From: Flammeovirgaceae bacterium
GTDB taxonomy: Bacteria; Bacteroidota; Bacteroidia; Cytophagales; Cyclobacteriaceae
Direction: 5' to 3'
Length of the DNA stretch: 64,000 nucleotides
NCBI GenBank assembly: GCA_024638265.1
Contig: JAHEKQ010000009.1
Location: 1 to 64,000, forward strand
Positions 1-64,000 of the stretch are shown in pieces. Both the position numbers and the translations under genes were made by a program. Within the stretch, counting starts at the first letter, position 1; each line of letters starts with the position of its first letter. A model generated the notes under the pieces. The model searched no databases and was not told the origin of the DNA. It was given only the letters and a program-made list of their open reading frames with translations.

Positions 1-1
1 A

Positions 2-367
2 AATGATACCCTGAAGAGATCCCGGAAGATACTCGATGACGATGGTGTGATTATTGTAGCACTGCCAAATCATGAATCCTGGGACGCTGCAAAATATGGG
101 GAATTCTGGGCGGGCTGGGACGTACCAAGGCACTTATTCCACTTCAACAGGAAGAGTGTTGAAGCATTGGCCAGGAATCACAAACTAAGGATTGAAAAAA
201 TACTTCCCATGAAACTCGACAGTTATTATGTTAGCCTATTGAGTGAGCGGTACCTGGGAAACGGTTTTCCATATATTAAAGCGTTAATGTCCGGAAAAAG
301 ATCCAACCGCTTAGCATTGAAAAATAATAACTTTTCTAGTTTAATTTATATACTAAAAAATAAATAG
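2..367 (+). CDS. Class I SAM-dependent methyltransferase, C-terminal part (cut by window edge)
   Basis: The reading frame is open from the first bases and ends at TAG 365-367, so only the last ~121 residues are present. The visible part has the C-terminal half of a Methyltransf_23/UbiE-like Rossmann methyltransferase: a strand ending in VALPNHES, then WAGWDVPRHLFHFNRKSV. This is the W...D.PRHL.HF pattern found in SAM methyltransferases of Bacteroidota surface-polysaccharide or quinone type. The SAM-binding glycine motif lies outside the window, so the substrate cannot be guessed. An internal ATG at 47 is not the real start, because coding similarity continues upstream of it. The stop overlaps the GTG start of the next gene by one base, which suggests translational coupling. 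Confidence 0.8.
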   Translation, partial: NDTLKRSRKILDDDGVIIVALPNHESWDAAKYGEFWAGWDVPRHLFHFNRKSVEALARNHKLRIEKILPMKLDSYYVSLLSERYLGNGFPYIKALMSGKRSNRLALKNNNFSSLIYILKNK

Positions 368-2001
368 TGTATAGAAGCATATTTATTCTATCATTAATTA
401 TACAAGGTTGCGCTTCTGTCACTTCACCAGGTGGTGGACCGAAAGATGAAATAGCTCCTGTATTGATCTATTCGGATCCCCCTGACCAGTCTGTAAACTT
501 TAAGGGAAACAATATCATCCTGGAATTCTCCGAAAGGGTTAACCTGAATAATATAAGTGATCAACTGATGATTACTCCGCGCCTGGAAGGTGATGTAGAG
601 GCCACTGCGAAAAAAAATCGGGTATTTATTACCCTCCCCGAAGGATTATCCGATAGTACTACTTATACCCTGATGTTCAGGGAATCAATCAGGGACATCA
701 CTGAAAATAATCCTGCAGAAAATCTAAAGTTGGCTTTTTCAACCGGCCCTTCCTTAGATAGTGCGTTTATTGAAGGTGCCGTACTCCATTTGCTAACTAG
801 GAAGCCTTCAAAGGATTTGCTGGTGGGGGCATACTTCGCAGAGGACACTTTTGATATATTTAACAGGGCTCCTGATTATCTGACCTTAACGGATGAAGAA
901 GGTAATTTTTTGCTGTCTAATTTAAAGCGGGGTAAGTATCGTTTATATGTATTGGCCGATAAAAACAAAAACTCAATTCTCGACATTCAGAATGAGGCGT
1001 ATGGCTTTGTGGGTGACGAAATTGCACTGGATAGTTCACTGACTGAAATAGAAATACCCTTTTTTGCTAAAGACCTCAGGCAACCCACCCTTCAAACCGC
1101 TCGATCCTCGGGAAAATACTTCCTGGTCAAATACAATAAATCAATAATGGCTTATGAAATAATCAGTAAAGACAGCCTTATACATAAAATAGATGACGAT
1201 AATCAGTCGATTAAATTTTACAACAACCTCCTGAAAGACAGTACCCAGTTAATGTTAAAGGTTACTGATAGTTTGGGAATTCAGTCACAACAGGATACAG
1301 TTTGGTTAAAGTTTAATGAGAGCCCACGCAGACCGGATACGTATAGTATAGCAATAAAAGCAGCTCCAATATTTAAGGAAAAGAATGAATTAAAGGGTGA
1401 GATCAATATGAACAAACCCTCTTTGCTCCTTAAAAAAGATAGCCTTTACATACAGCTTGATTCGACTACTCAGTTATTGATATCTGACACTTTGATGAGA
1501 TGGAACAAGTACCGAACACAGGTAACGTTCCATTTCGATTTATCAGATTATATAGATGATAGCACTGATATCAGCGATGTTCAGTTATTTGCAGCTGATC
1601 AGCTGTTTCGAAGTGTTGAGAACGATTCTTCCGAAAATAAGAGTACCCGGCTTCAATGGACCAGTACAGAAGAAAGGGGCTCCATTGAAGTAGAGGTGTT
1701 TGCAACTGATAGCATCGGTTTTACCGTTCAGCTACTCGACAATCAATTCAAGGTGCTCGATCAAAGAAAGAATGAATCCAAATTCTCCTTCGTTCTGCTT
1801 TCTCCCGGTACTTATCTGTTGAGGACGCTGGTAGATGCTGATAATGATGGTGAATGGTTTTCCGGAGACGTTTACAATCGCATTGAGCCAGAGCCTGTTT
1901 TGCTCTACAAGAAGTCAGATGGTGAAAATTCACTGGGTCTTAAGGCCAATTGGATCCTGGGGCCTCATGAAATTTACCTTGATAAACCTGTTAATAAGTA
2001 G
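367..2001 (+). CDS. Ig-like (SbsA-type) domain lipoprotein
   Basis: Predicted lipoprotein of 544 residues. A short signal peptide ends at a lipobox with Cys15, followed by the SPGGGPKDE segment that marks a common Bacteroidota family of Ig-like lipoproteins. Residues ~30-125 fit a bacterial Ig-like (Big_5/SbsA) domain with the typical text on extrema, beginning IAPVLIYSDPPDQS and including ILEFSERVN. Later regions contain a carboxypeptidase-like beta-sandwich (around residues 175-215, with GKYRLYVLADKN) and a second similar segment near the C-terminus with a DADNDGEW calcium-loop-like motif. GTG 367 is used as start because it overlaps the preceding stop and places the lipobox correctly. The molecular role is unknown; family members are outer-membrane associated. 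Confident on class, not on function. Confidence 0.82.
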   Translation: MYRSIFILSLIIQGCASVTSPGGGPKDEIAPVLIYSDPPDQSVNFKGNNIILEFSERVNLNNISDQLMITPRLEGDVEATAKKNRVFITLPEGLSDSTTYTLMFRESIRDITENNPAENLKLAFSTGPSLDSAFIEGAVLHLLTRKPSKDLLVGAYFAEDTFDIFNRAPDYLTLTDEEGNFLLSNLKRGKYRLYVLADKNKNSILDIQNEAYGFVGDEIALDSSLTEIEIPFFAKDLRQPTLQTARSSGKYFLVKYNKSIMAYEIISKDSLIHKIDDDNQSIKFYNNLLKDSTQLMLKVTDSLGIQSQQDTVWLKFNESPRRPDTYSIAIKAAPIFKEKNELKGEINMNKPSLLLKKDSLYIQLDSTTQLLISDTLMRWNKYRTQVTFHFDLSDYIDDSTDISDVQLFAADQLFRSVENDSSENKSTRLQWTSTEERGSIEVEVFATDSIGFTVQLLDNQFKVLDQRKNESKFSFVLLSPGTYLLRTLVDADNDGEWFSGDVYNRIEPEPVLLYKKSDGENSLGLKANWILGPHEIYLDKPVNK

Positions 2002-2362
2002 GTGAGCCCTGTGGAAAATCAGTTAGTTATCATCTATCCTAGAACCAATACGTTTATCAATTAGGAAATCTTCGGTTGACTGTTGACAAACCCTGTTTTT
2101 TACACTTCGTATTCACAATGCTTGATTGAGCAAAACAGGTTTCCCACTTAAACTTAACTAATGTGGAGAACACCCGGTAGTTGAATCTCTTTGCCTTTTG
2201 ATTGAACTTTTGAATGTGTAAACTTTGGTGAATAAGATAACGTTTATCAACAAATAGAATATCCAATAAAATTCTCAATTAGTTATTCACAGAATCCACA
2301 GGGTAACAATGAATAATAATATTTAAATTATAATCTTATTAATAGTATAGGGGAGTTGAATT
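2002..2362. other. 361-bp AT-rich intergenic region with DnaA-box-like sequences
   Basis: No convincing gene. The only ORF (minus strand, about 2057-2278) starts at TTG and looks random. The stretch holds sequences resembling the DnaA box TTATCCACA or its complement: TGTGGAAAA at 2010, GTATTCACA at 2109, TGTGGAGAA at 2162, TTATCAACA at 2244 and TTATTCACA at 2283. A perfect TGTGGATAA at 2364-2372 sits inside the start of the next gene. An 11-bp direct repeat ACGTTTATCAA occurs at 2050-2060 and 2240-2250. The segment 2309-2350 is almost pure A+T. It is probably the promoter region of the TPR gene; a DnaA-binding role is inference. Confidence 0.5.
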
Positions 2363-4207
2363 ATGTGGATAAGGAAGAATCACTTCATCATTCTGTTCAT
2401 CTTGGTCTTTTCAGGATTACAATCATTCAGCCAGGAATCCGACCAGGTTAAGCTGGCCAACGAATACTACGCTCGGGGTGAAGTGGAGAAAGCCAAAGCG
2501 CTTTATGAAGAAGTCTCAAGAGATCCAGCCAAGGTCAGCCTCATTCACAATAACTATTTTTTCCTGCTATTGAGTACAGATGATTTCAAGACAGCTGAAA
2601 AATATCTTAATAGATTAATAAAAAGACATCCATCCAACTTGTATTACAAGCTGGACCTGGGCCGTTTGTATCGTGCAGAAAATAAGGAAGGTACCGCTGA
2701 CAAATACATTCGTTCAATCATTGATCAAATCGTAAACAATCCCTACCTGACCAGGCATGCCGCCACCTACTTTGCTAACAATCAGCTCAACCAGTATGCA
2801 CTTCTTACATTCCAGAAGAGCAGGCAGGTACTTAATAATCCTAAGCTTTACAGCCTTGAGATGGCTAACCTTTACAGGATCGAAAGCAACCGGGAACAGA
2901 TGGTGGAAGAGTATTTAAATTACATTACTGCAAATCCCAACAACAGCCGATATGTTAAGAATACACTGAGCAATCTTCTCACAGAAACAGGAGAACTGGA
3001 GATTTTGGAAACCCTCCTCTATCAACGAATCCAGGATGAGCCTGCAAACATTACCTATGTGGATCTGTTGATATGGACCAATCTTCAGTTGAAGAACTTC
3101 TACGGCGCCTTCATCCAGGCGCGATCGCTTGATCGAAGACAAGGGAAAGAAGGGGATAAATCGATTGAAATAGGAACCATTGCCTTGCGTAACAATGATT
3201 TTAATACGGCGTCAAAAATATTTGACTACGTGATTAACACCTATCCGGCTACCGTTAATTATATCCGCGCAAAAATGTACCTAATCCAGGCATACGAGCT
3301 TAGGGTGAAAAACACATATCCCATTTCAGAGGAGGAAATCAGGAAAGTAATTGCAGATTATAATGTGCTGATTGGTGAGCTGGGCATTGATCGCAATACG
3401 CTTGAGGCTTTGAGAAACAAGGCTCTACTGCATGCTTTTTACCTCGATGAGAAAGATTCAGCTATAACAATACTCAACAGGATTGTTCAGATACCACGAA
3501 CTAACCGGGAGATTAAAGCAAAGTCGAAACTCGATCTGGGTGATATTTATCTCCTGAATGGAGAACCCTGGGAGTCAAGCTTATTATACTCCCAGGTAGA
3601 AAAGGAAATGAAAGACACCCCAATTGGATACGAAGCCAAACTCAGGAATGCAAAACTATCTTATTTCAAGGGTGACTTTTTACTGGCCGAAGAACATCTT
3701 GATATTATCAAGAAAGCCACAACACGAGAGATTTCGAATGATGCCATATTTCTAAGTGTATTGATCAAAGATAACATTGCAATGGACAGTACAGAAGAGG
3801 CAATGAGAGCTTACGCTGAGATTGAGCTCCTACTTTTTCAGAACAAGGAAGAAGAAGCTCTTCAGAAAATAGATGAAATGATCTCACACTTTCCATTCCA
3901 CACGCTTTCCGATGAGATCCTGATGCTCGAAGCAGACATTAGGATGAAACGTGGAGAGTTTCTTGAATCCATCGATCTGTTGTCGAGAATCGTAGAGCAG
4001 CATCCCTTGGACATTCTTGCAGATGACGCGCTTTTTAAAACCGGTGAGATATATGAGCTGCATTTGAAAGATACCGGGAAGGCAATGGAAGTGTATATTG
4101 AATTCCTGGGTATGTTTCCAGGTAGTGTATTTGCTGCAGAAGCCCGAAAACGTTTCAGGACTTTGCGTGGCGATTTCGATCATCTCGAAGAAGAATCTAC
4201 TTTCTAG
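2363..4207 (+). CDS. Secreted tetratricopeptide-repeat protein
   Basis: 614 residues. An N-terminal signal peptide ends near QSFSQ (residue ~24), so the product is exported to the periplasm or outer membrane. The rest is almost entirely TPR-type helical repeats; clear ones begin at ANEYYARGEVEKAKALYEE (about residues 28-46) and near the C-terminus at DALFKTGEIYE and KAMEVYIEFL. Such all-TPR secreted proteins act as scaffolds in Bacteroidota; some resemble the BamD/YbgF-type tail with ETPGS..A..A.KR. The ATG at 2363 is preceded by a GGGGAG stretch (2351-2355), one of the few good ribosome-binding sites in the window. Its stop forms a CTAG overlap with the stop of the convergent gene. No enzyme motif is visible. 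Confidence 0.85.
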   Translation: MWIRKNHFIILFILVFSGLQSFSQESDQVKLANEYYARGEVEKAKALYEEVSRDPAKVSLIHNNYFFLLLSTDDFKTAEKYLNRLIKRHPSNLYYKLDLGRLYRAENKEGTADKYIRSIIDQIVNNPYLTRHAATYFANNQLNQYALLTFQKSRQVLNNPKLYSLEMANLYRIESNREQMVEEYLNYITANPNNSRYVKNTLSNLLTETGELEILETLLYQRIQDEPANITYVDLLIWTNLQLKNFYGAFIQARSLDRRQGKEGDKSIEIGTIALRNNDFNTASKIFDYVINTYPATVNYIRAKMYLIQAYELRVKNTYPISEEEIRKVIADYNVLIGELGIDRNTLEALRNKALLHAFYLDEKDSAITILNRIVQIPRTNREIKAKSKLDLGDIYLLNGEPWESSLLYSQVEKEMKDTPIGYEAKLRNAKLSYFKGDFLLAEEHLDIIKKATTREISNDAIFLSVLIKDNIAMDSTEEAMRAYAEIELLLFQNKEEEALQKIDEMISHFPFHTLSDEILMLEADIRMKRGEFLESIDLLSRIVEQHPLDILADDALFKTGEIYELHLKDTGKAMEVYIEFLGMFPGSVFAAEARKRFRTLRGDFDHLEEESTF

Positions 4208-5556
4208 TTTTGTCTTTCAAGGGCGCCAATATCCGGCGGGCTGGACCTGGAGTTGCCATACAAGTCTTGAGGGACCCCAAGCTCAAGGCCGGCATTAAGC
4301 AAGGGTGAATCCTGGGAAGGGAGATAATTGTAATTCTGAGGGTCTTCAAATAGGGGGTCCTCATTAAAATTGGAAGGGGGAAAACTTCCTGGACTACGTA
4401 AGAGATTTCTTTCAAAAACCACCACAAACAGATTGTTTCCCGTTTCGCTGAGTTGCACTTCGTCATTGGCCGGTCCCCAAATCACCGAATTTTCAATCTG
4501 TGCAAACAGATCATCCTCGAGCAACTCATCATTGGAAAGAATGATATTATCACTTAACACCAATGCAGGCCCATCAAAAAGGAACGAGACAGGAAAGTTG
4601 GCAATCGTTGCATGCTGAAGAATATAGTTTCCGCCCGCAATTCCGGCAAACCCCCCTAACCTGCAATTATTGATCAGAAGGTTGGAAGCAGAAATATCCG
4701 AAGTAAAAGCAAGCACCCCATACGAAGACATATTTTCAATGGTAACCTGGTTTAGCACCACATCGGGATCCGTATCGGGGTCTGGTGTACCCACCCGCAA
4801 GCCCAATTCAGCGTTCCTGATGTCGGTGTACTCAAATAGATTACCCGCACTACCTTCTAAAAAATATAGACCTTCCCATTGCCCGGCAGCATTTATAAAG
4901 TCTTCATCAAAGCGGTCATTTGAGAACGTCACTCTGTTTTCCGCAGTCCCTGAACTAAGCACGGTTCCCTTGACAAATATCCCTGAACCCGGGTGTGAAT
5001 AAATTCTTGTACCCGCTTCAATCGTCAGCGTACAAAGTGTGTCCACCAGGACCGAGTTATAAATTACATAAGGCCTGCCCGCCGACCAGGTTGTATTACA
5101 GCTCAGCACACTGTCAGACAGAAACCAGGCATCCTGCCCCCAGGCGAACAGATCCACATCCCAAAAATTGTTGTCCGATTCAAAAACCAGGCTATCCCTG
5201 ACAATATATGGCAAATCCTGATCTTGAGGATCAATAGTAACACTTACCAAAACCAGGGCACTATCTCCCCTATCCAGGACGAAATCCCCAAATTCATAAC
5301 CCTCCTCACCGCCAAGTATGACCTTGTAAGGTGAACTGCCCTTATTGCCAAGATAGATTTCAGGAATAATAACGTCTTCCGGCGATTCATTGTAAACCCG
5401 GAATCGCTTGGTGATACTTCCCACCGAGCTGAATACGGTATCAAAAAGAAGAGTATCAGCCGAAAACCTCAATTCAGTGGCAAATCCAGGTGTTTCTTCT
5501 TCCCCGCAGGCCCAAACACCTGCCAAAACAAGAATTGCTAAAAGAAAACGCATCAT
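4204..5556 (-). CDS. Lipoprotein with parallel beta-helix (choice-of-anchor Q-type) repeats
   Basis: 450 residues. The signal peptide ends in a lipobox at VWAC, and the mature start CGEEE carries acidic residues directly after Cys, which in Bacteroidota is compatible with export to the cell surface (inference). Residues ~170-330 show degenerate right-handed beta-helix repeats such as GLYFLEGSAGNLFEYTDI and NLLINNCRLGG. The C-terminus has NYNYLPSQDSPLLNAGLELG ... DIGALE, the usual end of Bacteroidota proteins whose beta-helix repeats are followed by a choice-of-anchor Q region. The N-terminal ~130 residues resemble an Ig/ASH-like beta-sandwich. No polysaccharide lyase catalytic residues could be recognised. 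It lies 25 bp downstream of prfA on the same strand and may be co-transcribed with it. Confidence 0.8.
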   Translation of the reverse strand: MMRFLLAILVLAGVWACGEEETPGFATELRFSADTLLFDTVFSSVGSITKRFRVYNESPEDVIIPEIYLGNKGSSPYKVILGGEEGYEFGDFVLDRGDSALVLVSVTIDPQDQDLPYIVRDSLVFESDNNFWDVDLFAWGQDAWFLSDSVLSCNTTWSAGRPYVIYNSVLVDTLCTLTIEAGTRIYSHPGSGIFVKGTVLSSGTAENRVTFSNDRFDEDFINAAGQWEGLYFLEGSAGNLFEYTDIRNAELGLRVGTPDPDTDPDVVLNQVTIENMSSYGVLAFTSDISASNLLINNCRLGGFAGIAGGNYILQHATIANFPVSFLFDGPALVLSDNIILSNDELLEDDLFAQIENSVIWGPANDEVQLSETGNNLFVVVFERNLLRSPGSFPPSNFNEDPLFEDPQNYNYLPSQDSPLLNAGLELGVPQDLYGNSRSSPPDIGALERQN

Positions 5557-5581
5557 GATTTATAACGGGAAAAATGAGGAA

Positions 5582-6652
5582 TCATGCTTGTTCCTCATTC
5601 ATTTTCTCTGAATTCTCAGCCAGCCGAAGTTGTTCAATAAACTCCCCGATCTCTCCATCCATGACTGAGGGCAGGTTGTGCTGGCTATAGCTTATCCTGT
5701 GATCTGTCACCCTGCTTTGAGGATAGTTATAGGTCCTGATTTTGTCTGATCGGTCACCACTCCCTATCATGGATCGTCGCTCTGCACCGATCTCTTCCTG
5801 CTGTTTCCTTAGCTCGATGGCATATAAGCGCGATTTAAGTTCTTTCAGGGCCTTGTCGTAATTCTTCAATTTTGATTTTTCGTCCTGGCATTGTACGACA
5901 ATTCCAGTGGGTTCGTGAGTAAGGCGAATTGCACTATAGGTCGTATTGACTGATTGTCCCCCGGGTCCTGAAGAACAGAATTCATCTCGCCTTACATCAT
6001 TCAGGTCCAGGTCTACCTCCACATCATCCATTTCAGGAAGCACCACCACACTGGCTGCAGAGGTATGAACCCGACCCTGGGATTCAGTTTGGGGAACCCG
6101 CTGAACCCTGTGTACCCCCGACTCATACTTCAGGTGACCATAGGCTCCATTGCCACTAATGTTGGCAACCAGTTTACTAAACCCCCCCGCTGTACCATCC
6201 ACAAAGTCGGTAATGGATATTTTCCAACCTTGGGATTCAGCAAATCTCTGATACATGCGGAATAGATCACCCGCAAAAATTGCGGCTTCATCACCACCGG
6301 CCCCCGCCCTGATTTCCAGGATAGCATTCTTGTCAAAATTCGGGTCTTTTGGTATCAGCAACTTTTTCAATTGTTCCTCAAGGCCCGAAACCTTAGGCCC
6401 TAGCTCTTCGATCTCCAGTTTGGCCATATCCCTGAATTCTTCATCCTTCTCCATCTTTAGCACTTCACGTGCTTCCTCCAGATTGGAAGAGATGCGACGA
6501 TACTCATCATAGAGCTCAACCACCGTTTGCAATTCCTTGTATTCCTTGCTTAAAGCCGAATACACTTTCATGTCTGACATCGTGTCTGGCTGTACGATCA
6601 GCTGACCAACTTCTTCAAACCTGTGCTTTAGCTCTTCTAACTTTTGTATCAT
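5582..6652 (-). CDS. prfA: Peptide chain release factor 1
   Basis: 356 residues, the normal length for RF1, which releases finished protein at UAA and UAG codons. The GGQ tripeptide that enters the peptidyl transferase centre is at residues 231-233 within SSGPGGQSVN. The codon-reading tripeptide is PQT at 187-189 in RVPQTESQGRVHTSA, the PxT form of RF1 rather than the SPF form of RF2. The acidic domain II start ILEIRAGAGGDEAA is intact. The start ATG 6652 lies just downstream of a TAATTTTG element on the minus strand (6680-6673), giving a short leader. The beta-helix lipoprotein gene follows 25 bp downstream. Confidence 0.97.
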   Translation of the reverse strand: MIQKLEELKHRFEEVGQLIVQPDTMSDMKVYSALSKEYKELQTVVELYDEYRRISSNLEEAREVLKMEKDEEFRDMAKLEIEELGPKVSGLEEQLKKLLIPKDPNFDKNAILEIRAGAGGDEAAIFAGDLFRMYQRFAESQGWKISITDFVDGTAGGFSKLVANISGNGAYGHLKYESGVHRVQRVPQTESQGRVHTSAASVVVLPEMDDVEVDLDLNDVRRDEFCSSGPGGQSVNTTYSAIRLTHEPTGIVVQCQDEKSKLKNYDKALKELKSRLYAIELRKQQEEIGAERRSMIGSGDRSDKIRTYNYPQSRVTDHRISYSQHNLPSVMDGEIGEFIEQLRLAENSEKMNEEQA

Positions 6653-6715
6653 TACCGCGTTATCTAGGATGTCAAAATTAACAAATTCATTAGATCATAT
6701 TTATATTTGACACAA
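6653..6715. promoter_or_regulatory. Divergent promoter region between prfA and a lipoprotein gene
   Basis: Two sequences match the Bacteroidota -7 element TAnnTTTG in opposite directions: TAATTTTG on the minus strand (6680-6673) facing prfA, and TATATTTG on the plus strand (6702-6709) facing the lipoprotein ATG at 6716. The plus-strand element ends only 6 bases before the ATG, so that transcript would be leaderless or nearly so. No good -33 TTTG at 19-21 bp spacing was found for either, so both remain tentative. Confidence 0.45.
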
Positions 6716-7237
6716 ATGAAGCCTTCCAGGTATTTTCTACACATCATATTTCTGGCTATCAGTGTCAGCCTGATTACTTCCTGTGATCGACGACTTCCCG
6801 CTGAGGAGCAACAACGATTGCAGGAGAAAGCTAGCGAAAGGCGGATTCAACGCGTGACAGAGAATCAAATGATCGAATACGTCCAGGAAAGGAGTATCGA
6901 ATTGGAAATAATCCTTGACACGCTTACCAACCAGAGTGAGGCTATAAATCTTATCCAGGAATACCTTGATATGAAACACCCGGTTAGTTATGTAAAACCG
7001 GGAGAGGCCGGTGAAAAAGAACTCGCCGAAGTCATGGAGGCATATATGTTCAGTATTGCCGAAGGTTCAGGCTCAGGTTCCAATATTCAAAAACTCGAGA
7101 ATGGGAATATTCTATTCACCATTCCTCATGTCGAGGATTCTTCTGGCATTACCATTCTTAGAGGTTTATACAAAGTTGAGTTTATTAGAAAAGAAATGGT
7201 AAACGACATTTTCCGCGAACTGGATATCCAGGAATAA
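6716..7237 (+). CDS. Small lipoprotein of unknown function
   Basis: 173 residues from the ATG at 6716; a TTG at 6707 is in frame but overlaps the probable -7 element, so the ATG is preferred. The signal peptide ends in the lipobox SLITSC, giving a lipidated Cys followed by DRRLP. The mature part is charged and helical, with an early segment EEQQRLQEKASERRIQRVT likely to be a coiled coil, and a later small mixed domain. No conserved family motif was recognised. The gene ends directly before a strong hairpin terminator shared with the convergent rpmB gene. Confidence 0.7.
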   Translation: MKPSRYFLHIIFLAISVSLITSCDRRLPAEEQQRLQEKASERRIQRVTENQMIEYVQERSIELEIILDTLTNQSEAINLIQEYLDMKHPVSYVKPGEAGEKELAEVMEAYMFSIAEGSGSGSNIQKLENGNILFTIPHVEDSSGITILRGLYKVEFIRKEMVNDIFRELDIQE

Positions 7238-7240
7238 AAA

Positions 7241-7262
7241 AACCCTCCGGTATGGGAGGGTT
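7241..7262. terminator. Intrinsic terminator between convergent genes
   Basis: The stem AACCCTCC (7241-7248) pairs with GGAGGGTT (7255-7262) around a 6-base loop. It is preceded by AAAAA on the plus strand, so on the minus strand the hairpin is followed by a U run after rpmB. It sits between the lipoprotein stop (7237) and the rpmB stop (7288) and could serve both. Confidence 0.8.
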
Positions 7263-7287
7263 GATATTTAACCTTTAAATCAGGACA

Positions 7288-7527
7288 CTAGATAAGGGTA
7301 TTACCGTTTTCCCTCGCTTTCTTCAAAACTGAAGTTATCCCGTTTTTATTGATAGTTCGCAGAGCACTGGTAGAGACTTTCAGTGTTACCCACCGGTCTT
7401 CTTCAGGCAAGTAGAACCTCTTCTTCTGGAGGTTTGGATAAAACTTCCTTTTAGTCTTTATGTTTGAGTGAGAAACATTGTTTCCGCTCAAAGGTCTTTT
7501 TCCTGATACTTCGCAAATCCTAGCCAT
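7288..7527 (-). CDS. rpmB: 50S ribosomal protein L28
   Basis: 79 residues, typical of bL28. The sequence starts [20 protein letters not shown] and includes the conserved [13 protein letters not shown] core and the ending [13 protein letters not shown]. In many Bacteroidota rpmB is followed by rpmG; here there is no rpmG in this position and the gene stands alone between two terminating or convergent units. A near-match to the -7 element (GATATTTG, minus strand 7555-7548) lies ~20 bp upstream of the ATG. Confidence 0.96.
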
Positions 7528-7628
7528 GGCTTATAATTTTCGGACTGCAAATATCGTAAAATGTGCGCTAAATATGCAAACACAGCAAAAATAAATTTAA
7601 TATAATCCGAAGAGGTGCCTTGGCTAAT

Positions 7629-8435
7629 CTAGAGCTGCTGCAAAATCCAATGCAGATAGTACTGAACGACCTCCTCTTTGCCGATCTCATTATGGGTTTC
7701 ATGAAACATTCCTGGCCATGCTTTGAATTCCGCCCCGGATTTCTCCGCGAAAGTTCTCGACGCTTCAAAACTGGTGATGCCGTCATCCGTTCCATGGGCA
7801 ACAAGTAGTGGGAGCTTTATCTGGTCAGCATCTGCCAATGCCCTTTCACCAGCAGACATAAGTTCAAAGAATGAGCGCGAGGTAATCTTATTATGAACCA
7901 GCGGATCGTGAGAATAGGCTTCCCCAACGGATTTATCCCTCGAGAGGGTCATTGGGTCCAGTGGTGCTCTTTGAGTGATGCTAATTCCGAAGGTTTTTAA
8001 AAATCTTGCGGCGGCAAGTTGGATAGCAGGAGCCTTGATGGCAAGACGGAACCAGGGAGAAGTGATAATTGTGGCGTTAAAAAAACCGGGATGGGAAATG
8101 AGATAATTTGCTGCAATTGAACCGCCCATACTGTGACCGTAGGCATACTTTGGACCCTGCCGAGGTGACATGTAATTCACCAGCTCTTGAATATTATTGA
8201 GATATTCATCAAAACTCCGGATATCACCACGCTTTCCTTCAGAACGTCCATGTCCAGCGAGGTCCACCCCCACCACGGCTAAACCCGCTAAGTTGAATTG
8301 GGAGGCAACCGATTGGTAGCGCCCAATATGCTCACCATACCCGTGAATAATGAAGACAGTGGCCTTGGATTCCTTCGGTATCCAGCTTGTTCCAACAATT
8401 CTCTTTCCGTAGGATTTTATTTCAAACTGTTCCAT
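7629..8435 (-). CDS. Alpha/beta hydrolase, monoacylglycerol lipase-like
   Basis: 268 residues with the Hydrolase_4 (serine aminopeptidase S33) arrangement. It has an oxyanion-hole HGYGEH near residue 31, the strand DLAGHGRSEGKRG, and the nucleophile elbow YGHSMGGS with Ser102. Asp in HGTDDGIT and His in FHETHNE complete the likely triad. The order and spacing match monoglyceride lipases and lysophospholipases. There is no signal peptide, so it is probably cytoplasmic. It stands alone on the minus strand with 100 bp to rpmB. Confidence 0.85.
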   Translation of the reverse strand: MEQFEIKSYGKRIVGTSWIPKESKATVFIIHGYGEHIGRYQSVASQFNLAGLAVVGVDLAGHGRSEGKRGDIRSFDEYLNNIQELVNYMSPRQGPKYAYGHSMGGSIAANYLISHPGFFNATIITSPWFRLAIKAPAIQLAAARFLKTFGISITQRAPLDPMTLSRDKSVGEAYSHDPLVHNKITSRSFFELMSAGERALADADQIKLPLLVAHGTDDGITSFEASRTFAEKSGAEFKAWPGMFHETHNEIGKEEVVQYYLHWILQQL

Positions 8436-8519
8436 TCAATTAAGTATAGGACAAATTAGTAAATACCCGGTAATCTTGCACTTGGTGAGAAAGGTTACCG
8501 ACAATTAGTAATAATATTC

Positions 8520-8527
8520 TATTTTTG
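8520..8527 (+). promoter_or_regulatory. Candidate -7 promoter element of the aminotransferase gene
   Basis: TATTTTTG matches TAnnTTTG exactly and lies 19 bp upstream of the ATG at 8547. No TTTG at the expected -33 distance is present, so this is only a candidate. Confidence 0.35.
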
Positions 8528-8546
8528 AAGTCCTATTCACTGAGCT

Positions 8547-10016
8547 ATGCCGGCAGAAATACAGGCTATAAAGACAACACGGGAGCAGCAATTCCGTGAA
8601 TTCAGGGACAACACCCTGGGAGGAGGCAAGTATTGTCAAACCCGTTACGGGAAGTTCCCGGTTTTATACGCAGATTGGATTGCGGAAGGACGCCTTTACG
8701 GACCGATCGAACGAATTATTTCTGAAAAGTTGGGCACTTTTGTAGCAAACCCCCATTCGTATTCCAGCTATACGGGACAGAACATTTCAGGCGCATACAA
8801 TGAAGCCAGGAAAATTATTCGCCAGCACGTAAATGCATCTTCCGATGATATTCTTGTAACAACCGGCCATGGAATGACCGGGGCCCTGGAGCGACTCATC
8901 CAAATTCTTGATCAGAATTTTGATTTCAAGCATACAAAGCCCGCTGTATTTATTACTCACATGGAGCACCATTCCAATCATACTACATGGCAGCAGGCAG
9001 GAGCGGATATTTTTGTAATACCTCCGGATGAAAAGGGGTTGCCAGATATCAATTCATTGGACGAGATGCTTGAGTTGAATAAGGAGAGAACCTTGAAAAT
9101 AGGTTCGTTTACTGCTTGCAGCAACGTTACCGGTATTGTCACTCCGTACTATCAACTGGCTGAGGTTATGCACAAGCACGATGGGTTGTGCTTTGTCGAC
9201 TTTGCTGCTTCAGCTCCCTATGTGAACATGGATATGCATCCGTCTCACCCTGGTCAAAGTCTTGACGCACTGTTTTTTGCGCCTCACAAATTTCTCGGTG
9301 GACCGGGTTCCTGTGGCGTCCTGGTTTTCGACAGGGCCCTGCATTGCGGTGTACCCAGCGTTAGCGGAGGTGGAAATGTAAAATGGACACAACCGGGAGG
9401 AGGGTTTGGTTTTTCCAAGGATATAGAAATACAGGAGGACAGTGGAACACCTGCCTATATACAAACGATTCGCACAGCTCTGGCAATAAAGCTGAAGGAA
9501 AAAATGGGGGTATCCAACATCAGGCATCGCGAGGAAGAACTTCTGGGCCGTGCTGTTGATCGATTGAAACCGATCAAAGAAGTTGAATTGCTGGGATGTG
9601 AGGAAGATGGAATCGAAAAAATTGGAGTAATCAGTTTCAACCTGACAGGACTGCACTACAACCTGGTTGTACGTCTGCTAAATGACCGGTTTGGTATTCA
9701 GACGAGAGGTGGTTGGTCTTGTGCCAGCACCTATGGCCACTACCTGTTTAATCTGACCCAGGATGAATCGGATCAGCTGGTAAGCAGGATTGAATCAGGT
9801 GATTTTACCGGAAAACCTGGCTGGGTTCGTATATCACTGCATCCCACGATGACTGATCAGGAGTTGGATTATTGTCTAGATGCAATTGAGACCATTGTTG
9901 AAAAAGGTCAAGAATGGTCGGCCGAGTATGAATACAACACTTCTGACAATGAGTATTATCACATTGAAGAAGGCGCCGGGCAAATTCCAGACCAGAGGGA
10001 TCTTTTCAATATTTGA
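8547..10016 (+). CDS. Class V aminotransferase-fold PLP enzyme, cysteine desulfurase-like
   Basis: 489 residues, longer than a standard ~410-residue SufS. The PLP lysine is expected at Lys248 in FFAPHKFLGGPGSCG, and the preceding strand CFVDFAASAPYVNMD carries the PLP-contacting Asp. HMEHHSNHTTW is the usual His-rich substrate/cofactor motif of the family. A Cys at 392 in RGGWSCAS sits where cysteine desulfurases carry the persulfide cysteine. The enzyme may move sulfur or cleave an amino acid; the substrate is not known. The TGA overlaps a possible TTG of the next gene, so the two are probably co-translated. It has no signal peptide and is cytosolic. Confidence 0.85.
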   Translation: MPAEIQAIKTTREQQFREFRDNTLGGGKYCQTRYGKFPVLYADWIAEGRLYGPIERIISEKLGTFVANPHSYSSYTGQNISGAYNEARKIIRQHVNASSDDILVTTGHGMTGALERLIQILDQNFDFKHTKPAVFITHMEHHSNHTTWQQAGADIFVIPPDEKGLPDINSLDEMLELNKERTLKIGSFTACSNVTGIVTPYYQLAEVMHKHDGLCFVDFAASAPYVNMDMHPSHPGQSLDALFFAPHKFLGGPGSCGVLVFDRALHCGVPSVSGGGNVKWTQPGGGFGFSKDIEIQEDSGTPAYIQTIRTALAIKLKEKMGVSNIRHREEELLGRAVDRLKPIKEVELLGCEEDGIEKIGVISFNLTGLHYNLVVRLLNDRFGIQTRGGWSCASTYGHYLFNLTQDESDQLVSRIESGDFTGKPGWVRISLHPTMTDQELDYCLDAIETIVEKGQEWSAEYEYNTSDNEYYHIEEGAGQIPDQRDLFNI

Positions 10017-10027
10017 GGCAATTCTCC

Positions 10028-10447
10028 ATGCCAGTTGTGCAAAAAAACCTTCAGCTTAATGAATTCCCAAGGGGCTTTCATATAATCACTTCAAGGGTAG
10101 AAGAAGCAATCCCCGAAATCCGTGAAGTCGTTACCGGTTTACTACACGTATTTATTCAACATACTTCAGCGAGCCTTTCCATTAATGAAAATGCCGACCC
10201 GGATGTCAGGCGGGATATGGAGTCTTTTTACAACCAGAATATTCCCGAAAACAGTCCGTACTTTATCCATACACTTGAAGGGCCGGATGATATGCCGGCC
10301 CACATTAAGTCTTCCATTTTGGGAAGCTCTGTTACCATTCCTGTAAAAAATGGGCGATTAGCACTGGGTACCTGGCAGGGAATTTACTTGGGAGAACACC
10401 GGGACCGGGGTAGACCGAGAAAACTCATTTTAACACTTTGGTTCTGA
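10028..10447 (+). CDS. YjbQ family protein (UPF0047, secondary thiamine-phosphate synthase-like)
   Basis: 139 residues from ATG 10028; a TTG at 10013 would add five residues and overlap the preceding stop, but the ATG gives the usual YjbQ N-terminus. Conserved blocks are visible: RGFHIIT, FIQHTSASLSINENADPDVRRDME and LALGTWQGIYLGEHRDRGRPRK. YjbQ members have weak thiamine-phosphate synthase activity, but their true role is unclear. It follows the class V aminotransferase at 11 bp. The stop is the TGA half of TGATCA, whose other half is the stop of the convergent SDR gene. Confidence 0.9.
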   Translation: MPVVQKNLQLNEFPRGFHIITSRVEEAIPEIREVVTGLLHVFIQHTSASLSINENADPDVRRDMESFYNQNIPENSPYFIHTLEGPDDMPAHIKSSILGSSVTIPVKNGRLALGTWQGIYLGEHRDRGRPRKLILTLWF

Positions 10448-11134
10448 TCACCAATCGATAACCTGCTTATCCCGCAGAAATTTACCGGTGGGAATGTTTT
10501 CTTCCACCGACAACCAGACCACGGTTTCAGCCCCTTTTTGAACCTCCCGACTGGCACTGGCTCCTCCCATATCCGTTTTCACCCACCCCGGGCATACAGC
10601 ATTTATTGAAATGCTGCCGGCCAGTTCATTAGACAAAAGGAGGGTAAGGGCATTCAAGGCTGTTTTGGAGATCCTGTATGGCGCATGGCCTCCTGTAAGG
10701 TCGCCCCAGGCTCCCATGCCGCTGCTGATATTGATAATCCGGGCATCTTTACTCTTTTTCAAGGCGGAATGGAAAAAATGAATCATGGCCCATGCACCCA
10801 GAAAGTTAACATCCATAACGGAGCGAATATCCGACACTGACGAACTTACTGCTGACTGATTTCCATTCAAAACTCCTGAATTATTTACTAATACATCGAG
10901 ATGCCCCATTTCTTCTTCGAGTTGCTCAGAGAGCACCCGGATGGCATCGACATCCGTGACATCCAGTTTTTTTACAATCACCTCCCCCTCCATCCCGGTG
11001 GCTGCTTTTTCTCCCTTCATCAGGTTACGGCTACATAAAATAACCCGGTGTCCCATTGCGGCCAGTTGCCTGCATATCTCCTTCCCTATTCCCCGGTTTC
11101 CACCCGTGACCAGTATGTTCTTTTTGTCATTCAT
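10448..11134 (-). CDS. Short-chain dehydrogenase/reductase (SDR)
   Basis: 228 residues from the ATG at 11134; a GTG at 11158 is in frame but lengthens the protein beyond the usual SDR start. NAD(P)-binding TGGNRGIG lies at residues 10-17, NNSG at ~84-87, catalytic Ser138/139 in NISSG, and Tyr153-x-x-x-Lys157 in YRISK. The Arg near the glycine motif (LCSRN) favours NADP. This is a classical SDR like carbonyl reductases; the substrate cannot be told. It converges on yjbQ with abutting stops and diverges from the TonB receptor gene. Confidence 0.88.
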   Translation of the reverse strand: MNDKKNILVTGGNRGIGKEICRQLAAMGHRVILCSRNLMKGEKAATGMEGEVIVKKLDVTDVDAIRVLSEQLEEEMGHLDVLVNNSGVLNGNQSAVSSSVSDIRSVMDVNFLGAWAMIHFFHSALKKSKDARIINISSGMGAWGDLTGGHAPYRISKTALNALTLLLSNELAGSISINAVCPGWVKTDMGGASASREVQKGAETVVWLSVEENIPTGKFLRDKQVIDW

Positions 11135-11232
11135 TGATCTTTTTTTCTGTTGTACCACAAATTGGTTGCATATGTCAGTTCAGATTGTAATTTTTGTGGG
11201 CTTTTTTGGACCGTTACATTGAGGTTCCAATA

Positions 11233-13644
11233 ATGAAAATTAGTTACCCAATTCAAAGCCATCAAGGAATCATCACATTCCTGTTACTGCTGTTCTGCTT
11301 GGTTGCATACGGACAGAGAACCTATGTAGTAGGTGATGACGACCCAACTTCGGGTGGCAGCGAAGTTACGATCATAATTCTTGAACAGGATAACGGGGAG
11401 CCTATCCCCGGAACCACGGTGTATATCGAAAGCCTTGAATTCGGGGCAATTGCAGATGTTGATGGAAAAGTGGTACTAAACCTCGCTAACAAAGAATACC
11501 TTGTCAGGATAGATAATGTGGGGTTCGAAAGCATTCCCCTGATCATGGATGTGAAAGGGAACGGCAGCCTTATTGTCAGAATGCGACCATCCGTACGTGA
11601 ATTATCAGAAGTTGTGATCGAGGCCGAGCCTGACGCCAACGTCAAAAGTACCGATATCGGAAAAAACACTTTAACCATTGAAGCAATAGAGGGGCTTCCT
11701 CAATTTGTAGGGGAAGTTGATATCCTGAAATCCATTGTTCTACTACCCGGCATCAGTACAGTCGGCGAAGCTTCTGCCGGATTTAATGTTCGTGGCGGTG
11801 GTTTTGACCAGAACCTGATTCTACTAGGGGGTGCTCCCCTTTACAACCCATCGCACCTCTTTGGATTCTTCTCGGCTTTCAATAGTGATTTTATTGATGA
11901 AGTGAATGTCTTCAAAGGGGGAATACCTGCGAAATATGGCGGTAGGTCAAGTTCCATCCTGGACCTCACCTACAAGACCGGCAATTTTTCGCAGTGGGAC
12001 GGAAAACTCACTGCCGGATTGATCTCCACCAAACTCAAGGCCGAGGGCCCCATTATCAAAGACAAACTCTCGGTGTTACTAGGGGGGCGACTGTCTTATT
12101 CCAACTGGATTTTGAATGCAGTAAATAGCCCTGAGGTTAGCAATAGTTCTGCCGATTTTTATGACATCAACGGCATTGTAGACTATCGAATTAACGACAG
12201 AAACTTTATAAAGTACAGCTTTTATCGTAGCGAGGATGATTTTGCCCTATTAAGCGATACAACCTTTAACTGGGCCAATCAGCAACACGTGCTCAGCTAT
12301 TCGGGCCAGGTGACTGAAGACTTGTTCATAAAGCTATCCGGAGTCTCGAGCGAATACCAGTACAGTATTAAAAGTGAATTTGATCTTACGGCTTTTGATC
12401 TTACAGCTAAAATCCAGGACAGATCAGCAAAGGCTGAGGCCAACCTGGACCTGGGAGAGGATAATGACCTGATCTTCGGAGCGGAGGCTAGAGAATACCG
12501 GATTAGTCCGGGGACGCTTAAACCCGGACAGGATACGGGCATCAACCCGGTTGACCTCGACACGGAGCACGGGATAGAGTATGGTTTCTTCGCCCAACAC
12601 GACATCAGTCTGAACAGCAGGATTGCCATTTCTTATGGACTCCGATATAGCAAGTTCAACTTCCTGGGGCCCAATACAGTCTTTGAATACGAAAATAATC
12701 TACCACTTTCCGAGGAGACCGTGGTTTCACAAACGGAATTTGCGGATAATGAAGTAATCAATTCCTATGATGGCATTGAACCCCGCCTCGGTTTAAGATT
12801 CACCATTAATCCCAACACCTCCATTAAAGTCGGGTTTAACAGGATGAATCAGTACATACATCTCATATCCAATACCACGACCATTGCCCCCACCGATACA
12901 TGGAAGCTGAGTGATCCTTTCGTAAAACCCCAAAGGGCAACCCAATACTCTGCCGGATTTTTCAAAAATTTCCTGAATAACCAGGTAGAAACTTCCATAG
13001 AGGCATTCTACAAAGACATGGATAATGTCATTGAATACAAGGATGGGGCTGTATTGCTATTAAATAATAATCCCGAAACGGAACTCCTCAATGGTATCGG
13101 GCATGCTTATGGATTGGAAATATATGCCAAAAGAAAATCTGGGCGATTGACCGGCTGGGTTAGCTACACATTCAGCAGAAGTTTGCGACAGGTTAATGGT
13201 CCATTTCCAGAGGAGCGAATCAATAATGGTGAAGTTTTCCCCTCCAATTTTGACAAGCCACACGACCTCACTGCCACTATGGAATACAAGCTTGGACCGT
13301 ACACCAAGTTATCCTCCGTTTTCACATATTCTATCGGAAGGCCCGTGACATATCCTTCAGCCAAGTTCCGTTACTTCGGTGAAGATATTTCATATTATAA
13401 TTCGCGGAACCAAAACAGGGCTCCGGTTTACAGCCGCCTGGATGCATCACTCAATTTCCAGCTGAGGGGAAGCAGGAATATTACACGTGGCGAACTTATT
13501 TTCTCCGTCTATAATATTCTTGGGCGCAAAAATGCGTTTTCAGTATTTTTTGATGATCTGCCGGGTGTCCCTCCCCAGGCTTATAAGCTATCTATTGTAG
13601 GGGTTCCGTTCCCATCACTCAGTTACAGTTTTGATTTGTTCTAA
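11233..13644 (+). CDS. TonB-dependent outer-membrane receptor with carboxypeptidase-like regulatory domain
   Basis: 803 residues from ATG 11233, chosen because a clean signal peptide follows (FLLLLFCLVAYGQ); an in-frame GTG/TTG-type extension to 11194 would place it internally. Residues ~40-120 form a CarboxypepD_reg-like domain (IPGTTVYIESLEFGAIADVDGK). The plug domain follows with VLLPGISTVGEASAGFNVRGG and AKYGGRSSSILDLTYK. The remainder is a 22-strand-type barrel with alternating aromatic residues, ending in VPFPSLSYSFDLF, a typical C-terminal barrel strand. No SusD partner is present; instead two lipoprotein genes follow with a 1-bp overlap. It imports or binds a ligand at the cell surface using TonB energy; the ligand is unknown. 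Confidence 0.94.
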   Translation: MKISYPIQSHQGIITFLLLLFCLVAYGQRTYVVGDDDPTSGGSEVTIIILEQDNGEPIPGTTVYIESLEFGAIADVDGKVVLNLANKEYLVRIDNVGFESIPLIMDVKGNGSLIVRMRPSVRELSEVVIEAEPDANVKSTDIGKNTLTIEAIEGLPQFVGEVDILKSIVLLPGISTVGEASAGFNVRGGGFDQNLILLGGAPLYNPSHLFGFFSAFNSDFIDEVNVFKGGIPAKYGGRSSSILDLTYKTGNFSQWDGKLTAGLISTKLKAEGPIIKDKLSVLLGGRLSYSNWILNAVNSPEVSNSSADFYDINGIVDYRINDRNFIKYSFYRSEDDFALLSDTTFNWANQQHVLSYSGQVTEDLFIKLSGVSSEYQYSIKSEFDLTAFDLTAKIQDRSAKAEANLDLGEDNDLIFGAEAREYRISPGTLKPGQDTGINPVDLDTEHGIEYGFFAQHDISLNSRIAISYGLRYSKFNFLGPNTVFEYENNLPLSEETVVSQTEFADNEVINSYDGIEPRLGLRFTINPNTSIKVGFNRMNQYIHLISNTTTIAPTDTWKLSDPFVKPQRATQYSAGFFKNFLNNQVETSIEAFYKDMDNVIEYKDGAVLLLNNNPETELLNGIGHAYGLEIYAKRKSGRLTGWVSYTFSRSLRQVNGPFPEERINNGEVFPSNFDKPHDLTATMEYKLGPYTKLSSVFTYSIGRPVTYPSAKFRYFGEDISYYNSRNQNRAPVYSRLDASLNFQLRGSRNITRGELIFSVYNILGRKNAFSVFFDDLPGVPPQAYKLSIVGVPFPSLSYSFDLF

Positions 13645-15128
13645 TGGGAGAAAGGATCCGCCATATCATTCATATTCTGAGTAAGTCGGCCTTTACTTTG
13701 GGACTCATAGTTCTTATTCCATTGGCGGCATGCAACGAAGAACTAGATGATGAAGTAGCGGTTCTCTCGGAAAGGGTATTACTCGTTGGCTCAGATAATG
13801 TTCGGTTAGCCGGCAGAATCCTGGCCACTAAATCCCTTGCCCTGGACGACCACGGCTTCGAGATTTCAACGGATGAAAATTTTTCTAACCCTGTGGTAAT
13901 TACCTTAGGTGAAGCTACTACCAATGGGGGCTTTCTTGGAGAAGTAACGGGATTACCCGCCAACACGGATCTGTACTGGAGGTCATATATGATATATAAC
14001 GGAGAAACCATTTTTGGAGATCCGAAAACCGTTGCAACCAAATTTGCGTCACTGAACGAATTCTATCCTGCGATTGTACAAGAGGCTGATTTTGTAACTA
14101 TACGAGGCGCTAATTTCCCAACAGAACTAGAAGTATTCTTTGGCGATCAGGCAGCAGAAATATTAAAGCAGTCAGATTTTGAGATCAGGGTCAGGGTACC
14201 TGCACCTACCACGGCATTCCAGGTGCCCCTTTCAGTGGTAACCGCCGATCAGACCCTGGTGTTCAATAATAATTTCGAATACGTAATTGGGTCATGGATC
14301 AATATCGGCCCCTACCCGGAAGCTAGAAAATTAAAAACAAGTGTTGCTGTAGTAAGCGATAACGAGGTAGCTTTTGGATTGGGGCTGATACCCAATTTTT
14401 GGTATGCGGATATTTCCGGAACGGGTTGGTCATCTCTGGCGTATCCGGATGATACACCAAGGGGTGCTTTCAGTGCCGGTCCGTATTTTGGGGGTGGTAG
14501 TACCGCCGATCCGCTATTCCCCGGTGCATTCCCTGAAGTTTCCCAGAGATTCTGGCAATTTGACAACGGAGCATTGATTGAACTTGCCTCCACTCCTTTC
14601 CAGATCTTTGATGCCGGAGCTGTGAAATCAGGGGATTATATTTATGTTTTTGGAGGAACCAAGGTCAATGTACAACCTAATGAGGAGGTGTACCGTTACT
14701 CAATTTTGAATGATACTTGGGAATTCGTAACCGACCTACCCGACATTGAAATCTCGGGCAAGAACCCCACATTTAGCAATGGATCTTTTATTTACATTAT
14801 AGACCTGAGTGGTAGGCTTTGGCAGCTTGAGACGAACACTACAACCTGGCAAATTGTGGGACAGCATCCCGAAGGCGCTTTTGACTTTGGAAATGCCATC
14901 TCAGTGAATGGCGGGGCCTATGTTTGTTTTGCGGATGGTCGAAGAACCCTATATTTCTACGATATTGCCAGTAACACCTGGACATCAAAGATCAATCCAC
15001 CGCTAACCAGGGAGACCCGTGCCTATGCCATCTGGGAAAACGGTGATGAAATTTACTTTCTATTAAATTCCGCGACACAACAGAATAACGGCATCGATGT
15101 ATGGGCATTTGATCCGGACGATTTTTAG
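13644..15128 (+). CDS. Lipoprotein with IPT/TIG domain and kelch-type beta-propeller
   Basis: 494 residues. The signal peptide ends at a lipobox PLAAC, and the mature start CNEELDDE is strongly acidic, which in Bacteroidota fits surface export (inference). Residues ~40-130 form a fibronectin-like domain (HGFEISTDENFS). Residues ~140-215 form an IPT/TIG domain (DFVTIRGANFPTE...VFFGDQ). The C-terminal ~270 residues have kelch-type repeats (DYIYVFGGTKVN...YSILNDTWEFVTDLP; FADGRRTLYFYDIASNTW). It overlaps the receptor stop by one base, so the proteins are probably made together. A role as surface lid or ligand-binding partner of the receptor is inference. Confidence 0.86.
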   Translation: MGERIRHIIHILSKSAFTLGLIVLIPLAACNEELDDEVAVLSERVLLVGSDNVRLAGRILATKSLALDDHGFEISTDENFSNPVVITLGEATTNGGFLGEVTGLPANTDLYWRSYMIYNGETIFGDPKTVATKFASLNEFYPAIVQEADFVTIRGANFPTELEVFFGDQAAEILKQSDFEIRVRVPAPTTAFQVPLSVVTADQTLVFNNNFEYVIGSWINIGPYPEARKLKTSVAVVSDNEVAFGLGLIPNFWYADISGTGWSSLAYPDDTPRGAFSAGPYFGGGSTADPLFPGAFPEVSQRFWQFDNGALIELASTPFQIFDAGAVKSGDYIYVFGGTKVNVQPNEEVYRYSILNDTWEFVTDLPDIEISGKNPTFSNGSFIYIIDLSGRLWQLETNTTTWQIVGQHPEGAFDFGNAISVNGGAYVCFADGRRTLYFYDIASNTWTSKINPPLTRETRAYAIWENGDEIYFLLNSATQQNNGIDVWAFDPDDF

Positions 15129-15129
15129 T

Positions 15130-16179
15130 ATGAACAGACTGAATCACATACTGTTATTTTTCATTATTGCTGCGGCAATGTCTTGTGTGGACCCGTTGAA
15201 TGTGAATATTGACCGGGATGAGCGAATACTTGTAATCGAGGGGCATGTAACCACTGAACCAAAAGTCCACACCATATCAATAACACGCAGTGCAAAATAT
15301 GGGACTATCTTCGAAGGGGTCATCCGGAATGTAGTGAGTGCCCAGGTAATACTTCGGGACGAAAACGGGGTAGTCACCGAATTCGAGGAGAGCTCCAGTG
15401 GTCGCTATTCATCCCCACCTGACTTCAGTGTTGAGGTGGGAAAGACTTATACCCTGGAAATCATTTTGAATACGGGTGACAGGTATATGACCTTTCCCGA
15501 AACGGTGCCTCCGGTTCCTGAGATTGATTCCATCATTCCGGTTTTCCGGAAAATTCCTACGGGAATCGAATCGGTTTTCACCACCGGCCTGGAGATTTAC
15601 TCACAATATGAAGATCCACCTGACGAGAAAAATTATTACTGGTGGGAAATGGGCGGAACCTATTATTTGAAAACGTACCCCGAAGATTTTGTAGCCAGGC
15701 CTCCATTCGGACCACCAACACCAGCTCCTAAGGATTGCTGTGGAGAATGCTGGATCAGGGAGGGAAATATTGATACACGCGTAAGGATAGCCAATGATTT
15801 CCTCACTGACGGTCGCACATCCACCGAACTGGCCGGCTTCCTGGAAGATGACGGCAGAAGGTTCAATGAGAAATACTTGCTCAGATTGAAGCAGTTCTCG
15901 CAGACGAGGGAAGCCCATCAGTTCTTCAAACTCATTAAGGACCAACTGGAGATAGATGGCGATATATTCGACGCTCCTCCCGGGCAAGTGAGAGGAAATT
16001 TCTACAAAGTCGATGATTATGACCAGGAGGTCTTAGGATACTTCTGGCTGGGGGATGTAAAAACGGACTCCATATTCATAAGCAATGAGGTATTGGTCGA
16101 GCCCCAGGCATTGGAGAGAATAGCAGATGACTGCAGGCTTGAATCAAACAGTACCACGGTGCGCCCCCTCTACTGGTAA
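15130..16179 (+). CDS. DUF4249 lipoprotein
   Basis: 349 residues from ATG 15130, one base after the previous stop codon. The signal peptide ends in AAMSC. The N-terminal LVIEGHVTTEPKVHTISITRS and GRYSSPPDFSVEVGKTYTLEI are the hallmark of DUF4249 proteins, which have an N-terminal Ig-like domain. A Cys-rich CCGECW motif sits near residues 200-205, with a further Cys close to the C-terminus; these may form disulphides in the periplasm or at the surface. DUF4249 genes are often found after TonB receptors of this class in Bacteroidota, but the function is undescribed. The 3' end overlaps the convergent methyltransferase gene by 10 bp. Confidence 0.9.
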   Translation: MNRLNHILLFFIIAAAMSCVDPLNVNIDRDERILVIEGHVTTEPKVHTISITRSAKYGTIFEGVIRNVVSAQVILRDENGVVTEFEESSSGRYSSPPDFSVEVGKTYTLEIILNTGDRYMTFPETVPPVPEIDSIIPVFRKIPTGIESVFTTGLEIYSQYEDPPDEKNYYWWEMGGTYYLKTYPEDFVARPPFGPPTPAPKDCCGECWIREGNIDTRVRIANDFLTDGRTSTELAGFLEDDGRRFNEKYLLRLKQFSQTREAHQFFKLIKDQLEIDGDIFDAPPGQVRGNFYKVDDYDQEVLGYFWLGDVKTDSIFISNEVLVEPQALERIADDCRLESNSTTVRPLYW

Positions 16180-16709
16180 TCGGGAATTAATGATTTCCCG
16201 AAAACCCACAGGCACATACCTGCAGCCACCGACACATTAAGGGAATGTTTGCTGCCGAATTGCTTGATCTCAATGCTATAGTCACATTTCCTGATTATTT
16301 CTTCACTTACCCCGTCCACTTCATTCCCAAAGACTAAGAGATAGCGGTCGCCTGGTTTGGGCTTGTAACTCGCTAAATCTATACTTTCATCAGTCTGCTC
16401 AATAACCAGTACGGTATAGCCTTCCTGCCGGCATTGATTAATGGCATCAAGCGGATTCTTCAGGTATTCCCATGCTACGGTATCTTCCGCTCCCAGCGCA
16501 GTCTTCCGGATTTGTGGATGGGGTGGAGTAGCTGTAATTCCACTGAGATATATCTTTTCGACTAAATAGGCATCTGAACTGCGGAAGACTGATCCTACAT
16601 TGTGCATACTCCTCACGTTGTCCATCAAGACACGCAAGGGTATTTTGGGATGTTTCTTAAAATCAGCAGGACTGATTCGTCCCAGCTCTTCAAGCTTGAG
16701 TTTCCGCAT
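16170..16709 (-). CDS. SPOUT family RNA 2'-O-ribose methyltransferase (TrmH/SpoU type)
   Basis: 179 residues. All three knot motifs are present: motif 1 LMDNVRSMHNVGSVFRSSDA, motif 2 LLVFGNEVDGVSEEII, and motif 3 HSLNVSVAAGMCLW. It lacks an N-terminal extension, so it is a compact SpoU protein that methylates the ribose of a tRNA or rRNA nucleotide with SAM; which nucleotide cannot be told. Convergent with, and overlapping by 10 bp, the DUF4249 gene. Confidence 0.9.
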   Translation of the reverse strand: MRKLKLEELGRISPADFKKHPKIPLRVLMDNVRSMHNVGSVFRSSDAYLVEKIYLSGITATPPHPQIRKTALGAEDTVAWEYLKNPLDAINQCRQEGYTVLVIEQTDESIDLASYKPKPGDRYLLVFGNEVDGVSEEIIRKCDYSIEIKQFGSKHSLNVSVAAGMCLWVFGKSLIPDYQ

Positions 16710-16731
16710 TCACAAAAATATACATTGGGAA

Positions 16732-17505
16732 TTAATTATCTGTAACTACAAAATCAACCAACTCCCAAAGTTCAGCCTTATATGAGGTCCGCGCATCGCT
16801 GGTATTGCGCATCATGGATTCAAGGTCCTTGCCCTTATGTACAATTTCGAATGTTTCACTGTAGTTGTACGAATCAATGTCCTTGTATTCATAGAACTCA
16901 TTCATGGTGATATAATTATAGTCAGAATGAGTATAAAACCAGAGATTCCACAGACTCCAATTGGCCATTTTATTATCGCGTTGCAGAGATTCATGGATTG
17001 GTTTCCAAACGTACTTTTCAATTTCGACGTAATTATTCTCCTGACCGGGATTGACCTTGATGAAGTTAAGGTAGATATACTTTGCTGGATCCTGGTAATT
17101 GTATTCCAATCCGTCAGCCTGCACAAAGACCTCCGACCTAACAAGATCCCTCACCTCTTCTGTGTATACAAAAAAACTATCCTGATCCATGGTGCCCAGA
17201 GCGTTATCAAATATGCCTTCGAAAAACAGGTTTTCGGAATCGTCAAATGTTTTGTAGTAAGTAATGGTGGCATATTGGTATGGGCTTTCGGTTCCGGTGT
17301 ACCTGATGTTATATAAATACCACCCGGTGATCAGTCCCACCTTTACCCTTTCCTGGTGAACTTTTTTCCAGGTTTTCTCCAGTTCCAGGTATTCGTCTGA
17401 ACTGTTTGGATCTACATACATGTAATCGATAATCGCAATTTGTGAGGTGGCCGGTATCGTCTGAAGCGATAAAATGACGACCAGGATTGGGAAGAGAGTT
17501 TTCAT
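16732..17505 (-). CDS. Exported protein with two tandem dimeric alpha-beta barrel-like (NIPSNAP-like) repeats
   Basis: 257 residues with a signal peptide ending around PATSQ. The protein seems to consist of two similar halves: MYVDPNSSDEYLELEKTWKK...TGWYLYNIRY (about residues 29-68) and IKVNPGQENNYVEIEKYVWK...NWSLWNLWFY (about residues 149-190). Both halves show the pattern of a strand, a helix starting with an acidic YxExEK, and a Trp-rich strand, as in ABM/NIPSNAP-like dimeric barrels. This suggests an internal duplication giving a one-chain barrel pair. No catalytic residues were recognised. It follows the SPOUT gene region on the same strand and is divergent from mutS. Annotated as hypothetical; the domain assignment is moderately supported. 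Confidence 0.7.
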   Translation of the reverse strand: MKTLFPILVVILSLQTIPATSQIAIIDYMYVDPNSSDEYLELEKTWKKVHQERVKVGLITGWYLYNIRYTGTESPYQYATITYYKTFDDSENLFFEGIFDNALGTMDQDSFFVYTEEVRDLVRSEVFVQADGLEYNYQDPAKYIYLNFIKVNPGQENNYVEIEKYVWKPIHESLQRDNKMANWSLWNLWFYTHSDYNYITMNEFYEYKDIDSYNYSETFEIVHKGKDLESMMRNTSDARTSYKAELWELVDFVVTDN

Positions 17506-17643
17506 AATAAAGCCTTTTGATAAAAAATAGTCAAATTCGATTCTAATTTCAAGCGGGCAGTAACAATTAGTTTCCCGAAAAATGAGTGAAAACCATCATT
17601 TAAACCTGTTGATTTCACTGGTAAAAAGCCTGATCTTTGGGTG

Positions 17644-20247
17644 ATGGGGGGAAATGCGAAAAGCAAGAAGGTCACTCCTTTGATGAAGCAGTATAATGCG
17701 ATTAAAGCTAAGCACCCGGGGGCGCTGCTCTTGTTCAGGGTAGGGGATTTTTACGAAACATTCGGTGAAGACGCTATTAAAGCAAGCAGAATACTCGACA
17801 TTGTACTCACTAAAAGGTCAAATGGTTCTGCCTCGGAAGTAGCCCTGGCGGGGTTTCCTCACCATGCGATGGATAGCTATCTCCCCAAACTAGTCAGGGC
17901 GGGCGAAAGAGTTGCTATTTGTGATCAACTCGAAGACCCAAAGGCTGCAAAAGGTATTGTGAAGAGGGGGGTAACGGAGCTTGTGACCCCAGGCTTGTCA
18001 CTCAGCGACCAGGTGCTGGATACCCGAACAAATAACTATCTGGCATCTCTGGCACTGGAAGATGACACTATAGGAATCTCTTTTCTGGATTTGTCAACCG
18101 GAGAATTCCTCGCTGCGGAGGGAGGCATTGAATACATCAGCAAACTGCTCCAGAGTTTTCAACCTTCTGAAGTACTTTACTCAAAATCTGATCGCAAGAA
18201 ATACCATGATATATTTGGGGAAGAGTTTACCTCCTTCCTGATGGAGGACTGGGTTTTTTCGTTTGACTTCGCCTATGAAAAGCTCACCACTCATTTCAAT
18301 ACGTCAAGCCTAAAAGGTTTTGGAGTAGAAGACATGTCATCGGCCATTGTAGCTGCCGGGGCCATTCTTCAATATTTGCAAGAAACGGAACACAGGGATA
18401 ACCACCACATTACCTCCCTTTCCAGGATTGAAGAGGATGAGCATGTATGGTTAGATAAATTTACCATCAGAAACCTCGAATTACTGTTTCCCCAACACGA
18501 AGGGGGTGTACCCCTGGTCGAGATCCTGGATGATACGGTAACTCCCATGGGGAGCAGACTTATGAAGCGGTGGATTGTCTTACCACAAAAACGGGTTGAC
18601 AGGATAAGGGAACGGCTGGAAAAGGTAGAAGCCCTGGTGAAAGACAGCGATTTGACAGACCTGCTGGGGGCGAAGCTAAAAAAGGTAGGAGACCTTGAAA
18701 GACTGATCAGTAAGGTGGCGGTGGGGCGGATCAACCCCAGGGAATTAGTTTCCCTTAAAAATTCACTATCCCAGGTTGAGCCTATTGGAGATCTGTTGAA
18801 TGAATCCCGAAATACCGCACTCTCTGAATTATCAGCGAAAATGCATAATTGTCAGGTACTCCTGGATAAGCTTGAAGCTGAGCTACTGGAAGATGCCCCC
18901 ATGTTGACACACAATGGGGGTATTATCAAGGAGGGTGTTTCTCCAGAGCTTGATGAACTTCGAAAAATAGCTTTTTCAGGAAAGGACAGGTTGCTTGAAA
19001 TTCAGAAGAGGGAAGCTGAGCGTACGGGAATATCGTCTTTGAAGGTAGCTTTCAATAAGGTATTTGGCTATTACCTTGAAGTTAGTAATACACACAGAGA
19101 TAAAGTTCCCGAAGAGTGGATCAGGAAGCAAACTCTTGTCAATGCGGAACGATACATCACGGAGGAGCTCAAGGATTATGAAGAAAAAATATTAAATGCA
19201 GAGGAACGCCTTGTAAGTATTGAGCAGTCCCTATTCAATGATCTGGTCAAGTATTCCAGGAAATATATCCGGGAAATTCAAGAAAATTCGAGGCAATTGG
19301 CTCAGCTTGATTGCTACCTTTCTTTTGCCGGCAGGGCTATCAGGTTCAATTATTGCCTTCCCCAGATTACTGAAGAGTACAGCCTGGATATCCGCGAGGG
19401 AAGACACCCCGTAATAGAAAGACAAATGCCCCCCGGTGAAAAATACGTTCCCAATGACGTATACCTCGACAACGCTGAACAACAAATCATGATCATTACG
19501 GGCCCTAACATGGCAGGTAAATCTGCGCTGTTGCGGCAAACCGCCCTGATTGTGATCATGGCCCAAATGGGGTCATTTGTTCCGGCATCTTCTGCAAAGA
19601 TCGGATGTGTCGACAAGGTATTCACCCGTGTGGGAGCCTCGGACAATCTTTCCAGGGGCGAATCAACGTTCATGGTTGAAATGATCGAAACAGCCAGTAT
19701 ACTTAATAACCTCAGCGGAAGGAGTCTGTTGTTGATGGATGAAATTGGCCGTGGCACAAGTACCTATGATGGAGTAAGTATAGCCTGGGCAATTGTGGAA
19801 TATCTTCAGGGTCATCCCGACAAGCCCAAAACCCTGTTTGCGACACATTACCATGAACTCAATCAGCTGGAGGAAAAGCTGAGCGGAATAAACAATTTCA
19901 ATGTATCCGTTAAGGAGGTACGCGATAAGGTGTTGTTCTTAAGGAAATTGAAAACGGGAGGCAGCGAACACAGTTTTGGAATCCATGTGGCACAGATGGC
20001 AGGAATGCCGAACCCCATCGTAATCAGGGCCAATGAGATCATGCGATTTCTGGAAAAGGACAGGGACACCAGTTCAGAAAAAGTTCGGGATTTGCCGGAG
20101 AATTCATTTCAACTGAATATGTTCGAGGCTGATGACCGATTCAAAGAGCTTATTGGTATCCTTAATGATATTGATATCAATACCATCAGCCCCGTTGAGG
20201 CTTTGCTAAAACTCAACGAGCTCAAGACAAAGTTGTCGGATAAATAG
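17644..20247 (+). CDS. mutS: DNA mismatch repair protein MutS
   Basis: 867 residues from ATG 17644 (a GTG at 17641 is just upstream). The mismatch-recognition Phe-x-Glu is at residues 36-38 (GDFYETF). The ATPase Walker A GPNMAGKS is at residues 620-627, followed by SRGESTFMVEM, the Walker B/D-loop DEIGRGTSTYDG and the ATHYHEL switch. The C-terminus keeps INTISPVEALLKLNELK, the tail that recruits oligomerisation and clamp contacts. It is full length for MutS1 and should start mismatch repair with MutL encoded elsewhere. It ends at the AT-rich DnaA-box region and converges on the ClC gene. Confidence 0.98.
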   Translation: MGGNAKSKKVTPLMKQYNAIKAKHPGALLLFRVGDFYETFGEDAIKASRILDIVLTKRSNGSASEVALAGFPHHAMDSYLPKLVRAGERVAICDQLEDPKAAKGIVKRGVTELVTPGLSLSDQVLDTRTNNYLASLALEDDTIGISFLDLSTGEFLAAEGGIEYISKLLQSFQPSEVLYSKSDRKKYHDIFGEEFTSFLMEDWVFSFDFAYEKLTTHFNTSSLKGFGVEDMSSAIVAAGAILQYLQETEHRDNHHITSLSRIEEDEHVWLDKFTIRNLELLFPQHEGGVPLVEILDDTVTPMGSRLMKRWIVLPQKRVDRIRERLEKVEALVKDSDLTDLLGAKLKKVGDLERLISKVAVGRINPRELVSLKNSLSQVEPIGDLLNESRNTALSELSAKMHNCQVLLDKLEAELLEDAPMLTHNGGIIKEGVSPELDELRKIAFSGKDRLLEIQKREAERTGISSLKVAFNKVFGYYLEVSNTHRDKVPEEWIRKQTLVNAERYITEELKDYEEKILNAEERLVSIEQSLFNDLVKYSRKYIREIQENSRQLAQLDCYLSFAGRAIRFNYCLPQITEEYSLDIREGRHPVIERQMPPGEKYVPNDVYLDNAEQQIMIITGPNMAGKSALLRQTALIVIMAQMGSFVPASSAKIGCVDKVFTRVGASDNLSRGESTFMVEMIETASILNNLSGRSLLLMDEIGRGTSTYDGVSIAWAIVEYLQGHPDKPKTLFATHYHELNQLEEKLSGINNFNVSVKEVRDKVLFLRKLKTGGSEHSFGIHVAQMAGMPNPIVIRANEIMRFLEKDRDTSSEKVRDLPENSFQLNMFEADDRFKELIGILNDIDINTISPVEALLKLNELKTKLSDK

Positions 20248-20736
20248 ACATCCGATAAATCTATTTTGAATTGAGAAAATCAAAATTGTATTATTTCAAG
20301 ATTAATATATTATTTGACTACTACCGTTTTAACGGTTGCTTATGAATTGCCGTATTTACCGGCAGAGTTTTGTTAAGTAAATATTTAATGTATTACCTGA
20401 ATTTTGGACGTTTTCAGCAATTGCCAAATACAAAAATTTGTAAATAAATCCTGAAGTTAAACCTGCCCGGCAAATGGGCCTGAAGTTCAAACAGATCATC
20501 TCGATATTGATTTTTTTAGAATGAAAAAGTCAACAGAAAGTTATCCACAAAATCAAAAAGTTATCCACACACAATTGCCACTTGAGGTAAAATGTTTATT
20601 TACGTCCAAATTTCAAAGAAAATGAAGATTTCAAAATTTGTGGATAATTGTGCTTTTAGAAAAACTTTTGGAAATTCATTAAAATCTTGGCTTTGTGCAA
20701 TTCGGCAGTCAGGGCCTCGTGAGATATGATTCACGA
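20248..20736. other. AT-rich intergenic region between convergent genes, possible replication origin or DnaA-binding site
   Basis: 489 bp without a gene. The left two thirds (20248-20460) is rich in A+T runs such as ATTAATATATTATTTG and AAATATTTAATG. Small hairpins occur: ACCGTT/AACGGT (20323-20336) and TGCCG/CGGCA (20348-20364, followed by TTTTG), which may terminate mutS. The right part has three perfect DnaA boxes (separate entry). An unwinding-like AT-rich stretch next to a box cluster is the usual layout of a bacterial oriC. The direction of the nearby rimP-nusA-infB operon, which would be transcribed toward this site, is not what an origin normally shows, so the origin reading stays tentative. 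Confidence 0.5.
20541..20647. promoter_or_regulatory. Cluster of three perfect DnaA boxes
   Basis: TTATCCACA occurs at 20541-20549 and 20561-20569 on the plus strand, 20 bp (about two helical turns) apart and each preceded by AAAG. Its reverse complement TGTGGATAA occurs at 20639-20647. A given 9-mer is expected about 0.5 times on both strands of 64 kb, so three in 107 bp is not random. The only other perfect copy noticed is at 2364-2372. Confidence 0.75.
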
Positions 20737-22527
20737 TCATTCACTTTGTTGTCGAATCAAATTATGGCGGTAAGTGCTAAAAATGCGCGATTTTGACAAA
20801 AACCCTACATACTTTCCCTCGTCGATTACCGGGAGGTTCCACGCATTGGTCATCTCAAATTTACGCATGACGGATTGCATATTTTCATGAGGGGAGATAA
20901 AGGCTGGAGCGCTGCTCATCACAGATTCAACACGAATATTCTGTTGGGATTCAGGGTCAAACATTATTTCCCTAATCTGATCAAGTGTAACAATTCCCAC
21001 AAATTCACCTTCCTGATTAACTACCGGGAAAAGATTTCTCTTGCTTCTTTTAAATAAGTCGACAAGTTCACCCAACAATGATTCAGGGGTGATTGTCAGG
21101 AGATCCCTTTCAATCAAAGGTTTAAGATCTATTTCATTCAAAACCTGTCGATCCTTGTCATATAGAACCAGGTCACCCCGCTCGATAAGGTTTTTGGTAT
21201 AAAGTGAGTTCTTCTCAAAGAAAGAACTGGTGGAATACGCAATAGCAGAAACCAACATGAGTGGGACAATCAGCTCATATCCGCTGGTGATCTCGGCGAT
21301 GAGAAAAATAGCTGTGAGAGGAGCATGAAGGATTCCACTCATAGCACCACACATTCCCACTAAGGTGAAATTGCTCGGGCTGGCAAGTTCCTGGCCGGAT
21401 ACCTGATTGACGGTTTCAGCAAACACAAAACCTCCAACCCCACCGATAAAAAGCGAGGGGGCGAAAATACCGCCACTTCCCCCAGATCCAATAGTAAGAG
21501 CACTGGCCACCGGCTTGATCAGCATTACACCTGCAAGGAAAAGGATCAACCAGGGTATGTCGGTGGAGAAATCATAGAAAAGACTGGTATTCATCACCTC
21601 TGCTGAACGATTGGCCAGCAAGAGCTTGATGGTGTTATATCCCTCGCCATATATGGGGGGGAAAACAAATATTATTACTCCCAGGAGGATTCCCCCGGTT
21701 ATGATCCTCCCGTACATATTCTTAAGCTTTAAAATACTGCCCTCAATAGCATAGGTAAGACGGGTGAAATAAACGGATATCAAGCCACAGACAATCCCAA
21801 GAAGAAAATAGTATGGAGTATCGGACGCCTTGAACGAATCCTGAATTGAAAAAGAAAATAAAACATCCTGGCCCAACAACAGCAACGAGACCAGGGATCC
21901 ACAGACGGAAGCAATTAATAGCGGCACAAACGAAGAGATTCTGACCTCCACAAGGATAACCTCCAGGCAGAAAATGACACCAGCAATGGGGCTGTTGAAG
22001 ATCGCAGAGATGGCTCCAGCAGCCCCACAGCCAATCATGACATTGCGTTTTCGCTGATCCAGGTGACCGAGAAGTGACACATTGGAACCAATGGCTGATC
22101 CCGTTACCACTATGGGTGCCTCTAACCCCACTGAACCACCAAAGCCGACTGTAATGGCACTGGTCAGCATACGGGTATACATCCGGCTCCTTCGAATAAT
22201 TCCCGATCTTTTGGAGATATCGTACAGAATCTGGGTAATGCCATGGCCCAGGTTCTCTTTAAGTACATAATGTGCAAGAACTGAAGTCAGAAGAATCCCG
22301 ACCAATGGATACCCGAGATAAAGGTAACTTTCGTATTGAATATCAAATCCACGTGTTAGGAAATCCTGTAGGGTATGAACAGAAACTTTCAGGATGACCG
22401 CGGCTAAGCCCGCAAGTAGTCCAATGATACTGCCCAGTATCAACATGAAGTTCCTGTTAGAGATATGCTTTAATCTCCAAATAAGGAACCGGGCTAGCAA
22501 TCGATTGGATTTGTCTTTTTTCGACAT
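20737..22527 (-). CDS. ClC family chloride channel or H+/Cl- transporter with CBS domains
   Basis: 596 residues. The membrane part (about residues 25-440) has the ClC selectivity motifs: ENLGHGITQ near the first helix pair, GFGGSVGLEAPIV as the G(K/R)EGP-like segment, and GSGGSGGIFAPSLFIGG as the GxFxP segment. The C-terminal ~150 residues hold a CBS pair, with VGIVTLDQIREIMFD and VGFLSKSRIFSTYR as the typical strand-helix ends. The usual Glu gate is replaced by Leu-Glu-Ala around residue ~150, so the channel versus exchanger mode is open. A TAATTTTG element (22552-22545, minus strand) lies about 18 bp upstream of the ATG. It converges on mutS. Confidence 0.92.
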   Translation of the reverse strand: MSKKDKSNRLLARFLIWRLKHISNRNFMLILGSIIGLLAGLAAVILKVSVHTLQDFLTRGFDIQYESYLYLGYPLVGILLTSVLAHYVLKENLGHGITQILYDISKRSGIIRRSRMYTRMLTSAITVGFGGSVGLEAPIVVTGSAIGSNVSLLGHLDQRKRNVMIGCGAAGAISAIFNSPIAGVIFCLEVILVEVRISSFVPLLIASVCGSLVSLLLLGQDVLFSFSIQDSFKASDTPYYFLLGIVCGLISVYFTRLTYAIEGSILKLKNMYGRIITGGILLGVIIFVFPPIYGEGYNTIKLLLANRSAEVMNTSLFYDFSTDIPWLILFLAGVMLIKPVASALTIGSGGSGGIFAPSLFIGGVGGFVFAETVNQVSGQELASPSNFTLVGMCGAMSGILHAPLTAIFLIAEITSGYELIVPLMLVSAIAYSTSSFFEKNSLYTKNLIERGDLVLYDKDRQVLNEIDLKPLIERDLLTITPESLLGELVDLFKRSKRNLFPVVNQEGEFVGIVTLDQIREIMFDPESQQNIRVESVMSSAPAFISPHENMQSVMRKFEMTNAWNLPVIDEGKYVGFLSKSRIFSTYRHNLIRQQSE

Positions 22528-22544
22528 GTTAAATTATCTGCGGA

Positions 22545-22552
22545 CAAAATTA
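22545..22552 (-). promoter_or_regulatory. Candidate -7 promoter element of the ClC gene
   Basis: TAATTTTG on the minus strand (complement CAAAATTA) matches TAnnTTTG exactly and ends 17 bp before the ClC start codon. No -33 TTTG was seen at the expected distance. Confidence 0.35.
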
Positions 22553-22598
22553 TAATGAAAGGGGATTAAATTAGTGTGATTGCCATTAAATTACATGA

Positions 22599-23543
22599 AT
22601 GATGCAAAACAGGGTATGTGAGCTTTTTAATATAGAATATCCCATTATCCAGGCTGGCATGGTTTGGTGTAGTGGATGGGAGTTGGCTTCTGCAGTCAGT
22701 GAAGCCGGGGGATTAGGAATTATCGGATCGGGATCCATGTATCCTGAGGTACTTGAAGAACACATCTTGAAATGCAAAAAAGCGACTAGCAGGCCATTTG
22801 CGGTGAATGTCCCACTGCTCTATCCGGATATTGAAAAACTCATCGAGGTAATTATCCGAAATCACATCGAAATCGTATTCACTTCTGCCGGCAATCCAAG
22901 GGCCTGGACGACAGTTCTTAAAGAGCAAGATATCAAAGTGGCCCACGTTGTATCCAGTCTGAAATTTGCCAGGAAAGCCGAGGAAGCCGGGGTAGACGCC
23001 ATAGTAGCGGAGGGATTTGAAGCCGGGGGACATAATGGAAGGGAGGAGACGACCACTTTTTGCCTCATTCCCCTGGTCAGTGACAACGTCTCTGTACCGG
23101 TTATCGCCGCCGGTGGAATTTATGGCGGCAGATCTATGTTAGCGGCTTTTGCACTGGGGGCGGAAGCTGTCCAAGTTGGCAGCCGGTTTGCAGTTAGTCA
23201 GGAATCTTCTGCTCACACCGATTACAAAAAACGTGTGGTAGACGCATATGAAGGAGAAACGATTCTTACCATGAAATCGCTTACACCGGTCCGACTCTTG
23301 CGAAATGACTTCTATGAGCAGATACAAGCGGCTGAACGAGAGGGAGCACCCGCTGAAAAGTTGGCTGAAATACTTGGGAAGAGGAGAGCTAAAAAAGGTA
23401 TTTTTGAAGGAGACCTGGTGGAAGGAGAACTTGAAATAGGACAGGTTTCAGCAAGCATAAAACAAATCCAGCCCGCGGGGGAGATTGTCAGGGAGATTTG
23501 GGAAGAGTTTCAACAATTCAAGGCGAAGTTAGTTGAAATGTAG
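22599..23543 (+). CDS. Nitronate monooxygenase-like flavoprotein (2-nitropropane dioxygenase family)
   Basis: 314 residues forming an FMN TIM barrel of the NMO/FabK type. Visible motifs are YPIIQAGMVW at the start, EAGGLGIIGSGS, VVAEG-type FEAGGHNGREE, PVIAAGGIYGGRSM and the phosphate-binding GAEAVQVGSRF. These bind FMN and the substrate; the family oxidises nitronates or, in FabK branches, reduces enoyl-ACP. The GGHNG (rather than GGHxG plus a longer loop) does not settle which. The esterase gene follows with no gap (stop 23543, ATG 23544). Two ATGs (22599 and 22602) are possible starts. Confidence 0.88.
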   Translation: MMQNRVCELFNIEYPIIQAGMVWCSGWELASAVSEAGGLGIIGSGSMYPEVLEEHILKCKKATSRPFAVNVPLLYPDIEKLIEVIIRNHIEIVFTSAGNPRAWTTVLKEQDIKVAHVVSSLKFARKAEEAGVDAIVAEGFEAGGHNGREETTTFCLIPLVSDNVSVPVIAAGGIYGGRSMLAAFALGAEAVQVGSRFAVSQESSAHTDYKKRVVDAYEGETILTMKSLTPVRLLRNDFYEQIQAAEREGAPAEKLAEILGKRRAKKGIFEGDLVEGELEIGQVSASIKQIQPAGEIVREIWEEFQQFKAKLVEM

Positions 23544-24305
23544 ATGAAGTTATATTTCAAGAAATACGGAAAGGGACCTTCCATTGTAATACTCCACGGT
23601 TTTTTAGGAACTTCTGACAATTGGATTACCATAACGCGCAGACTTCAGGACCGATTCACAGTGTACCTGGTAGATCAACGCAATCATGGCCGGTCTTTCA
23701 GCAATAAGGTTCATACCCTTGAGGTAATGGCGGACGACCTTCACGAATTAGTGGTGGACCAGGGAATGAGGGACCCGGTTCTGATAGGTCATAGTATGGG
23801 AGGAAAGGTTGTGATGTGCTATGCAAAGAGATATAGGGATGAATTCGATAAACTCGTAATCGTAGACATTGCACCAAAACAATATCCACCACATCACCAG
23901 GAATTATTTGACGCCTTAAATAGTATTGATCTCAAGGATCTACAAAGCCGGACAGAGGCGGAGGAACAAATAAAGCCCATGGTCCCTGACGATGCCATCC
24001 GGCTATTCTTACTTAAAAATCTGGACCGGACCAGGGAAGGTTACCGCTGGAAAGCTAATCTTCCCGTTCTTGAGAAGAACCAACTGAAGGTAGGTGAGGA
24101 AGTTACCGGCAGTGACCTGAGTTTAAAACCGGTATATTTTATCCGTGGATCGGATTCTGAATATGTTTTGAGGGAGGATAGAGGAGCAATAAAACGTTTA
24201 TTCCCAAATGCAAAGATCATGACCATAAAAAATTCGGGCCATTGGCCTCATGCCCAACAGCCCGAATCATTTTACAACACACTAAAAGTATTACTTGAAA
24301 CCTGA
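23544..24305 (+). CDS. Alpha/beta hydrolase, YbfF-like esterase
   Basis: 253 residues. The oxyanion loop is HGFLGTSDNW; DQRNHGRS is typical of YbfF/ABHD11 esterases; the nucleophile elbow is GHSMGGK with Ser84. Asp in RGSDSEYV and His in NSGHWPHAQQP complete the triad. The ATG starts directly after the upstream TAG, so the two genes form an operon, although no metabolic link is evident. The stop forms a TGATCA junction with the convergent carbonic anhydrase gene. Confidence 0.9.
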   Translation: MKLYFKKYGKGPSIVILHGFLGTSDNWITITRRLQDRFTVYLVDQRNHGRSFSNKVHTLEVMADDLHELVVDQGMRDPVLIGHSMGGKVVMCYAKRYRDEFDKLVIVDIAPKQYPPHHQELFDALNSIDLKDLQSRTEAEEQIKPMVPDDAIRLFLLKNLDRTREGYRWKANLPVLEKNQLKVGEEVTGSDLSLKPVYFIRGSDSEYVLREDRGAIKRLFPNAKIMTIKNSGHWPHAQQPESFYNTLKVLLET

Positions 24306-24932
24306 TCAGTCTACATGGTAGATTTGATGAATTCCCTGTAACGCTTTTTGCATATCAATCTCCAGGTCTATAAGTCTCCCCGATTTTATATCGAATACCC
24401 AACCATGGATTTTAAGATCTCTTTCGCGATATGCCCTTTGGACCGCCTCAATCTTTATTGCATTGACGCACTGTTCCTGTACGTTTAATTCTACCAGGCG
24501 CCGGTAACGTGCATCTTCATCGCTGATTGCCAGGAGTTCGTCTTTATGTAAACGATAAACATCCATAATTTCCCTGAGCCATGGATTCAGGATTCCGAGG
24601 TCGGCCGAATCCATAGCAGCCTTAACTCCCCCGCAGTAATAGTGTCCACATACGACGATGTGATTGACTTTAAGGTGAACTACGGCATAATTGACAACGG
24701 ACATAGAACTGTAATCGAGGTTGGGGATCATATTGGCAATATTCCTATGAACGAAAACGTCTCCCGGACCCAAACCCATCAACTGCTCAGCAGTCACACG
24801 ACTGTCTGAACAACCAACGTATAAAATTTCCGGACTCTGGCCTTTTGCCAGGTTCTCAAAATACTGAGGGTCATTGCCGAGTTTATTTTCTACCCAGCTC
24901 CTGTTGTTTTCAAAAATCTTACTGATATCCAT
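24306..24932 (-). CDS. can: Beta-class carbonic anhydrase
   Basis: 208 residues. The zinc ligands are Cys41, His97 and Cys100, with the Asp43-Arg45 dyad in CSDSR and the CGHYYCGG motif, matching the E. coli Can layout almost residue for residue. It interconverts CO2 and bicarbonate in the cytoplasm. It lies 52 bp downstream of the SulP transporter on the same strand, which suggests that the pair supplies bicarbonate for carboxylation reactions. Confidence 0.96.
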   Translation of the reverse strand: MDISKIFENNRSWVENKLGNDPQYFENLAKGQSPEILYVGCSDSRVTAEQLMGLGPGDVFVHRNIANMIPNLDYSSMSVVNYAVVHLKVNHIVVCGHYYCGGVKAAMDSADLGILNPWLREIMDVYRLHKDELLAISDEDARYRRLVELNVQEQCVNAIKIEAVQRAYRERDLKIHGWVFDIKSGRLIDLEIDMQKALQGIHQIYHVD

Positions 24933-24984
24933 ATTGTCTTTATTTATTGCGTTTCGTTAAACTAATTAATGTTCCATAATTTCC

Positions 24985-26628
24985 CTACTGAGAATCTGGC
25001 TGTTCTGGCTGTTTAGGGCCCATTGAATTACCGTTTTCCATACGTATTACCGATTTGCTGAATTTTTTGATCATTGGTTCGTCGAGTCTTGACATCACAC
25101 CTACTATTTCCAGATCTATATCCCGCTCTTCAGCAGTAATCTTAAAGTCTTCAATGATCTCTGTAACATCGGGATGTATATAGCGATTTTTGGAACCATC
25201 TATTATCACTTTTGAGTTTTCAGGGAGATGATTGAGAGTTTGAAGCATGCTCGCCTTGTTGAGAAAACTCACGTTATCGGTGAGTTCAAGATGAATAGTC
25301 TGACCGGGCACATATTCTTCATGTTTGAAGAAATAAGGGGCCTTGTAATTCGCCCACAGGATATAAAAGATTGCCACGGCCATACCAAGTCCGATTCCAA
25401 TGAGAAGGTCCGTAAATACGATACCCAGAACAGTAACGACAAATGGAACGAGTTGACCAGTTCCCAATTGACGCATTTCCCTGAATATGGACGGCTTGGC
25501 TAGTTTAAAACCCACCACCAGCAGAATTCCTGCTAAACTCGCAAGTGGAATAAGGTTGAGGAAATTGGGAATGATCAATACGGCTGCAAACAGGAATATC
25601 CCGTGAAAGAAGGCGGCAGCTTTGGTTTGTCCACCCGACTGGATGTTGGCCGAACTTCTAACGATTACCTGGGTCACGGGAAGTCCTCCTATCAGTCCGG
25701 AAACCATATTTCCAATCCCCTGCGCTTTCAACTCGCGGTTTGTGGGAGTTACTCTCTTATGGGGATCCAATTTATCAGTTGCTTCCACACAAAGGAGTGT
25801 TTCAAGGCTGGCGACTACTGCCAGTGTAGCTCCTACGACCCATACCTGAGGGTTCGAAATATTTGCGAAGTCAGGAATGGTAAATTGTGAGAAAAATCCG
25901 CTAAGTGATTCGGCCACCGGTATGCTCACCAGGTGATCGGATGAAATGGCCAGTCCCGGAATGTTCTTAAAAATGATATTAAGAAGAATCCCAACGATTA
26001 CAACGACCAAAGGGCCTTGAACTATTTGGAAAATCTTAAAGCGTTTTATAAAGGGCCTTTCCCAGATAATTAAAATCGCCAGCGACACAATAGCAATGAT
26101 CAAGGCTCCCGGGGTAATGGCTTCAAACATATAGAATAGCTCGGAGAAAGTATTGCGACCATCGGCCTGCTGGAACGCAAAATCTCCTTCATAATCGGCA
26201 TCATACCCGAATGCATGAGGAATTTGTTTGAGAATAAGGATAACCCCGATTCCTGCAAGCATACCTTTAATTACGGAGGAGGGGAAATAATACCCTATAA
26301 TTCCAGCCTTGGCAAAACCGAGGATAAGCTGGATAAGGCCACCCACCACTACGGCGACCAAAAAGATCTCGAAAGACCCCAGTTCTTCAATGGAGGTAAG
26401 CACAATAACAGCCAAACCAGCTGCGGGCCCACTGACTCCCAATGGAGAACCACTTAAGAGAGATACTATCAGTCCGCCGACCATTCCGGCAATAAGCCCG
26501 GAAAAGAGTGGCGCGCCCGAAGCGAGGGCAATTCCCAAACAAAGCGGGACTGCTACCAGGAATACAATAAGACCGGAGGGAAGGTCTTTGCGGATTTCAC
26601 CGAGGAAACCCTGTTTTACTTTTGTCAT
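24985..26628 (-). CDS. SulP family anion transporter (probable bicarbonate or sulfate)
   Basis: 547 residues with about 10-12 membrane segments. It has SulP marks: DLPSGLIVFLVAVPLCLGIALASG at the N-terminus, GLIVSLLSGSPLGVSGPAAG, and the VASLETLLCVEATDKLD segment before NRELKAQGIGN. A C-terminal STAS-like domain (about residues 440-530, with SKVIIDGSKNRYIHPDV) is present. Coupling with a carbonic anhydrase makes bicarbonate the best-guess substrate, as in BicA-type proteins, but sulfate is possible. A small acidic membrane protein gene precedes it. Confidence 0.9.
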   Translation of the reverse strand: MTKVKQGFLGEIRKDLPSGLIVFLVAVPLCLGIALASGAPLFSGLIAGMVGGLIVSLLSGSPLGVSGPAAGLAVIVLTSIEELGSFEIFLVAVVVGGLIQLILGFAKAGIIGYYFPSSVIKGMLAGIGVILILKQIPHAFGYDADYEGDFAFQQADGRNTFSELFYMFEAITPGALIIAIVSLAILIIWERPFIKRFKIFQIVQGPLVVVIVGILLNIIFKNIPGLAISSDHLVSIPVAESLSGFFSQFTIPDFANISNPQVWVVGATLAVVASLETLLCVEATDKLDPHKRVTPTNRELKAQGIGNMVSGLIGGLPVTQVIVRSSANIQSGGQTKAAAFFHGIFLFAAVLIIPNFLNLIPLASLAGILLVVGFKLAKPSIFREMRQLGTGQLVPFVVTVLGIVFTDLLIGIGLGMAVAIFYILWANYKAPYFFKHEEYVPGQTIHLELTDNVSFLNKASMLQTLNHLPENSKVIIDGSKNRYIHPDVTEIIEDFKITAEERDIDLEIVGVMSRLDEPMIKKFSKSVIRMENGNSMGPKQPEQPDSQ

Positions 26629-26684
26629 TTGTGTGTTGAATTATCAGGTTAAAAGATGATGGGCGACTTTCAGTCAGAGGTTCT

Positions 26685-27020
26685 TTAGCCTAATACTTCA
26701 GGAGGCGGGGTGATAATCCTCAGCTCAGGATCACACCATTGGGCATAATAATTTTTGAAGAGGCTGGATATCCTCAGGAAATCAAGCCTTTGTTTTTTGA
26801 TAATGGCGATAAGAAAATCCTCGGATTCAGATTCCTTTTCCTTTTTTTCTGTTTCCTCTTTCTCACTGTCTTTTTCAGTCCCGTCAATATCGGAAAACTC
26901 GTAGGTATAATGATTTCCCAGTGCTTGTGAGATAACTCCGTCAATGGTTATTAATACCATTGCCAACAGGAGTAGCGAGGCAAAAAGCCCTTTAAATTTT
27001 GACAGCCAGAAGCAGTTCAT
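26685..27020 (-). CDS. Small acidic membrane-anchored protein of unknown function
   Basis: 111 residues. Residues ~11-33 form one membrane segment (FASLLLLAMVLITIDGVIS). It is followed by a highly charged linker of Glu, Lys and Asp (EKDSEKEETEKKEKESESED) and a short C-terminal part ending in PPPEVLG. It lies 56 bp upstream of the SulP gene on the same strand and may be co-transcribed. No family was recognised. The low-complexity middle makes the annotation less certain, but the membrane segment and frame look real. Confidence 0.55.
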   Translation of the reverse strand: MNCFWLSKFKGLFASLLLLAMVLITIDGVISQALGNHYTYEFSDIDGTEKDSEKEETEKKEKESESEDFLIAIIKKQRLDFLRISSLFKNYYAQWCDPELRIITPPPEVLG

Positions 27021-27081
27021 TAGTTGTTCAAACAGCTAATTAGTAAAGAAAGATTATAAAGATAGTAAAGATTCTTAATTA

Positions 27082-29778
27082 CTAAGAAAGGGTACGCTGT
27101 ACTTCTCGCTGCTCATAGCTTTCAATAACATCACCTTCTTTGATATCATTGAAATTCTTGATACTGATACCGCATTCAAAACCGGATTTAACTTCGGTCA
27201 CATCGTCCTTAAATCGCTTCAACTGGCCCATTTCACCGGAGTAGATCACGATACCATCCCTGATAAGCCTGATGGGGTTAGATTTCTTGATAAGCCCATC
27301 AGTAACCATGCAACCTGCAACGGTTCCAATCTTGGAAATTTTGAACACATCGCGCACTTCCACATTTCCAACAATAGCCTCTTCCACTTCAGGATCAAGC
27401 ATACCTTCCATCGCATCCTTCACGTCATTAATTGCATCGTAGATGACTGAATAGAGCCTGATCTCGATTTCTTCAGTTTCTGCAATCTTCTTGGCTGCCG
27501 AAGAAGGTCTTACCTGGAATCCGACAATAACCGCATCAGAAGCGGAGGCGAGAAGTACATCTGATTCTGAAATCTGACCTACTCCTTTGTGGATGATATT
27601 TACCTGGACTTCTTCGGTTGATAATTTCAGCAGTGAATCGGAAAGAGCTTCAACAGATCCATCGACATCACCCTTAACAATAACATTCAATTCTTTGAAT
27701 GAGCCAATTGCCAACCTTCTTCCGATTTCATCAAGTGTAATATGTTTCTTGGTGCGGATGTTCTGTTCCCTGATGATCTGGCTTCGTTTAACTGCAATTT
27801 CCCTGGCTTCACGATCTGTATCCATCACGTTGAACTTATCGCCTGCCTGGGGGGCGCCATCCAGACCAAGTACCTGTACGGGAGTTGAAGGGCCAGCATT
27901 TTTCATTTTCTTGCCCTTGTGGTCAAACATTGCTTTAACCCTTCCATGATGACCTCCAGCCACGATAATGTCCCCAATATTCAGCGTTCCTGCCTGAACG
28001 AGGATGGTTGCAACATAACCCCTACCCTTATCCAGATAGGCTTCAATTACAGTTCCCACAGCATGTTTATCAGGGTTTGCCGTCAGTTCCAAGAGCTCAG
28101 CTTCCAGCAATACTTTTTCGAGGAGATCATCAATCCCATCCCCGGTTTTTGCCGAGATTTCCTGGGACTGATATTTTCCACCCCAATCTTCTACGAGAAT
28201 ATTGATCTTAGAGAGTGCTTCCTTCAACTTCTCCGGGTTGGCGTTAGCCTTGTCAATTTTGTTGATTGCGATGACAATAGGCACCCCGGCTACCTGGGCG
28301 TGATTTATAGCCTCTTTGGTCTGGGGCATAACATCGTCATCGGCTGCAACTACAATGATTACTATGTCAGTTACTTTGGCACCCCTGGCCCTCATAGCGG
28401 TAAAGGCTTCGTGACCCGGCGTATCGAGGAATGCGATCTTTTGACCACTTTCGGTGGTTACATCGTAGGCTCCAATATGCTGGGTGATACCCCCTGCCTC
28501 ACTGGCGGTGACCTTGGATTTCCTGATGTAATCAAGAAGAGATGTTTTACCATGGTCGACGTGACCCATAATGGTTACAATGGGTGCCCGATCCTTGAGA
28601 TCATCAGCAGCATCTTCTTCCTCGATAATATCAGCCTCCTCATCAGCGGAGATAAATTCAACACTGTACCCGAACTCATCGGCGATGATGGTGATCGCTT
28701 CCGCATCCAAACGCTGATTGATGGAAACAAACATGCCAAGAGACATGCAAGTACCGATCACATCATTGACAGATACATTCATAAGGGAAGCCAGATCATT
28801 GGCCGAAATAAATTCAGTGACCTTGAGGTTTTTGCTGTCCTCCATCTCCCGGATAGCCTTCTCTTCCTCGGCCTCGGCTATGGCGGAACGCTTTTCTCTT
28901 CGATATTTTGCCCCACCTCCTTTTTTACCGGAGCCACTGAGTTTGGCAAGGGTCTGTTTGATCTTCTCCTGGATCTCCTTATCGCTGGGCTCTTCCTTAG
29001 ATACACGGGAGGGGCGATCTTTCCGGACTTTCTGAGACATGATCCTTTTTCTGGGGCGCTTTTTCTTTTCTTTGCGCTCATCGGAAGAGGCCACGGGTTC
29101 TTTAGGTAAATCTATTTTACCAACTACCTTCAGACCTTTAAGCTTATCAGCTTTTGCTTCAATGACTTTGGAATCCTCTTTCTTAGGTTTTTCTTCGGGC
29201 TTTTCTTCGGTTTTATCCTCGACTTCCTCCTTTTTCTCTTCTATTTTCTCCTCTTCTTTAACCTCTTCCTTGTCAGGTTCTTCCTTCTTCTTATCGAGGT
29301 CGATTTTTCCAACAACCTTGATTCCCTTTAACTTAGTACGGGAATCTTCCTCTTTTTCAGCCGGTTCTTCTTCCTCTTCTTTCTCTTCCTTGGCTGCAGG
29401 AGCTTCTTCCTTTTTCTCTTCTTTCTCCTCTGCTTTTACCTCAACTACCTCTTCGCTCTTGGGTTCCTCTGCTTCAACAGATACATTTTTAATCAGGACG
29501 GACTCTTCTTCTTCTTCCTTTGACTTAGAATCACCACTGTCGATAACCACATTTTCAGACATCTTGGTGCCAATAGTCAGAAAGGATGCTTCTTCCTTCT
29601 CATGAGCTGAGTCGGCGAACTCCTTTGAAAGTACGGAGAACTGTTCAGATGAAATCTTGGCATTGGGTGAGGTGTCTACCTCGTAGCCCTTTGCAGAAAG
29701 GAACTCAATGATGGTGTGGCGGCCAACATTCAGCTTCCTAGCAACCTGGCTAATTCTCATACTTTTTTCCTCTGACAT
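27082..29778 (-). CDS. infB: Translation initiation factor IF-2
   Basis: 898 residues from ATG 29778; a TTG at 29784 is in frame but less likely. An IF2_N domain ([20 protein letters not shown]) opens the protein. A long charged linker (about residues 80-290) contains two near-identical copies of the short motif [12 protein letters not shown] / [12 protein letters not shown]. The GTPase domain follows with GHVDHGKT (about residues 405-412), DTPGHEAF, and NKID. Domains II, III and IV end with [20 protein letters not shown] and the C-terminal barrel. IF-2 places fMet-tRNA on the 30S subunit. It is the last gene of the rimP-nusA-infB operon. Confidence 0.97.
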
Positions 29779-29812
29779 ACTCAAATATCCGTTTTTTTAA
29801 TACTAATTAAAA

Positions 29813-31060
29813 CTATTCATGCTCAAACTCAGTCTTGATGACACCCAGGATATTGTCTACCGTTTCTTCTTCCAGGTCAGTTCTCCTGATAAGATCATCC
29901 CTGCTCAGGGCCAGCACAGATTTAGCGGTGTCCAAGCCGATTCTCTTGAGTTCATCAATCACCCAGTCCTCAATTTCATCCGAAAATTCCTCGAGATCCA
30001 CATCTTCCTCCTCATATTCCCCGAGTTCCCTGAATACATCAATTTCCATTCCCACTAACCGGCTGGCCAGCTTGATATTCTGACCGCCTTTTCCAATGGC
30101 GAGTGAAACCTGGTCGGGCTTCAGGTAAACGGATACCCTCTCTCCATCTTCATCGATTACGATGTTGGAGATCTTGGCGGGGCTCAGTGCACGTGTAATG
30201 TACAGCTCCTTGTTGTCCGTGAAATTGATCACATCAATATTTTCGTTTTGCAATTCACGCACAATACTGTGTATCCTGGATCCCTTCATTCCTACACAGG
30301 CACCTACCGGGTCGATCCTGTCATCATAGGATTCTACCGCAACTTTGGCACGTTCACCGGGCTCTCTTACAACTTTTCTTATAGTTATCAGGCCATCGTA
30401 CACTTCAGGCACTTCACTTTCAAAAAGTCTTTCCAGGAAGACTCCAGAAGTCCTGGATAGAATAATTTTAGGATTTCCATTAACCATTTCAACACGGTCG
30501 ACAATCGCTCTTACTGAATCCCCCTTCCTGAACCGGTCCTTGTGGATCTGTTCACTTTTCGGGATCGAGATTTCGTTACCCTCAGCATCGATGAGTAGTA
30601 CTTCCCTGCTCAGTACCTGGTAAACTTCACCATTGATGATCTCTCCAACCAGGTCTTTGTATTTCTCAAAGAGGATATCTTTTTCCAGGTCTTTCACCTT
30701 TTGAATAAGAGTTTGGCGAGCAGTCATAACAGCTCGTCTTCCGAAATCTTCGATCTTGACTTCTTCAGCCACTTCTTCTCCAATCTCAAAATCGGGTTCA
30801 ATTTTCCTGGCTTCTGTCAAAGATATTTTGTCGTGTTCCCAGATATCTTCGGAATTGTCATCCACGATTTCCCTGAATCTCCAGATCTCAAGGTCCCCTT
30901 TGTCGACATTGATAATGATATCAAAGTTGTCGTCCGTTTCATATTTTTTACGGATCATAGTTCGGAATACATCTTCCAAAATGCGGATCATGGTGGGCCG
31001 GTCGATATTCTTCTGACCGGCAAACTCTGCAAACGATTCAATTAGTACACTAGCATCCAT
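29813..31060 (-). CDS. nusA: Transcription termination/antitermination factor NusA
   Basis: 415 residues. The N-terminal RNA-polymerase-binding domain is followed by the S1 domain (about residues 135-200, GEIINGEVYQVLSREVLLIDAEG), KH domains with GACVGMKGSRIHSIVRELQNE and SLAIGKGGQNIKLA, and an acidic C-terminal tail with a helix-hairpin-helix-like stretch (IDELKRIGLDTAKSVLALS). It lacks the second acidic repeat of enterobacterial NusA, as is normal outside Proteobacteria. It is placed between rimP (1-bp gap) and infB. Confidence 0.97.
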   Translation of the reverse strand: MDASVLIESFAEFAGQKNIDRPTMIRILEDVFRTMIRKKYETDDNFDIIINVDKGDLEIWRFREIVDDNSEDIWEHDKISLTEARKIEPDFEIGEEVAEEVKIEDFGRRAVMTARQTLIQKVKDLEKDILFEKYKDLVGEIINGEVYQVLSREVLLIDAEGNEISIPKSEQIHKDRFRKGDSVRAIVDRVEMVNGNPKIILSRTSGVFLERLFESEVPEVYDGLITIRKVVREPGERAKVAVESYDDRIDPVGACVGMKGSRIHSIVRELQNENIDVINFTDNKELYITRALSPAKISNIVIDEDGERVSVYLKPDQVSLAIGKGGQNIKLASRLVGMEIDVFRELGEYEEEDVDLEEFSDEIEDWVIDELKRIGLDTAKSVLALSRDDLIRRTDLEEETVDNILGVIKTEFEHE

Positions 31061-31061
31061 C

Positions 31062-31517
31062 TTAAGTATTATTAAATGTCACCTGGACTTTCGCCCATTC
31101 AATATCATTAAAGGTTATCCTCGATTTCTCCTTGCCCTTTTTCGAAGCCAATTCAATCGAATCTTGATCTACGGAATGAAGTACTCCTTTAACAGTACTT
31201 CCATCCGACAATTTAACCTTAAGTTTCCTTCCGGTATTTTTCCTGAACTGACGCTCGGACTTCAGGGGTGTGTCGACCCCCGGGCTTCCGACGTCAAGGG
31301 TATAGGAATTTTTAATCAAATCCCTCTCCTCTATTTCATGTCCCACGGCCCTGCTTACCCGGGAACAATCGTCAATACTGACTCCATTATCGCCGTCTAA
31401 AAGTATGGTCACTTTCTGGCTGCGACCTGTAGAAATACTGATATCCACCACAAAGAGGTTTTCGTCCTCAAAGGTGCCCTCAGTAATTTCCCAAATGGTT
31501 TTCGTCAGTGTATCCAT
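31062..31517 (-). CDS. rimP: Ribosome maturation factor RimP
   Basis: 151 residues with the RimP two-domain layout. It has the acidic IDDCSRVSRAVGHEIEE, the strand SYTLDVGSPGVDTPL, the FRKNTGRKLKVKL segment and the C-terminal SH3-like part with RITFNDIEWAKVQVTF. RimP helps 30S subunit maturation. It is first in the operon with nusA and infB. A consensus promoter (31577-31608) and a terminator-like hairpin in the leader (31533-31553) lie just upstream. Confidence 0.95.
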   Translation of the reverse strand: MDTLTKTIWEITEGTFEDENLFVVDISISTGRSQKVTILLDGDNGVSIDDCSRVSRAVGHEIEERDLIKNSYTLDVGSPGVDTPLKSERQFRKNTGRKLKVKLSDGSTVKGVLHSVDQDSIELASKKGKEKSRITFNDIEWAKVQVTFNNT

Positions 31518-31532
31518 TCTAACCTAATAAAA

Positions 31533-31553
31533 GAGGGGACTAGTCGTCCCCTC
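31533..31553 (-). terminator. Terminator-like hairpin in the 5' leader of rimP-nusA-infB
   Basis: On the minus strand the stem GAGGGGAC pairs with GTCCCCTC around a 5-base GACTA loop and is followed by TTTTATT. It begins about 17 bases after the predicted start site of the promoter at 31608-31577 and ends 16 bases before the rimP ATG (31517). The nearest upstream minus-strand gene ends at 32679 and has its own terminator, so this is most likely an attenuator, perhaps sensing NusA or termination efficiency (inference). Confidence 0.7.
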
Positions 31554-31576
31554 AAGGTCATTTTCCATATTTAATG

Positions 31577-31608
31577 CAAAAGTACTTCAAGGATTCATAA
31601 AAAACAAA
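31577..31608 (-). promoter_or_regulatory. Consensus Bacteroidota promoter of rimP-nusA-infB
   Basis: On the minus strand, TTTG (31608-31605) is followed after exactly 20 bp by TACTTTTG (31584-31577). This matches the Bacteroidota sigma-A pattern TTTG-N19-21-TAnnTTTG in both boxes and spacing. The transcript would start near 31570 and have a leader of about 50 bases containing the hairpin. Confidence 0.7.
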
Positions 31609-31653
31609 CTGATAATTCTGGTAAATTGACCACCTGTTAATTTGTAGAAGGAA

Positions 31654-32646
31654 ATGAAAGGAAATATCCTGCTTGCTGTATTTTTTGTTCTGATACTCTG
31701 GTCTTGCGGATCTGAGGGGGGCAACAATATCAATAACGTTCGTGAAGAGCCTGTAGTGAATGTACCGGACTTCAGTGCGGATAGTGCTTTTTCTTTTGTA
31801 AAAAAACAGCTGGAGTTTGGTCCCAGGGTTCCCGGTACGGAGTCACACCAGGCCACGGGCGACTACCTGGTAAAAAAGCTAACCTCTTTTGGGGCCACTG
31901 TTACAGAACAGAAGTTTCCAGTCACCACCTATGATGGTACTTCGGTTGAGTTGAGAAATATTATAGCGGAATTCTTTCCCGAGCGAAGCAAGAGGATTAT
32001 GCTGGCGGCTCATTGGGATACGCGTCCATTTGCAGATAAAGACCCGGAGGATGACAGAGCACCTATGGATGGGGCAAACGATGGGGCGAGTGGTGTGGCT
32101 GTTTTGCTGGAGATGGCCCGACTTATTGGCAGGACGCCCCCCGAGAATGTGGGGATAGATATCGTCTTGTTTGATGGAGAGGATTGGGGAGAGCATAACA
32201 ATGAACAGAATGTGCCCAATTCCCGTGAGTGGGATTCCTGGTGGTGTCTCGGGTCACAATACTGGTCGGATAATAAACACAAGCCTAACTACGCGGCCTA
32301 TTACGGTATTCTGCTTGACATGGTGGGTGCGCGGGGCTCACAGTTTCACAAAGAGGGAATCAGCATGCGATTCGCTCCAAGGATTGTTAGAAAAGTATGG
32401 GGTCAGGCTGCCGCACTCGGATACCAGGGAATCTTTGTCAATAAACGTCAACCCGAAATATTGGATGATCACCGGTATGTAAACCAGGTTGGCAAGATCC
32501 CAATGATCAACATCGTTCACTACGATCCTGAACAAGGTTACTTTGGGGATTATCACCATACCCGCAAAGACAACCTGGAGCTGATTGATCCCGATATGCT
32601 TGAGATCGTTGGCAATACGGTAATGCACGTGATTTACAATGAATAA
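31654..32646 (+). CDS. M28 family zinc peptidase / glutaminyl-peptide cyclotransferase-like lipoprotein
   Basis: 330 residues. Signal peptide with lipobox LWSC, then an Asn-rich linker. The zinc-binding M28 set is visible: AAHWDTRPF, DGANDGASG, LFDGEDWGEH, LLDMVGARG, and His in HHTRKDN near the C-terminus. The single-zinc glutaminyl cyclase branch shares the W-rich segment SREWDSWWCLGSQYW. It either trims peptides or forms N-terminal pyroglutamate on exported proteins; the latter is favoured by the spacing of motifs but is not proven. Ends at a strong intrinsic terminator. Confidence 0.9.
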   Translation: MKGNILLAVFFVLILWSCGSEGGNNINNVREEPVVNVPDFSADSAFSFVKKQLEFGPRVPGTESHQATGDYLVKKLTSFGATVTEQKFPVTTYDGTSVELRNIIAEFFPERSKRIMLAAHWDTRPFADKDPEDDRAPMDGANDGASGVAVLLEMARLIGRTPPENVGIDIVLFDGEDWGEHNNEQNVPNSREWDSWWCLGSQYWSDNKHKPNYAAYYGILLDMVGARGSQFHKEGISMRFAPRIVRKVWGQAAALGYQGIFVNKRQPEILDDHRYVNQVGKIPMINIVHYDPEQGYFGDYHHTRKDNLELIDPDMLEIVGNTVMHVIYNE

Positions 32647-32648
32647 AA

Positions 32649-32670
32649 AAAGCCTCCCGAAGGAGGCTTT
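32649..32670. terminator. Intrinsic terminator between convergent genes
   Basis: AAAGCCTCC (32649-32657) pairs with GGAGGCTTT (32662-32670) around a CGAA loop. A run of A precedes and T follows, so it can work in both directions, for the peptidase gene and the DUF4476 gene (stop at 32679). Confidence 0.85.
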
Positions 32671-32678
32671 TGATCTAT

Positions 32679-33305
32679 TTAGAATCTGCCGATAAACCGG
32701 TCGAGTTCGCGCTGGCTGCTTCTGAATTTGAGCTCATTGAACACCAGGTTGAAATTTCTCCTGTCTACCGTTCTGCTCCAGGCAAATTTTGCCAGGGCCA
32801 ATCGATTGTCTTCGAAATTTAGCTGGCTCATCAAGTAGGCCACATCTTCTGATCGGATCGCATTTCTTCGAATCCGATTCTTGGCGATCTGCAGGGCCTC
32901 ATCGTCAAAGCGTGCATACGACATACTTTCCGCAATGTTGTTGACCTGTCCGGTTCTGAGAACATTCCCGTACCGGTACCCGCGATTGTAACGGATATGT
33001 GGCCGGACCACAATAGGTCTTTGGTAAACAACAGGCCGCGTGTACCGGATTCCCGGGTGTCGACGGATGATTACCGTTTCATTTCCCCTCCTGTGCACCA
33101 CTGCCGGTCGCCTACCCCTCTTTCGGGGAGCCACGTAAGCATATTGATGTCTTCCGTTATTGGGTCGGTGGTTGATGGTAGTCTCACGGCCGCGTTCAGC
33201 CCGGATATCCCGGTCCCTTCCGCGTCCCTGGCCTTGACCTCTCTGAGCAAAACCGTCCAAGGCGAACAGGCTAAGCCCCAAAACAAATAGTAGAGTTTTT
33301 TTCAT
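32679..33305 (-). CDS. Exported arginine-rich DUF4476 protein
   Basis: 208 residues. A signal peptide ends near DGFAQ. Residues ~22-110 are basic and low complexity, with many Arg and Gly (RGQGQGRGRDRD, RRPAVVHRRGNE). The C-terminal ~90 residues fit DUF4476: SYARFDDEALQIAKNRIRRN, SEDVAYLMSQLNFEDNRLALAKFAW, then a second helical copy ending ELDRFIGRF. DUF4476 is found almost only in Bacteroidota and has no known function. The basic region could bind polyanions such as LPS or DNA (inference). Confidence 0.85.
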   Translation of the reverse strand: MKKTLLFVLGLSLFALDGFAQRGQGQGRGRDRDIRAERGRETTINHRPNNGRHQYAYVAPRKRGRRPAVVHRRGNETVIIRRHPGIRYTRPVVYQRPIVVRPHIRYNRGYRYGNVLRTGQVNNIAESMSYARFDDEALQIAKNRIRRNAIRSEDVAYLMSQLNFEDNRLALAKFAWSRTVDRRNFNLVFNELKFRSSQRELDRFIGRF

Positions 33306-33400
33306 AATCCTTTAAATTTTGAGTTAAACCATCTTGAATTGAATAGGGCAAGGTCCGTGCCAATCCTTGTTAATTGGGATTGGATGCAGTATGCCGATTG

Positions 33401-33432
33401 TTTGAGCTATATCAATTTACTTCCTACATTTA
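33401..33432 (+). promoter_or_regulatory. Near-consensus promoter directly upstream of a lipoprotein ATG
   Basis: TTTG (33401-33404) is followed after 20 bp by TACATTTA (33425-33432), which differs from TAnnTTTG only in its last base. The -7 box ends three bases before the ATG at 33436, so the start site should fall on or next to the ATG and the mRNA would be leaderless (inference). Confidence 0.55.
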
Positions 33433-33435
33433 GTT

Positions 33436-34167
33436 ATGCGATTACTGATTTTTGCTTCTCTTTTGCTTGTCATAGGGTGCTCTCAGAAAAACTTAATTCA
33501 AAAACCACCAATGACAGACAGCTATGATGAGTTTGATTTTGATGGTGGTTATGAGCCGGGCTCTATCCTGGTTATCAAGGATGGCAGGATGGAATCTCCT
33601 ATTCTTACCTACAGTGGAATGATGTCAAAAACCGGTGACGCCCCCTATCTGGAAATGGCGCAACCGGTTCCCGTTCCCGGGACTACACTGGATTGGAAAC
33701 AGAAGTTTTCTAATAGTCTGCAGTTTTCTGGCACTTTTGAGAATCTGAGTCCGGAATTAAAGAACAGCGTAGAATCCATAAGAGGGGTCAAAATGATAGT
33801 TGAAGAAGGTGAAAGACACTCGTTCAAAAAGGGAAGCATAGCATTGACCGACCTTATTTTTGGCCTCAGCAAAGAAAATTTGCAGAAAATTCAGTTCCAG
33901 CTCAGTATCAACGCCACAAATGTTTACATGATCACCGAGGTTATTAAATACAAGAAGGCAAAGATGGAATTTAGCTGGGGTACGGATCTGGCAAATGAAG
34001 TCCAGGCAGGGTTTAAAGGAATCGTCAACTTTGGTGATCAATTATACTGGAATGACGAAGGTAAACTGATTGTAGAATACACCACACCGGTTAATGTAAA
34101 ATTCAAGAAAATACCCATTTCAGACGAGTACAGAACGCTGATCAAACAACGGATCGAAGAATTATAA
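33436..34167 (+). CDS. Lipoprotein of unknown function
   Basis: 243 residues. Signal peptide with lipobox LVIGC followed by SQKNLIQ. The mature part alternates strands and charged turns, with a YEPGSILVIKDG segment near the start and GYKxI-like segments later (VQAGFKGIVNFGDQLYWNDEG). No family was recognised. A near-consensus promoter ends three bases before the ATG, suggesting leaderless expression. It is convergent with the AsmA-like gene, with only two bases between the stops. Confidence 0.7.
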   Translation: MRLLIFASLLLVIGCSQKNLIQKPPMTDSYDEFDFDGGYEPGSILVIKDGRMESPILTYSGMMSKTGDAPYLEMAQPVPVPGTTLDWKQKFSNSLQFSGTFENLSPELKNSVESIRGVKMIVEEGERHSFKKGSIALTDLIFGLSKENLQKIQFQLSINATNVYMITEVIKYKKAKMEFSWGTDLANEVQAGFKGIVNFGDQLYWNDEGKLIVEYTTPVNVKFKKIPISDEYRTLIKQRIEEL

Positions 34168-34169
34168 AA

Positions 34170-37130
34170 CTAATTTCCGCCTTTCTTCTTCTTCAAGAGG
34201 TTTTTCAGTGCTTCTTTGGCTTTTTCAGTCGCTTCTTCCTTTACATCGGTTTTTGTGGAATCCGACTTTGTGGTATCCTTCTTGGTGCCCAGCAAGTTGG
34301 TGATCTTGTTAGTGACCCCGCTGCTGTCAGCCAGAGCTTTTATAGCGGTTTTTCCCTCATCTTTCGCCTTATCGGTAAGGGCGGTCTTAACCTGCTGTTT
34401 GGCATCGGATGAAATCAATTGAAAAGTGGGGTTACTGTAGGTTCCCCCCATCCCGATGTTTAAGGGGATGGTTGAATTGGGATCCACCTCTCCCAACCCA
34501 AGACTACTCGAAAGGCTGGTAAGATTGCTGCCTAATTTTGAGGCTGGCACATCCAACTTTATGTTATAGGCGATGCTTCCGTCTACACCAGTACTGCCGC
34601 TAACGGTTCCCGGGTATTCTCCCAGTCGTATGCCGAAGGGTTTCACTGTAACTTTCCCATCAGCAATCGAAGTAGCCATCGCTACATCCTTAAGACTAAT
34701 TCCCTGATCGGCATCGAGTTTGGTAACATTGGACAGTTTTCCAAGGATATCTGTATTTCCGAATGTTGCATCAATGACTTTAAGCAATCCATTTCCTGTT
34801 ATGGTTTCCAGCTTAGGCATCAGGTCCTGTCCAAGATCCCCCGAGATATTGAAATCGGTTGATACGTTCCCAATGATATTGGCTGCTACAGGGGCCAGGG
34901 ATTTTATGATCGTGAATTTTTCGAAGGTCTCTTTGATGGAAACGGCATCGACTTTAAGTTTGAAATCATATTTTGGTACATCTGGATCGCTGGTATCATA
35001 TGCTCCGGCCATTAAGAAACTTCCTCCGAGGGCATTAAATCTCAACCCATCCATCCGGGCTATACCATCTCTCAGAATGATTTGCCCCGCGGCATTGGTC
35101 AATTCCATGTCGGTGTAAATGATCTTTTCGATACTCGAATTGAGTACAAAATCAATATTTTTAGGTACGGGAATGGCTGAGAACGACTCTTCTGCATCTG
35201 TTGTTACTTCCTCCTCCTCTGATTCCGGCATCAATTCGTTCAGATCCAGCAGCCCGGCATTGAAATCAAACGTTCCGTGAAGTAAGTCATCACCAAGTAC
35301 AAAACCGAGATAGTCGTTGACCTCTCCCTTCATGCGGATATCACTTTTGCCAATATTTCCCGAGTATGACTTCAGGGCCATTTTTCTGGGTGTTAAAGAT
35401 GCAGAGGCTTCGGATATAGTAATATCATAGCCAAGTGTGGAGTCCCTGTATAGCAGATTACTGACGACTAAATTTCCTGAGGTTGGCAAATCAGTATATC
35501 GTTCCGCCTCGAGCGATTTCATATTCCCTGAAGTCTCAATATTCGCGGAGATCCGTCCTGCGATTTCCGTTCCCTCCATAGGGATAAAATGGGATACTTC
35601 GGCCAGGTCAACCGCCCCTGAAACATCCGCTTTCCAAGAGTAGTTTACCAGGTTTCGAAAGTCGAGATTAGCCTTAAACGTTTCTTTGTTTAATACCATG
35701 GTAAAATCCTTTATGCTGGCGGAGAAGTCACTCATCCTGCCGCTCGGGTTACTTACCTTGGAACTAAAATGCAGGTCCTCAATGGGTAGCGGGAATTCTG
35801 ATGTTTTGATATATCCTCCCGTAAGCGACATGGCAGCATTCATTCGGGGCATGGTATTCATAGTCGAATCATAGGTGCCTTCCGCGGTGGCATCCAGTTT
35901 GAAGGTCCCTCGCATATCGATTCCCTCAACAGGAAACATCTTGGCAAGTTCCCCCAGGTTGAGTGAAGCTTTGATATTGGCTTTTGTATTGAAATCTCTC
36001 AGGTTCGCAATACTAAGTTGTGCATCCACCGGATTGCTTCCGAAGTCCAGGTGCATTTGTCTTAAATCGATAGTAGTATTTTCAATAATCCCATCCGGGT
36101 TATTGATAGACATATCCACAGAGATATTTTCAATCGCGGAGGGCAGGTCTGGATACTGCATCATCGCTTCTTTCACATGGAGATTGACTGAAAATGCCGG
36201 AATTTCCGTATCGCTGTACTTGCCTTTGACAGTTCCATCGAATGACAATGTTCCATCTGTCTCGAGATCTTCGAATCCTTCAGTAAACAAGGCCGGGATA
36301 AGTGATAGCAGGCTTTTAAAAGTATTCTCCATCGCCGAATAAGTGATGTCCATGTCAAAATAATCCTCCCCCATGAACAACCAGCCATCGAAGCCCACGG
36401 CAAAATCATTGATTCGGCCATACACATCCTTGAAAGTATAGCGGCTAATATCGTCTGAAATGGTAATCTCCGCACCGATCTGCGCTGTCTGACCATCGAG
36501 ATAGGTTATGCCATCGTAGGCAGTTTCCACAGTTGTTGCGGAGGTATAGGTTCTCAGGTCAAAAACATCCTGGGTGAAATCACCGGAACCTCCATGCTCT
36601 ACCCCCGTCAGTTTCAGGTAGTAGGGCAGAGTGGCATCGTCGTAAGTGAATTCTCCTTCTTTAATTAACCAATGATCTATGCTCAAAGAGAACTCACCAC
36701 CACTTTCTTCTGCAACTTCTTCCTCCTCAGTGGGAAAGGTAATGTCGTAGTTCGCAGAGCCGTCCTCCAATACTTTAATATTGATAATGGGCCTGATCAC
36801 TTCAAGTCCACTGAGCGTAGGCTGGTCGCCAAAAAGGCTGAAAAGGTCGATCTCCACGGCCAGTTCTTCGGCAGCAAATAAGATTTCTCCTGCAAAAGGC
36901 TCGCGGTTAATTATGCCAAACTCTTTCATGGTGGCTGTGATGTTCGGAAAGTTGGAAAACACCGAGAGGCTGAAATTGTCCACGTCAAACAAAACATCTG
37001 CATTGACAGATGCTTCCAATTCCTTATCAATCGCAGCCTTGATGTCGTCTTTGTAAATAACGGGAAGTGCAATTGCCGCCGAAATGATTACTACCAATAT
37101 AACCGCGAGTATAATGAGGACCTTTTTCAT
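34170..37130 (-). CDS. AsmA-like family protein
   Basis: 986 residues. One N-terminal membrane segment (VLIILAVILVVIISAAIALPVIY) is followed by the AsmA signature strand SLSVFSNFPNITATMKEFGI and a long series of repeating beta-strands. A C-terminal AsmA_2 region has GTYSNPTFQLISSDAKQ before a Lys/Asp-rich tail (DTTKSDSTKTD). AsmA-like (RBG/chorein-like) proteins are thought to bridge the inner and outer membranes and move phospholipids. Residues rich in Glu near positions 136-147 form a flexible linker. No partner genes stand next to it. Confidence 0.9.
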   Translation of the reverse strand: MKKVLIILAVILVVIISAAIALPVIYKDDIKAAIDKELEASVNADVLFDVDNFSLSVFSNFPNITATMKEFGIINREPFAGEILFAAEELAVEIDLFSLFGDQPTLSGLEVIRPIINIKVLEDGSANYDITFPTEEEEVAEESGGEFSLSIDHWLIKEGEFTYDDATLPYYLKLTGVEHGGSGDFTQDVFDLRTYTSATTVETAYDGITYLDGQTAQIGAEITISDDISRYTFKDVYGRINDFAVGFDGWLFMGEDYFDMDITYSAMENTFKSLLSLIPALFTEGFEDLETDGTLSFDGTVKGKYSDTEIPAFSVNLHVKEAMMQYPDLPSAIENISVDMSINNPDGIIENTTIDLRQMHLDFGSNPVDAQLSIANLRDFNTKANIKASLNLGELAKMFPVEGIDMRGTFKLDATAEGTYDSTMNTMPRMNAAMSLTGGYIKTSEFPLPIEDLHFSSKVSNPSGRMSDFSASIKDFTMVLNKETFKANLDFRNLVNYSWKADVSGAVDLAEVSHFIPMEGTEIAGRISANIETSGNMKSLEAERYTDLPTSGNLVVSNLLYRDSTLGYDITISEASASLTPRKMALKSYSGNIGKSDIRMKGEVNDYLGFVLGDDLLHGTFDFNAGLLDLNELMPESEEEEVTTDAEESFSAIPVPKNIDFVLNSSIEKIIYTDMELTNAAGQIILRDGIARMDGLRFNALGGSFLMAGAYDTSDPDVPKYDFKLKVDAVSIKETFEKFTIIKSLAPVAANIIGNVSTDFNISGDLGQDLMPKLETITGNGLLKVIDATFGNTDILGKLSNVTKLDADQGISLKDVAMATSIADGKVTVKPFGIRLGEYPGTVSGSTGVDGSIAYNIKLDVPASKLGSNLTSLSSSLGLGEVDPNSTIPLNIGMGGTYSNPTFQLISSDAKQQVKTALTDKAKDEGKTAIKALADSSGVTNKITNLLGTKKDTTKSDSTKTDVKEEATEKAKEALKNLLKKKKGGN

Positions 37131-37311
37131 GTTCTGAATTTTGACTGGATAATAAAGATAATAATAGATGTATTGTGAAGTGCGATTTTGATTTTATGTT
37201 TTTATATCTCAGCACACAAATAACCGTTCTCAATTGCTGATTTCAGGTTCATTTTGCCTTCAATTTGAGGGCTGATTTTCGTAACTTCAATGCCTTTGCA
37301 AAAGGCCATGA

Positions 37312-37326
37312 TTTTGATAATCAAAA
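37312..37326. promoter_or_regulatory. Fur/PerR-like 7-1-7 palindrome upstream of katG
   Basis: TTTTGAT-A-ATCAAAA is a perfect inverted repeat with a single central base, the geometry of Fur-family boxes. Compared with the PerR consensus TTATAATnATTATAA it matches 10 of 14 positions, with the mismatches symmetric. It lies about 37 bp upstream of the candidate -7 box of katG. Confidence 0.45.
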
Positions 37327-37363
37327 CTAATTGCCAAATAAAAATTATAAATAAAGGTTATTG

Positions 37364-37371
37364 TAATTTTG
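37364..37371 (+). promoter_or_regulatory. Candidate -7 promoter element of katG
   Basis: TAATTTTG matches TAnnTTTG exactly and lies 29 bp before the katG ATG, leaving a leader of about 20 bases. No -33 TTTG is present at the right spacing, which would fit a promoter that needs an activator. Confidence 0.4.
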
Positions 37372-37397
37372 TGTTAACAACAATAAAAATCTATTAA

Positions 37398-39635
<2,238 letters not shown>

Positions 39636-39661
39636 GTTTAGTTGATAGATTTATATTGTTG

Positions 39662-39689
39662 AAAAGGCAGCCGAAAGGCTGCCTTTTTT
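39662..39689 (+). terminator. Intrinsic terminator after katG
   Basis: AAAAGGCAGCC (39662-39672) pairs with GGCTGCCTTTT (39677-39687) around a GAAA tetraloop, followed by TT. It is a textbook rho-independent terminator 26 bp after the katG stop. Confidence 0.9.
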
Positions 39690-39845
39690 AGTGGAGAGTG
39701 AAAAGTATAAATCTAGTGGAGAAGTTGGGAGGTCAAAAGTCAAGTGAAGGAATCGAGACTACGTCGAAGGTCTTTGTGCCTTTGCGACTTTGCGTGAAAC
39801 TAAATAATGATAAGTAAAAGTGGAGAGTGTGAATGGGTAGGGAGG
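39690..39845. repeat. Intergenic segment with short dispersed repeats
   Basis: No gene is visible. AGTGGAGAGTG occurs at 39690-39700 and 39819-39829, and the same core with AAAA in front recurs at 62790-62802 far away. At 39771-39795 there are three near-repeats of CTTTGNG (CTTTGTGC, CTTTGCGA, CTTTGCGT). From memory, such CTTTG-rich stretches are dispersed intergenic elements in Bacteroidota genomes, but this was not checked. Confidence 0.5.
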
Positions 39846-39911
39846 AATAATTACATAATTAATAATGTGATTAATTGGGTAATTAATTATGTAATTATTT
39901 ATGTAATTATT
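39846..39911. repeat. AT-only 18-bp inverted repeat plus 12-bp tandem repeat
   Basis: The arm AATAATTACATAATTAAT (39846-39863) is the exact reverse complement of ATTAATTATGTAATTATT (39882-39899), with an 18-base spacer. The tail of the right arm, TATGTAATTATT (39888-39899), is repeated directly at 39900-39911, and the last copy runs into the stop codon of the VOC lipoprotein gene (39910-39912). The element could form a hairpin or cruciform and lies between convergent genes. Confidence 0.8.
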
Positions 39912-41124
39912 ATTGTATTTTATAACTGTAGCGTTCCGGTCCCACTAAACCGCCGTCTCCGTATCCATAAAGCTCCCATTGTTTTGAGGCATAAGAATCG
40001 AAAGATTCATAATCTTTCACCACCCATTCGATTTCCACGGCCTTATGATCGGCGTAGTTCTCCATACCCCGGCATTCATCCACCAACCCTATAAACCCGG
40101 AGGATGAGGTTTGGTAGATTTTGGTCCAACCCTGGTCTGCCACAAGGGTATATCCCAATACCTCTTCATAGAATTCCTGCATCTTCAATAAATCCCGATG
40201 ATAGGTCCATGTGATTGATCCGTAAAAGCCGAGATCTCCAATAGTGGTATTGATAGTATTCACTTCAGACAAGGCAGCCATGAACAGCTCATTCTCAGGA
40301 TGCTGTTTGAATTGCTCAAATTCCAGCAAATATCCCCCGGGATCGATGGCGACAAAGCCGTCATGAGGTCCCCCGGGCTTTGGTTTGTAGGTATACTTGA
40401 TAGGTACCCCCTTTTCCTGAATATGAGTATACCACCCGGGCAGCTGGTCAGTGAGCAGGGCAATAGCAATCGATTTTGGCTGATCTTCCGTGTGATCCTC
40501 ATTCAATGGATTAATCTGAAGGAAAACATCCTCTCCCAATTGGAAACGCGAGTTTTCAAGGGGAGTTAATCCCAGGATATTAGTGTAAAACGCAATCGCT
40601 TCATTTACGTCTTCATAATAGAGATGGGTGATTTGCTCTTGAACTCCAAACATGGAAAGAGCTCTATGATCTGTGTTTTCACTGAGGAGTGTATTAATTC
40701 CCTCGTTATTATAGCCAAGTAATCTTCCCAATCGCCTTGCTGTAGCGATTTGCTTACCATGATCATCCTTTGAAATTGCAAGATGGTCTTCACGCCATTG
40801 CTGATATTGAATCAGGCGGTCTCCCTGGTAAATAATGATGATAGACTTTCCCCCTGTAACATCCTGAGGAAAAAGCAGGGTATTTGGGAATTGATCCTCA
40901 ATGTGGATCAATAGGTCAAAAGAATTGGCGATTTCCTCAAATGACTTTATATGTTCCCGGATTGTGCTGCTATCCATTGGATCACTGAAAGCAATGGGTT
41001 TGGCACCATGGGCGACCATTTCGCAATAGACCGGGAAATTGCTGAAAGAATCAGAAGGTTCCTTTATACTACAGGACAAAAGGAAGCAAATTAATAACAG
41101 ACTAAAGCCATGAAAAACTCTCAT
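39910..41124 (-). CDS. Lipoprotein with two VOC (glyoxalase-like) domains
   Basis: 404 residues. Signal peptide with lipobox FLLSC, so the protein is exported and lipid-anchored, which is unusual for VOC proteins. An unrecognised N-terminal region (about residues 30-170) contains GGKSIIIIYQGDRLIQYQQWRED. The first VOC domain (about 175-285) runs from THLYYEDVNEAIAFYTNILG to DPGGYLLEFEQF. The second (about 305-395) has MQEFYEEVLGYTLVADQG and is less well kept. Metal-ligand positions in the first copy look plausible (His in THLYY, Glu in LLEFE). It overlaps the lytic transglycosylase gene by 4 bp and is the last gene of a long minus-strand run. Confidence 0.82.
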   Translation of the reverse strand: MRVFHGFSLLLICFLLSCSIKEPSDSFSNFPVYCEMVAHGAKPIAFSDPMDSSTIREHIKSFEEIANSFDLLIHIEDQFPNTLLFPQDVTGGKSIIIIYQGDRLIQYQQWREDHLAISKDDHGKQIATARRLGRLLGYNNEGINTLLSENTDHRALSMFGVQEQITHLYYEDVNEAIAFYTNILGLTPLENSRFQLGEDVFLQINPLNEDHTEDQPKSIAIALLTDQLPGWYTHIQEKGVPIKYTYKPKPGGPHDGFVAIDPGGYLLEFEQFKQHPENELFMAALSEVNTINTTIGDLGFYGSITWTYHRDLLKMQEFYEEVLGYTLVADQGWTKIYQTSSSGFIGLVDECRGMENYADHKAVEIEWVVKDYESFDSYASKQWELYGYGDGGLVGPERYSYKIQ

Positions 41125-42065
41125 TCTGCTTCGGTGACTTGCAAGGGTAATGCGATTCTGAAACTTTGTCCACTCCTGATCCTCAATTGATCATCACGAA
41201 GCCAGGGATTATGTCGCTTCAGGATCTTATAATTCGTACCCTGCTCTTTGCTCCAGGCGATGAGATCGGGAATTGTTTCACTTACCTCAACGTACTGCAG
41301 GGGTTCAGTCTGATATAAGTGCTCGTCTTTGATCTCAAAACCGTATTTCGAGGGGTTTTCGATAATTTCCTTGATGGCAAGAATGCGAAATACATAGCGA
41401 CTGGTCTCACTGTTCAAATACATTTCATAATAATCATTGACCCCCTGCTTATCAAGCGCCCGTTGTACGCCGGCCATGCCCCGGTTATAGGAGGCAGCAA
41501 CCAGCGTCCAGTTACCGAACTTCTCGTAGGAGCGTTTCAGGTATTTAGCGGCTGCTTCCGTGGCCTTTATGGGGTTATAACGCTCATCGACATCGCGATC
41601 GACGATAAGTCCGTATTCCTTGGCCGTGGGTTTAAGGAACTGCCAGAACCCGACTGCGCCGGCAGGACTGATCTCGTTCATTAGGTTGCTTTCAATCACG
41701 GTGAGATATTTGAAGTCTTCGGGAATCCCGTACTCTTCCAAAATGGGCTCCATCAGGGGTAGCCACCGATTGGCTCTTTTGATTAGGAAAATGGTGTTGT
41801 TGTGCCAATAGGTATTTATGTGTAATTCCCGGTCCAGCCTTTCCTTTACATCGGCTTTGCCCAATGGAACCGCTTCACCGGCAAAGGTCATGGATTTGGG
41901 CAGGTCCAATGCTTTTGCATTGACAAAGGGTTGGGGAAGTTCTGCTATGGAACTGGGCGGATTGGTAAGGGAAGCTCCCTCTACATCGGAATCCGTGGAA
42001 TTAATCAGGATAAACCCGGCAACTAGAAGTGCAATAGCAGACAATGAAAGGCTCAGGTATTTCAT
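41121..42065 (-). CDS. Lytic transglycosylase (MltD-like, SLT domain with C-terminal LysM-like region)
   Basis: 314 residues. An N-terminal signal anchor is followed by the SLT fold: LTVIESNLMN with catalytic Glu125, then SPAGAVGFWQFLKPTAKEYG, and the AATEAAAKYLKRSYEKFGNW and AASYNRGMAGV blocks. The C-terminal ~60 residues (YVEVSETIPDLIAWSK ... IRSGQSFRIALP) resemble a LysM peptidoglycan-binding module. It cuts the glycan strand between MurNAc and GlcNAc in the periplasm. The gene overlaps LOG by one base upstream and the VOC lipoprotein by four downstream, so all three are likely expressed together. Confidence 0.9.
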   Translation of the reverse strand: MKYLSLSLSAIALLVAGFILINSTDSDVEGASLTNPPSSIAELPQPFVNAKALDLPKSMTFAGEAVPLGKADVKERLDRELHINTYWHNNTIFLIKRANRWLPLMEPILEEYGIPEDFKYLTVIESNLMNEISPAGAVGFWQFLKPTAKEYGLIVDRDVDERYNPIKATEAAAKYLKRSYEKFGNWTLVAASYNRGMAGVQRALDKQGVNDYYEMYLNSETSRYVFRILAIKEIIENPSKYGFEIKDEHLYQTEPLQYVEVSETIPDLIAWSKEQGTNYKILKRHNPWLRDDQLRIRSGQSFRIALPLQVTEAE

Positions 42066-42775
42066 TAGAAGTTGGGAGAGAGGAGATATTTACTATAGAA
42101 TTCATTGATAACGGAAATGGCTTCTTCTGAAGTCTCAACCAGATTGATGAGATCGAGGTCCTCCTCATCAATGTTCCCTTGCTTCACCAGGGTAGTTTTA
42201 ATCCAGTCGAACAAACCGCCCCAGTATTCCCCGCCAACAAGAATGATCGGAAAGCGGCCGATCTTTTTTGTCTGAATAAGCGTGAGGGCTTCAAAGAGTT
42301 CATCCATGGTACCAAAGCCCCCCGGCATGACTATAAACCCCTGGGAATAGCGCACGAACATGACTTTCCGGACAAAGAAATAGTTGAAATCAATCAGCTT
42401 GTCCTTATCGATGTAATCATTGGATGACTGTTCGAAAGGGAGATCGATGTTCAATCCCACTGATTTACCTTTGGCGTTTCGGGCTCCCCGGTTGGCAGCT
42501 TCCATTATACCGGGTCCACCCCCGGTAATGACGCCATAACCATGCTTTACAAGCATTTCAGCAATCTCCATGCTCATCTGGTAATACTTGTCATCTTCGG
42601 TGGTTCGGGCAGAGCCAAAAATGGAAACACACGGCCCGATTTTGGACATTTTTTCGAAGCCTTCAACAAATTCTGACATTACCCGGAAAATCACCCAGGT
42701 ATCTGTGGTTTTGATTTCATTCCAGTTTTTATCCTTAAAGGCTTTCTGGATCAGTTTATCATCGCTTGTACTCAT
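42065..42775 (-). CDS. LOG family protein (cytokinin riboside 5'-monophosphate phosphoribohydrolase-like)
   Basis: 236 residues. It has the two LOG signatures: GGGPGIMEAANRGA and PGGFGTMDELFE, the latter being the nucleotide- and catalysis-related PGGxGTxxE motif. LOG proteins hydrolyse nucleoside 5'-monophosphates to the base and ribose 5-phosphate; in bacteria they are often TIGR00730 members with a housekeeping role. Its stop overlaps the start of the transglycosylase gene by one base. Confidence 0.93.
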   Translation of the reverse strand: MSTSDDKLIQKAFKDKNWNEIKTTDTWVIFRVMSEFVEGFEKMSKIGPCVSIFGSARTTEDDKYYQMSMEIAEMLVKHGYGVITGGGPGIMEAANRGARNAKGKSVGLNIDLPFEQSSNDYIDKDKLIDFNYFFVRKVMFVRYSQGFIVMPGGFGTMDELFEALTLIQTKKIGRFPIILVGGEYWGGLFDWIKTTLVKQGNIDEEDLDLINLVETSEEAISVINEFYSKYLLSPNF

Positions 42776-42790
42776 TTCGTTCTATTTGAA

Positions 42791-43288
42791 TTATAAATAT
42801 CGCTCTTTTATGATATTTCGGTGGTGAACCTCATGGCCCACCAGGATTTTCCCCAGCTCTTCTACGGTAAACTTCACACCGGAAGCTACACCGGACTGGC
42901 TATACATCTCCGGACTGAAGCTGGAAAAAAGATCCACCGAAGATGCCCGGAGGGCGGCAAATTCAGAAATCAGAAAGTTCATAGTCCGGCGTTCGAGGTT
43001 CATATGAGGAATCCAGTCATCCTGCTCAAATCCGGGCAGGGGGGTCTTGTCCCCTCTTCCAAAGCATAAGGCCCGGTAGGCGAAAACCCGTTCGGCATCA
43101 ATAACATGTCCAAGAATTTCCCTCACAGTCCATTTTCCTTCGGTATAGCGGTAATCATAAACCCCCGGACCGAGCGATTTATAAAAATCCAGGGCTTCAT
43201 CGCCCGCCATGATCATATCGCGGACTACGGTTTCACCTTGAAAACTCTCGATATATTTCTGATAAAATTCCGGCAATTCGTTGCTCAT
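42791..43288 (-). CDS. DinB family protein
   Basis: 165 residues in a four-helix bundle pattern. The three metal-binding histidines of DinB/YfiT-type proteins are visible in GHVIDAERVF and GHEVHHRNII. The segment YTEGKWTVREILGHV is the usual start of the fold. The family includes thiol-S-transferases and metal-dependent hydrolases; this member's substrate is unknown. It is 16 bp from LOG in the same run. A second, distinct DinB gene is at 58199. Confidence 0.88.
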   Translation of the reverse strand: MSNELPEFYQKYIESFQGETVVRDMIMAGDEALDFYKSLGPGVYDYRYTEGKWTVREILGHVIDAERVFAYRALCFGRGDKTPLPGFEQDDWIPHMNLERRTMNFLISEFAALRASSVDLFSSFSPEMYSQSGVASGVKFTVEELGKILVGHEVHHRNIIKERYL

Positions 43289-43331
43289 ACTTTCAAAGTT
43301 ATATAAACGTAAATTGATTCTGTTTGGATGA

Positions 43332-44708
43332 TTAGGAATATCCTATAAGTACTGCGACAATGAGCGCGATAGCACCTATAATCCACAATTTGACCATCAG
43401 GGGGATGATAAATCGAAACCACTTATTGTAGGGAATACCTGCAATTCCCAGTATACCCATTAGGACCGCATTGGTAGGGACGACCATATTGGTAAATCCG
43501 TCACCAAATTGGTAAGCCAGAACAGCAACTTGCCTTCCCACACCTGCCAGGTCTGCCAACGGAGCCATGATCGGCATAGATACATAGGCTTGTCCACTCC
43601 CCGAAGGAATAAAGAAATTGATCAGGCTCTGTACAAAGTACATGCCCACCGCTCCTCCTCCAGCTCCTATTTTTTCCAAGGGAAGGGAAAGTCCGTAAAC
43701 GACGGTATGCAATATTTGTCCATCTTCCATCACCAGGGCAATGGATTTGGCAAAACCGATCAGTAAAGCTGTCCCTGTGAGTTCAGCCGCTCCTATTGTA
43801 AATGAAGTGGCCGCTTCATTCCCACCGATTCTACCCACCAGGGCTACGATAAAGCTCAGTCCAATAAATACTGCGCCCATTTCCGTGAGGTACCATCCCC
43901 ATCCTGATAATGCCGAGATTCCAAATACGATTAGTATGACCGCAAGGAGGAGCAGGAACAATACGAGTTTGTGTGTCCCGGTCATAGACGGGTAACCTTC
44001 ATTTCTGGCGGAATGTGTTGTTTCCACCCCTTTCATAAGACTCTGGTCCGGATTGTTCAACACCTTGCGGGCATAGCTCGATACGTGATGCCAGCCCACG
44101 AGGAAAAATGGGATAAATAAGACCAGGCGATACCCGATTCCGGAAGTGGGCTTAAGGCCGGCCACCTCCTGGGCGATCACCAGGGTAAAGGGGTTAATAG
44201 CCGCCACCCCATACCCAATCCCATAGCCTACCACCATAATGCCCACTGCCGTAATAATGTCGAGCTTCATAACCAGACACAGTGAGATGAGTATGGCAAT
44301 AAACGGGAGGTATTCTTCGGCCATTCCCAGTGTAGAGGAGCCGATAGCGAATATTAGCATCCCCATGAGTATAAGGCCTTGTTGACGTTTTCCGAATTTT
44401 TCGAGGGCCCTGCCCAGGAAGGCATCTATGGCCCCGGTTTTTTTGATAACTGCAAGAGTGCCACCGATTATAAAGACAAAGAATATGATCCCCTGGGTTT
44501 CTGCAAATCCCCTGGGAATAGCTGTAAGCAGGTGCCAGGCAGGGAGTGGGTCGGCATCCACTGCATGGTAGGTGCCGGGCACGATGGTTTCATGACCGTG
44601 ATCCTCCTCCGTATCAAAGGTTCCTGAGGGCACAAGGTAGGTCAAAACCTGGGCAAGAACGATCATCCCGAAAAGCAGGATGAGAGTATGGGGGATTTTG
44701 AATTTCAT
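43332..44708 (-). CDS. YfcC-type (DcuC/ArcD superfamily) membrane transporter
   Basis: 458 residues with about 11-12 membrane segments. It begins MKFKIPHTLILLFGMIVLA and keeps the YfcC landmarks TYLVPSGTFD, AKSIALVMEDGQILHTVV, NFFIPSGSGQAYVSMPIMAPLADLAGVGRQ and AYQFGDGFTNMVVPTNAVLMG. These ion-transporter-superfamily proteins are predicted to move C4-dicarboxylates, amino acids or short-chain acids. The start overlaps the mazG stop by 4 bp (44705-44708). Confidence 0.87.
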   Translation of the reverse strand: MKFKIPHTLILLFGMIVLAQVLTYLVPSGTFDTEEDHGHETIVPGTYHAVDADPLPAWHLLTAIPRGFAETQGIIFFVFIIGGTLAVIKKTGAIDAFLGRALEKFGKRQQGLILMGMLIFAIGSSTLGMAEEYLPFIAILISLCLVMKLDIITAVGIMVVGYGIGYGVAAINPFTLVIAQEVAGLKPTSGIGYRLVLFIPFFLVGWHHVSSYARKVLNNPDQSLMKGVETTHSARNEGYPSMTGTHKLVLFLLLLAVILIVFGISALSGWGWYLTEMGAVFIGLSFIVALVGRIGGNEAATSFTIGAAELTGTALLIGFAKSIALVMEDGQILHTVVYGLSLPLEKIGAGGGAVGMYFVQSLINFFIPSGSGQAYVSMPIMAPLADLAGVGRQVAVLAYQFGDGFTNMVVPTNAVLMGILGIAGIPYNKWFRFIIPLMVKLWIIGAIALIVAVLIGYS

Positions 44709-45502
44709 TTAGCTATCGCTTTGGAACGTTCCCAGTATGCATCCATTTCCTCCAAACTCATTTCTCCCAGGTTCTTTCCGTCCTTCCTGGCCTCTGACTC
44801 CAGGTAATTGAACCGCTTGATAAATTTCTTATTGGTCCTTTCCAGAGCCTCTTCCGGATCAATGTTGAGAAACCTCGCATAGTTAACGATGGAAAACAGC
44901 ACATCGCCCAATTCAGAAGTGATCTCCTCTTCAGGAGCTCCACCCTCCACTTCTTCGTGAAGTTCAGCCATCTCTTCCCGGACCTTTTCCCAAACTTGTT
45001 CGCGCTCATCCCAGTCAAAACCAACACCCCGGGCCTTATCCTGGATGCGAATCGCCTTTACGAGGGCGGGTAAAGCTTTGGGTACACCCCCCAGTACAGA
45101 CCTTTTTTTATTGCCTTTTTCCTTCAGCTTTATCTTCTCCCAGTTCTCTTTTACCGTCTTTTCATCATCAGCCTTTACATCCCCATAGATATGCGGATGT
45201 CTCACAATTAATTTCTCACATACCTGGTTGAGGACATCCGCTATGTCAAATGCCTTCTTTTCGCTGGCAATGCGAGCATAGAATACATTGTGCAGCATAA
45301 GATCGCCCAGTTCTTTTTTGACCTCGTCCAGGTCACCTTCCAGGACGGCATCGGCCAGCTCATAGGTCTCCTCTATGGTCAGGTGTCGCAGGGACTCCAT
45401 GGTCTGCTTCCTGTCCCATGGGCACTGCTCACGCAGGTCATCCATAATACTTAATAAGCGGTCAAATGCTTTGAGTTTTTCTTCGCGCCTCGGATCCTTC
45501 AT
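44705..45502 (-). CDS. mazG: Nucleoside triphosphate pyrophosphohydrolase MazG
   Basis: 265 residues with two MazG domains. The N-terminal copy has CPWDRKQTMESLRHLTIEETYELADAV, ELGDLMLHNVFYA and the EE..E metal motif, and the C-terminal copy has WEKVREEMAELHEEVEG and ELGDVLFSIVNYARF. It removes pyrophosphate from NTPs and dNTPs. It is the first gene of a minus-strand run that continues to 39910. Confidence 0.95.
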   Translation of the reverse strand: MKDPRREEKLKAFDRLLSIMDDLREQCPWDRKQTMESLRHLTIEETYELADAVLEGDLDEVKKELGDLMLHNVFYARIASEKKAFDIADVLNQVCEKLIVRHPHIYGDVKADDEKTVKENWEKIKLKEKGNKKRSVLGGVPKALPALVKAIRIQDKARGVGFDWDEREQVWEKVREEMAELHEEVEGGAPEEEITSELGDVLFSIVNYARFLNIDPEEALERTNKKFIKRFNYLESEARKDGKNLGEMSLEEMDAYWERSKAIAK

Positions 45503-45562
45503 GGTTTCTTTTTGTTACCGGAGAAACTTAGTACGGGGTAATGCTGTTTTGAAAGTAGCTAT

Positions 45563-45570
45563 TATTTTTG
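45563..45570 (+). promoter_or_regulatory. Candidate -7 promoter element of the small Cys-rich protein gene
   Basis: TATTTTTG matches TAnnTTTG and lies 17 bp upstream of the ATG at 45588. The nearest TTTG is at the wrong spacing (11 bp), so this is tentative. Confidence 0.35.
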
Positions 45571-45587
45571 TATTTCAATAGGACGAG

Positions 45588-45818
45588 ATGACGACAGCAC
45601 TTTTAGCCATAGGAATTGTAGCATTGTTTTTTGTGGGGATGTCCGTACGACTCATTTTCCTGAAGGACGGGGAGTTTAAAGGAACCTGTGCATCACAGAA
45701 CCCATACCTGAATAAGTCAGGAGAAGCGTGCGGATATTGCGGACGTAAGGTCGGCGAGGGGGAAGCCTGTGGAAACCCCGATTCGGAGGTTAACAAAGTG
45801 CTTGAAAAGTTCTCCTAA
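45588..45818 (+). CDS. Small membrane protein with Cys-rich tail, NqrM-like layout
   Basis: 76 residues. One membrane segment (about residues 4-24) is followed by GEFKGTCASQNPYLNKSGEACGYCGRK and GEACGN, giving four or more Cys in a short tail. NqrM, an assembly factor for the Na+-translocating NADH dehydrogenase, has the same TM-plus-Cys layout with a KGSCGG-type motif. The similarity is in layout only and remains inference. It is convergent with the nitrilase-family gene by a CTAA stop overlap. Confidence 0.7.
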   Translation: MTTALLAIGIVALFFVGMSVRLIFLKDGEFKGTCASQNPYLNKSGEACGYCGRKVGEGEACGNPDSEVNKVLEKFS

Positions 45819-46591
45819 TCCACACTGTCAAGGTATGCGGGAAATTTTTCCCGGTAGTCAATCAAGGGTTTCTTATTCAATTCAACGAAGACAATCTGTT
45901 CTTTTTCTGAATAGGTGAGCCTGTCACCCCGGGGATCATATACCCCACTATGCCCAACATATTCCTTTCCGGTACCATCTACCCCCATTCGATTTAATCC
46001 TGCTGAATAGGAATGATTTTCAATCGCCCTTGACTTGAGTAAGGCATCCCAGGCCAGGCTCCGTGCTGCAGGCCAATTTGCCACAAAAAGGGAAAGGTCG
46101 TAGTCAAGTTCTTTGGTTGACTTATGATAGTGGTTCCGGCACCACGCGGGGAACCTGAGATCATAGCAGATCAAAGGCAATATTTTCCAATCGCCGATGC
46201 GGGTGATCAAGCGTGTATTTCCAGGGGTATAATATTCATGTTCTCCTGCCATCCGGAACAGGTGTTTTTTATTATATACCTCATAACTCCCGTCGGGCTC
46301 CATCCATAAAAGCCGGTTGAAACTCATCCCCGCTTCTTCTACGATATAACTTCCCGTTAGTACTGCCCCCTTTCTGGCAGCCCACTCCTGCATCCAACGG
46401 TGGGTTTCCTCAAACGGGGGTTCACTGCACTTTCCGGTGTTCATGGTAAACCCGGTAGTAAACATTTCTGGTAGTACTATTAGGTCTGCCCCATCGATTT
46501 GTCGCAAATATTCTTCAAATGCTTTCCTGTTTTCAACAGGAGACTCCCATTTAAGGGATGTTTGGATCATCGCAAGCCGCAGGGAGCTCAT
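45815..46591 (-). CDS. Nitrilase-family amidohydrolase, omega-amidase (YafV)-like
   Basis: 258 residues. The catalytic triad is Glu42 (VLPEMF), Lys108 (YNKKHLF) and Cys142 (ICYDLRFP), at nearly the positions of E. coli YafV. Omega-amidases hydrolyse alpha-ketoglutaramate and alpha-ketosuccinamate, which arise when glutamine or asparagine is transaminated. The directly upstream aminotransferase gene overlaps its start by 4 bp, a strong hint that the two enzymes act in one step. No signal peptide; cytosolic. Confidence 0.88.
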   Translation of the reverse strand: MSSLRLAMIQTSLKWESPVENRKAFEEYLRQIDGADLIVLPEMFTTGFTMNTGKCSEPPFEETHRWMQEWAARKGAVLTGSYIVEEAGMSFNRLLWMEPDGSYEVYNKKHLFRMAGEHEYYTPGNTRLITRIGDWKILPLICYDLRFPAWCRNHYHKSTKELDYDLSLFVANWPAARSLAWDALLKSRAIENHSYSAGLNRMGVDGTGKEYVGHSGVYDPRGDRLTYSEKEQIVFVELNKKPLIDYREKFPAYLDSVD

Positions 46592-47733
46592 ATCGTAACT
46601 TTTTGAAGAATTTCAGCGGCTTTAAGCAGTGTTTCTTCCCCCTTGGCAAAACAAAAACGCAATAAGCCGGCATTGTAACCATCCTCGTAAAAAGCGGAAA
46701 CCGGTATGGCGGCGACACCGTCTTCCCTCGTCATTTTCTCAGCAAATTCGTGGTCTGAAATATCTAGTGTTTCTCTGAGGCGAACCATTTGAAAATAAGT
46801 CCCGAAGCAATCGAGTGGTTCAAAAATGGATCCATCAAGCGCGGACGAAAACAGCTTTTGTTTCCTGTGAAAGAACTGCCCGAGATGTAAATAATTCTCG
46901 GGGTTTTTCATGTGATCCGCCATCGCCAGCTGAATAGGGGTATTAACGGTAAAGGTAACAAACTGATGAACTTTGCGAAGCTCAGTGGTAATCTCCGGGC
47001 AGGCCACAGCATAACCTATCTTCCAACCGGTGGCATGGAAGGTTTTTCCAAAGCTGAAAATGGCCACAGCTCTTTTTCGAAGGGTCTCAGACCGCAGAAC
47101 AGAATGGTGAGTATTACCCGGAAATAATATCCTTTCATACACCTCATCTGAAATGATATAAAGGTCATTTTGTTCGGCAACCTGCTCGAGATTCATAAGA
47201 TCATCCGCAGAAATTATTGAACCTGTTGGATTATGAGGCGTATTGATTACAATGGCCGACGTACGGGAGTTTATCTTGGCACGCACCTCATCCCACGGTA
47301 TGTGGAATGATGGAGGATTAAGTCGGATGTGTACGGGTTGCGCCCCTGCCAACCGGATTACCGGGTCATAGCTGTCATAGGCCGGATCAAAAACAATAAC
47401 CTCGTCGCCCGGGTGGATCAACGAGGTAAAAGTGGCAAACAGGGCCTCTGTTCCGCCGGCAAATACGGTAATCTCTTCCGCCGGATCGGTGGGGCGGTCA
47501 TAGGTGTCGATGACCACTTCTGCAATTTGATTGCGAAGTTCAGGCGTGCCGGGCATGGGTGCGTACTGGTTTTTACCCGCCTTCATGTAATAATGTACCC
47601 GTTCTACCAGCTTTTCACTTACAGGGAAATCAGGAAAGCCCTGGGCAAGGTTTATGGCCCCACATTCATTGGACAGGGCCGACATGACTGTAAAAATGGA
47701 GGTTCCGGTGGAAGGGAGTTTGGACTTGACCAT
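46588..47733 (-). CDS. PLP aminotransferase, YbdL-type (methionine/glutamine aminotransferase)
   Basis: 381 residues, class I/II fold. The N-terminal INLAQGFPDFP is the hallmark of YbdL/kynurenine aminotransferase-like enzymes; NTPHNPTG and the PLP lysine Lys230 in FSFGKTFHATGWK are intact. Such enzymes transaminate methionine or glutamine with 2-oxo acids, producing alpha-ketoglutaramate, which the adjacent omega-amidase-like protein would remove. It overlaps def by one base and the amidase gene by four, so all three are co-expressed. Confidence 0.9.
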   Translation of the reverse strand: MVKSKLPSTGTSIFTVMSALSNECGAINLAQGFPDFPVSEKLVERVHYYMKAGKNQYAPMPGTPELRNQIAEVVIDTYDRPTDPAEEITVFAGGTEALFATFTSLIHPGDEVIVFDPAYDSYDPVIRLAGAQPVHIRLNPPSFHIPWDEVRAKINSRTSAIVINTPHNPTGSIISADDLMNLEQVAEQNDLYIISDEVYERILFPGNTHHSVLRSETLRKRAVAIFSFGKTFHATGWKIGYAVACPEITTELRKVHQFVTFTVNTPIQLAMADHMKNPENYLHLGQFFHRKQKLFSSALDGSIFEPLDCFGTYFQMVRLRETLDISDHEFAEKMTREDGVAAIPVSAFYEDGYNAGLLRFCFAKGEETLLKAAEILQKVTI

Positions 47734-48284
47734 TATCTCCTTGGTACGGCGATCCTGTAGTCCGTTTTAACTTTTCCCTTACTGATATTAGTGAGTTTTC
47801 CCTTCAATAGCCTTTTCTTAAAAGGGGTAAGCCGGTCTGTGAATAAAATGCCCTCAATGTGATCGTACTCATGCTGGATGATCCGGGCTTTGATACCGTC
47901 AAAACTCTCTTCGTGCTCCTCCCAGTTTTCATCAAAATATCGGATGGTCAGCTCCTCCGGCCTTTCAATATCTTCCCGGATATGAGGGATACTGAGACAA
48001 CCCTCTTCATAGACGAAAGGATTCCCCTCCTCCGTAACAACCCTGGGATTGATAAATACTTTTTTGAAATCCATGAGCTCCTCTTCCTCAAGGGGGGCAC
48101 CGTCAATAACGAACATCCTGATGCTTTTCCCAATTTGAGGGGCGGCAAGCCCTACCCCTGAAGCCCCGTACATGGTTTCAAACATGTCTTCGGCAAGGGC
48201 TTTAACATCTATGCTCCCCTTTTCAATGTCTACTGCTTTTTTCTTAAGCACTGGGTCGCCATATACGACAATCGGATATACCAT
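47733..48284 (-). CDS. def: Peptide deformylase
   Basis: 183 residues. Motif 1 GVGLAAPQ is at 43-50, motif 2 EEGCLSIP holds metal ligand Cys96, and motif 3 QHEYDHIEG holds His138, Glu139 and His142. It removes the formyl group from new proteins. The N-terminal region VYPIVVYGDPVLKKK is normal. It is the third gene of the minus-strand run after ruvX (1-bp gap). Confidence 0.97.
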   Translation of the reverse strand: MVYPIVVYGDPVLKKKAVDIEKGSIDVKALAEDMFETMYGASGVGLAAPQIGKSIRMFVIDGAPLEEEELMDFKKVFINPRVVTEEGNPFVYEEGCLSIPHIREDIERPEELTIRYFDENWEEHEESFDGIKARIIQHEYDHIEGILFTDRLTPFKKRLLKGKLTNISKGKVKTDYRIAVPRR

Positions 48285-48285
48285 A

Positions 48286-48693
48286 TCAAATACCTAAATA
48301 CGACTGCAAAATTAGGGATGCGCTGATTTTATCCACAAGTTTTTTGTCCCTTCTCTTCTTTTTTCCCAGTCCGCTACCGGAAATGGCTTGTCGGGCAATC
48401 TTGCTGGTAAATCTTTCATCCCATTTTATAACCTCTAATCGTGGAAATTTGGTTTCAAGAGTTTTAATAAATTTTGATACATGCACTGTTGCATCAGTGT
48501 CTCTTTGATACAGGTCGGTGGGCCAACCCACCACTACTTTGTCTACCGATTCACGCGATAAGTATTCCGATAAAAAATCAAACACTTGTTGTGTCGATAC
48601 GGTTTCCAGGGGGGAGCAGATGATCTGAAGCGGGTCTGTAACGGCGATTCCCGTTCTCTTTAAGCCATAATCCATGGCCAGAATTCTCCCCAC
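48286..48693 (-). CDS. ruvX: Putative pre-16S rRNA nuclease / Holliday junction resolvase-like RuvX (YqgF)
   Basis: 135 residues from a GTG start. RNase H-like fold with the catalytic Asp in LAMDYGLKRTG, the VVGWPTDL strand, KWDERFTSKIA and the C-terminal acidic DKISASLIL. YqgF proteins process pre-16S rRNA ends. One base separates it from the upstream ScdA-like gene. Confidence 0.93.
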   Translation of the reverse strand: MGRILAMDYGLKRTGIAVTDPLQIICSPLETVSTQQVFDFLSEYLSRESVDKVVVGWPTDLYQRDTDATVHVSKFIKTLETKFPRLEVIKWDERFTSKIARQAISGSGLGKKKRRDKKLVDKISASLILQSYLGI

Positions 48694-48694
48694 T

Positions 48695-49450
48695 TCAGTT
48701 GTATTTGGAAATGGAGTCTATCATTTTTCGGGCTTCGTTTTCAAGCCCTAATGCTTTGGGGAAAAGGATATTATTCTCAACCTTGGCATGCTGGATGAGC
48801 TCTGACTCAAAGGAGCTCAGCTCGGAATATACCACGCGAATCTGGAGCGGTGTATCATCTAACACCTCGTAATCCTTCGTGATTTTCCGGATGCCTTCCA
48901 TTTCATCGTCGTGAATGTCGTGCTCGGCGGCAAAGTCCGTTACAGAGTATTTTTTCATTTCATAAAATATCCTGCCTGGTGTGGAGCGACCACTCACCGC
49001 TTTGTAGAGTTTTATCACGTATTTGAAAAAAGTATCCTCTTCCAGGTATATATGGTGAATGAAATCTTCTACGAACATGGGAAAAACCACTTTCAGGTCT
49101 CTTTCAATCGCACCATATTTCTCACCTTTCCCCTCCAGGGAATCAATAAGGTTAGCCAGGTAAGGAAGCTTCTTTTTGGCAAAGTTGTAATGACTGTGCT
49201 TTAGGAACTCAATCAGAAGATCGACCGGGAAGCTGGAGACTTTATTGACATCCAACTCTTCCCCGCTGGGGTCGGATAATTCCTGAATGACACGCTGGAC
49301 ATCAATGCCCTTCTTTTTACAAACATCACAAAGGGTCTCTTCGGAGTAGTCGAAAAACCGTATACCGAAATAGTACAGAATCGACGCATACACGTAATTC
49401 TGGCTTACAATCTCGGTAAGTGTGCTGTTTTTGAGCTCCTGTGATTCCAT
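48695..49450 (-). CDS. ScdA/hemerythrin-like protein with altered N-terminal motif
   Basis: 251 residues from ATG 49450; a GTG at 49501 is in frame but overlaps a TATATTTG promoter element (49467-49460), so the ATG is preferred. The N-terminal ~70 residues align by eye with ScdA_N (YASILYYFGIRFFDYSEETL, then KKKGIDVQRVIQEL), but the IDFCCGG signature is replaced by IRFFDYS, with Phe32-Phe33 where two Cys should be. The rest has hemerythrin-like His/Glu positions: HSHYNF, FIHHIYLEEDTFF, AEHDIHDDEM and HAKVENNILFP. RIC proteins repair iron-sulfur clusters damaged by NO; loss of the Cys pair suggests a changed role. Confidence 0.8.
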   Translation of the reverse strand: MESQELKNSTLTEIVSQNYVYASILYYFGIRFFDYSEETLCDVCKKKGIDVQRVIQELSDPSGEELDVNKVSSFPVDLLIEFLKHSHYNFAKKKLPYLANLIDSLEGKGEKYGAIERDLKVVFPMFVEDFIHHIYLEEDTFFKYVIKLYKAVSGRSTPGRIFYEMKKYSVTDFAAEHDIHDDEMEGIRKITKDYEVLDDTPLQIRVVYSELSSFESELIQHAKVENNILFPKALGLENEARKMIDSISKYN

Positions 49451-49459
49451 CACTTCTAA

Positions 49460-49467
49460 CAAATATA
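49460..49467 (-). promoter_or_regulatory. Candidate -7 promoter element of the ScdA-like gene
   Basis: TATATTTG on the minus strand (complement CAAATATA) lies 9 bp upstream of the ATG at 49450, which would give a very short leader. No -33 box is evident. It decides the start codon: the GTG at 49501 would lie upstream of the predicted transcription start. Confidence 0.4.
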
Positions 49468-49504
49468 AATATCCTGATGATATTTTATAAATTGTCTTCA
49501 CGAT

Positions 49505-51208
49505 ATGAAAAAGATAATTTTTTGCCTGGCATTGCTTTCTCCGGCCATATTCCTGTCTTGTTCCACAAATGAGGAAACCGTTCCGGATACGGTGCTCTTT
49601 AACGGAATGCTTTGGACGGGATTAGAGGATTCCCCCTCCCCGGGCTGGGTTTCCATAAGGGGAGATATGATCGAGGAGATCGGCTTCAGTGACGCGCCCC
49701 CGGATGCTAAAGAAAAAATTGATGTGCAAGGCGGCTTGATTCTCCCCGGATTCAATGATTCCCATGTACATTTTGCCTCTGCAGGACACCTTCTCCTGGG
49801 TATTAACCTGCTGGACATCAATTCGGATGATGGATTGGTAAAACGGATAAATGAGACTACTGAAAGGCTGCCGAAAGGGAGCTGGATAACGCGTGGAGAC
49901 TGGGGTGCCTACGAGGCCTGGGCCATGGGGTCTGAAGGGGGAAACACCTCCGAGAGGAGATGGGAACCCCACCGGGGACTAATTGATTCCATTACAATAG
50001 ACCACCCCGTACTGATCACTCGTTTCGATCGCGAGCAGGGCCTTGCCAATCAACTCGCGCTGGACTATTTCGGCCTTGAATCGGAATCCGGAATACTGGA
50101 GGGAAGCGAACTTCAAAATGCATTGGCTGAAATTCCCGATAAAAGCTTTGGTCAGAAAAAAGCTGAAGTACTGAGAGGGCTCAGTGAGTGCGCTCGATGG
50201 GGCGTCACCACCGTGCAGGACATGTCCCCCCTGGACTATGTTGAAGTTTACCGAGATATCCAGGATAACGATTCGTTGACATGCCGGATAAATTTTGCCC
50301 CCAGCCGACTCAGTGAATATGTAAATATGAAGGAAAAGGGGTGGCTTATTGATTGGGATTATGAAGAAGGCCCCCGGCCGGCTGGTGATGGCTGGGTCAC
50401 ATTTGGAACACTGAAAACCCATATTGATGGGATCATGGGTGCAAGGTCCGCCCGTTTTTACGAACCTTATTCTGATAATTCTGTGGAAATGTCCGAATGG
50501 AGAGGGGGTTGGCGGGAATTTTCCAGGGATATGAATGAATATAAAAGGATGATCCTGGAAGCAGACCGTTCGGGCATTCAAATGAGAATTCATGCCATTG
50601 GGGATGAGGCGAACTCCATATTGCTGGATATACTCGACACAATGGATTTGGTAAACGGTGCAAGGGACAGGAGGTTCAGGCTGGTTCATGCGCAGGTAAT
50701 CCATCCGGATGATTTTCCCAGGTTCAGTGAAAAGAAAATTGTGGCTGAGGTACAGCCATACCATGTGGCTGATGATATGCGCTGGATGGAAGAGAGAATT
50801 GGGTACCAGCGGTGCAAGGGGGCGTACGCCTTTAAAACCCTCCAGGACAGTGGCTGTATCCTTAGTTTTGGATCGGATTGGCCGGGAACTAATGCGTCTT
50901 ACTATCCAATCAACCCGCTCTTTGGGATATATTCGGCCGTTACCCGGCAAACAGTCCAGGGCAAACCCGAGGGAGGATGGTTTCCCGAGCAGCGAATTGA
51001 TTTGAATGATGCCCTTATGGCCTACACCTGGGGGTCGGCATTTGGGGCGTTCGAAGAAAAACAAAAAGGAACTATAGAACCGGGGAAGTGGGCAGACATT
51101 ACCGTTCTTCAGGAAAATATATTTGACACTGAACCGTCGGAATGGTTAAATACGGAGGTAGCGCTTACCATGGTAGGCGGCCGTGTTGTCTATTCAAGCC
51201 AGGATTAA
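49505..51208 (+). CDS. Amidohydrolase-3 family lipoprotein (YtcJ-like)
   Basis: 567 residues. Signal peptide with lipobox IFLSC followed by STNEE. Metal-binding HxH is in GFNDSHVHFASAGH (about residue 86), with MRIHAIGDEAN, RLVHAQVIHPDDF and the C-terminal SFGSDWPG Asp. The N-terminal VLFNGMLWTG and C-terminal KGTIEPGKWADITVL are typical of YtcJ-type amidohydrolases. The enzyme acts in the periplasm or at the outer membrane; the substrate is unknown. Divergent from the ScdA-like gene with ~54 bp between the starts. Confidence 0.92.
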   Translation: MKKIIFCLALLSPAIFLSCSTNEETVPDTVLFNGMLWTGLEDSPSPGWVSIRGDMIEEIGFSDAPPDAKEKIDVQGGLILPGFNDSHVHFASAGHLLLGINLLDINSDDGLVKRINETTERLPKGSWITRGDWGAYEAWAMGSEGGNTSERRWEPHRGLIDSITIDHPVLITRFDREQGLANQLALDYFGLESESGILEGSELQNALAEIPDKSFGQKKAEVLRGLSECARWGVTTVQDMSPLDYVEVYRDIQDNDSLTCRINFAPSRLSEYVNMKEKGWLIDWDYEEGPRPAGDGWVTFGTLKTHIDGIMGARSARFYEPYSDNSVEMSEWRGGWREFSRDMNEYKRMILEADRSGIQMRIHAIGDEANSILLDILDTMDLVNGARDRRFRLVHAQVIHPDDFPRFSEKKIVAEVQPYHVADDMRWMEERIGYQRCKGAYAFKTLQDSGCILSFGSDWPGTNASYYPINPLFGIYSAVTRQTVQGKPEGGWFPEQRIDLNDALMAYTWGSAFGAFEEKQKGTIEPGKWADITVLQENIFDTEPSEWLNTEVALTMVGGRVVYSSQD

Positions 51209-51259
51209 CCATTGGCTGATTGAACCGTTAGTAGGAATAAGAAATTTAAATGAATTGTC

Positions 51260-52888
51260 GTGAGTAATTACAATAACACCAAAGGACAGATAAGGATGCC
51301 AATCATTCTGGCTATAGGCCTGGCTGCCGGGATTCTGATCGGAGCAACATTTTCCAAGCCCGCGGTAGGGGAGAAAATGGGGCTAGAGGGAAGCATTGCC
51401 AAATTCAAGGAAGTACTGACACTGATTGAACGCAATTATGTGGATGAAGTAGACGTGGACGAATTGGTAGAGGGGGCCATTGTAGAGATGCTTGATGAAC
51501 TCGATCCCCACTCTACGTATATTCCAGCCAGCGAGAAGGTGAGAGCCAATGAAGGCTTGCAAGGCAATTTTGAGGGCATTGGGGTGGAATTTAACATTTT
51601 CAAGGATACCATTGTCGTAATTTCTCCCTTAGGCGGGGGACCCAGCGAGGCTGTTGGTGTAATGGCCGGTGATAAGATCATTAAAGTGGATGGCGAGACG
51701 GTTGCAGGAGTGGGCTTCACTACACTGGATGTTCAGAGAACCCTGAAAGGGCCCAAGGGCACCAAAGTCAAAATCTCCGTAAAGAGAAAAGGAGTGAAGG
51801 ATCTCATTGAGTTTGAGATCACCCGTGATAAAATACCCCAGTATTCAGTAGATACGGGGTACATGATCGATGATGAAACGGGCTATATAAAGATTTCCCG
51901 GTTTGGGGCCACAACCTTTCTCGAGTTCAAGGAGAAGCTGCTTATCCTGAAAGATAAGGGAATGGAGAGGTTGATATTAGATCTCCAGGGAAATCCGGGC
52001 GGATATATGTCGGCAGCTATACAGATTGCCGATGAGTTTCTCCCGGATGACAGGAAGATCGTTTATACGAAGGGGAAAGAATTTCGCTTTAATACAGAGG
52101 CAAATACAGAATCCGAAGGAGAATTTGAGGACGGTGCCCTGATTGTCTTAATGAATGAAGGGTCCGCCTCCGCATCGGAGATTGTAGCCGGGGCCTTACA
52201 GGATAATGACAGGGCCCTTATAGTTGGAAGAAGATCTTTTGGAAAAGGTTTAGTACAATTACCCATGGATCTTTCTGATGGCAGCGAAATGCGCCTGACT
52301 ATTTCCAGGTATTACACACCCAGCGGAAGGAGTATACAGAAACCCTATGGCGATGTCGACTACGAAAGGGATATATCCAAGCGTTTCAGCAATGGAGAAT
52401 TCTTTAGTGCTGACAGTGTAAAATTTGTTGATTCCTTGAAATTCAAGACCCGGAAGAGCCGCACTGTATATGGTGGAGGAGGCATCATGCCTGATTACTT
52501 TGTTCCTCTCGATACTACCCAGGGATCGGCCTACCTGAACAGGCTCTACTACTCCAATGCAATGCTGGAGTTTGCTTTCAGGTATTTCACCGAAAATGAA
52601 AAGGCATTATCCCGGTGGGATTACCAGGATTATTATGACAAATTTCCCGTAACCCCCGAAATGGAGCAAAGGCTAATGGACATAGGTGAGAGCTACAAAG
52701 TGGAGCGGAATAGTAAGGAACTCAGTGACAATAGGGAACTGTTCCATATCCACATGAAATCACAGATTGCTCGCAGGGTTTGGGGGAATGATGGCTTCTA
52801 TCCTATTTTCAACCTCTCCAATGAGATCTTGGAAAATGCGATTAAGCTTTGGTCAGAATCCGAAGAGCTGGATAGGTCGAAATTTTAG
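51260..52888 (+). CDS. S41 family C-terminal processing peptidase (CtpA-like)
   Basis: 542 residues from GTG 51260. One N-terminal membrane segment (ILAIGLAAGILIGATF), then a PDZ domain (about residues 90-170, IVVISPLGGGPSEAVGVMAGDKI) and the S41 catalytic domain. The nucleophile Ser lies in the GSASASE motif at 301-307 and the general base Lys329 is in GRRSFGKG. It trims the C-termini of envelope proteins. The stop forms a TTAG overlap with the convergent gene. Confidence 0.95.
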   Translation: MSNYNNTKGQIRMPIILAIGLAAGILIGATFSKPAVGEKMGLEGSIAKFKEVLTLIERNYVDEVDVDELVEGAIVEMLDELDPHSTYIPASEKVRANEGLQGNFEGIGVEFNIFKDTIVVISPLGGGPSEAVGVMAGDKIIKVDGETVAGVGFTTLDVQRTLKGPKGTKVKISVKRKGVKDLIEFEITRDKIPQYSVDTGYMIDDETGYIKISRFGATTFLEFKEKLLILKDKGMERLILDLQGNPGGYMSAAIQIADEFLPDDRKIVYTKGKEFRFNTEANTESEGEFEDGALIVLMNEGSASASEIVAGALQDNDRALIVGRRSFGKGLVQLPMDLSDGSEMRLTISRYYTPSGRSIQKPYGDVDYERDISKRFSNGEFFSADSVKFVDSLKFKTRKSRTVYGGGGIMPDYFVPLDTTQGSAYLNRLYYSNAMLEFAFRYFTENEKALSRWDYQDYYDKFPVTPEMEQRLMDIGESYKVERNSKELSDNRELFHIHMKSQIARRVWGNDGFYPIFNLSNEILENAIKLWSESEELDRSKF

Positions 52889-53907
52889 TTATTCACCCAT
52901 TTTTCAATACTCCAGAGGTGGTTGAGCAAAGACTGGCGCCAACCGAGATCGGCGTCCCATTCTGTTCCCAGGTAGGTAGTATTGGACTGAAAGTGATTGA
53001 TATAGAATTTATAGACCTTCTCAGATTGTGACAGGGTTAAGGCTTCGCTGTTTTCGCCTTTGTAGCGAAGTGTGACGTAGCCGGTTATGCCTTCCTCTTC
53101 TTCGTAATCCAGCAGTTCCCTAACTAGGGATGCGGGACCGGTCACATAGCGGAGGATAAAACGAAATCCCTGGTTGGCAATTTCCACATCCGTAAACGAG
53201 GGATCCACAAGCTCAAATTCGTAGGGATAGGCCATGTCGAATACGGCCTGGAGCTCCTGGTCTTTTAATGGATCGTTGAATTTAGGTACCGCCAATTTGC
53301 CGGAACTCAGCGATAGGTTAAAGAACTCAGCTCGCCGGCCCTTTATGGGCTGCGTTAATACACCTTTTTCCGGGATCTCTGCCGTGAGAAAATTGGCGAG
53401 TTCATAACCTGAATTTGCAGTGCGTACGTATAGTTGATCTGCAATATTTTTAAATTCCCCTTCCCTGGTCCAGGCAGACACGGGCTTGTCAGTGAAAAAG
53501 GATTCCTCAAAAGACATAACCCCTACAAAGCTATTCTCCCCTCGATATTTCAGCAGAATTATATTATCCAATTCCCGGTTGCCGAAGTCTTCAATGAAAC
53601 TTCGCGTAACCTCAGTACCTGAGAAAATAGTACTAAGGCTGTAGTAGACTACCGGGTCAATCCCCCCTTTTACAATGATATTGTGAAAAGCGCGGCTAAC
53701 CCGATCCCATTCAGAGGGGTTGTCGGAAACAAGGTCTATCAGGACCAGCGATTTCCCTGACCTGATTTTTTCGGGAAGACTGTCGCTGGGAACCATCAAG
53801 TCGATCTTTCTATCAACTAGATCCTGCGAAAATAGAGTCGTGTTGACACAAATAGCGATTACAAGTAAAAGAAGTCTCACTACCCGGGTACAACGACAGA
53901 TCTGCAT
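52885..53907 (-). CDS. Exported protein of unknown function
   Basis: 340 residues from ATG 53907; a TTG at 53919 is in frame but would overlap the VOC gene stop. A signal peptide or anchor (VVRLLLLVIAICVNTTLFSQ) is followed by a soluble part rich in strands, with SLVLIDLVSDNPSEWDRV early and YVTLRYKGENSEALTLSQSEK late. I recognise no family. It lies in a minus-strand series with a VOC protein and a Rieske protein and ends with a 4-bp stop overlap against the S41 protease. Confidence 0.72.
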   Translation of the reverse strand: MQICRCTRVVRLLLLVIAICVNTTLFSQDLVDRKIDLMVPSDSLPEKIRSGKSLVLIDLVSDNPSEWDRVSRAFHNIIVKGGIDPVVYYSLSTIFSGTEVTRSFIEDFGNRELDNIILLKYRGENSFVGVMSFEESFFTDKPVSAWTREGEFKNIADQLYVRTANSGYELANFLTAEIPEKGVLTQPIKGRRAEFFNLSLSSGKLAVPKFNDPLKDQELQAVFDMAYPYEFELVDPSFTDVEIANQGFRFILRYVTGPASLVRELLDYEEEEGITGYVTLRYKGENSEALTLSQSEKVYKFYINHFQSNTTYLGTEWDADLGWRQSLLNHLWSIEKWVNN

Positions 53908-53915
53908 TTTTCTTA

Positions 53916-54332
53916 TCAATGAGCAAAAAGTTGATCAGGATCCCGAAATGATTTGAATTCAAGGGCATTACCACTGGGGTCCATAAAGAACATGGTTGCT
54001 TGTTCACCTACCTCACCTTCAAAACGAATGTAGGGGTCAATTATGAATTCGATCTTTTTTTCTTTCAGGGATTCTGCCAGGTGATGCCATTCTTCCCAGG
54101 GCAATACTACCCCAAAGTGCTTTACAGGTACCTCCTTACCATCTACCTGGTTCCGGGAAGCTGCGGAAGTTTCCTCGGGGGCAAGATGGGCCACTACCTG
54201 GTGTCCAAACAAGTTAAAATCAATCCACTGTTCAGAACTTCGTCCTGTTGAACAGCCTAAGATATTCGTGTAGAAATCACGCGCTTCCTCGAGGTTATTA
54301 ACGGGGAAGGCGAGGTGAAAAGGTCGATCCAT
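53916..54332 (-). CDS. VOC family protein (glyoxalase/dioxygenase-like)
   Basis: 138 residues from ATG 54332 (a TTG at 54350 is in frame but gives an atypical start). Single VOC domain: [22 protein letters not shown] with the first metal His, [14 protein letters not shown] in the middle with a second His, and [16 protein letters not shown] with the final Glu. The metal-ligand pattern H-H-E is intact. It is close to FosX/dihydroxybiphenyl-type VOC proteins but the substrate is unknown. It is cytosolic, unlike the lipoprotein VOC at 39910. Confidence 0.88.
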
Positions 54333-54376
54333 GGCAATTCTTTTGTCCAAAGTTAGAAATTTTACATTTGAGCGGG

Positions 54377-54700
54377 CTAGTCAAGTTGGATAAACAATCC
54401 CTCGTCATCAAGCCTGACCTTCCAGGTCCTGGCGTCTTCAGTTTTCTCCTCAAATTCACGCCCGGTTTTAAGATCGTAACAGTAATTGTGCAAAGGACAG
54501 ATAATTTCACCCCTCGCGTTGACCCAGCCCTGGCTCAGATAGGCACTGCTGTGCGGACAATTATCCTGGATGGCAAAAAACTTATCATTCCATCGGCTCA
54601 GTGCAATTCTCCTCTCACCGATCACCACCCGACGAGCCTTTCCCTCTTCAATGGCCGCTTTGGCCTGGTCGATTGATTTGAAAATCCTTACCCAACGCAT
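54377..54700 (-). CDS. Rieske [2Fe-2S] ferredoxin-like protein
   Basis: 107 residues. The Rieske cluster ligands are Cys48 and His50 (NCPHSSAYL) and Cys68 and His71 (CPLHNYCYD), the standard CxH and CxxH pairs. The length fits a stand-alone Rieske ferredoxin like the BphA3 or NirD type. There is no partner oxygenase nearby; it diverges from the ECF sigma gene and precedes the VOC gene, so an electron-donor role is inference. Confidence 0.92.
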
Positions 54701-54776
54701 TCGTTATATTACCTTTAATGGGTGGAAATTATTTGCCACCACACGGAAACCTTTTGTACACCACCCTGTCTTTGGG

Positions 54777-55337
54777 GTGAAACTAACTAAAAAGTTGGAA
54801 TCTGGGCAGCAGACATTATTCAAGTACCTGATTGAAAAGTGCAAGGAAGGCGACCGACAAGCCCAGAATGAATTGTACCGATTGTATTCTGATGCTATGT
54901 ATAATATCTGCAGGAGAATGATGGGGGATGAGGATGAGGCACGTGATGTATTACAGGATTCTTTTATTTCTGCCTTTACGCGCCTGAATACCCTCAAAGA
55001 GACAGCCCTCTTCAGCGCATGGCTGAAACGAATTGTCATTAACCATTGTCTCAATGCCTTGAAGAAGAGAAAGGATTTTGTGATACCCTTAAACGAAAAT
55101 ATGGAAGTGATGGAAGAAGAGCCGATGGATCCTGATAACTGGACCGTCAAGCAAATCATGGGGGCAATCAATGAGCTCCCTAAGGGTGCCAGGACGGTAT
55201 TAAACCTTTACATGTTCGAAGGGTATGACCACAAGGAGATCGGACAAATACTCGCCATCACAGAATCGGCCTCAAAAGCCCAATACAGCAAGGCCAAAAG
55301 CCGGATAAGGAAGATGCTTGAGCAAAATACTGTGTGA
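54777..55337 (+). CDS. ECF-type RNA polymerase sigma factor
   Basis: 186 residues from GTG 54777; the in-frame extension to 54570 runs over the divergent Rieske gene and reads as noise, so it is rejected. Sigma region 2 shows YRLYSDAMYNICRRMMGDEDEA and the DVLQDSFISAFTRL helix; region 4 shows ELPKGARTVLNLYMFEGYDHKEIGQIL with the helix-turn-helix. The spacing between regions 2 and 4 is short, as in ECF factors. A gene with one membrane segment follows 1 bp later, the usual position of an anti-sigma factor. Confidence 0.9.
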   Translation: MKLTKKLESGQQTLFKYLIEKCKEGDRQAQNELYRLYSDAMYNICRRMMGDEDEARDVLQDSFISAFTRLNTLKETALFSAWLKRIVINHCLNALKKRKDFVIPLNENMEVMEEEPMDPDNWTVKQIMGAINELPKGARTVLNLYMFEGYDHKEIGQILAITESASKAQYSKAKSRIRKMLEQNTV

Positions 55338-55338
55338 A

Positions 55339-55863
55339 ATGGATGAACTGAAAAAATGGGCGGAAAAAAATAAAGCGGAACTGGATTCCTACTACCGGAC
55401 CAACCATGACTCCCTCTGGGAGGAAATTGACAAGTCAATGCAAAAAGGCCAGGGTGCCTGGTACTCGGGCTCATGGATGAAATGGGCAGCGGCAATAATC
55501 ATCCTCGTGGTGGCCGGAGGAATATTTATGGGCAGCATCAGTGGTGAAGCGGAGTTGAGGACCATGAGTGAATTGAGCCCTGAACTGGCAGATACAGAGA
55601 TATATTACTCCACGCAGCTCGGGGAAAAACTGCAGATCATCCAATCAAGTGGAGTAGAACTGGATCAACAGGTTTATGACGACCTCGAACAACTGGACCT
55701 GGCCTATCGTGAACTCATGAATGACCTTCAGGACAATGCTGATAATGAGGAAGTGGTGCGGGCCATGATTGAGAATTACCGGTTGAGACTTCAAATGCTT
55801 GAACAGATCCTGAATGAAATACAAGGTGTTGAAAAAAATGAAAATGACGAGATCACTATTTAG
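55339..55863 (+). CDS. Probable anti-sigma factor, single-pass membrane protein
   Basis: 174 residues from ATG 55339, one base after the sigma stop. A cytoplasmic N-terminal part (about 1-45, MDELKKWAEKNKAELDSYY, LWEEIDKSM) is followed by one membrane segment at ~46-66 (WAAAIIILVVAGGIFMG) and an acidic, helical outer part (EQLDLAYRELMNDLQDN). This is the layout of an anti-sigma factor, although no zinc (ZAS) motif is visible. It overlaps the DUF4097 gene start by ~26 bp. Confidence 0.7.
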   Translation: MDELKKWAEKNKAELDSYYRTNHDSLWEEIDKSMQKGQGAWYSGSWMKWAAAIIILVVAGGIFMGSISGEAELRTMSELSPELADTEIYYSTQLGEKLQIIQSSGVELDQQVYDDLEQLDLAYRELMNDLQDNADNEEVVRAMIENYRLRLQMLEQILNEIQGVEKNENDEITI

Positions 55864-56980
55864 CATTATACTGGTCTTATTGCCATTGGCTCTTTGGGCT
55901 AAACCGCCAGATAGCCAGGTCAGCAAAACCATTGAAAGATCCTATTCCATAGGTCAGCAGGGTAGCCTGGAAGTAATCAATAAATACGGCCAGGTGGTAA
56001 TCACCTCCTGGGATGAGGATACAGTTTCTTTCAAAGTGGATATTACGGCTTTCGGCAAAAGCCGAAGCGATGCCAGGAAAATACTCGACAGGGCGGAGGT
56101 GGATTTCGACCGTACGAGTAACTTCATTTCGGCTGAGACGGTGTTTGACAGGAATTCCAGCTTTTTCGTGGAGATCTGGAAGTCATTTACGGACGAGGCA
56201 AGTGCTTTACTCAGCAAGAGCAAAATCGAGATCAATTATGAGATAAAAATACCCCGTGGAATGACGGTAAACCTTGAGAATCGATACGGTGATGTATTCC
56301 TGGGTGAGATGGATGGCCGTGTCAACCTGGAAATGATGCACGGCAATCTCCGCGCGAACAATCTCAACGCCAATTCGAATGTGGAAATGGCGTTTGGGGA
56401 TATCAGGATCAAGAGTATCCAAAGCGGAAGACTGGTCTTGAAGGGAATGGATGGAGACATCATCAAAGCGGGAAATATTAACCTGAGCAGTAGTTCCTGC
56501 GACCTGGTAATAAGACAGTCCGACCGGTTGAGAATAGATTCGAGAAGTGACAAGAGATTGAAGTTTGATACAGTAAGGTCTCTTTCCGGTAAGGGCTTGT
56601 TCTCAAATATAGTAGTGGGTGAATTGAAGGGATCTATGGAGCTTGATTTGAGTTATGGCGAAGTTACCGCAAGAACCGTAGCCTTTAACTTTTCCAATAT
56701 TGACCTGATCGCCCGTTCCGCGGATATTGACCTCACCCTCTCCTCACGGTCCTTTATGGAAGTGGATATAGAAGCACGCGAGGAAGACCTATATCTCCCC
56801 GTTGTGTTTGAAGGATTGTCAAAATCTTACCTGGAATCCAGGAAACTGGTTTCTATCCGGGGGAAGATCGGCAAGGCTAACAACTACCCGGCGATCCTGA
56901 CAATCCAGTCTTCAGGTGGAGATGTTTCAATTACTCAACTTAATGAAAATGATACCACGGCAAATGTACCCGAAAACTAA
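55838..56980 (+). CDS. Exported DUF4097-type (adhesin-like) beta-helix protein
   Basis: 380 residues from ATG 55838, which lies inside the end of the anti-sigma gene; upstream ATG 55814 is less likely since the signal peptide begins at MKMTRSLFSIILVLLPLALWA. The mature protein repeats short strands with Gly and Asp turns (NLENRYGDVFLGEMDGRVNLEMMHG, NVEMAFGDIRIKSIQSGR). This is the DUF4097 fold often found near ECF sigma factors. It probably sits in the periplasm or outer membrane; the role is unknown. Confidence 0.82.
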   Translation: MKMTRSLFSIILVLLPLALWAKPPDSQVSKTIERSYSIGQQGSLEVINKYGQVVITSWDEDTVSFKVDITAFGKSRSDARKILDRAEVDFDRTSNFISAETVFDRNSSFFVEIWKSFTDEASALLSKSKIEINYEIKIPRGMTVNLENRYGDVFLGEMDGRVNLEMMHGNLRANNLNANSNVEMAFGDIRIKSIQSGRLVLKGMDGDIIKAGNINLSSSSCDLVIRQSDRLRIDSRSDKRLKFDTVRSLSGKGLFSNIVVGELKGSMELDLSYGEVTARTVAFNFSNIDLIARSADIDLTLSSRSFMEVDIEAREEDLYLPVVFEGLSKSYLESRKLVSIRGKIGKANNYPAILTIQSSGGDVSITQLNENDTTANVPEN

Positions 56981-56984
56981 TATC

Positions 56985-57497
56985 ATGAAGCGTTTAATAC
57001 TCTTACTGTTTTGCCTGGGAATTACCGGGCTGGGATATTCCCAGCACTACCTGAAATCGGCAGGTTTCAGGCTGGGTCATACCCCCGGGATTACCTATCA
57101 GAAATTCGTGGAGAGAACACAGGCCGTTGAATTAATGGTCAGTGGCCGACATGGAGGGGTTCAGTTTAATACACTGTACAAATGGCACACACCGGCCCGG
57201 TTTGATTTCGATGACAAGTTTGTGCTCTACTATGGAGTAGGTGGGCATTTTGGCTTTGAAAGATTTTTCAATTTTAACCTGGAATTTAACCAGCCATATC
57301 CTGAATACAACCTTAGGCGGCAAAGCTTTTTCACGATGGGAGTGGATGTGATATTCGGGATTGAATACAGGATGCTGGTTGCACCTCTTACCATTGGTTT
57401 CGATATCAAACCATATATCAATTACATAGGATTTCAATCCCTCGATGGGAGATTCTGGGATTCCGCTATTACCATAAAATATGTTTTTAACGACTAA
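56985..57497 (+). CDS. Small outer-membrane beta-barrel-type protein
   Basis: 170 residues from ATG 56985; an in-frame ATG at 56916 would overlap the preceding gene and lose the signal peptide. Signal peptide LILLLFCLGITGLGYSQ. The mature part has amphipathic strands with aromatic residues (QFNTLYKW, FVLYYGVGGHFGFERFFNFNLEFN) and ends with SAITIKYVFND, as expected for an outer-membrane barrel C-terminal strand. It belongs to the sigma operon. Confidence 0.72.
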   Translation: MKRLILLLFCLGITGLGYSQHYLKSAGFRLGHTPGITYQKFVERTQAVELMVSGRHGGVQFNTLYKWHTPARFDFDDKFVLYYGVGGHFGFERFFNFNLEFNQPYPEYNLRRQSFFTMGVDVIFGIEYRMLVAPLTIGFDIKPYINYIGFQSLDGRFWDSAITIKYVFND

Positions 57498-57498
57498 A

Positions 57499-58140
57499 AT
57501 GATGAAAGCAATTATCAGCACAGTGTTTCTGGCTCTAATTTTCGTGCTGCCCGTGATGGGACAGGAAGATGATAGACGAGATGAGATTAAGACCATTTTC
57601 AATCAGGAAGCAAAAGCTTCCGGATTTGGCGCATTTGACATGAGCCTCACCGCATTAAATGACAGGTTCGCCTTGATCATGGGAGGACATGGTGGATTAA
57701 TCTTTAACAAGAAGCTAATCCTGGGATTTGGTGGATATGGAATTACTACCCCGGTGCGTTTTGAAGGTACTGACCCTAATGAAACCCTTCAGTTATCAGG
57801 AGGCTATGGGGGAATTATGGCCGGTTACATATTGAATCCCGTTGAAGTATTCCATGTCAGCATCCCCATTTTTGTCGGTATTGGAGGAATGAATGTGGAT
57901 GAAGCCGATTTTACATTCGATCCCGATAATCCTTTCCTCGACCATACCGTGGAAAACTCAATGTTCGTGGTTCTCGAGCCTGGAATTCAACTTGAAGTGA
58001 ACATTACTAGATGGTTTAGAATGGGAATGGGTCTTAGCTATAGGTTTACAGAAGGGGTGGATCTGCCGAGAAATGAAATTACCGATGAAAATACATCCGG
58101 CTTGGCCGGAAATCTATCGTTCAAGTTCGGGGGCTTTTAG
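57499..58140 (+). CDS. Outer-membrane beta-barrel-type protein
   Basis: 213 residues from ATG 57499; two bases after the previous stop. Signal peptide FLALIFVLPVMGQ. Repeated Gly-rich strands (RFALIMGGHGGLIFN, LILGFGGYGITTPV, GGYGGIMAGYIL) and the C-terminal NLSFKFGGF ending in Phe indicate an outer-membrane barrel. It is the last gene of the sigma operon. Confidence 0.75.
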   Translation: MMKAIISTVFLALIFVLPVMGQEDDRRDEIKTIFNQEAKASGFGAFDMSLTALNDRFALIMGGHGGLIFNKKLILGFGGYGITTPVRFEGTDPNETLQLSGGYGGIMAGYILNPVEVFHVSIPIFVGIGGMNVDEADFTFDPDNPFLDHTVENSMFVVLEPGIQLEVNITRWFRMGMGLSYRFTEGVDLPRNEITDENTSGLAGNLSFKFGGF

Positions 58141-58186
58141 CCGGACAAAGAAGAGACGGGACAGTTCATTTTCTTCTTTGATCTGT

Positions 58187-58194
58187 TAAATTTG
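58187..58194 (+). promoter_or_regulatory. Candidate -7 promoter element of the second DinB gene
   Basis: TAAATTTG matches TAnnTTTG exactly and ends 4 bp before the ATG at 58199, which would make the mRNA leaderless or nearly so. No -33 box at the right distance. Confidence 0.4.
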
Positions 58195-58198
58195 TTCT

Positions 58199-58663
58199 AT
58201 GAGTTTAAAACGACAATTCATTGACTCTTTTCGCTATAACCATTGGGCAAATGAAAGGGTCCTTGTTGCATTGGAACAGAACGGAATCGAAGACGAGAAG
58301 ACCCTGTCTTTATTCAGTCATCTTGTTTCAGCACAGATCATATGGTTACTGCGAATAGAAGGACTTCCCACCTCACCATTTCCGATTTGGGAAAGCTATA
58401 AGCTAACGGAACTTGAATCAATGACAGAGGAAAGTGGACGGAACTGGTTGAATTACCTGAACGGTCACCAAATGGAAACTTTTGAAGAGATGATCTCCTA
58501 TAAAAATACTGAGGGGAAGAAGTACGAGACTACCATCCGCCAGATAATAAACCAGGTTCTTTTGCATGGATCATACCATCGCGGACAAATTGCTTTGCGA
58601 TTTAGAGAGTTGGGCTTCGAGCCTCCCGAAACCGACTATATATTTTATAAACGTACACATTAG
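58199..58663 (+). CDS. DinB family protein
   Basis: 154 residues. The four-helix DinB pattern is clear, with SFRYNHWANERVL at the start, the first metal His in FSHLVSAQIIW, and the later pair in LLHGSYHRGQIALR. This is the YfiT/DinB-type metal site used by thiol transferases. It differs strongly from the DinB at 42791. It stands between the sigma operon and the MarR gene. Confidence 0.92.
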   Translation: MSLKRQFIDSFRYNHWANERVLVALEQNGIEDEKTLSLFSHLVSAQIIWLLRIEGLPTSPFPIWESYKLTELESMTEESGRNWLNYLNGHQMETFEEMISYKNTEGKKYETTIRQIINQVLLHGSYHRGQIALRFRELGFEPPETDYIFYKRTH

Positions 58664-58712
58664 ATCAGAAAAATTTTTGGGCCAATTCGGTCCATATTTT
58701 TTGGATAAATGC

Positions 58713-58743
58713 TATGCATGCATAATAAATTTAGTTATATTTG
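58713..58743 (+). promoter_or_regulatory. Palindrome and -7 element upstream of the MarR gene, probable autoregulatory site
   Basis: TATGCATGCATA (58713-58724) is a perfect 12-bp palindrome. It sits 11 bp before TATATTTG (58736-58743), an exact TAnnTTTG element, so it covers the usual -33 region of the promoter. MarR proteins bind such palindromes near their own start; this use is inference. Confidence 0.5.
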
Positions 58744-58763
58744 ATTTGTGAACAAGGTTTTTA

Positions 58764-59195
58764 ATGAAAAGAGAAGAAACGGTAGATTTTAATATTAAGG
58801 CGACGTGGCATGCCATTTCAAGGATGTATAACCAGGTGGGTCAACCTCGGGGAGTGACGACCTCTACGGGATTTGTACTCCTGATGATCAACCCTGAATT
58901 CGGGACCCGCGCCACTAAAATTGCTCCCCTGATGGGGATGGAATCTACGAGCCTTTCGCGAATACTGAAATCCATGGAGGAGCAAGGATTCATTTATCGT
59001 CAGCAGGATCCCGATGATGGCAGGGCTGTCAGGATATTCTTGACGGAGAAAGGACAGGAGGACCAGGAAGAGGCAAAGCGAACGGTGCTTGAATTTAATG
59101 ATGAGATCAAGAGGGAGGTCGGTCAAACCGAACTCAATACTTTTTTCCAAGTGATACAGAGAATCAATCAGATAATAGAACAGAGAAATACATGA
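58764..59195 (+). CDS. MarR family transcriptional regulator
   Basis: 143 residues with a winged helix-turn-helix: MGMESTSLSRILKSMEEQGFIYRQ as the recognition helix region and DPDDGRAVRIFLTEKG as the wing. Helices at both ends (TWHAISRMYNQV and ELNTFFQVIQRINQI) would make the dimer. The ATG 58764 lies 20 bp after the -7 box. The next gene starts inside its stop (ATGA 59192-59195), so it leads the fatty-acid oxidation operon and likely controls it, perhaps with acyl-CoA as signal. Confidence 0.92.
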   Translation: MKREETVDFNIKATWHAISRMYNQVGQPRGVTTSTGFVLLMINPEFGTRATKIAPLMGMESTSLSRILKSMEEQGFIYRQQDPDDGRAVRIFLTEKGQEDQEEAKRTVLEFNDEIKREVGQTELNTFFQVIQRINQIIEQRNT

Positions 59196-61597
59196 AAAAC
59201 AGGTCAATCAGGAAGGTAGTTATCTTGGGCTCGGGGGTTATGGGTTCGAGAATTGCCTGTCATTTTGCCAATATTGGAACAGAGGTACTTCTTTTGGATA
59301 TAGTGCCCGGCGAGCTTTCAGACAAAGAAAAATCTGCGGGGTTAACCCTCGAAGATGGAGCAGTAAGAAACAGGATTGTGAATCACCACCTGGCAGAGGC
59401 GATTAAATCCAATCCATCTCCACTATATCACAAGGATTTTGCCGACAGGATAACAACGGGCAATTTCGAGGACAACATGAAGGATATTGCCGGGTATGAT
59501 TGGGTGCTTGAGGCGGTAATAGAGAACCTGAAAATAAAGATCCAGGTATTCGACCAGGTTGAGAAATACAGAAATGAAGGGACCCTGATCACGACGAATA
59601 CCTCAGGAATTCCGATCAACTTGATGCTGGAAGGTCGTTCTGACGATTTCAGGAAACACTTTTGCGGCACCCACTTTTTCAACCCACCCAGGTACTTGAA
59701 ATTGCTGGAGATTATTCCTAGCCCTGAGACCGACCCTGAAATTATAGATTTCCTGATGCATTATGGGGACCTGTACCTGGGCAAAACGACTGTTTTGTGT
59801 AAGGATACACCTGCGTTTATCGCCAACCGGATCGGTATTTATGCCATCATGAAGGTTGTGGACAGTATGCAGAAGTTTGATATGGATGTGGATGAGGTCG
59901 ACAAACTAACTGGCCCCGTAATCGGACGTCCTAAGTCCGCTACTTTCAGGACTAGTGATGTTGTCGGCTTGGATACCCTAATTAAGGTCGCCGATGGTTT
60001 ATACCAGGGTCTCCCCAATGATGAGGCCAAGGATATATTCCAATTACCCCCTGTTATCCGTGAAATGGAGAAGAAAAAGTGGTTAGGGGATAAAACCGGA
60101 CAGGGCTTCTATAAAAAGATTAAAGGTAAGGATGGCAAATCAGAGATATTGACTCTCGACCTGAAATCACTTGAATACGCCCCTAAGTCGCGGCCAAAAT
60201 TTGCTACGCTTGAGCAAACCAAGCCTATAGACGATTTGCGTGAACGGTTCAAGGTATTGCTGGCGGGTAAGGATAAAGCCGGAGAATTTTACAGGGACAG
60301 TTTCTATGCATTGTTTCAGTATGTCACCAAACGGATTCCCGAAGTGGCGGATGAATTATTCAAAATAGACGATGCAGTATGTGCCGGATTTGGATGGGAA
60401 ATGGGCCCTTTCCAAACCTGGGATGCCGTTGGATTGAAGAAATCATTGCCAAAAATGGAGGAAGCGGGCTACCCCCCCGCAAAGTGGGTTTATGAGATGG
60501 TGGAGGCAGGCCATGAATCTTTCTACCGAGTTGAGAACAATGTACGACAGTTTTATGATGCGGCATCCGGTTCTTACAAAGTTGTACCCGGAATGTCTGA
60601 TTATGTGATTCTGGATAACCTGAGAGCGAATAATGTGGTGTGGTCCAATGCGGGAGCGACCGTATTTGACCTCGGTGATGGGGTGCTTAACGTGGAATTC
60701 CATACCAAGATGAACACGATGGGCAGTGAGGTGGTGGATGGCGTCAACCAGGCCATCACGCTGGCTGAAAAGGATTACCGCGGATTGGTCATCGGAAACC
60801 AGGGTGCCCAATTCTCTGCAGGGGCAAATCTTGCCCTGGTATTGATGTACGCGATCGAGCAGGAATACGACGAGATCGATTTCATGATCAGGTTTTTCCA
60901 GAATACGATAATGAGAGTGAGGTATTCAGATGTCCCGGTTGTCGTAGCTCCCCATGGCCTTACACTAGGTGGTGGCTGTGAAATGACCCTTCACGGGGAC
61001 AGGGTCCAGGCAGCAGCTGAAACCTATATAGGTCTGGTAGAATTCGGGGTTGGCCTCGTTCCTGCCGGTGGAGGTACAAAGGAACTGACCAAACGGGTAT
61101 CAGAGTCGATTGAGGAAGGAGACATAGAATATAACAGTCTCCAGAACGCTTTCATGAATATAGCAACAGCCAAAGTGGCGACTTCCGCATTTGAAGCAAA
61201 GGATATGCACATAATCCGCGAAAAAGATGGCATTTCAACTAACCGCGACCGTCAGATCGCAGATGCCAAGAGGTCTGTGTTGGAGATGGCGGATGCCGGG
61301 TATACACAACCCGTTAAAGCCAGGGATATCAAAGTGCAGGGCAGGACGGGAATGGCCCTGTTTATGGCCGGTATTAATGGTATGAGAATGGGAAATTATA
61401 TTTCCGATCACGATGTGAAGATTGCCACCAAGATCGCCAACATCATGTGTGGTGGAGATCTTACCCATCCACAATTAGTAACCGAGCAATACCTGTTAGA
61501 CCTGGAAAGGGAGGCTTTCCTCTCCTTGACAGGCGAGAAAAAGACCCTGGAGAGAATACAAGCGATTCTACAAAGGGGTAAACCATTGAGAAACTAA
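59192..61597 (+). CDS. 3-Hydroxyacyl-CoA dehydrogenase/enoyl-CoA hydratase fusion (FadN-type)
   Basis: 801 residues. The N-terminal part is the dehydrogenase: Rossmann VILGSGVMGSRIACHFANIG, the catalytic HFFNPPRYLKLLEIIP, and the 3HCDH C-terminal domain with WLGDKTGQGFYKK. The C-terminal ~300 residues are the crotonase: FDLGDGVLNVEFHTKMN, IGNQGAQFSAGANL and GGGCEMTLHGDRVQAAAET. The order dehydrogenase-hydratase is as in FadN rather than FadB. It performs two middle steps of beta-oxidation. It overlaps the MarR gene by 4 bp. Confidence 0.95.
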   Translation: MKNRSIRKVVILGSGVMGSRIACHFANIGTEVLLLDIVPGELSDKEKSAGLTLEDGAVRNRIVNHHLAEAIKSNPSPLYHKDFADRITTGNFEDNMKDIAGYDWVLEAVIENLKIKIQVFDQVEKYRNEGTLITTNTSGIPINLMLEGRSDDFRKHFCGTHFFNPPRYLKLLEIIPSPETDPEIIDFLMHYGDLYLGKTTVLCKDTPAFIANRIGIYAIMKVVDSMQKFDMDVDEVDKLTGPVIGRPKSATFRTSDVVGLDTLIKVADGLYQGLPNDEAKDIFQLPPVIREMEKKKWLGDKTGQGFYKKIKGKDGKSEILTLDLKSLEYAPKSRPKFATLEQTKPIDDLRERFKVLLAGKDKAGEFYRDSFYALFQYVTKRIPEVADELFKIDDAVCAGFGWEMGPFQTWDAVGLKKSLPKMEEAGYPPAKWVYEMVEAGHESFYRVENNVRQFYDAASGSYKVVPGMSDYVILDNLRANNVVWSNAGATVFDLGDGVLNVEFHTKMNTMGSEVVDGVNQAITLAEKDYRGLVIGNQGAQFSAGANLALVLMYAIEQEYDEIDFMIRFFQNTIMRVRYSDVPVVVAPHGLTLGGGCEMTLHGDRVQAAAETYIGLVEFGVGLVPAGGGTKELTKRVSESIEEGDIEYNSLQNAFMNIATAKVATSAFEAKDMHIIREKDGISTNRDRQIADAKRSVLEMADAGYTQPVKARDIKVQGRTGMALFMAGINGMRMGNYISDHDVKIATKIANIMCGGDLTHPQLVTEQYLLDLEREAFLSLTGEKKTLERIQAILQRGKPLRN

Positions 61598-61614
61598 AAT
61601 TAAAATTTACGAGC

Positions 61615-62787
61615 ATGGATGCTTACATAGTTAAAGGATATCGTACTGCAGTTGGTAAGGCTACCAAAGGAATGTTCAGGTTCTACCGGCCGGATGACCT
61701 GGCTGCTGATGTGATCAAACACCTTGTTAGTGAGGTCGAAGGGGTCGAAAATTCAAATGTCGATGACCTGATTGTGGGGAATGCAGTGCAAGAGGCAGAA
61801 CAGGGTATGCAGATGGGGAGAATGATCAGTCTCCTCGCCCTTGGTGAAGATACCCCGGGAATGGTAATCAACCGTTATTGCGGATCCGGTTTGGAGGCCA
61901 TCGCCATCGCCTCGGCAAAAATTAAGAGCGGGATGGCCGATATTATTGTTGCAGGTGGTACCGAATCCATGAGCCTTGTACCCATTATGGGTTTTAAGAC
62001 TGCCTTGAACTACAAACTGGCCACCGAACATCCCACTTATTACACCAGTATGGGACTAACTGCTGAACAAGTATCCCAGCAATTCGATATTTCCCGGGAA
62101 GATCAGGATGCCTATGCACTTCGATCACATCAAAGAGCGGCCGACGCAATTGACGGTGGATTGTTCAAAGATGAAATTGTCCCTATTACCGTAGAGGAAG
62201 TATTCGTCGATGAGGACATGAAGAAGCAAACAAGGGAATATGTAGCGGATACCGATGAAGGAGTACGACGCGATACTACACCCGAGGCATTGGCAAGGCT
62301 AAAACCTGTTTTTGCCGCCGGGGGAACCGTGACCGCAGGTAATTCTTCTCAAACCTCCGACGGAGCTTCTTTCGTAATGGTCATGTCTGAAAAGAAAATG
62401 AAGGAGCTAAAACTTGAACCGATTGCACGCCTGGTAAGTTATGCGGCAGCTGGTGTGGAGCCCAGGATCATGGGCATCGGACCGGTCAATGCCGTGCCCA
62501 AGGCACTCGACATGGCGGGATTGAAGCTGAAAGACATCGAACAGGTTGAATTAAATGAGGCTTTCGCTGCCCAAACCCTGGCCGTGATCAGGGAGTTGGG
62601 CCTGGACGAAGAGAACACCAATGTTAATGGAGGGGCCATAGCACTCGGCCACCCACTGGGTTGTTCGGGCGCAAAGCTATCCGTTCAGCTCTGGCACGAA
62701 ATGAAGCGCAGGAAGCAGAAGTATGGAATGGTGACGGCCTGCGTTGGAGGTGGCCAGGGGGTAGCGGGGATATATGAAGTGTACTAG
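61615..62787 (+). CDS. Acetyl-CoA C-acyltransferase (beta-oxidation thiolase)
   Basis: 390 residues. The catalytic residues of thiolase are present: Cys89 ([10 protein letters not shown]), His346 ([10 protein letters not shown]) and Cys376 ([14 protein letters not shown]). The start is ATG 61615, 17 bp after the previous stop. It cleaves 3-ketoacyl-CoA to acetyl-CoA and a shortened acyl-CoA, the last step of the cycle whose middle steps are carried by the upstream fusion gene. Confidence 0.96.
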
Positions 62788-62836
62788 TGAAAAGTGGAGA
62801 GTAGAAAGTGAAAAATAGAAAATAATTGATATAAAA

Positions 62837-64000
62837 ATGAGTCAGCAAAATGATGAAACAGTTGATCGAAAAATTCCCAAAGGTGGAGAATTTTTGATTA
62901 GAGAAACAGCAGCACAAGATATCTTCATTCCCGAAGAATGGACCGAGGAGCAGAAGATGATTGAACAGACTTGTAAGGACTTCCTGGACCAGGAAGTATA
63001 CCCCAAGCTGGATGAAATCGATTCCATGGAACATCCTGAACTCATGCCTTCCATTTTGGATAAGGCGGGGCAACTGGGACTGCTCGGTACATCAGTGCCG
63101 GAACAGTACGGGGGATTCGGCATGAATTTCAATACCACCATGCTGGTGGCGGAAGTAACAGGGGCCGGACACAGTTTTGCCGTGGCCCTCAATGCCCATA
63201 CGGGTATTGGAACTCTCCCTATTCTCTATTATGGGAACGATGAACAGAAGGACAAGTACCTGCCTAAGCTGGCTACCGGGGAATGGAAGGCCTGCTATTG
63301 CCTGACTGAGCCAGATTCAGGGTCGGATGCCAACAGCGGTAAGACCAAGGCGGTACTCTCCGACGACGGAAAGCACTACATTCTCAACGGGCAGAAGATG
63401 TGGATCACGAATGGCGGATTTGCCGATTTATTGATCGTTTTCGCAAAAATTGATGATGATAAAAACCTTAGCGCCTTCATCGTGGAGAAAGAATATGGTG
63501 GGATCACCATGAATGAGGAAGAAAAGAAGATGGGGATCAAGGGATCATCCACAAGGCAGGTATTTTTTAACGATACACCGGTTCCCGTAGAAAATCTCTT
63601 GTCAGAACGAGGAAACGGATTTAAGATCGCCGTTAATATTCTGAATGTCGGACGAATTAAGTTAGGAGCCTCTGCCATAGGAGCAAGCAAAGAAGTTATA
63701 TCAGCCGCTACAAACTATGCAAATGAAAGAAAGCAGTTTGGCGTAAAGATCAGCAGTTTTGGAGCGATTAAGCAAAAGATTGCCGATATGGCTATCAAGA
63801 CTTTCGCCTCGGAGGCAGCGTGTTATCGCGCAGGTCAGAATATCGACGATGCTTATGATGCCCTGGTGGAGAAGGGAACCTCTCCTGCAGAAGCGCGGTT
63901 GAAATCGCTTGAAGAATTCGCTATTGAGTGTGCCATCATGAAAGTCCATGGCTCCGAGGTCCTCGACTTCTGTGTGGACGAAGGCGTGCAGATATACGGT
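62837..64000 (+). CDS. Acyl-CoA dehydrogenase (first ~388 residues; cut by window edge)
   Basis: The reading frame is open to the window end; full-length family members are ~590-600 residues. Acyl-CoA dehydrogenase N-terminal domain: PEEWTEEQKMIEQTCKDFLD and SVPEQYGGFG; the flavin signature is CLTEPDSGSDANS, followed by MWITNGGFADLLIVFAK, and the C-terminal all-helical domain begins with RIKLGASAIGASKEV. It catalyses the first step of beta-oxidation and passes electrons to an electron-transfer flavoprotein encoded elsewhere. A short AAAAGTGGAGAGT repeat lies just upstream (62790-62802). The gene is the fourth of the MarR-led operon. Confidence 0.95.
   Translation, partial: MSQQNDETVDRKIPKGGEFLIRETAAQDIFIPEEWTEEQKMIEQTCKDFLDQEVYPKLDEIDSMEHPELMPSILDKAGQLGLLGTSVPEQYGGFGMNFNTTMLVAEVTGAGHSFAVALNAHTGIGTLPILYYGNDEQKDKYLPKLATGEWKACYCLTEPDSGSDANSGKTKAVLSDDGKHYILNGQKMWITNGGFADLLIVFAKIDDDKNLSAFIVEKEYGGITMNEEEKKMGIKGSSTRQVFFNDTPVPVENLLSERGNGFKIAVNILNVGRIKLGASAIGASKEVISAATNYANERKQFGVKISSFGAIKQKIADMAIKTFASEAACYRAGQNIDDAYDALVEKGTSPAEARLKSLEEFAIECAIMKVHGSEVLDFCVDEGVQIYG

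Follow-up and report, generated by a model that had tools for sequence, protein, structure and literature searches.

The module of three DnaA boxes that lies between mutS and a ClC-type chloride channel gene in the window (the whole stretch of 64,000 nucleotides that was analysed) is probably an origin-proximal DnaA control element. As judged from sequence comparisons, it would work like the E. coli loci datA or DARS and would be built on an IHF-like protein; the clade of the window appears to keep only the DnaA part. The features discussed below are listed in Table 1.

Table 1. Location of the module, its parts and its neighbours; positions without a locus name refer to the window.
Feature	Position	Strand	Remark
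mutS	17641..20247	+	left neighbour in the window; adjoins 1 of 107 modules (the window's own)
A-rich arm to the left of box 1, easily melted	20491..20540	+	weakly conserved in relatives
Module, 107 bp	20541..20647	+	fixed geometry; single copy per genome that carries one
DnaA box 1, TTATCCACA	20541..20549	+	exact match; layout common to 93 of 390 family genomes
DnaA box 2, TTATCCACA	20561..20569	+	20 bp after box 1, co-directional
Place of the central palindrome, decayed in the window	20587..20615	+	scores -11.7 in place and, at best, -9.7 within 6 bp
DnaA box 3, TTATCCACA	20639..20647	-	inverted; its start is 78 bp from that of box 2
ClC-type chloride channel gene with CBS domains	20737..22527	-	right neighbour; adjoins 71 of 107 modules
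Gene taken by us to be nitronate monooxygenase-like	22599..23543	+	follows the ClC gene in the window
Boxes in the dnaB gap, window's genome	L289:8627-8708 (G000 contig C51)
Boxes in the dnaB gap, G106	L293:8213-8294 (G106)

The initial annotation had pointed out three perfect DnaA boxes in an AT-rich gap between convergent genes, and this description was borne out. The exact sequence TTATCCACA occurs five times in the window, where 0.64 copies are expected, and none of 100 dinucleotide shuffles contained five or more. In the genome of the window (G000; 3.63 Mb on 173 contigs), 50 exact copies were counted versus 23 for the reversed control. The module is the only triple among these 50 copies, and the rough expected number of triples within 107 bp is 1.4e-4 for the whole genome; the boxes are far beyond chance. 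The convergent gap comprises 489 bp and has an AT content of 69%, compared to 55% for the window. The AT-rich stretches noted beside the boxes are equally real: the duplex stability of 50-bp segments at 20520, 20540, 20610, 20620 and 20660 is among the weakest 2% of the window, and that at 20580 and 20600 merely among the weakest 9%. An easily melted stretch of this kind is present in the mean of 97 modules as well as in the window itself. Further exact or near-exact DnaA boxes form loose pairs at 2283-2372 and 47838-48337 of the window, and a facing pair of exact boxes, 47 bp apart, is located in a gap on contig C38 of the same genome (L290:6689-6744).

In the gap beside the ClC gene of relatives, boxes 1 and 2 are again co-directional and 20 bp apart, and box 3 follows in inverted orientation 78 bp on. 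The box letters vary between genomes; the spacing is constant. Expressed as the strict pattern TTNTCCACA, 11 N, TTNTCCACA, 69 N, TGTNGANAA, the module was found in 93 of 390 genomes of the family, which represent 40 of 84 genera, and once in each of them; the remaining 297 genomes do not contain the strict pattern, and reversed controls gave no hit. Genus g82, which makes up a large share of the family draw, has no strict pattern, and genus g17 has two. In a class-wide draw of 395 genomes, the pattern occurred in three, all of which belong to the nine family members drawn; none of the 386 genomes from outside the family but of the same class contained it. Among 30 genomes whose ClC loci were examined, 25 carry the strict module. 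The locus of G007 is interrupted by a contig end, G098 and G026 possess the ClC gene without a module, and a relaxed layout was recognized by eye in G054 and G115, the spacing in G054 being 77 instead of 78 bp. The boxes are thus conserved in relatives, contrary to the absence that the initial annotation had named as a refutation. In the modules of G088, G106, G114, G053 and G075, TTTTCCACA is the sequence of boxes 1 and 2 alike, and in G088 also of box 3, as if the boxes were drifting together.

A scan of GTDB species yielded 100 stretches. The titles known for 80 of them are mostly those of Cyclobacteriaceae, Flammeovirgaceae, Cytophagales, Fulvivirga, Roseivirga and Marivirga; the others listed include four of Lewinella type and one each of Ruminococcus, Clostridia and Calditrichia. 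Loci L150 and L163, titled Ruminococcus and Clostridia, are box-rich, but lack the palindrome described below. The loci titled Lewinella or Neolewinella among the 80 are L157, L160, L161 and L199. L157 and L199 were inspected, and the letters of L221 resemble them. A wider reach of the module by way of L157, L199 and L221 was discarded, and the three were taken as box-rich regions of another kind. The right-hand frames printed for L157 and L199 look like antisense readings. The box-rich stretch L221:2443-2549 is located upstream of a gene that is presumably similar to that of the ribonucleotide reductase small subunit; it may represent an nrd promoter under the control of DnaA, outside the family.

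A letter profile was compiled from the 105 of 107 distinct modules that have full flanks; a few non-family hits are included. Its centre consists of YATAA (module positions 47-51), CTGATNATCAG (56-66) and TTATR (71-75), which add up to the palindrome YATAA-N4-CTGATNATCAG-N4-TTATR centred on position 61. In the relatives, a symmetric double IHF consensus, arranged back to back, is thus present in the 69 bp from box 2 to the facing box 3: the consensus WATCAAnnnnTTR, given in the accessible text of PMC10380432, lines up with positions 61-73, and its mirror image with positions 49-61. With R allowed for the sixth base, the best one-sided match in 74 genomes that possess a DNABII gene is exact in 42 cases, and has one mismatch in 26, two in five and four (shifted) in one. 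In three members of the window's clade, the numbers of mismatches are 2, 3 and 3. The strict palindrome was found at 24 places in seven of twelve genomes (reversed control, 0). Since only one of these places is a module, namely that of G075, the palindrome seems to be used elsewhere too. The symmetry within individual sequences, evaluated for 102 of 107 modules, peaked at centre 61 with z 4.1, to which off-register sequences contributed in part; the next best centre had 2.9. A hairpin or cruciform was rejected, and the site of a protein dimer is preferred, because this symmetry exceeds that of shuffled sequences only modestly. No trinucleotide repeats beside a DnaA box, as in the DnaA-trio of BUS, were evident by eye in the letters of the module.

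A search of 80 genomes with the HU/IHF profile PF00216 identified a DNABII gene in 76 of them. A match was absent from the genome of the window and from G051, G088 and G007, whose ClC proteins are closest to that of the window (71-74% identity; at most 68% for the others listed). As the completeness of these four drafts is 97.6, 96, 82 and 83%, a shared loss is likelier than four assembly gaps; the four genomes may hold a strongly altered DNABII protein instead. The comparison of palindrome and DNABII gene covered 77 of the 93 module genomes. The palindrome is kept with a score of at least 11 in all 74 module genomes with DNABII, in G069 only after a shift by a few bases; the median score is 20.6, and 99.9% of shuffled cores stay below 6.1. 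In all three module genomes without DNABII the palindrome is decayed, with scores of -11.7, -8.1 and -2.9 (best within 6 bp: -9.7, -8.1 and -1.0), which are somewhat lowered by the exclusion of these modules from the scoring matrix. The association corresponds to a Mann-Whitney p of 1e-4, a value that ignores that the three losses are those of one clade; the loss of DNABII and the decay of the palindrome are probably one evolutionary event. Contrary cases are G115 and G022, which have the DNABII gene and not a single strict palindrome genome-wide. In the clade of the window, the boxes and their spacing are intact in all three modules devoid of palindrome and DNABII, which suggests that DnaA binding alone still matters there.

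The DNABII protein of G106 scored 62.9 bits with the family model of IHF-beta, 55.8 with that of IHF-alpha and 36.4 with that of HU, all below the NCBIfam cut-offs. Among solved structures, its best match was a chain named integration host factor, followed by HU chains. Exactly one PF00216 match was found in 63 of the 76 genomes with DNABII, and such a single copy would suit a homodimer and a symmetric site.

The genome of the window is too fragmented for an analysis of GC skew, and five single-contig relatives (G106, G140, G115, G035 and G119) were used to locate the start of replication. The skew was corrected for gene orientation and sampled in 20 stretches of 20 kb per genome, five bins that consist mostly of N being dropped; in addition, 400 kb of G106 were mapped densely. 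Summed over the five relatives, the address at gidA/mnmG is 6.6 ln units of likelihood below the best fit, the module 21.5 and dnaA 80.6. An origin at dnaA was rejected, as this gene is 8.4 to 25.5 units below the best in five of five genomes; a 3.2-kb piece around the dnaA end of the window's genome contained no exact or listed variant box. The coarse maps of G106, G140 and G115 hardly separate the module from gidA (0.06 and 0.84, 1.36 and 0.77, and 0.91 and 0.85 units below the best, respectively), that of G106 slightly favouring the module. The respective values are 13.1 and 1.3 for G035 and 6.1 and 2.9 for G119. In the dense map of G106, the module is 20.5, gidA 0.5 and dnaA 19.0 units below the best, so that this map alone does not rank module versus dnaA; its corrected cumulative minimum is near 706 kb (raw, 721 kb), and the module is at 559 kb. 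The verdict from skew is due to G035, G119 and the densely mapped stretch of G106, since the other maps do not discriminate. The coarse best-fit switch is at 538 kb in G106, 420 kb in G119, 2000 kb in G140, 1443 kb in G115 and 1174 kb in G035, and gidA/mnmG occupies 716-718, 451-453, 1993-1995, 1296-1298 and 841-843 kb of these genomes, respectively; in G035 the two are about 330 kb apart.

For G140, G115 and G035 the address was placed a few kb from gidA, and in G106 and G119 the gap itself was read. It is syntenic, located between the genes of an Ig-like lipoprotein and a TPR protein, close to the fitted switch in both genomes, and its AT content is 75% in G106 and 73% in G119. When any single mismatch is allowed, six boxes are clustered within 400 bp in either genome, compared to an overall number of only eight such boxes in a 20-kb piece of G106 and twelve in one of 16 kb from G119. 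In G106 the gap contains five of the six, in G119 only three or four, the rest extending into the neighbouring frame. In G119 this second box cluster spans 455.6-456.1 kb, 3 kb downstream of gidA/mnmG. A weaker copy of the palindrome (score 18.9, eighth in 832 kb) is found in the gap of G106; none of the eight best copies of G119 lies in the corresponding gap. The true oriC of the family is likely this AT-rich gap with its box cluster about 3 kb from gidA/mnmG, i.e. L246:14198-14561 in G106 and L294:7628-7945 in G119.

Module and gidA share a contig in 31 of 44 module genomes (24 of 33 in one set and 7 of 11 in the other) and in G115 with its relaxed copy. They are 40 to 554 kb apart, a range that is biased downwards by short contigs. 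On contigs with a known length above 3 Mb (G106, G119, G140, G035, G012, G034, G571, G638, G621 and, with the relaxed copy, G115), the module is 90-352 kb from gidA in ten of ten cases, gidA serving as a stand-in for oriC. In single-contig genomes without a strict module, the distance from the ClC gene to gidA is 126 kb (G046), 260 kb (G027), 616 kb (G123) and about 3.2 Mb (G090). The module may owe its nearness to the origin to the ClC neighbourhood.

These data allow the alternatives to be weighed. That the module is the chromosomal origin itself, with AT-rich stretches unwinding between inward-facing boxes, is unlikely. Like a bacterial oriC, it combines DnaA boxes and AT-rich DNA, the duplex is weak within and left of it, it is conserved, and a joint profile of the five genomes leaves it just 1.1 ln units short of the best common offset. 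Unlike in the case of an oriC, the skew switch fits another address better: the module is 6.1 to 20.5 ln units below the best in the three discriminating maps, and the syntenic gap near gidA offers a rival box cluster near the fitted switch in G106 and G119. On the evidence of the densely mapped skew of G106 and the gidA-linked cluster of G119, the module was rejected as oriC; it is probably not oriC itself. Of the two roles proposed in the initial annotation, candidate origin or DnaA-titrating site, the first is thus not supported, the skew fitting better elsewhere, and the second, as DnaA control or titration, is supported. The conserved IHF-type site at the centre, lost in the window, was not visible from the window itself. 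A skew minimum far from the locus, named there as evidence against an origin, was seen in part, since the switch of the relatives is near the module and the gidA-linked address fits better. The doubt raised there on account of the minus-strand direction of rimP-nusA-infB agrees with this outcome. Plain titration, with boxes that merely hold DnaA and an incidental palindrome, would account for the three modules of the window's clade that keep boxes and spacing in the absence of palindrome and DNABII; it is nevertheless quite improbable, because titration needs neither the fixed spacing of 20 and 78 bp nor a palindrome between the boxes that all 74 genomes with DNABII retain. A role of the module in regulating mutS or the ClC gene, or as a terminator of either, is most improbable; its location in the gap that these two genes share in the window might speak for it. 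The module is downstream of both genes, and the neighbour counts of Table 1, which refer to 107 distinct modules and include some incomplete loci among the 36 without ClC, show that mutS is an exception and that ClC is a frequent but not a constant neighbour. Among eight ClC-less loci inspected by eye, L137, L145 and L206 encode a protein like the product of 22599..23543 directly right of the module, which indicates that the module persists where ClC is gone; in L134 and L191 other genes flank it, and the remaining three are Lewinella-like. Five of the eight thus have other neighbours with the palindrome present.

The preferred reading as a DnaA control element can be compared with loci of known function. 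According to the accessible parts of PMC10950094, PMC5742627, PMC10380432 and PMC4585315, E. coli datA depends on DnaA boxes 2, 3 and 7 together with an IHF site at a set distance; the IHF-induced bend is thought to join DnaA on boxes 2 and 3 such that DnaA-bound ATP is hydrolysed, and datA, being near oriC, is doubled early. Like datA with its DDAH function, the module is a non-coding cluster of DnaA boxes near but outside oriC (with gidA as stand-in), and a putative IHF site between boxes at fixed spacing is seen in 74 of 74 DNABII relatives, albeit not in the window. Unlike datA, whose minimal version has 183 bp, the module has 107 bp and a symmetric double IHF consensus, and it belongs to another phylum; the likeness described here is one of layout. 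It was not classed as datA, since its box 3 is inverted and the essential boxes of datA share one direction, as stated in the accessible text of PMC5742627. Origin-external clusters of DnaA boxes are reported to restrain initiation in Bacillus subtilis and Streptomyces coelicolor, as cited in the portions available of PMC10950094 and PMC5742627; in contrast to these, the module has an IHF-type site at strict spacing.

With E. coli DARS1 and DARS2, as far as the sources available in part describe them, the module shares a core of three DnaA boxes; its facing boxes 2 and 3 are a possible counterpart of the facing pair of DARS. DARS sites are located farther from oriC than the module. If the bend joined the facing boxes 2 and 3 such that ADP is released and DnaA is re-activated, the module would act like DARS; this is one direction of the preferred reading, its chances being part of those given to that reading, and taken by itself it is rather unlikely. 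The three boxes with a facing pair argue for it; DARS of E. coli cannot work without a head-to-head pair, and IHF is involved in DARS2 (PMC10380432, accessible text). Against it stand the 69 bp that separate the facing boxes, with a bend site between them, and the nearness to the origin, which is more like datA. The module was not classed as DARS, because the facing pair of DARS was compared by description and not by sequence.

For the DnaA control element preferred here, the following mechanism is conceivable. The IHF-like DNABII protein of the family would bind the central palindrome as a homodimer and bend the DNA, so that DnaA on boxes 1 and 2 would meet DnaA on box 3. The resulting complex might change the nucleotide state of DnaA or hold DnaA away from oriC. 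Because the module is near oriC, it would be doubled soon after initiation and could damp re-initiation. In the clade of the window, the DNABII gene would have been lost and the bend site would have decayed, leaving a DnaA-binding site of three boxes.

A separate arrangement was noticed where a Mur-ligase gene and dnaB diverge (Table 1): in the gap between them, two DnaA boxes 73 bp apart enclose TTATCAACA in both G000 and G106. A conserved DnaA-controlled promoter of dnaB, which encodes the replicative helicase, is possible.

To our knowledge, the only DnaA control loci that are known to contain an IHF site are those of proteobacteria. DARS-like sequences occur in many of these, according to the accessible text of PMC10380432. 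In the literature on the oriC of Bacteroidetes, Cytophagales and Flavobacterium, on datA and DARS2, on DnaA-box clusters and HU/IHF-like proteins of Bacteroidetes, and on DoriC in connection with Bacteroidota, as far as its texts were accessible and with most subscription journals outside the scope, neither such an element nor a gidA-linked oriC address was found to be described; the accessible portions of PMC8287927 and PMC10225481 do not name Bacteroidetes. Predictions by DoriC or Ori-Finder may exist for these genomes; some DoriC calls are wrong, as reported in the available part of PMC13342612.

On balance, if narrowly, we favour the view that Bacteroidota own an IHF-type DnaA switch near the origin that resembles datA or DARS and relies on an IHF-like protein acting as a homodimer at a symmetric site, and that the lineage of the window is a natural HU/IHF-null in which the IHF part alone has decayed and the three boxes and their spacing were kept. 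The gidA-linked address is suggested as a likely oriC for the family, and the joint loss of DNABII and its site would be a ready-made test of which part needs the bend. If true, the presence of a counterpart with fixed geometry in Bacteroidota would imply that control sites of this kind are far wider spread, or that they were re-invented.
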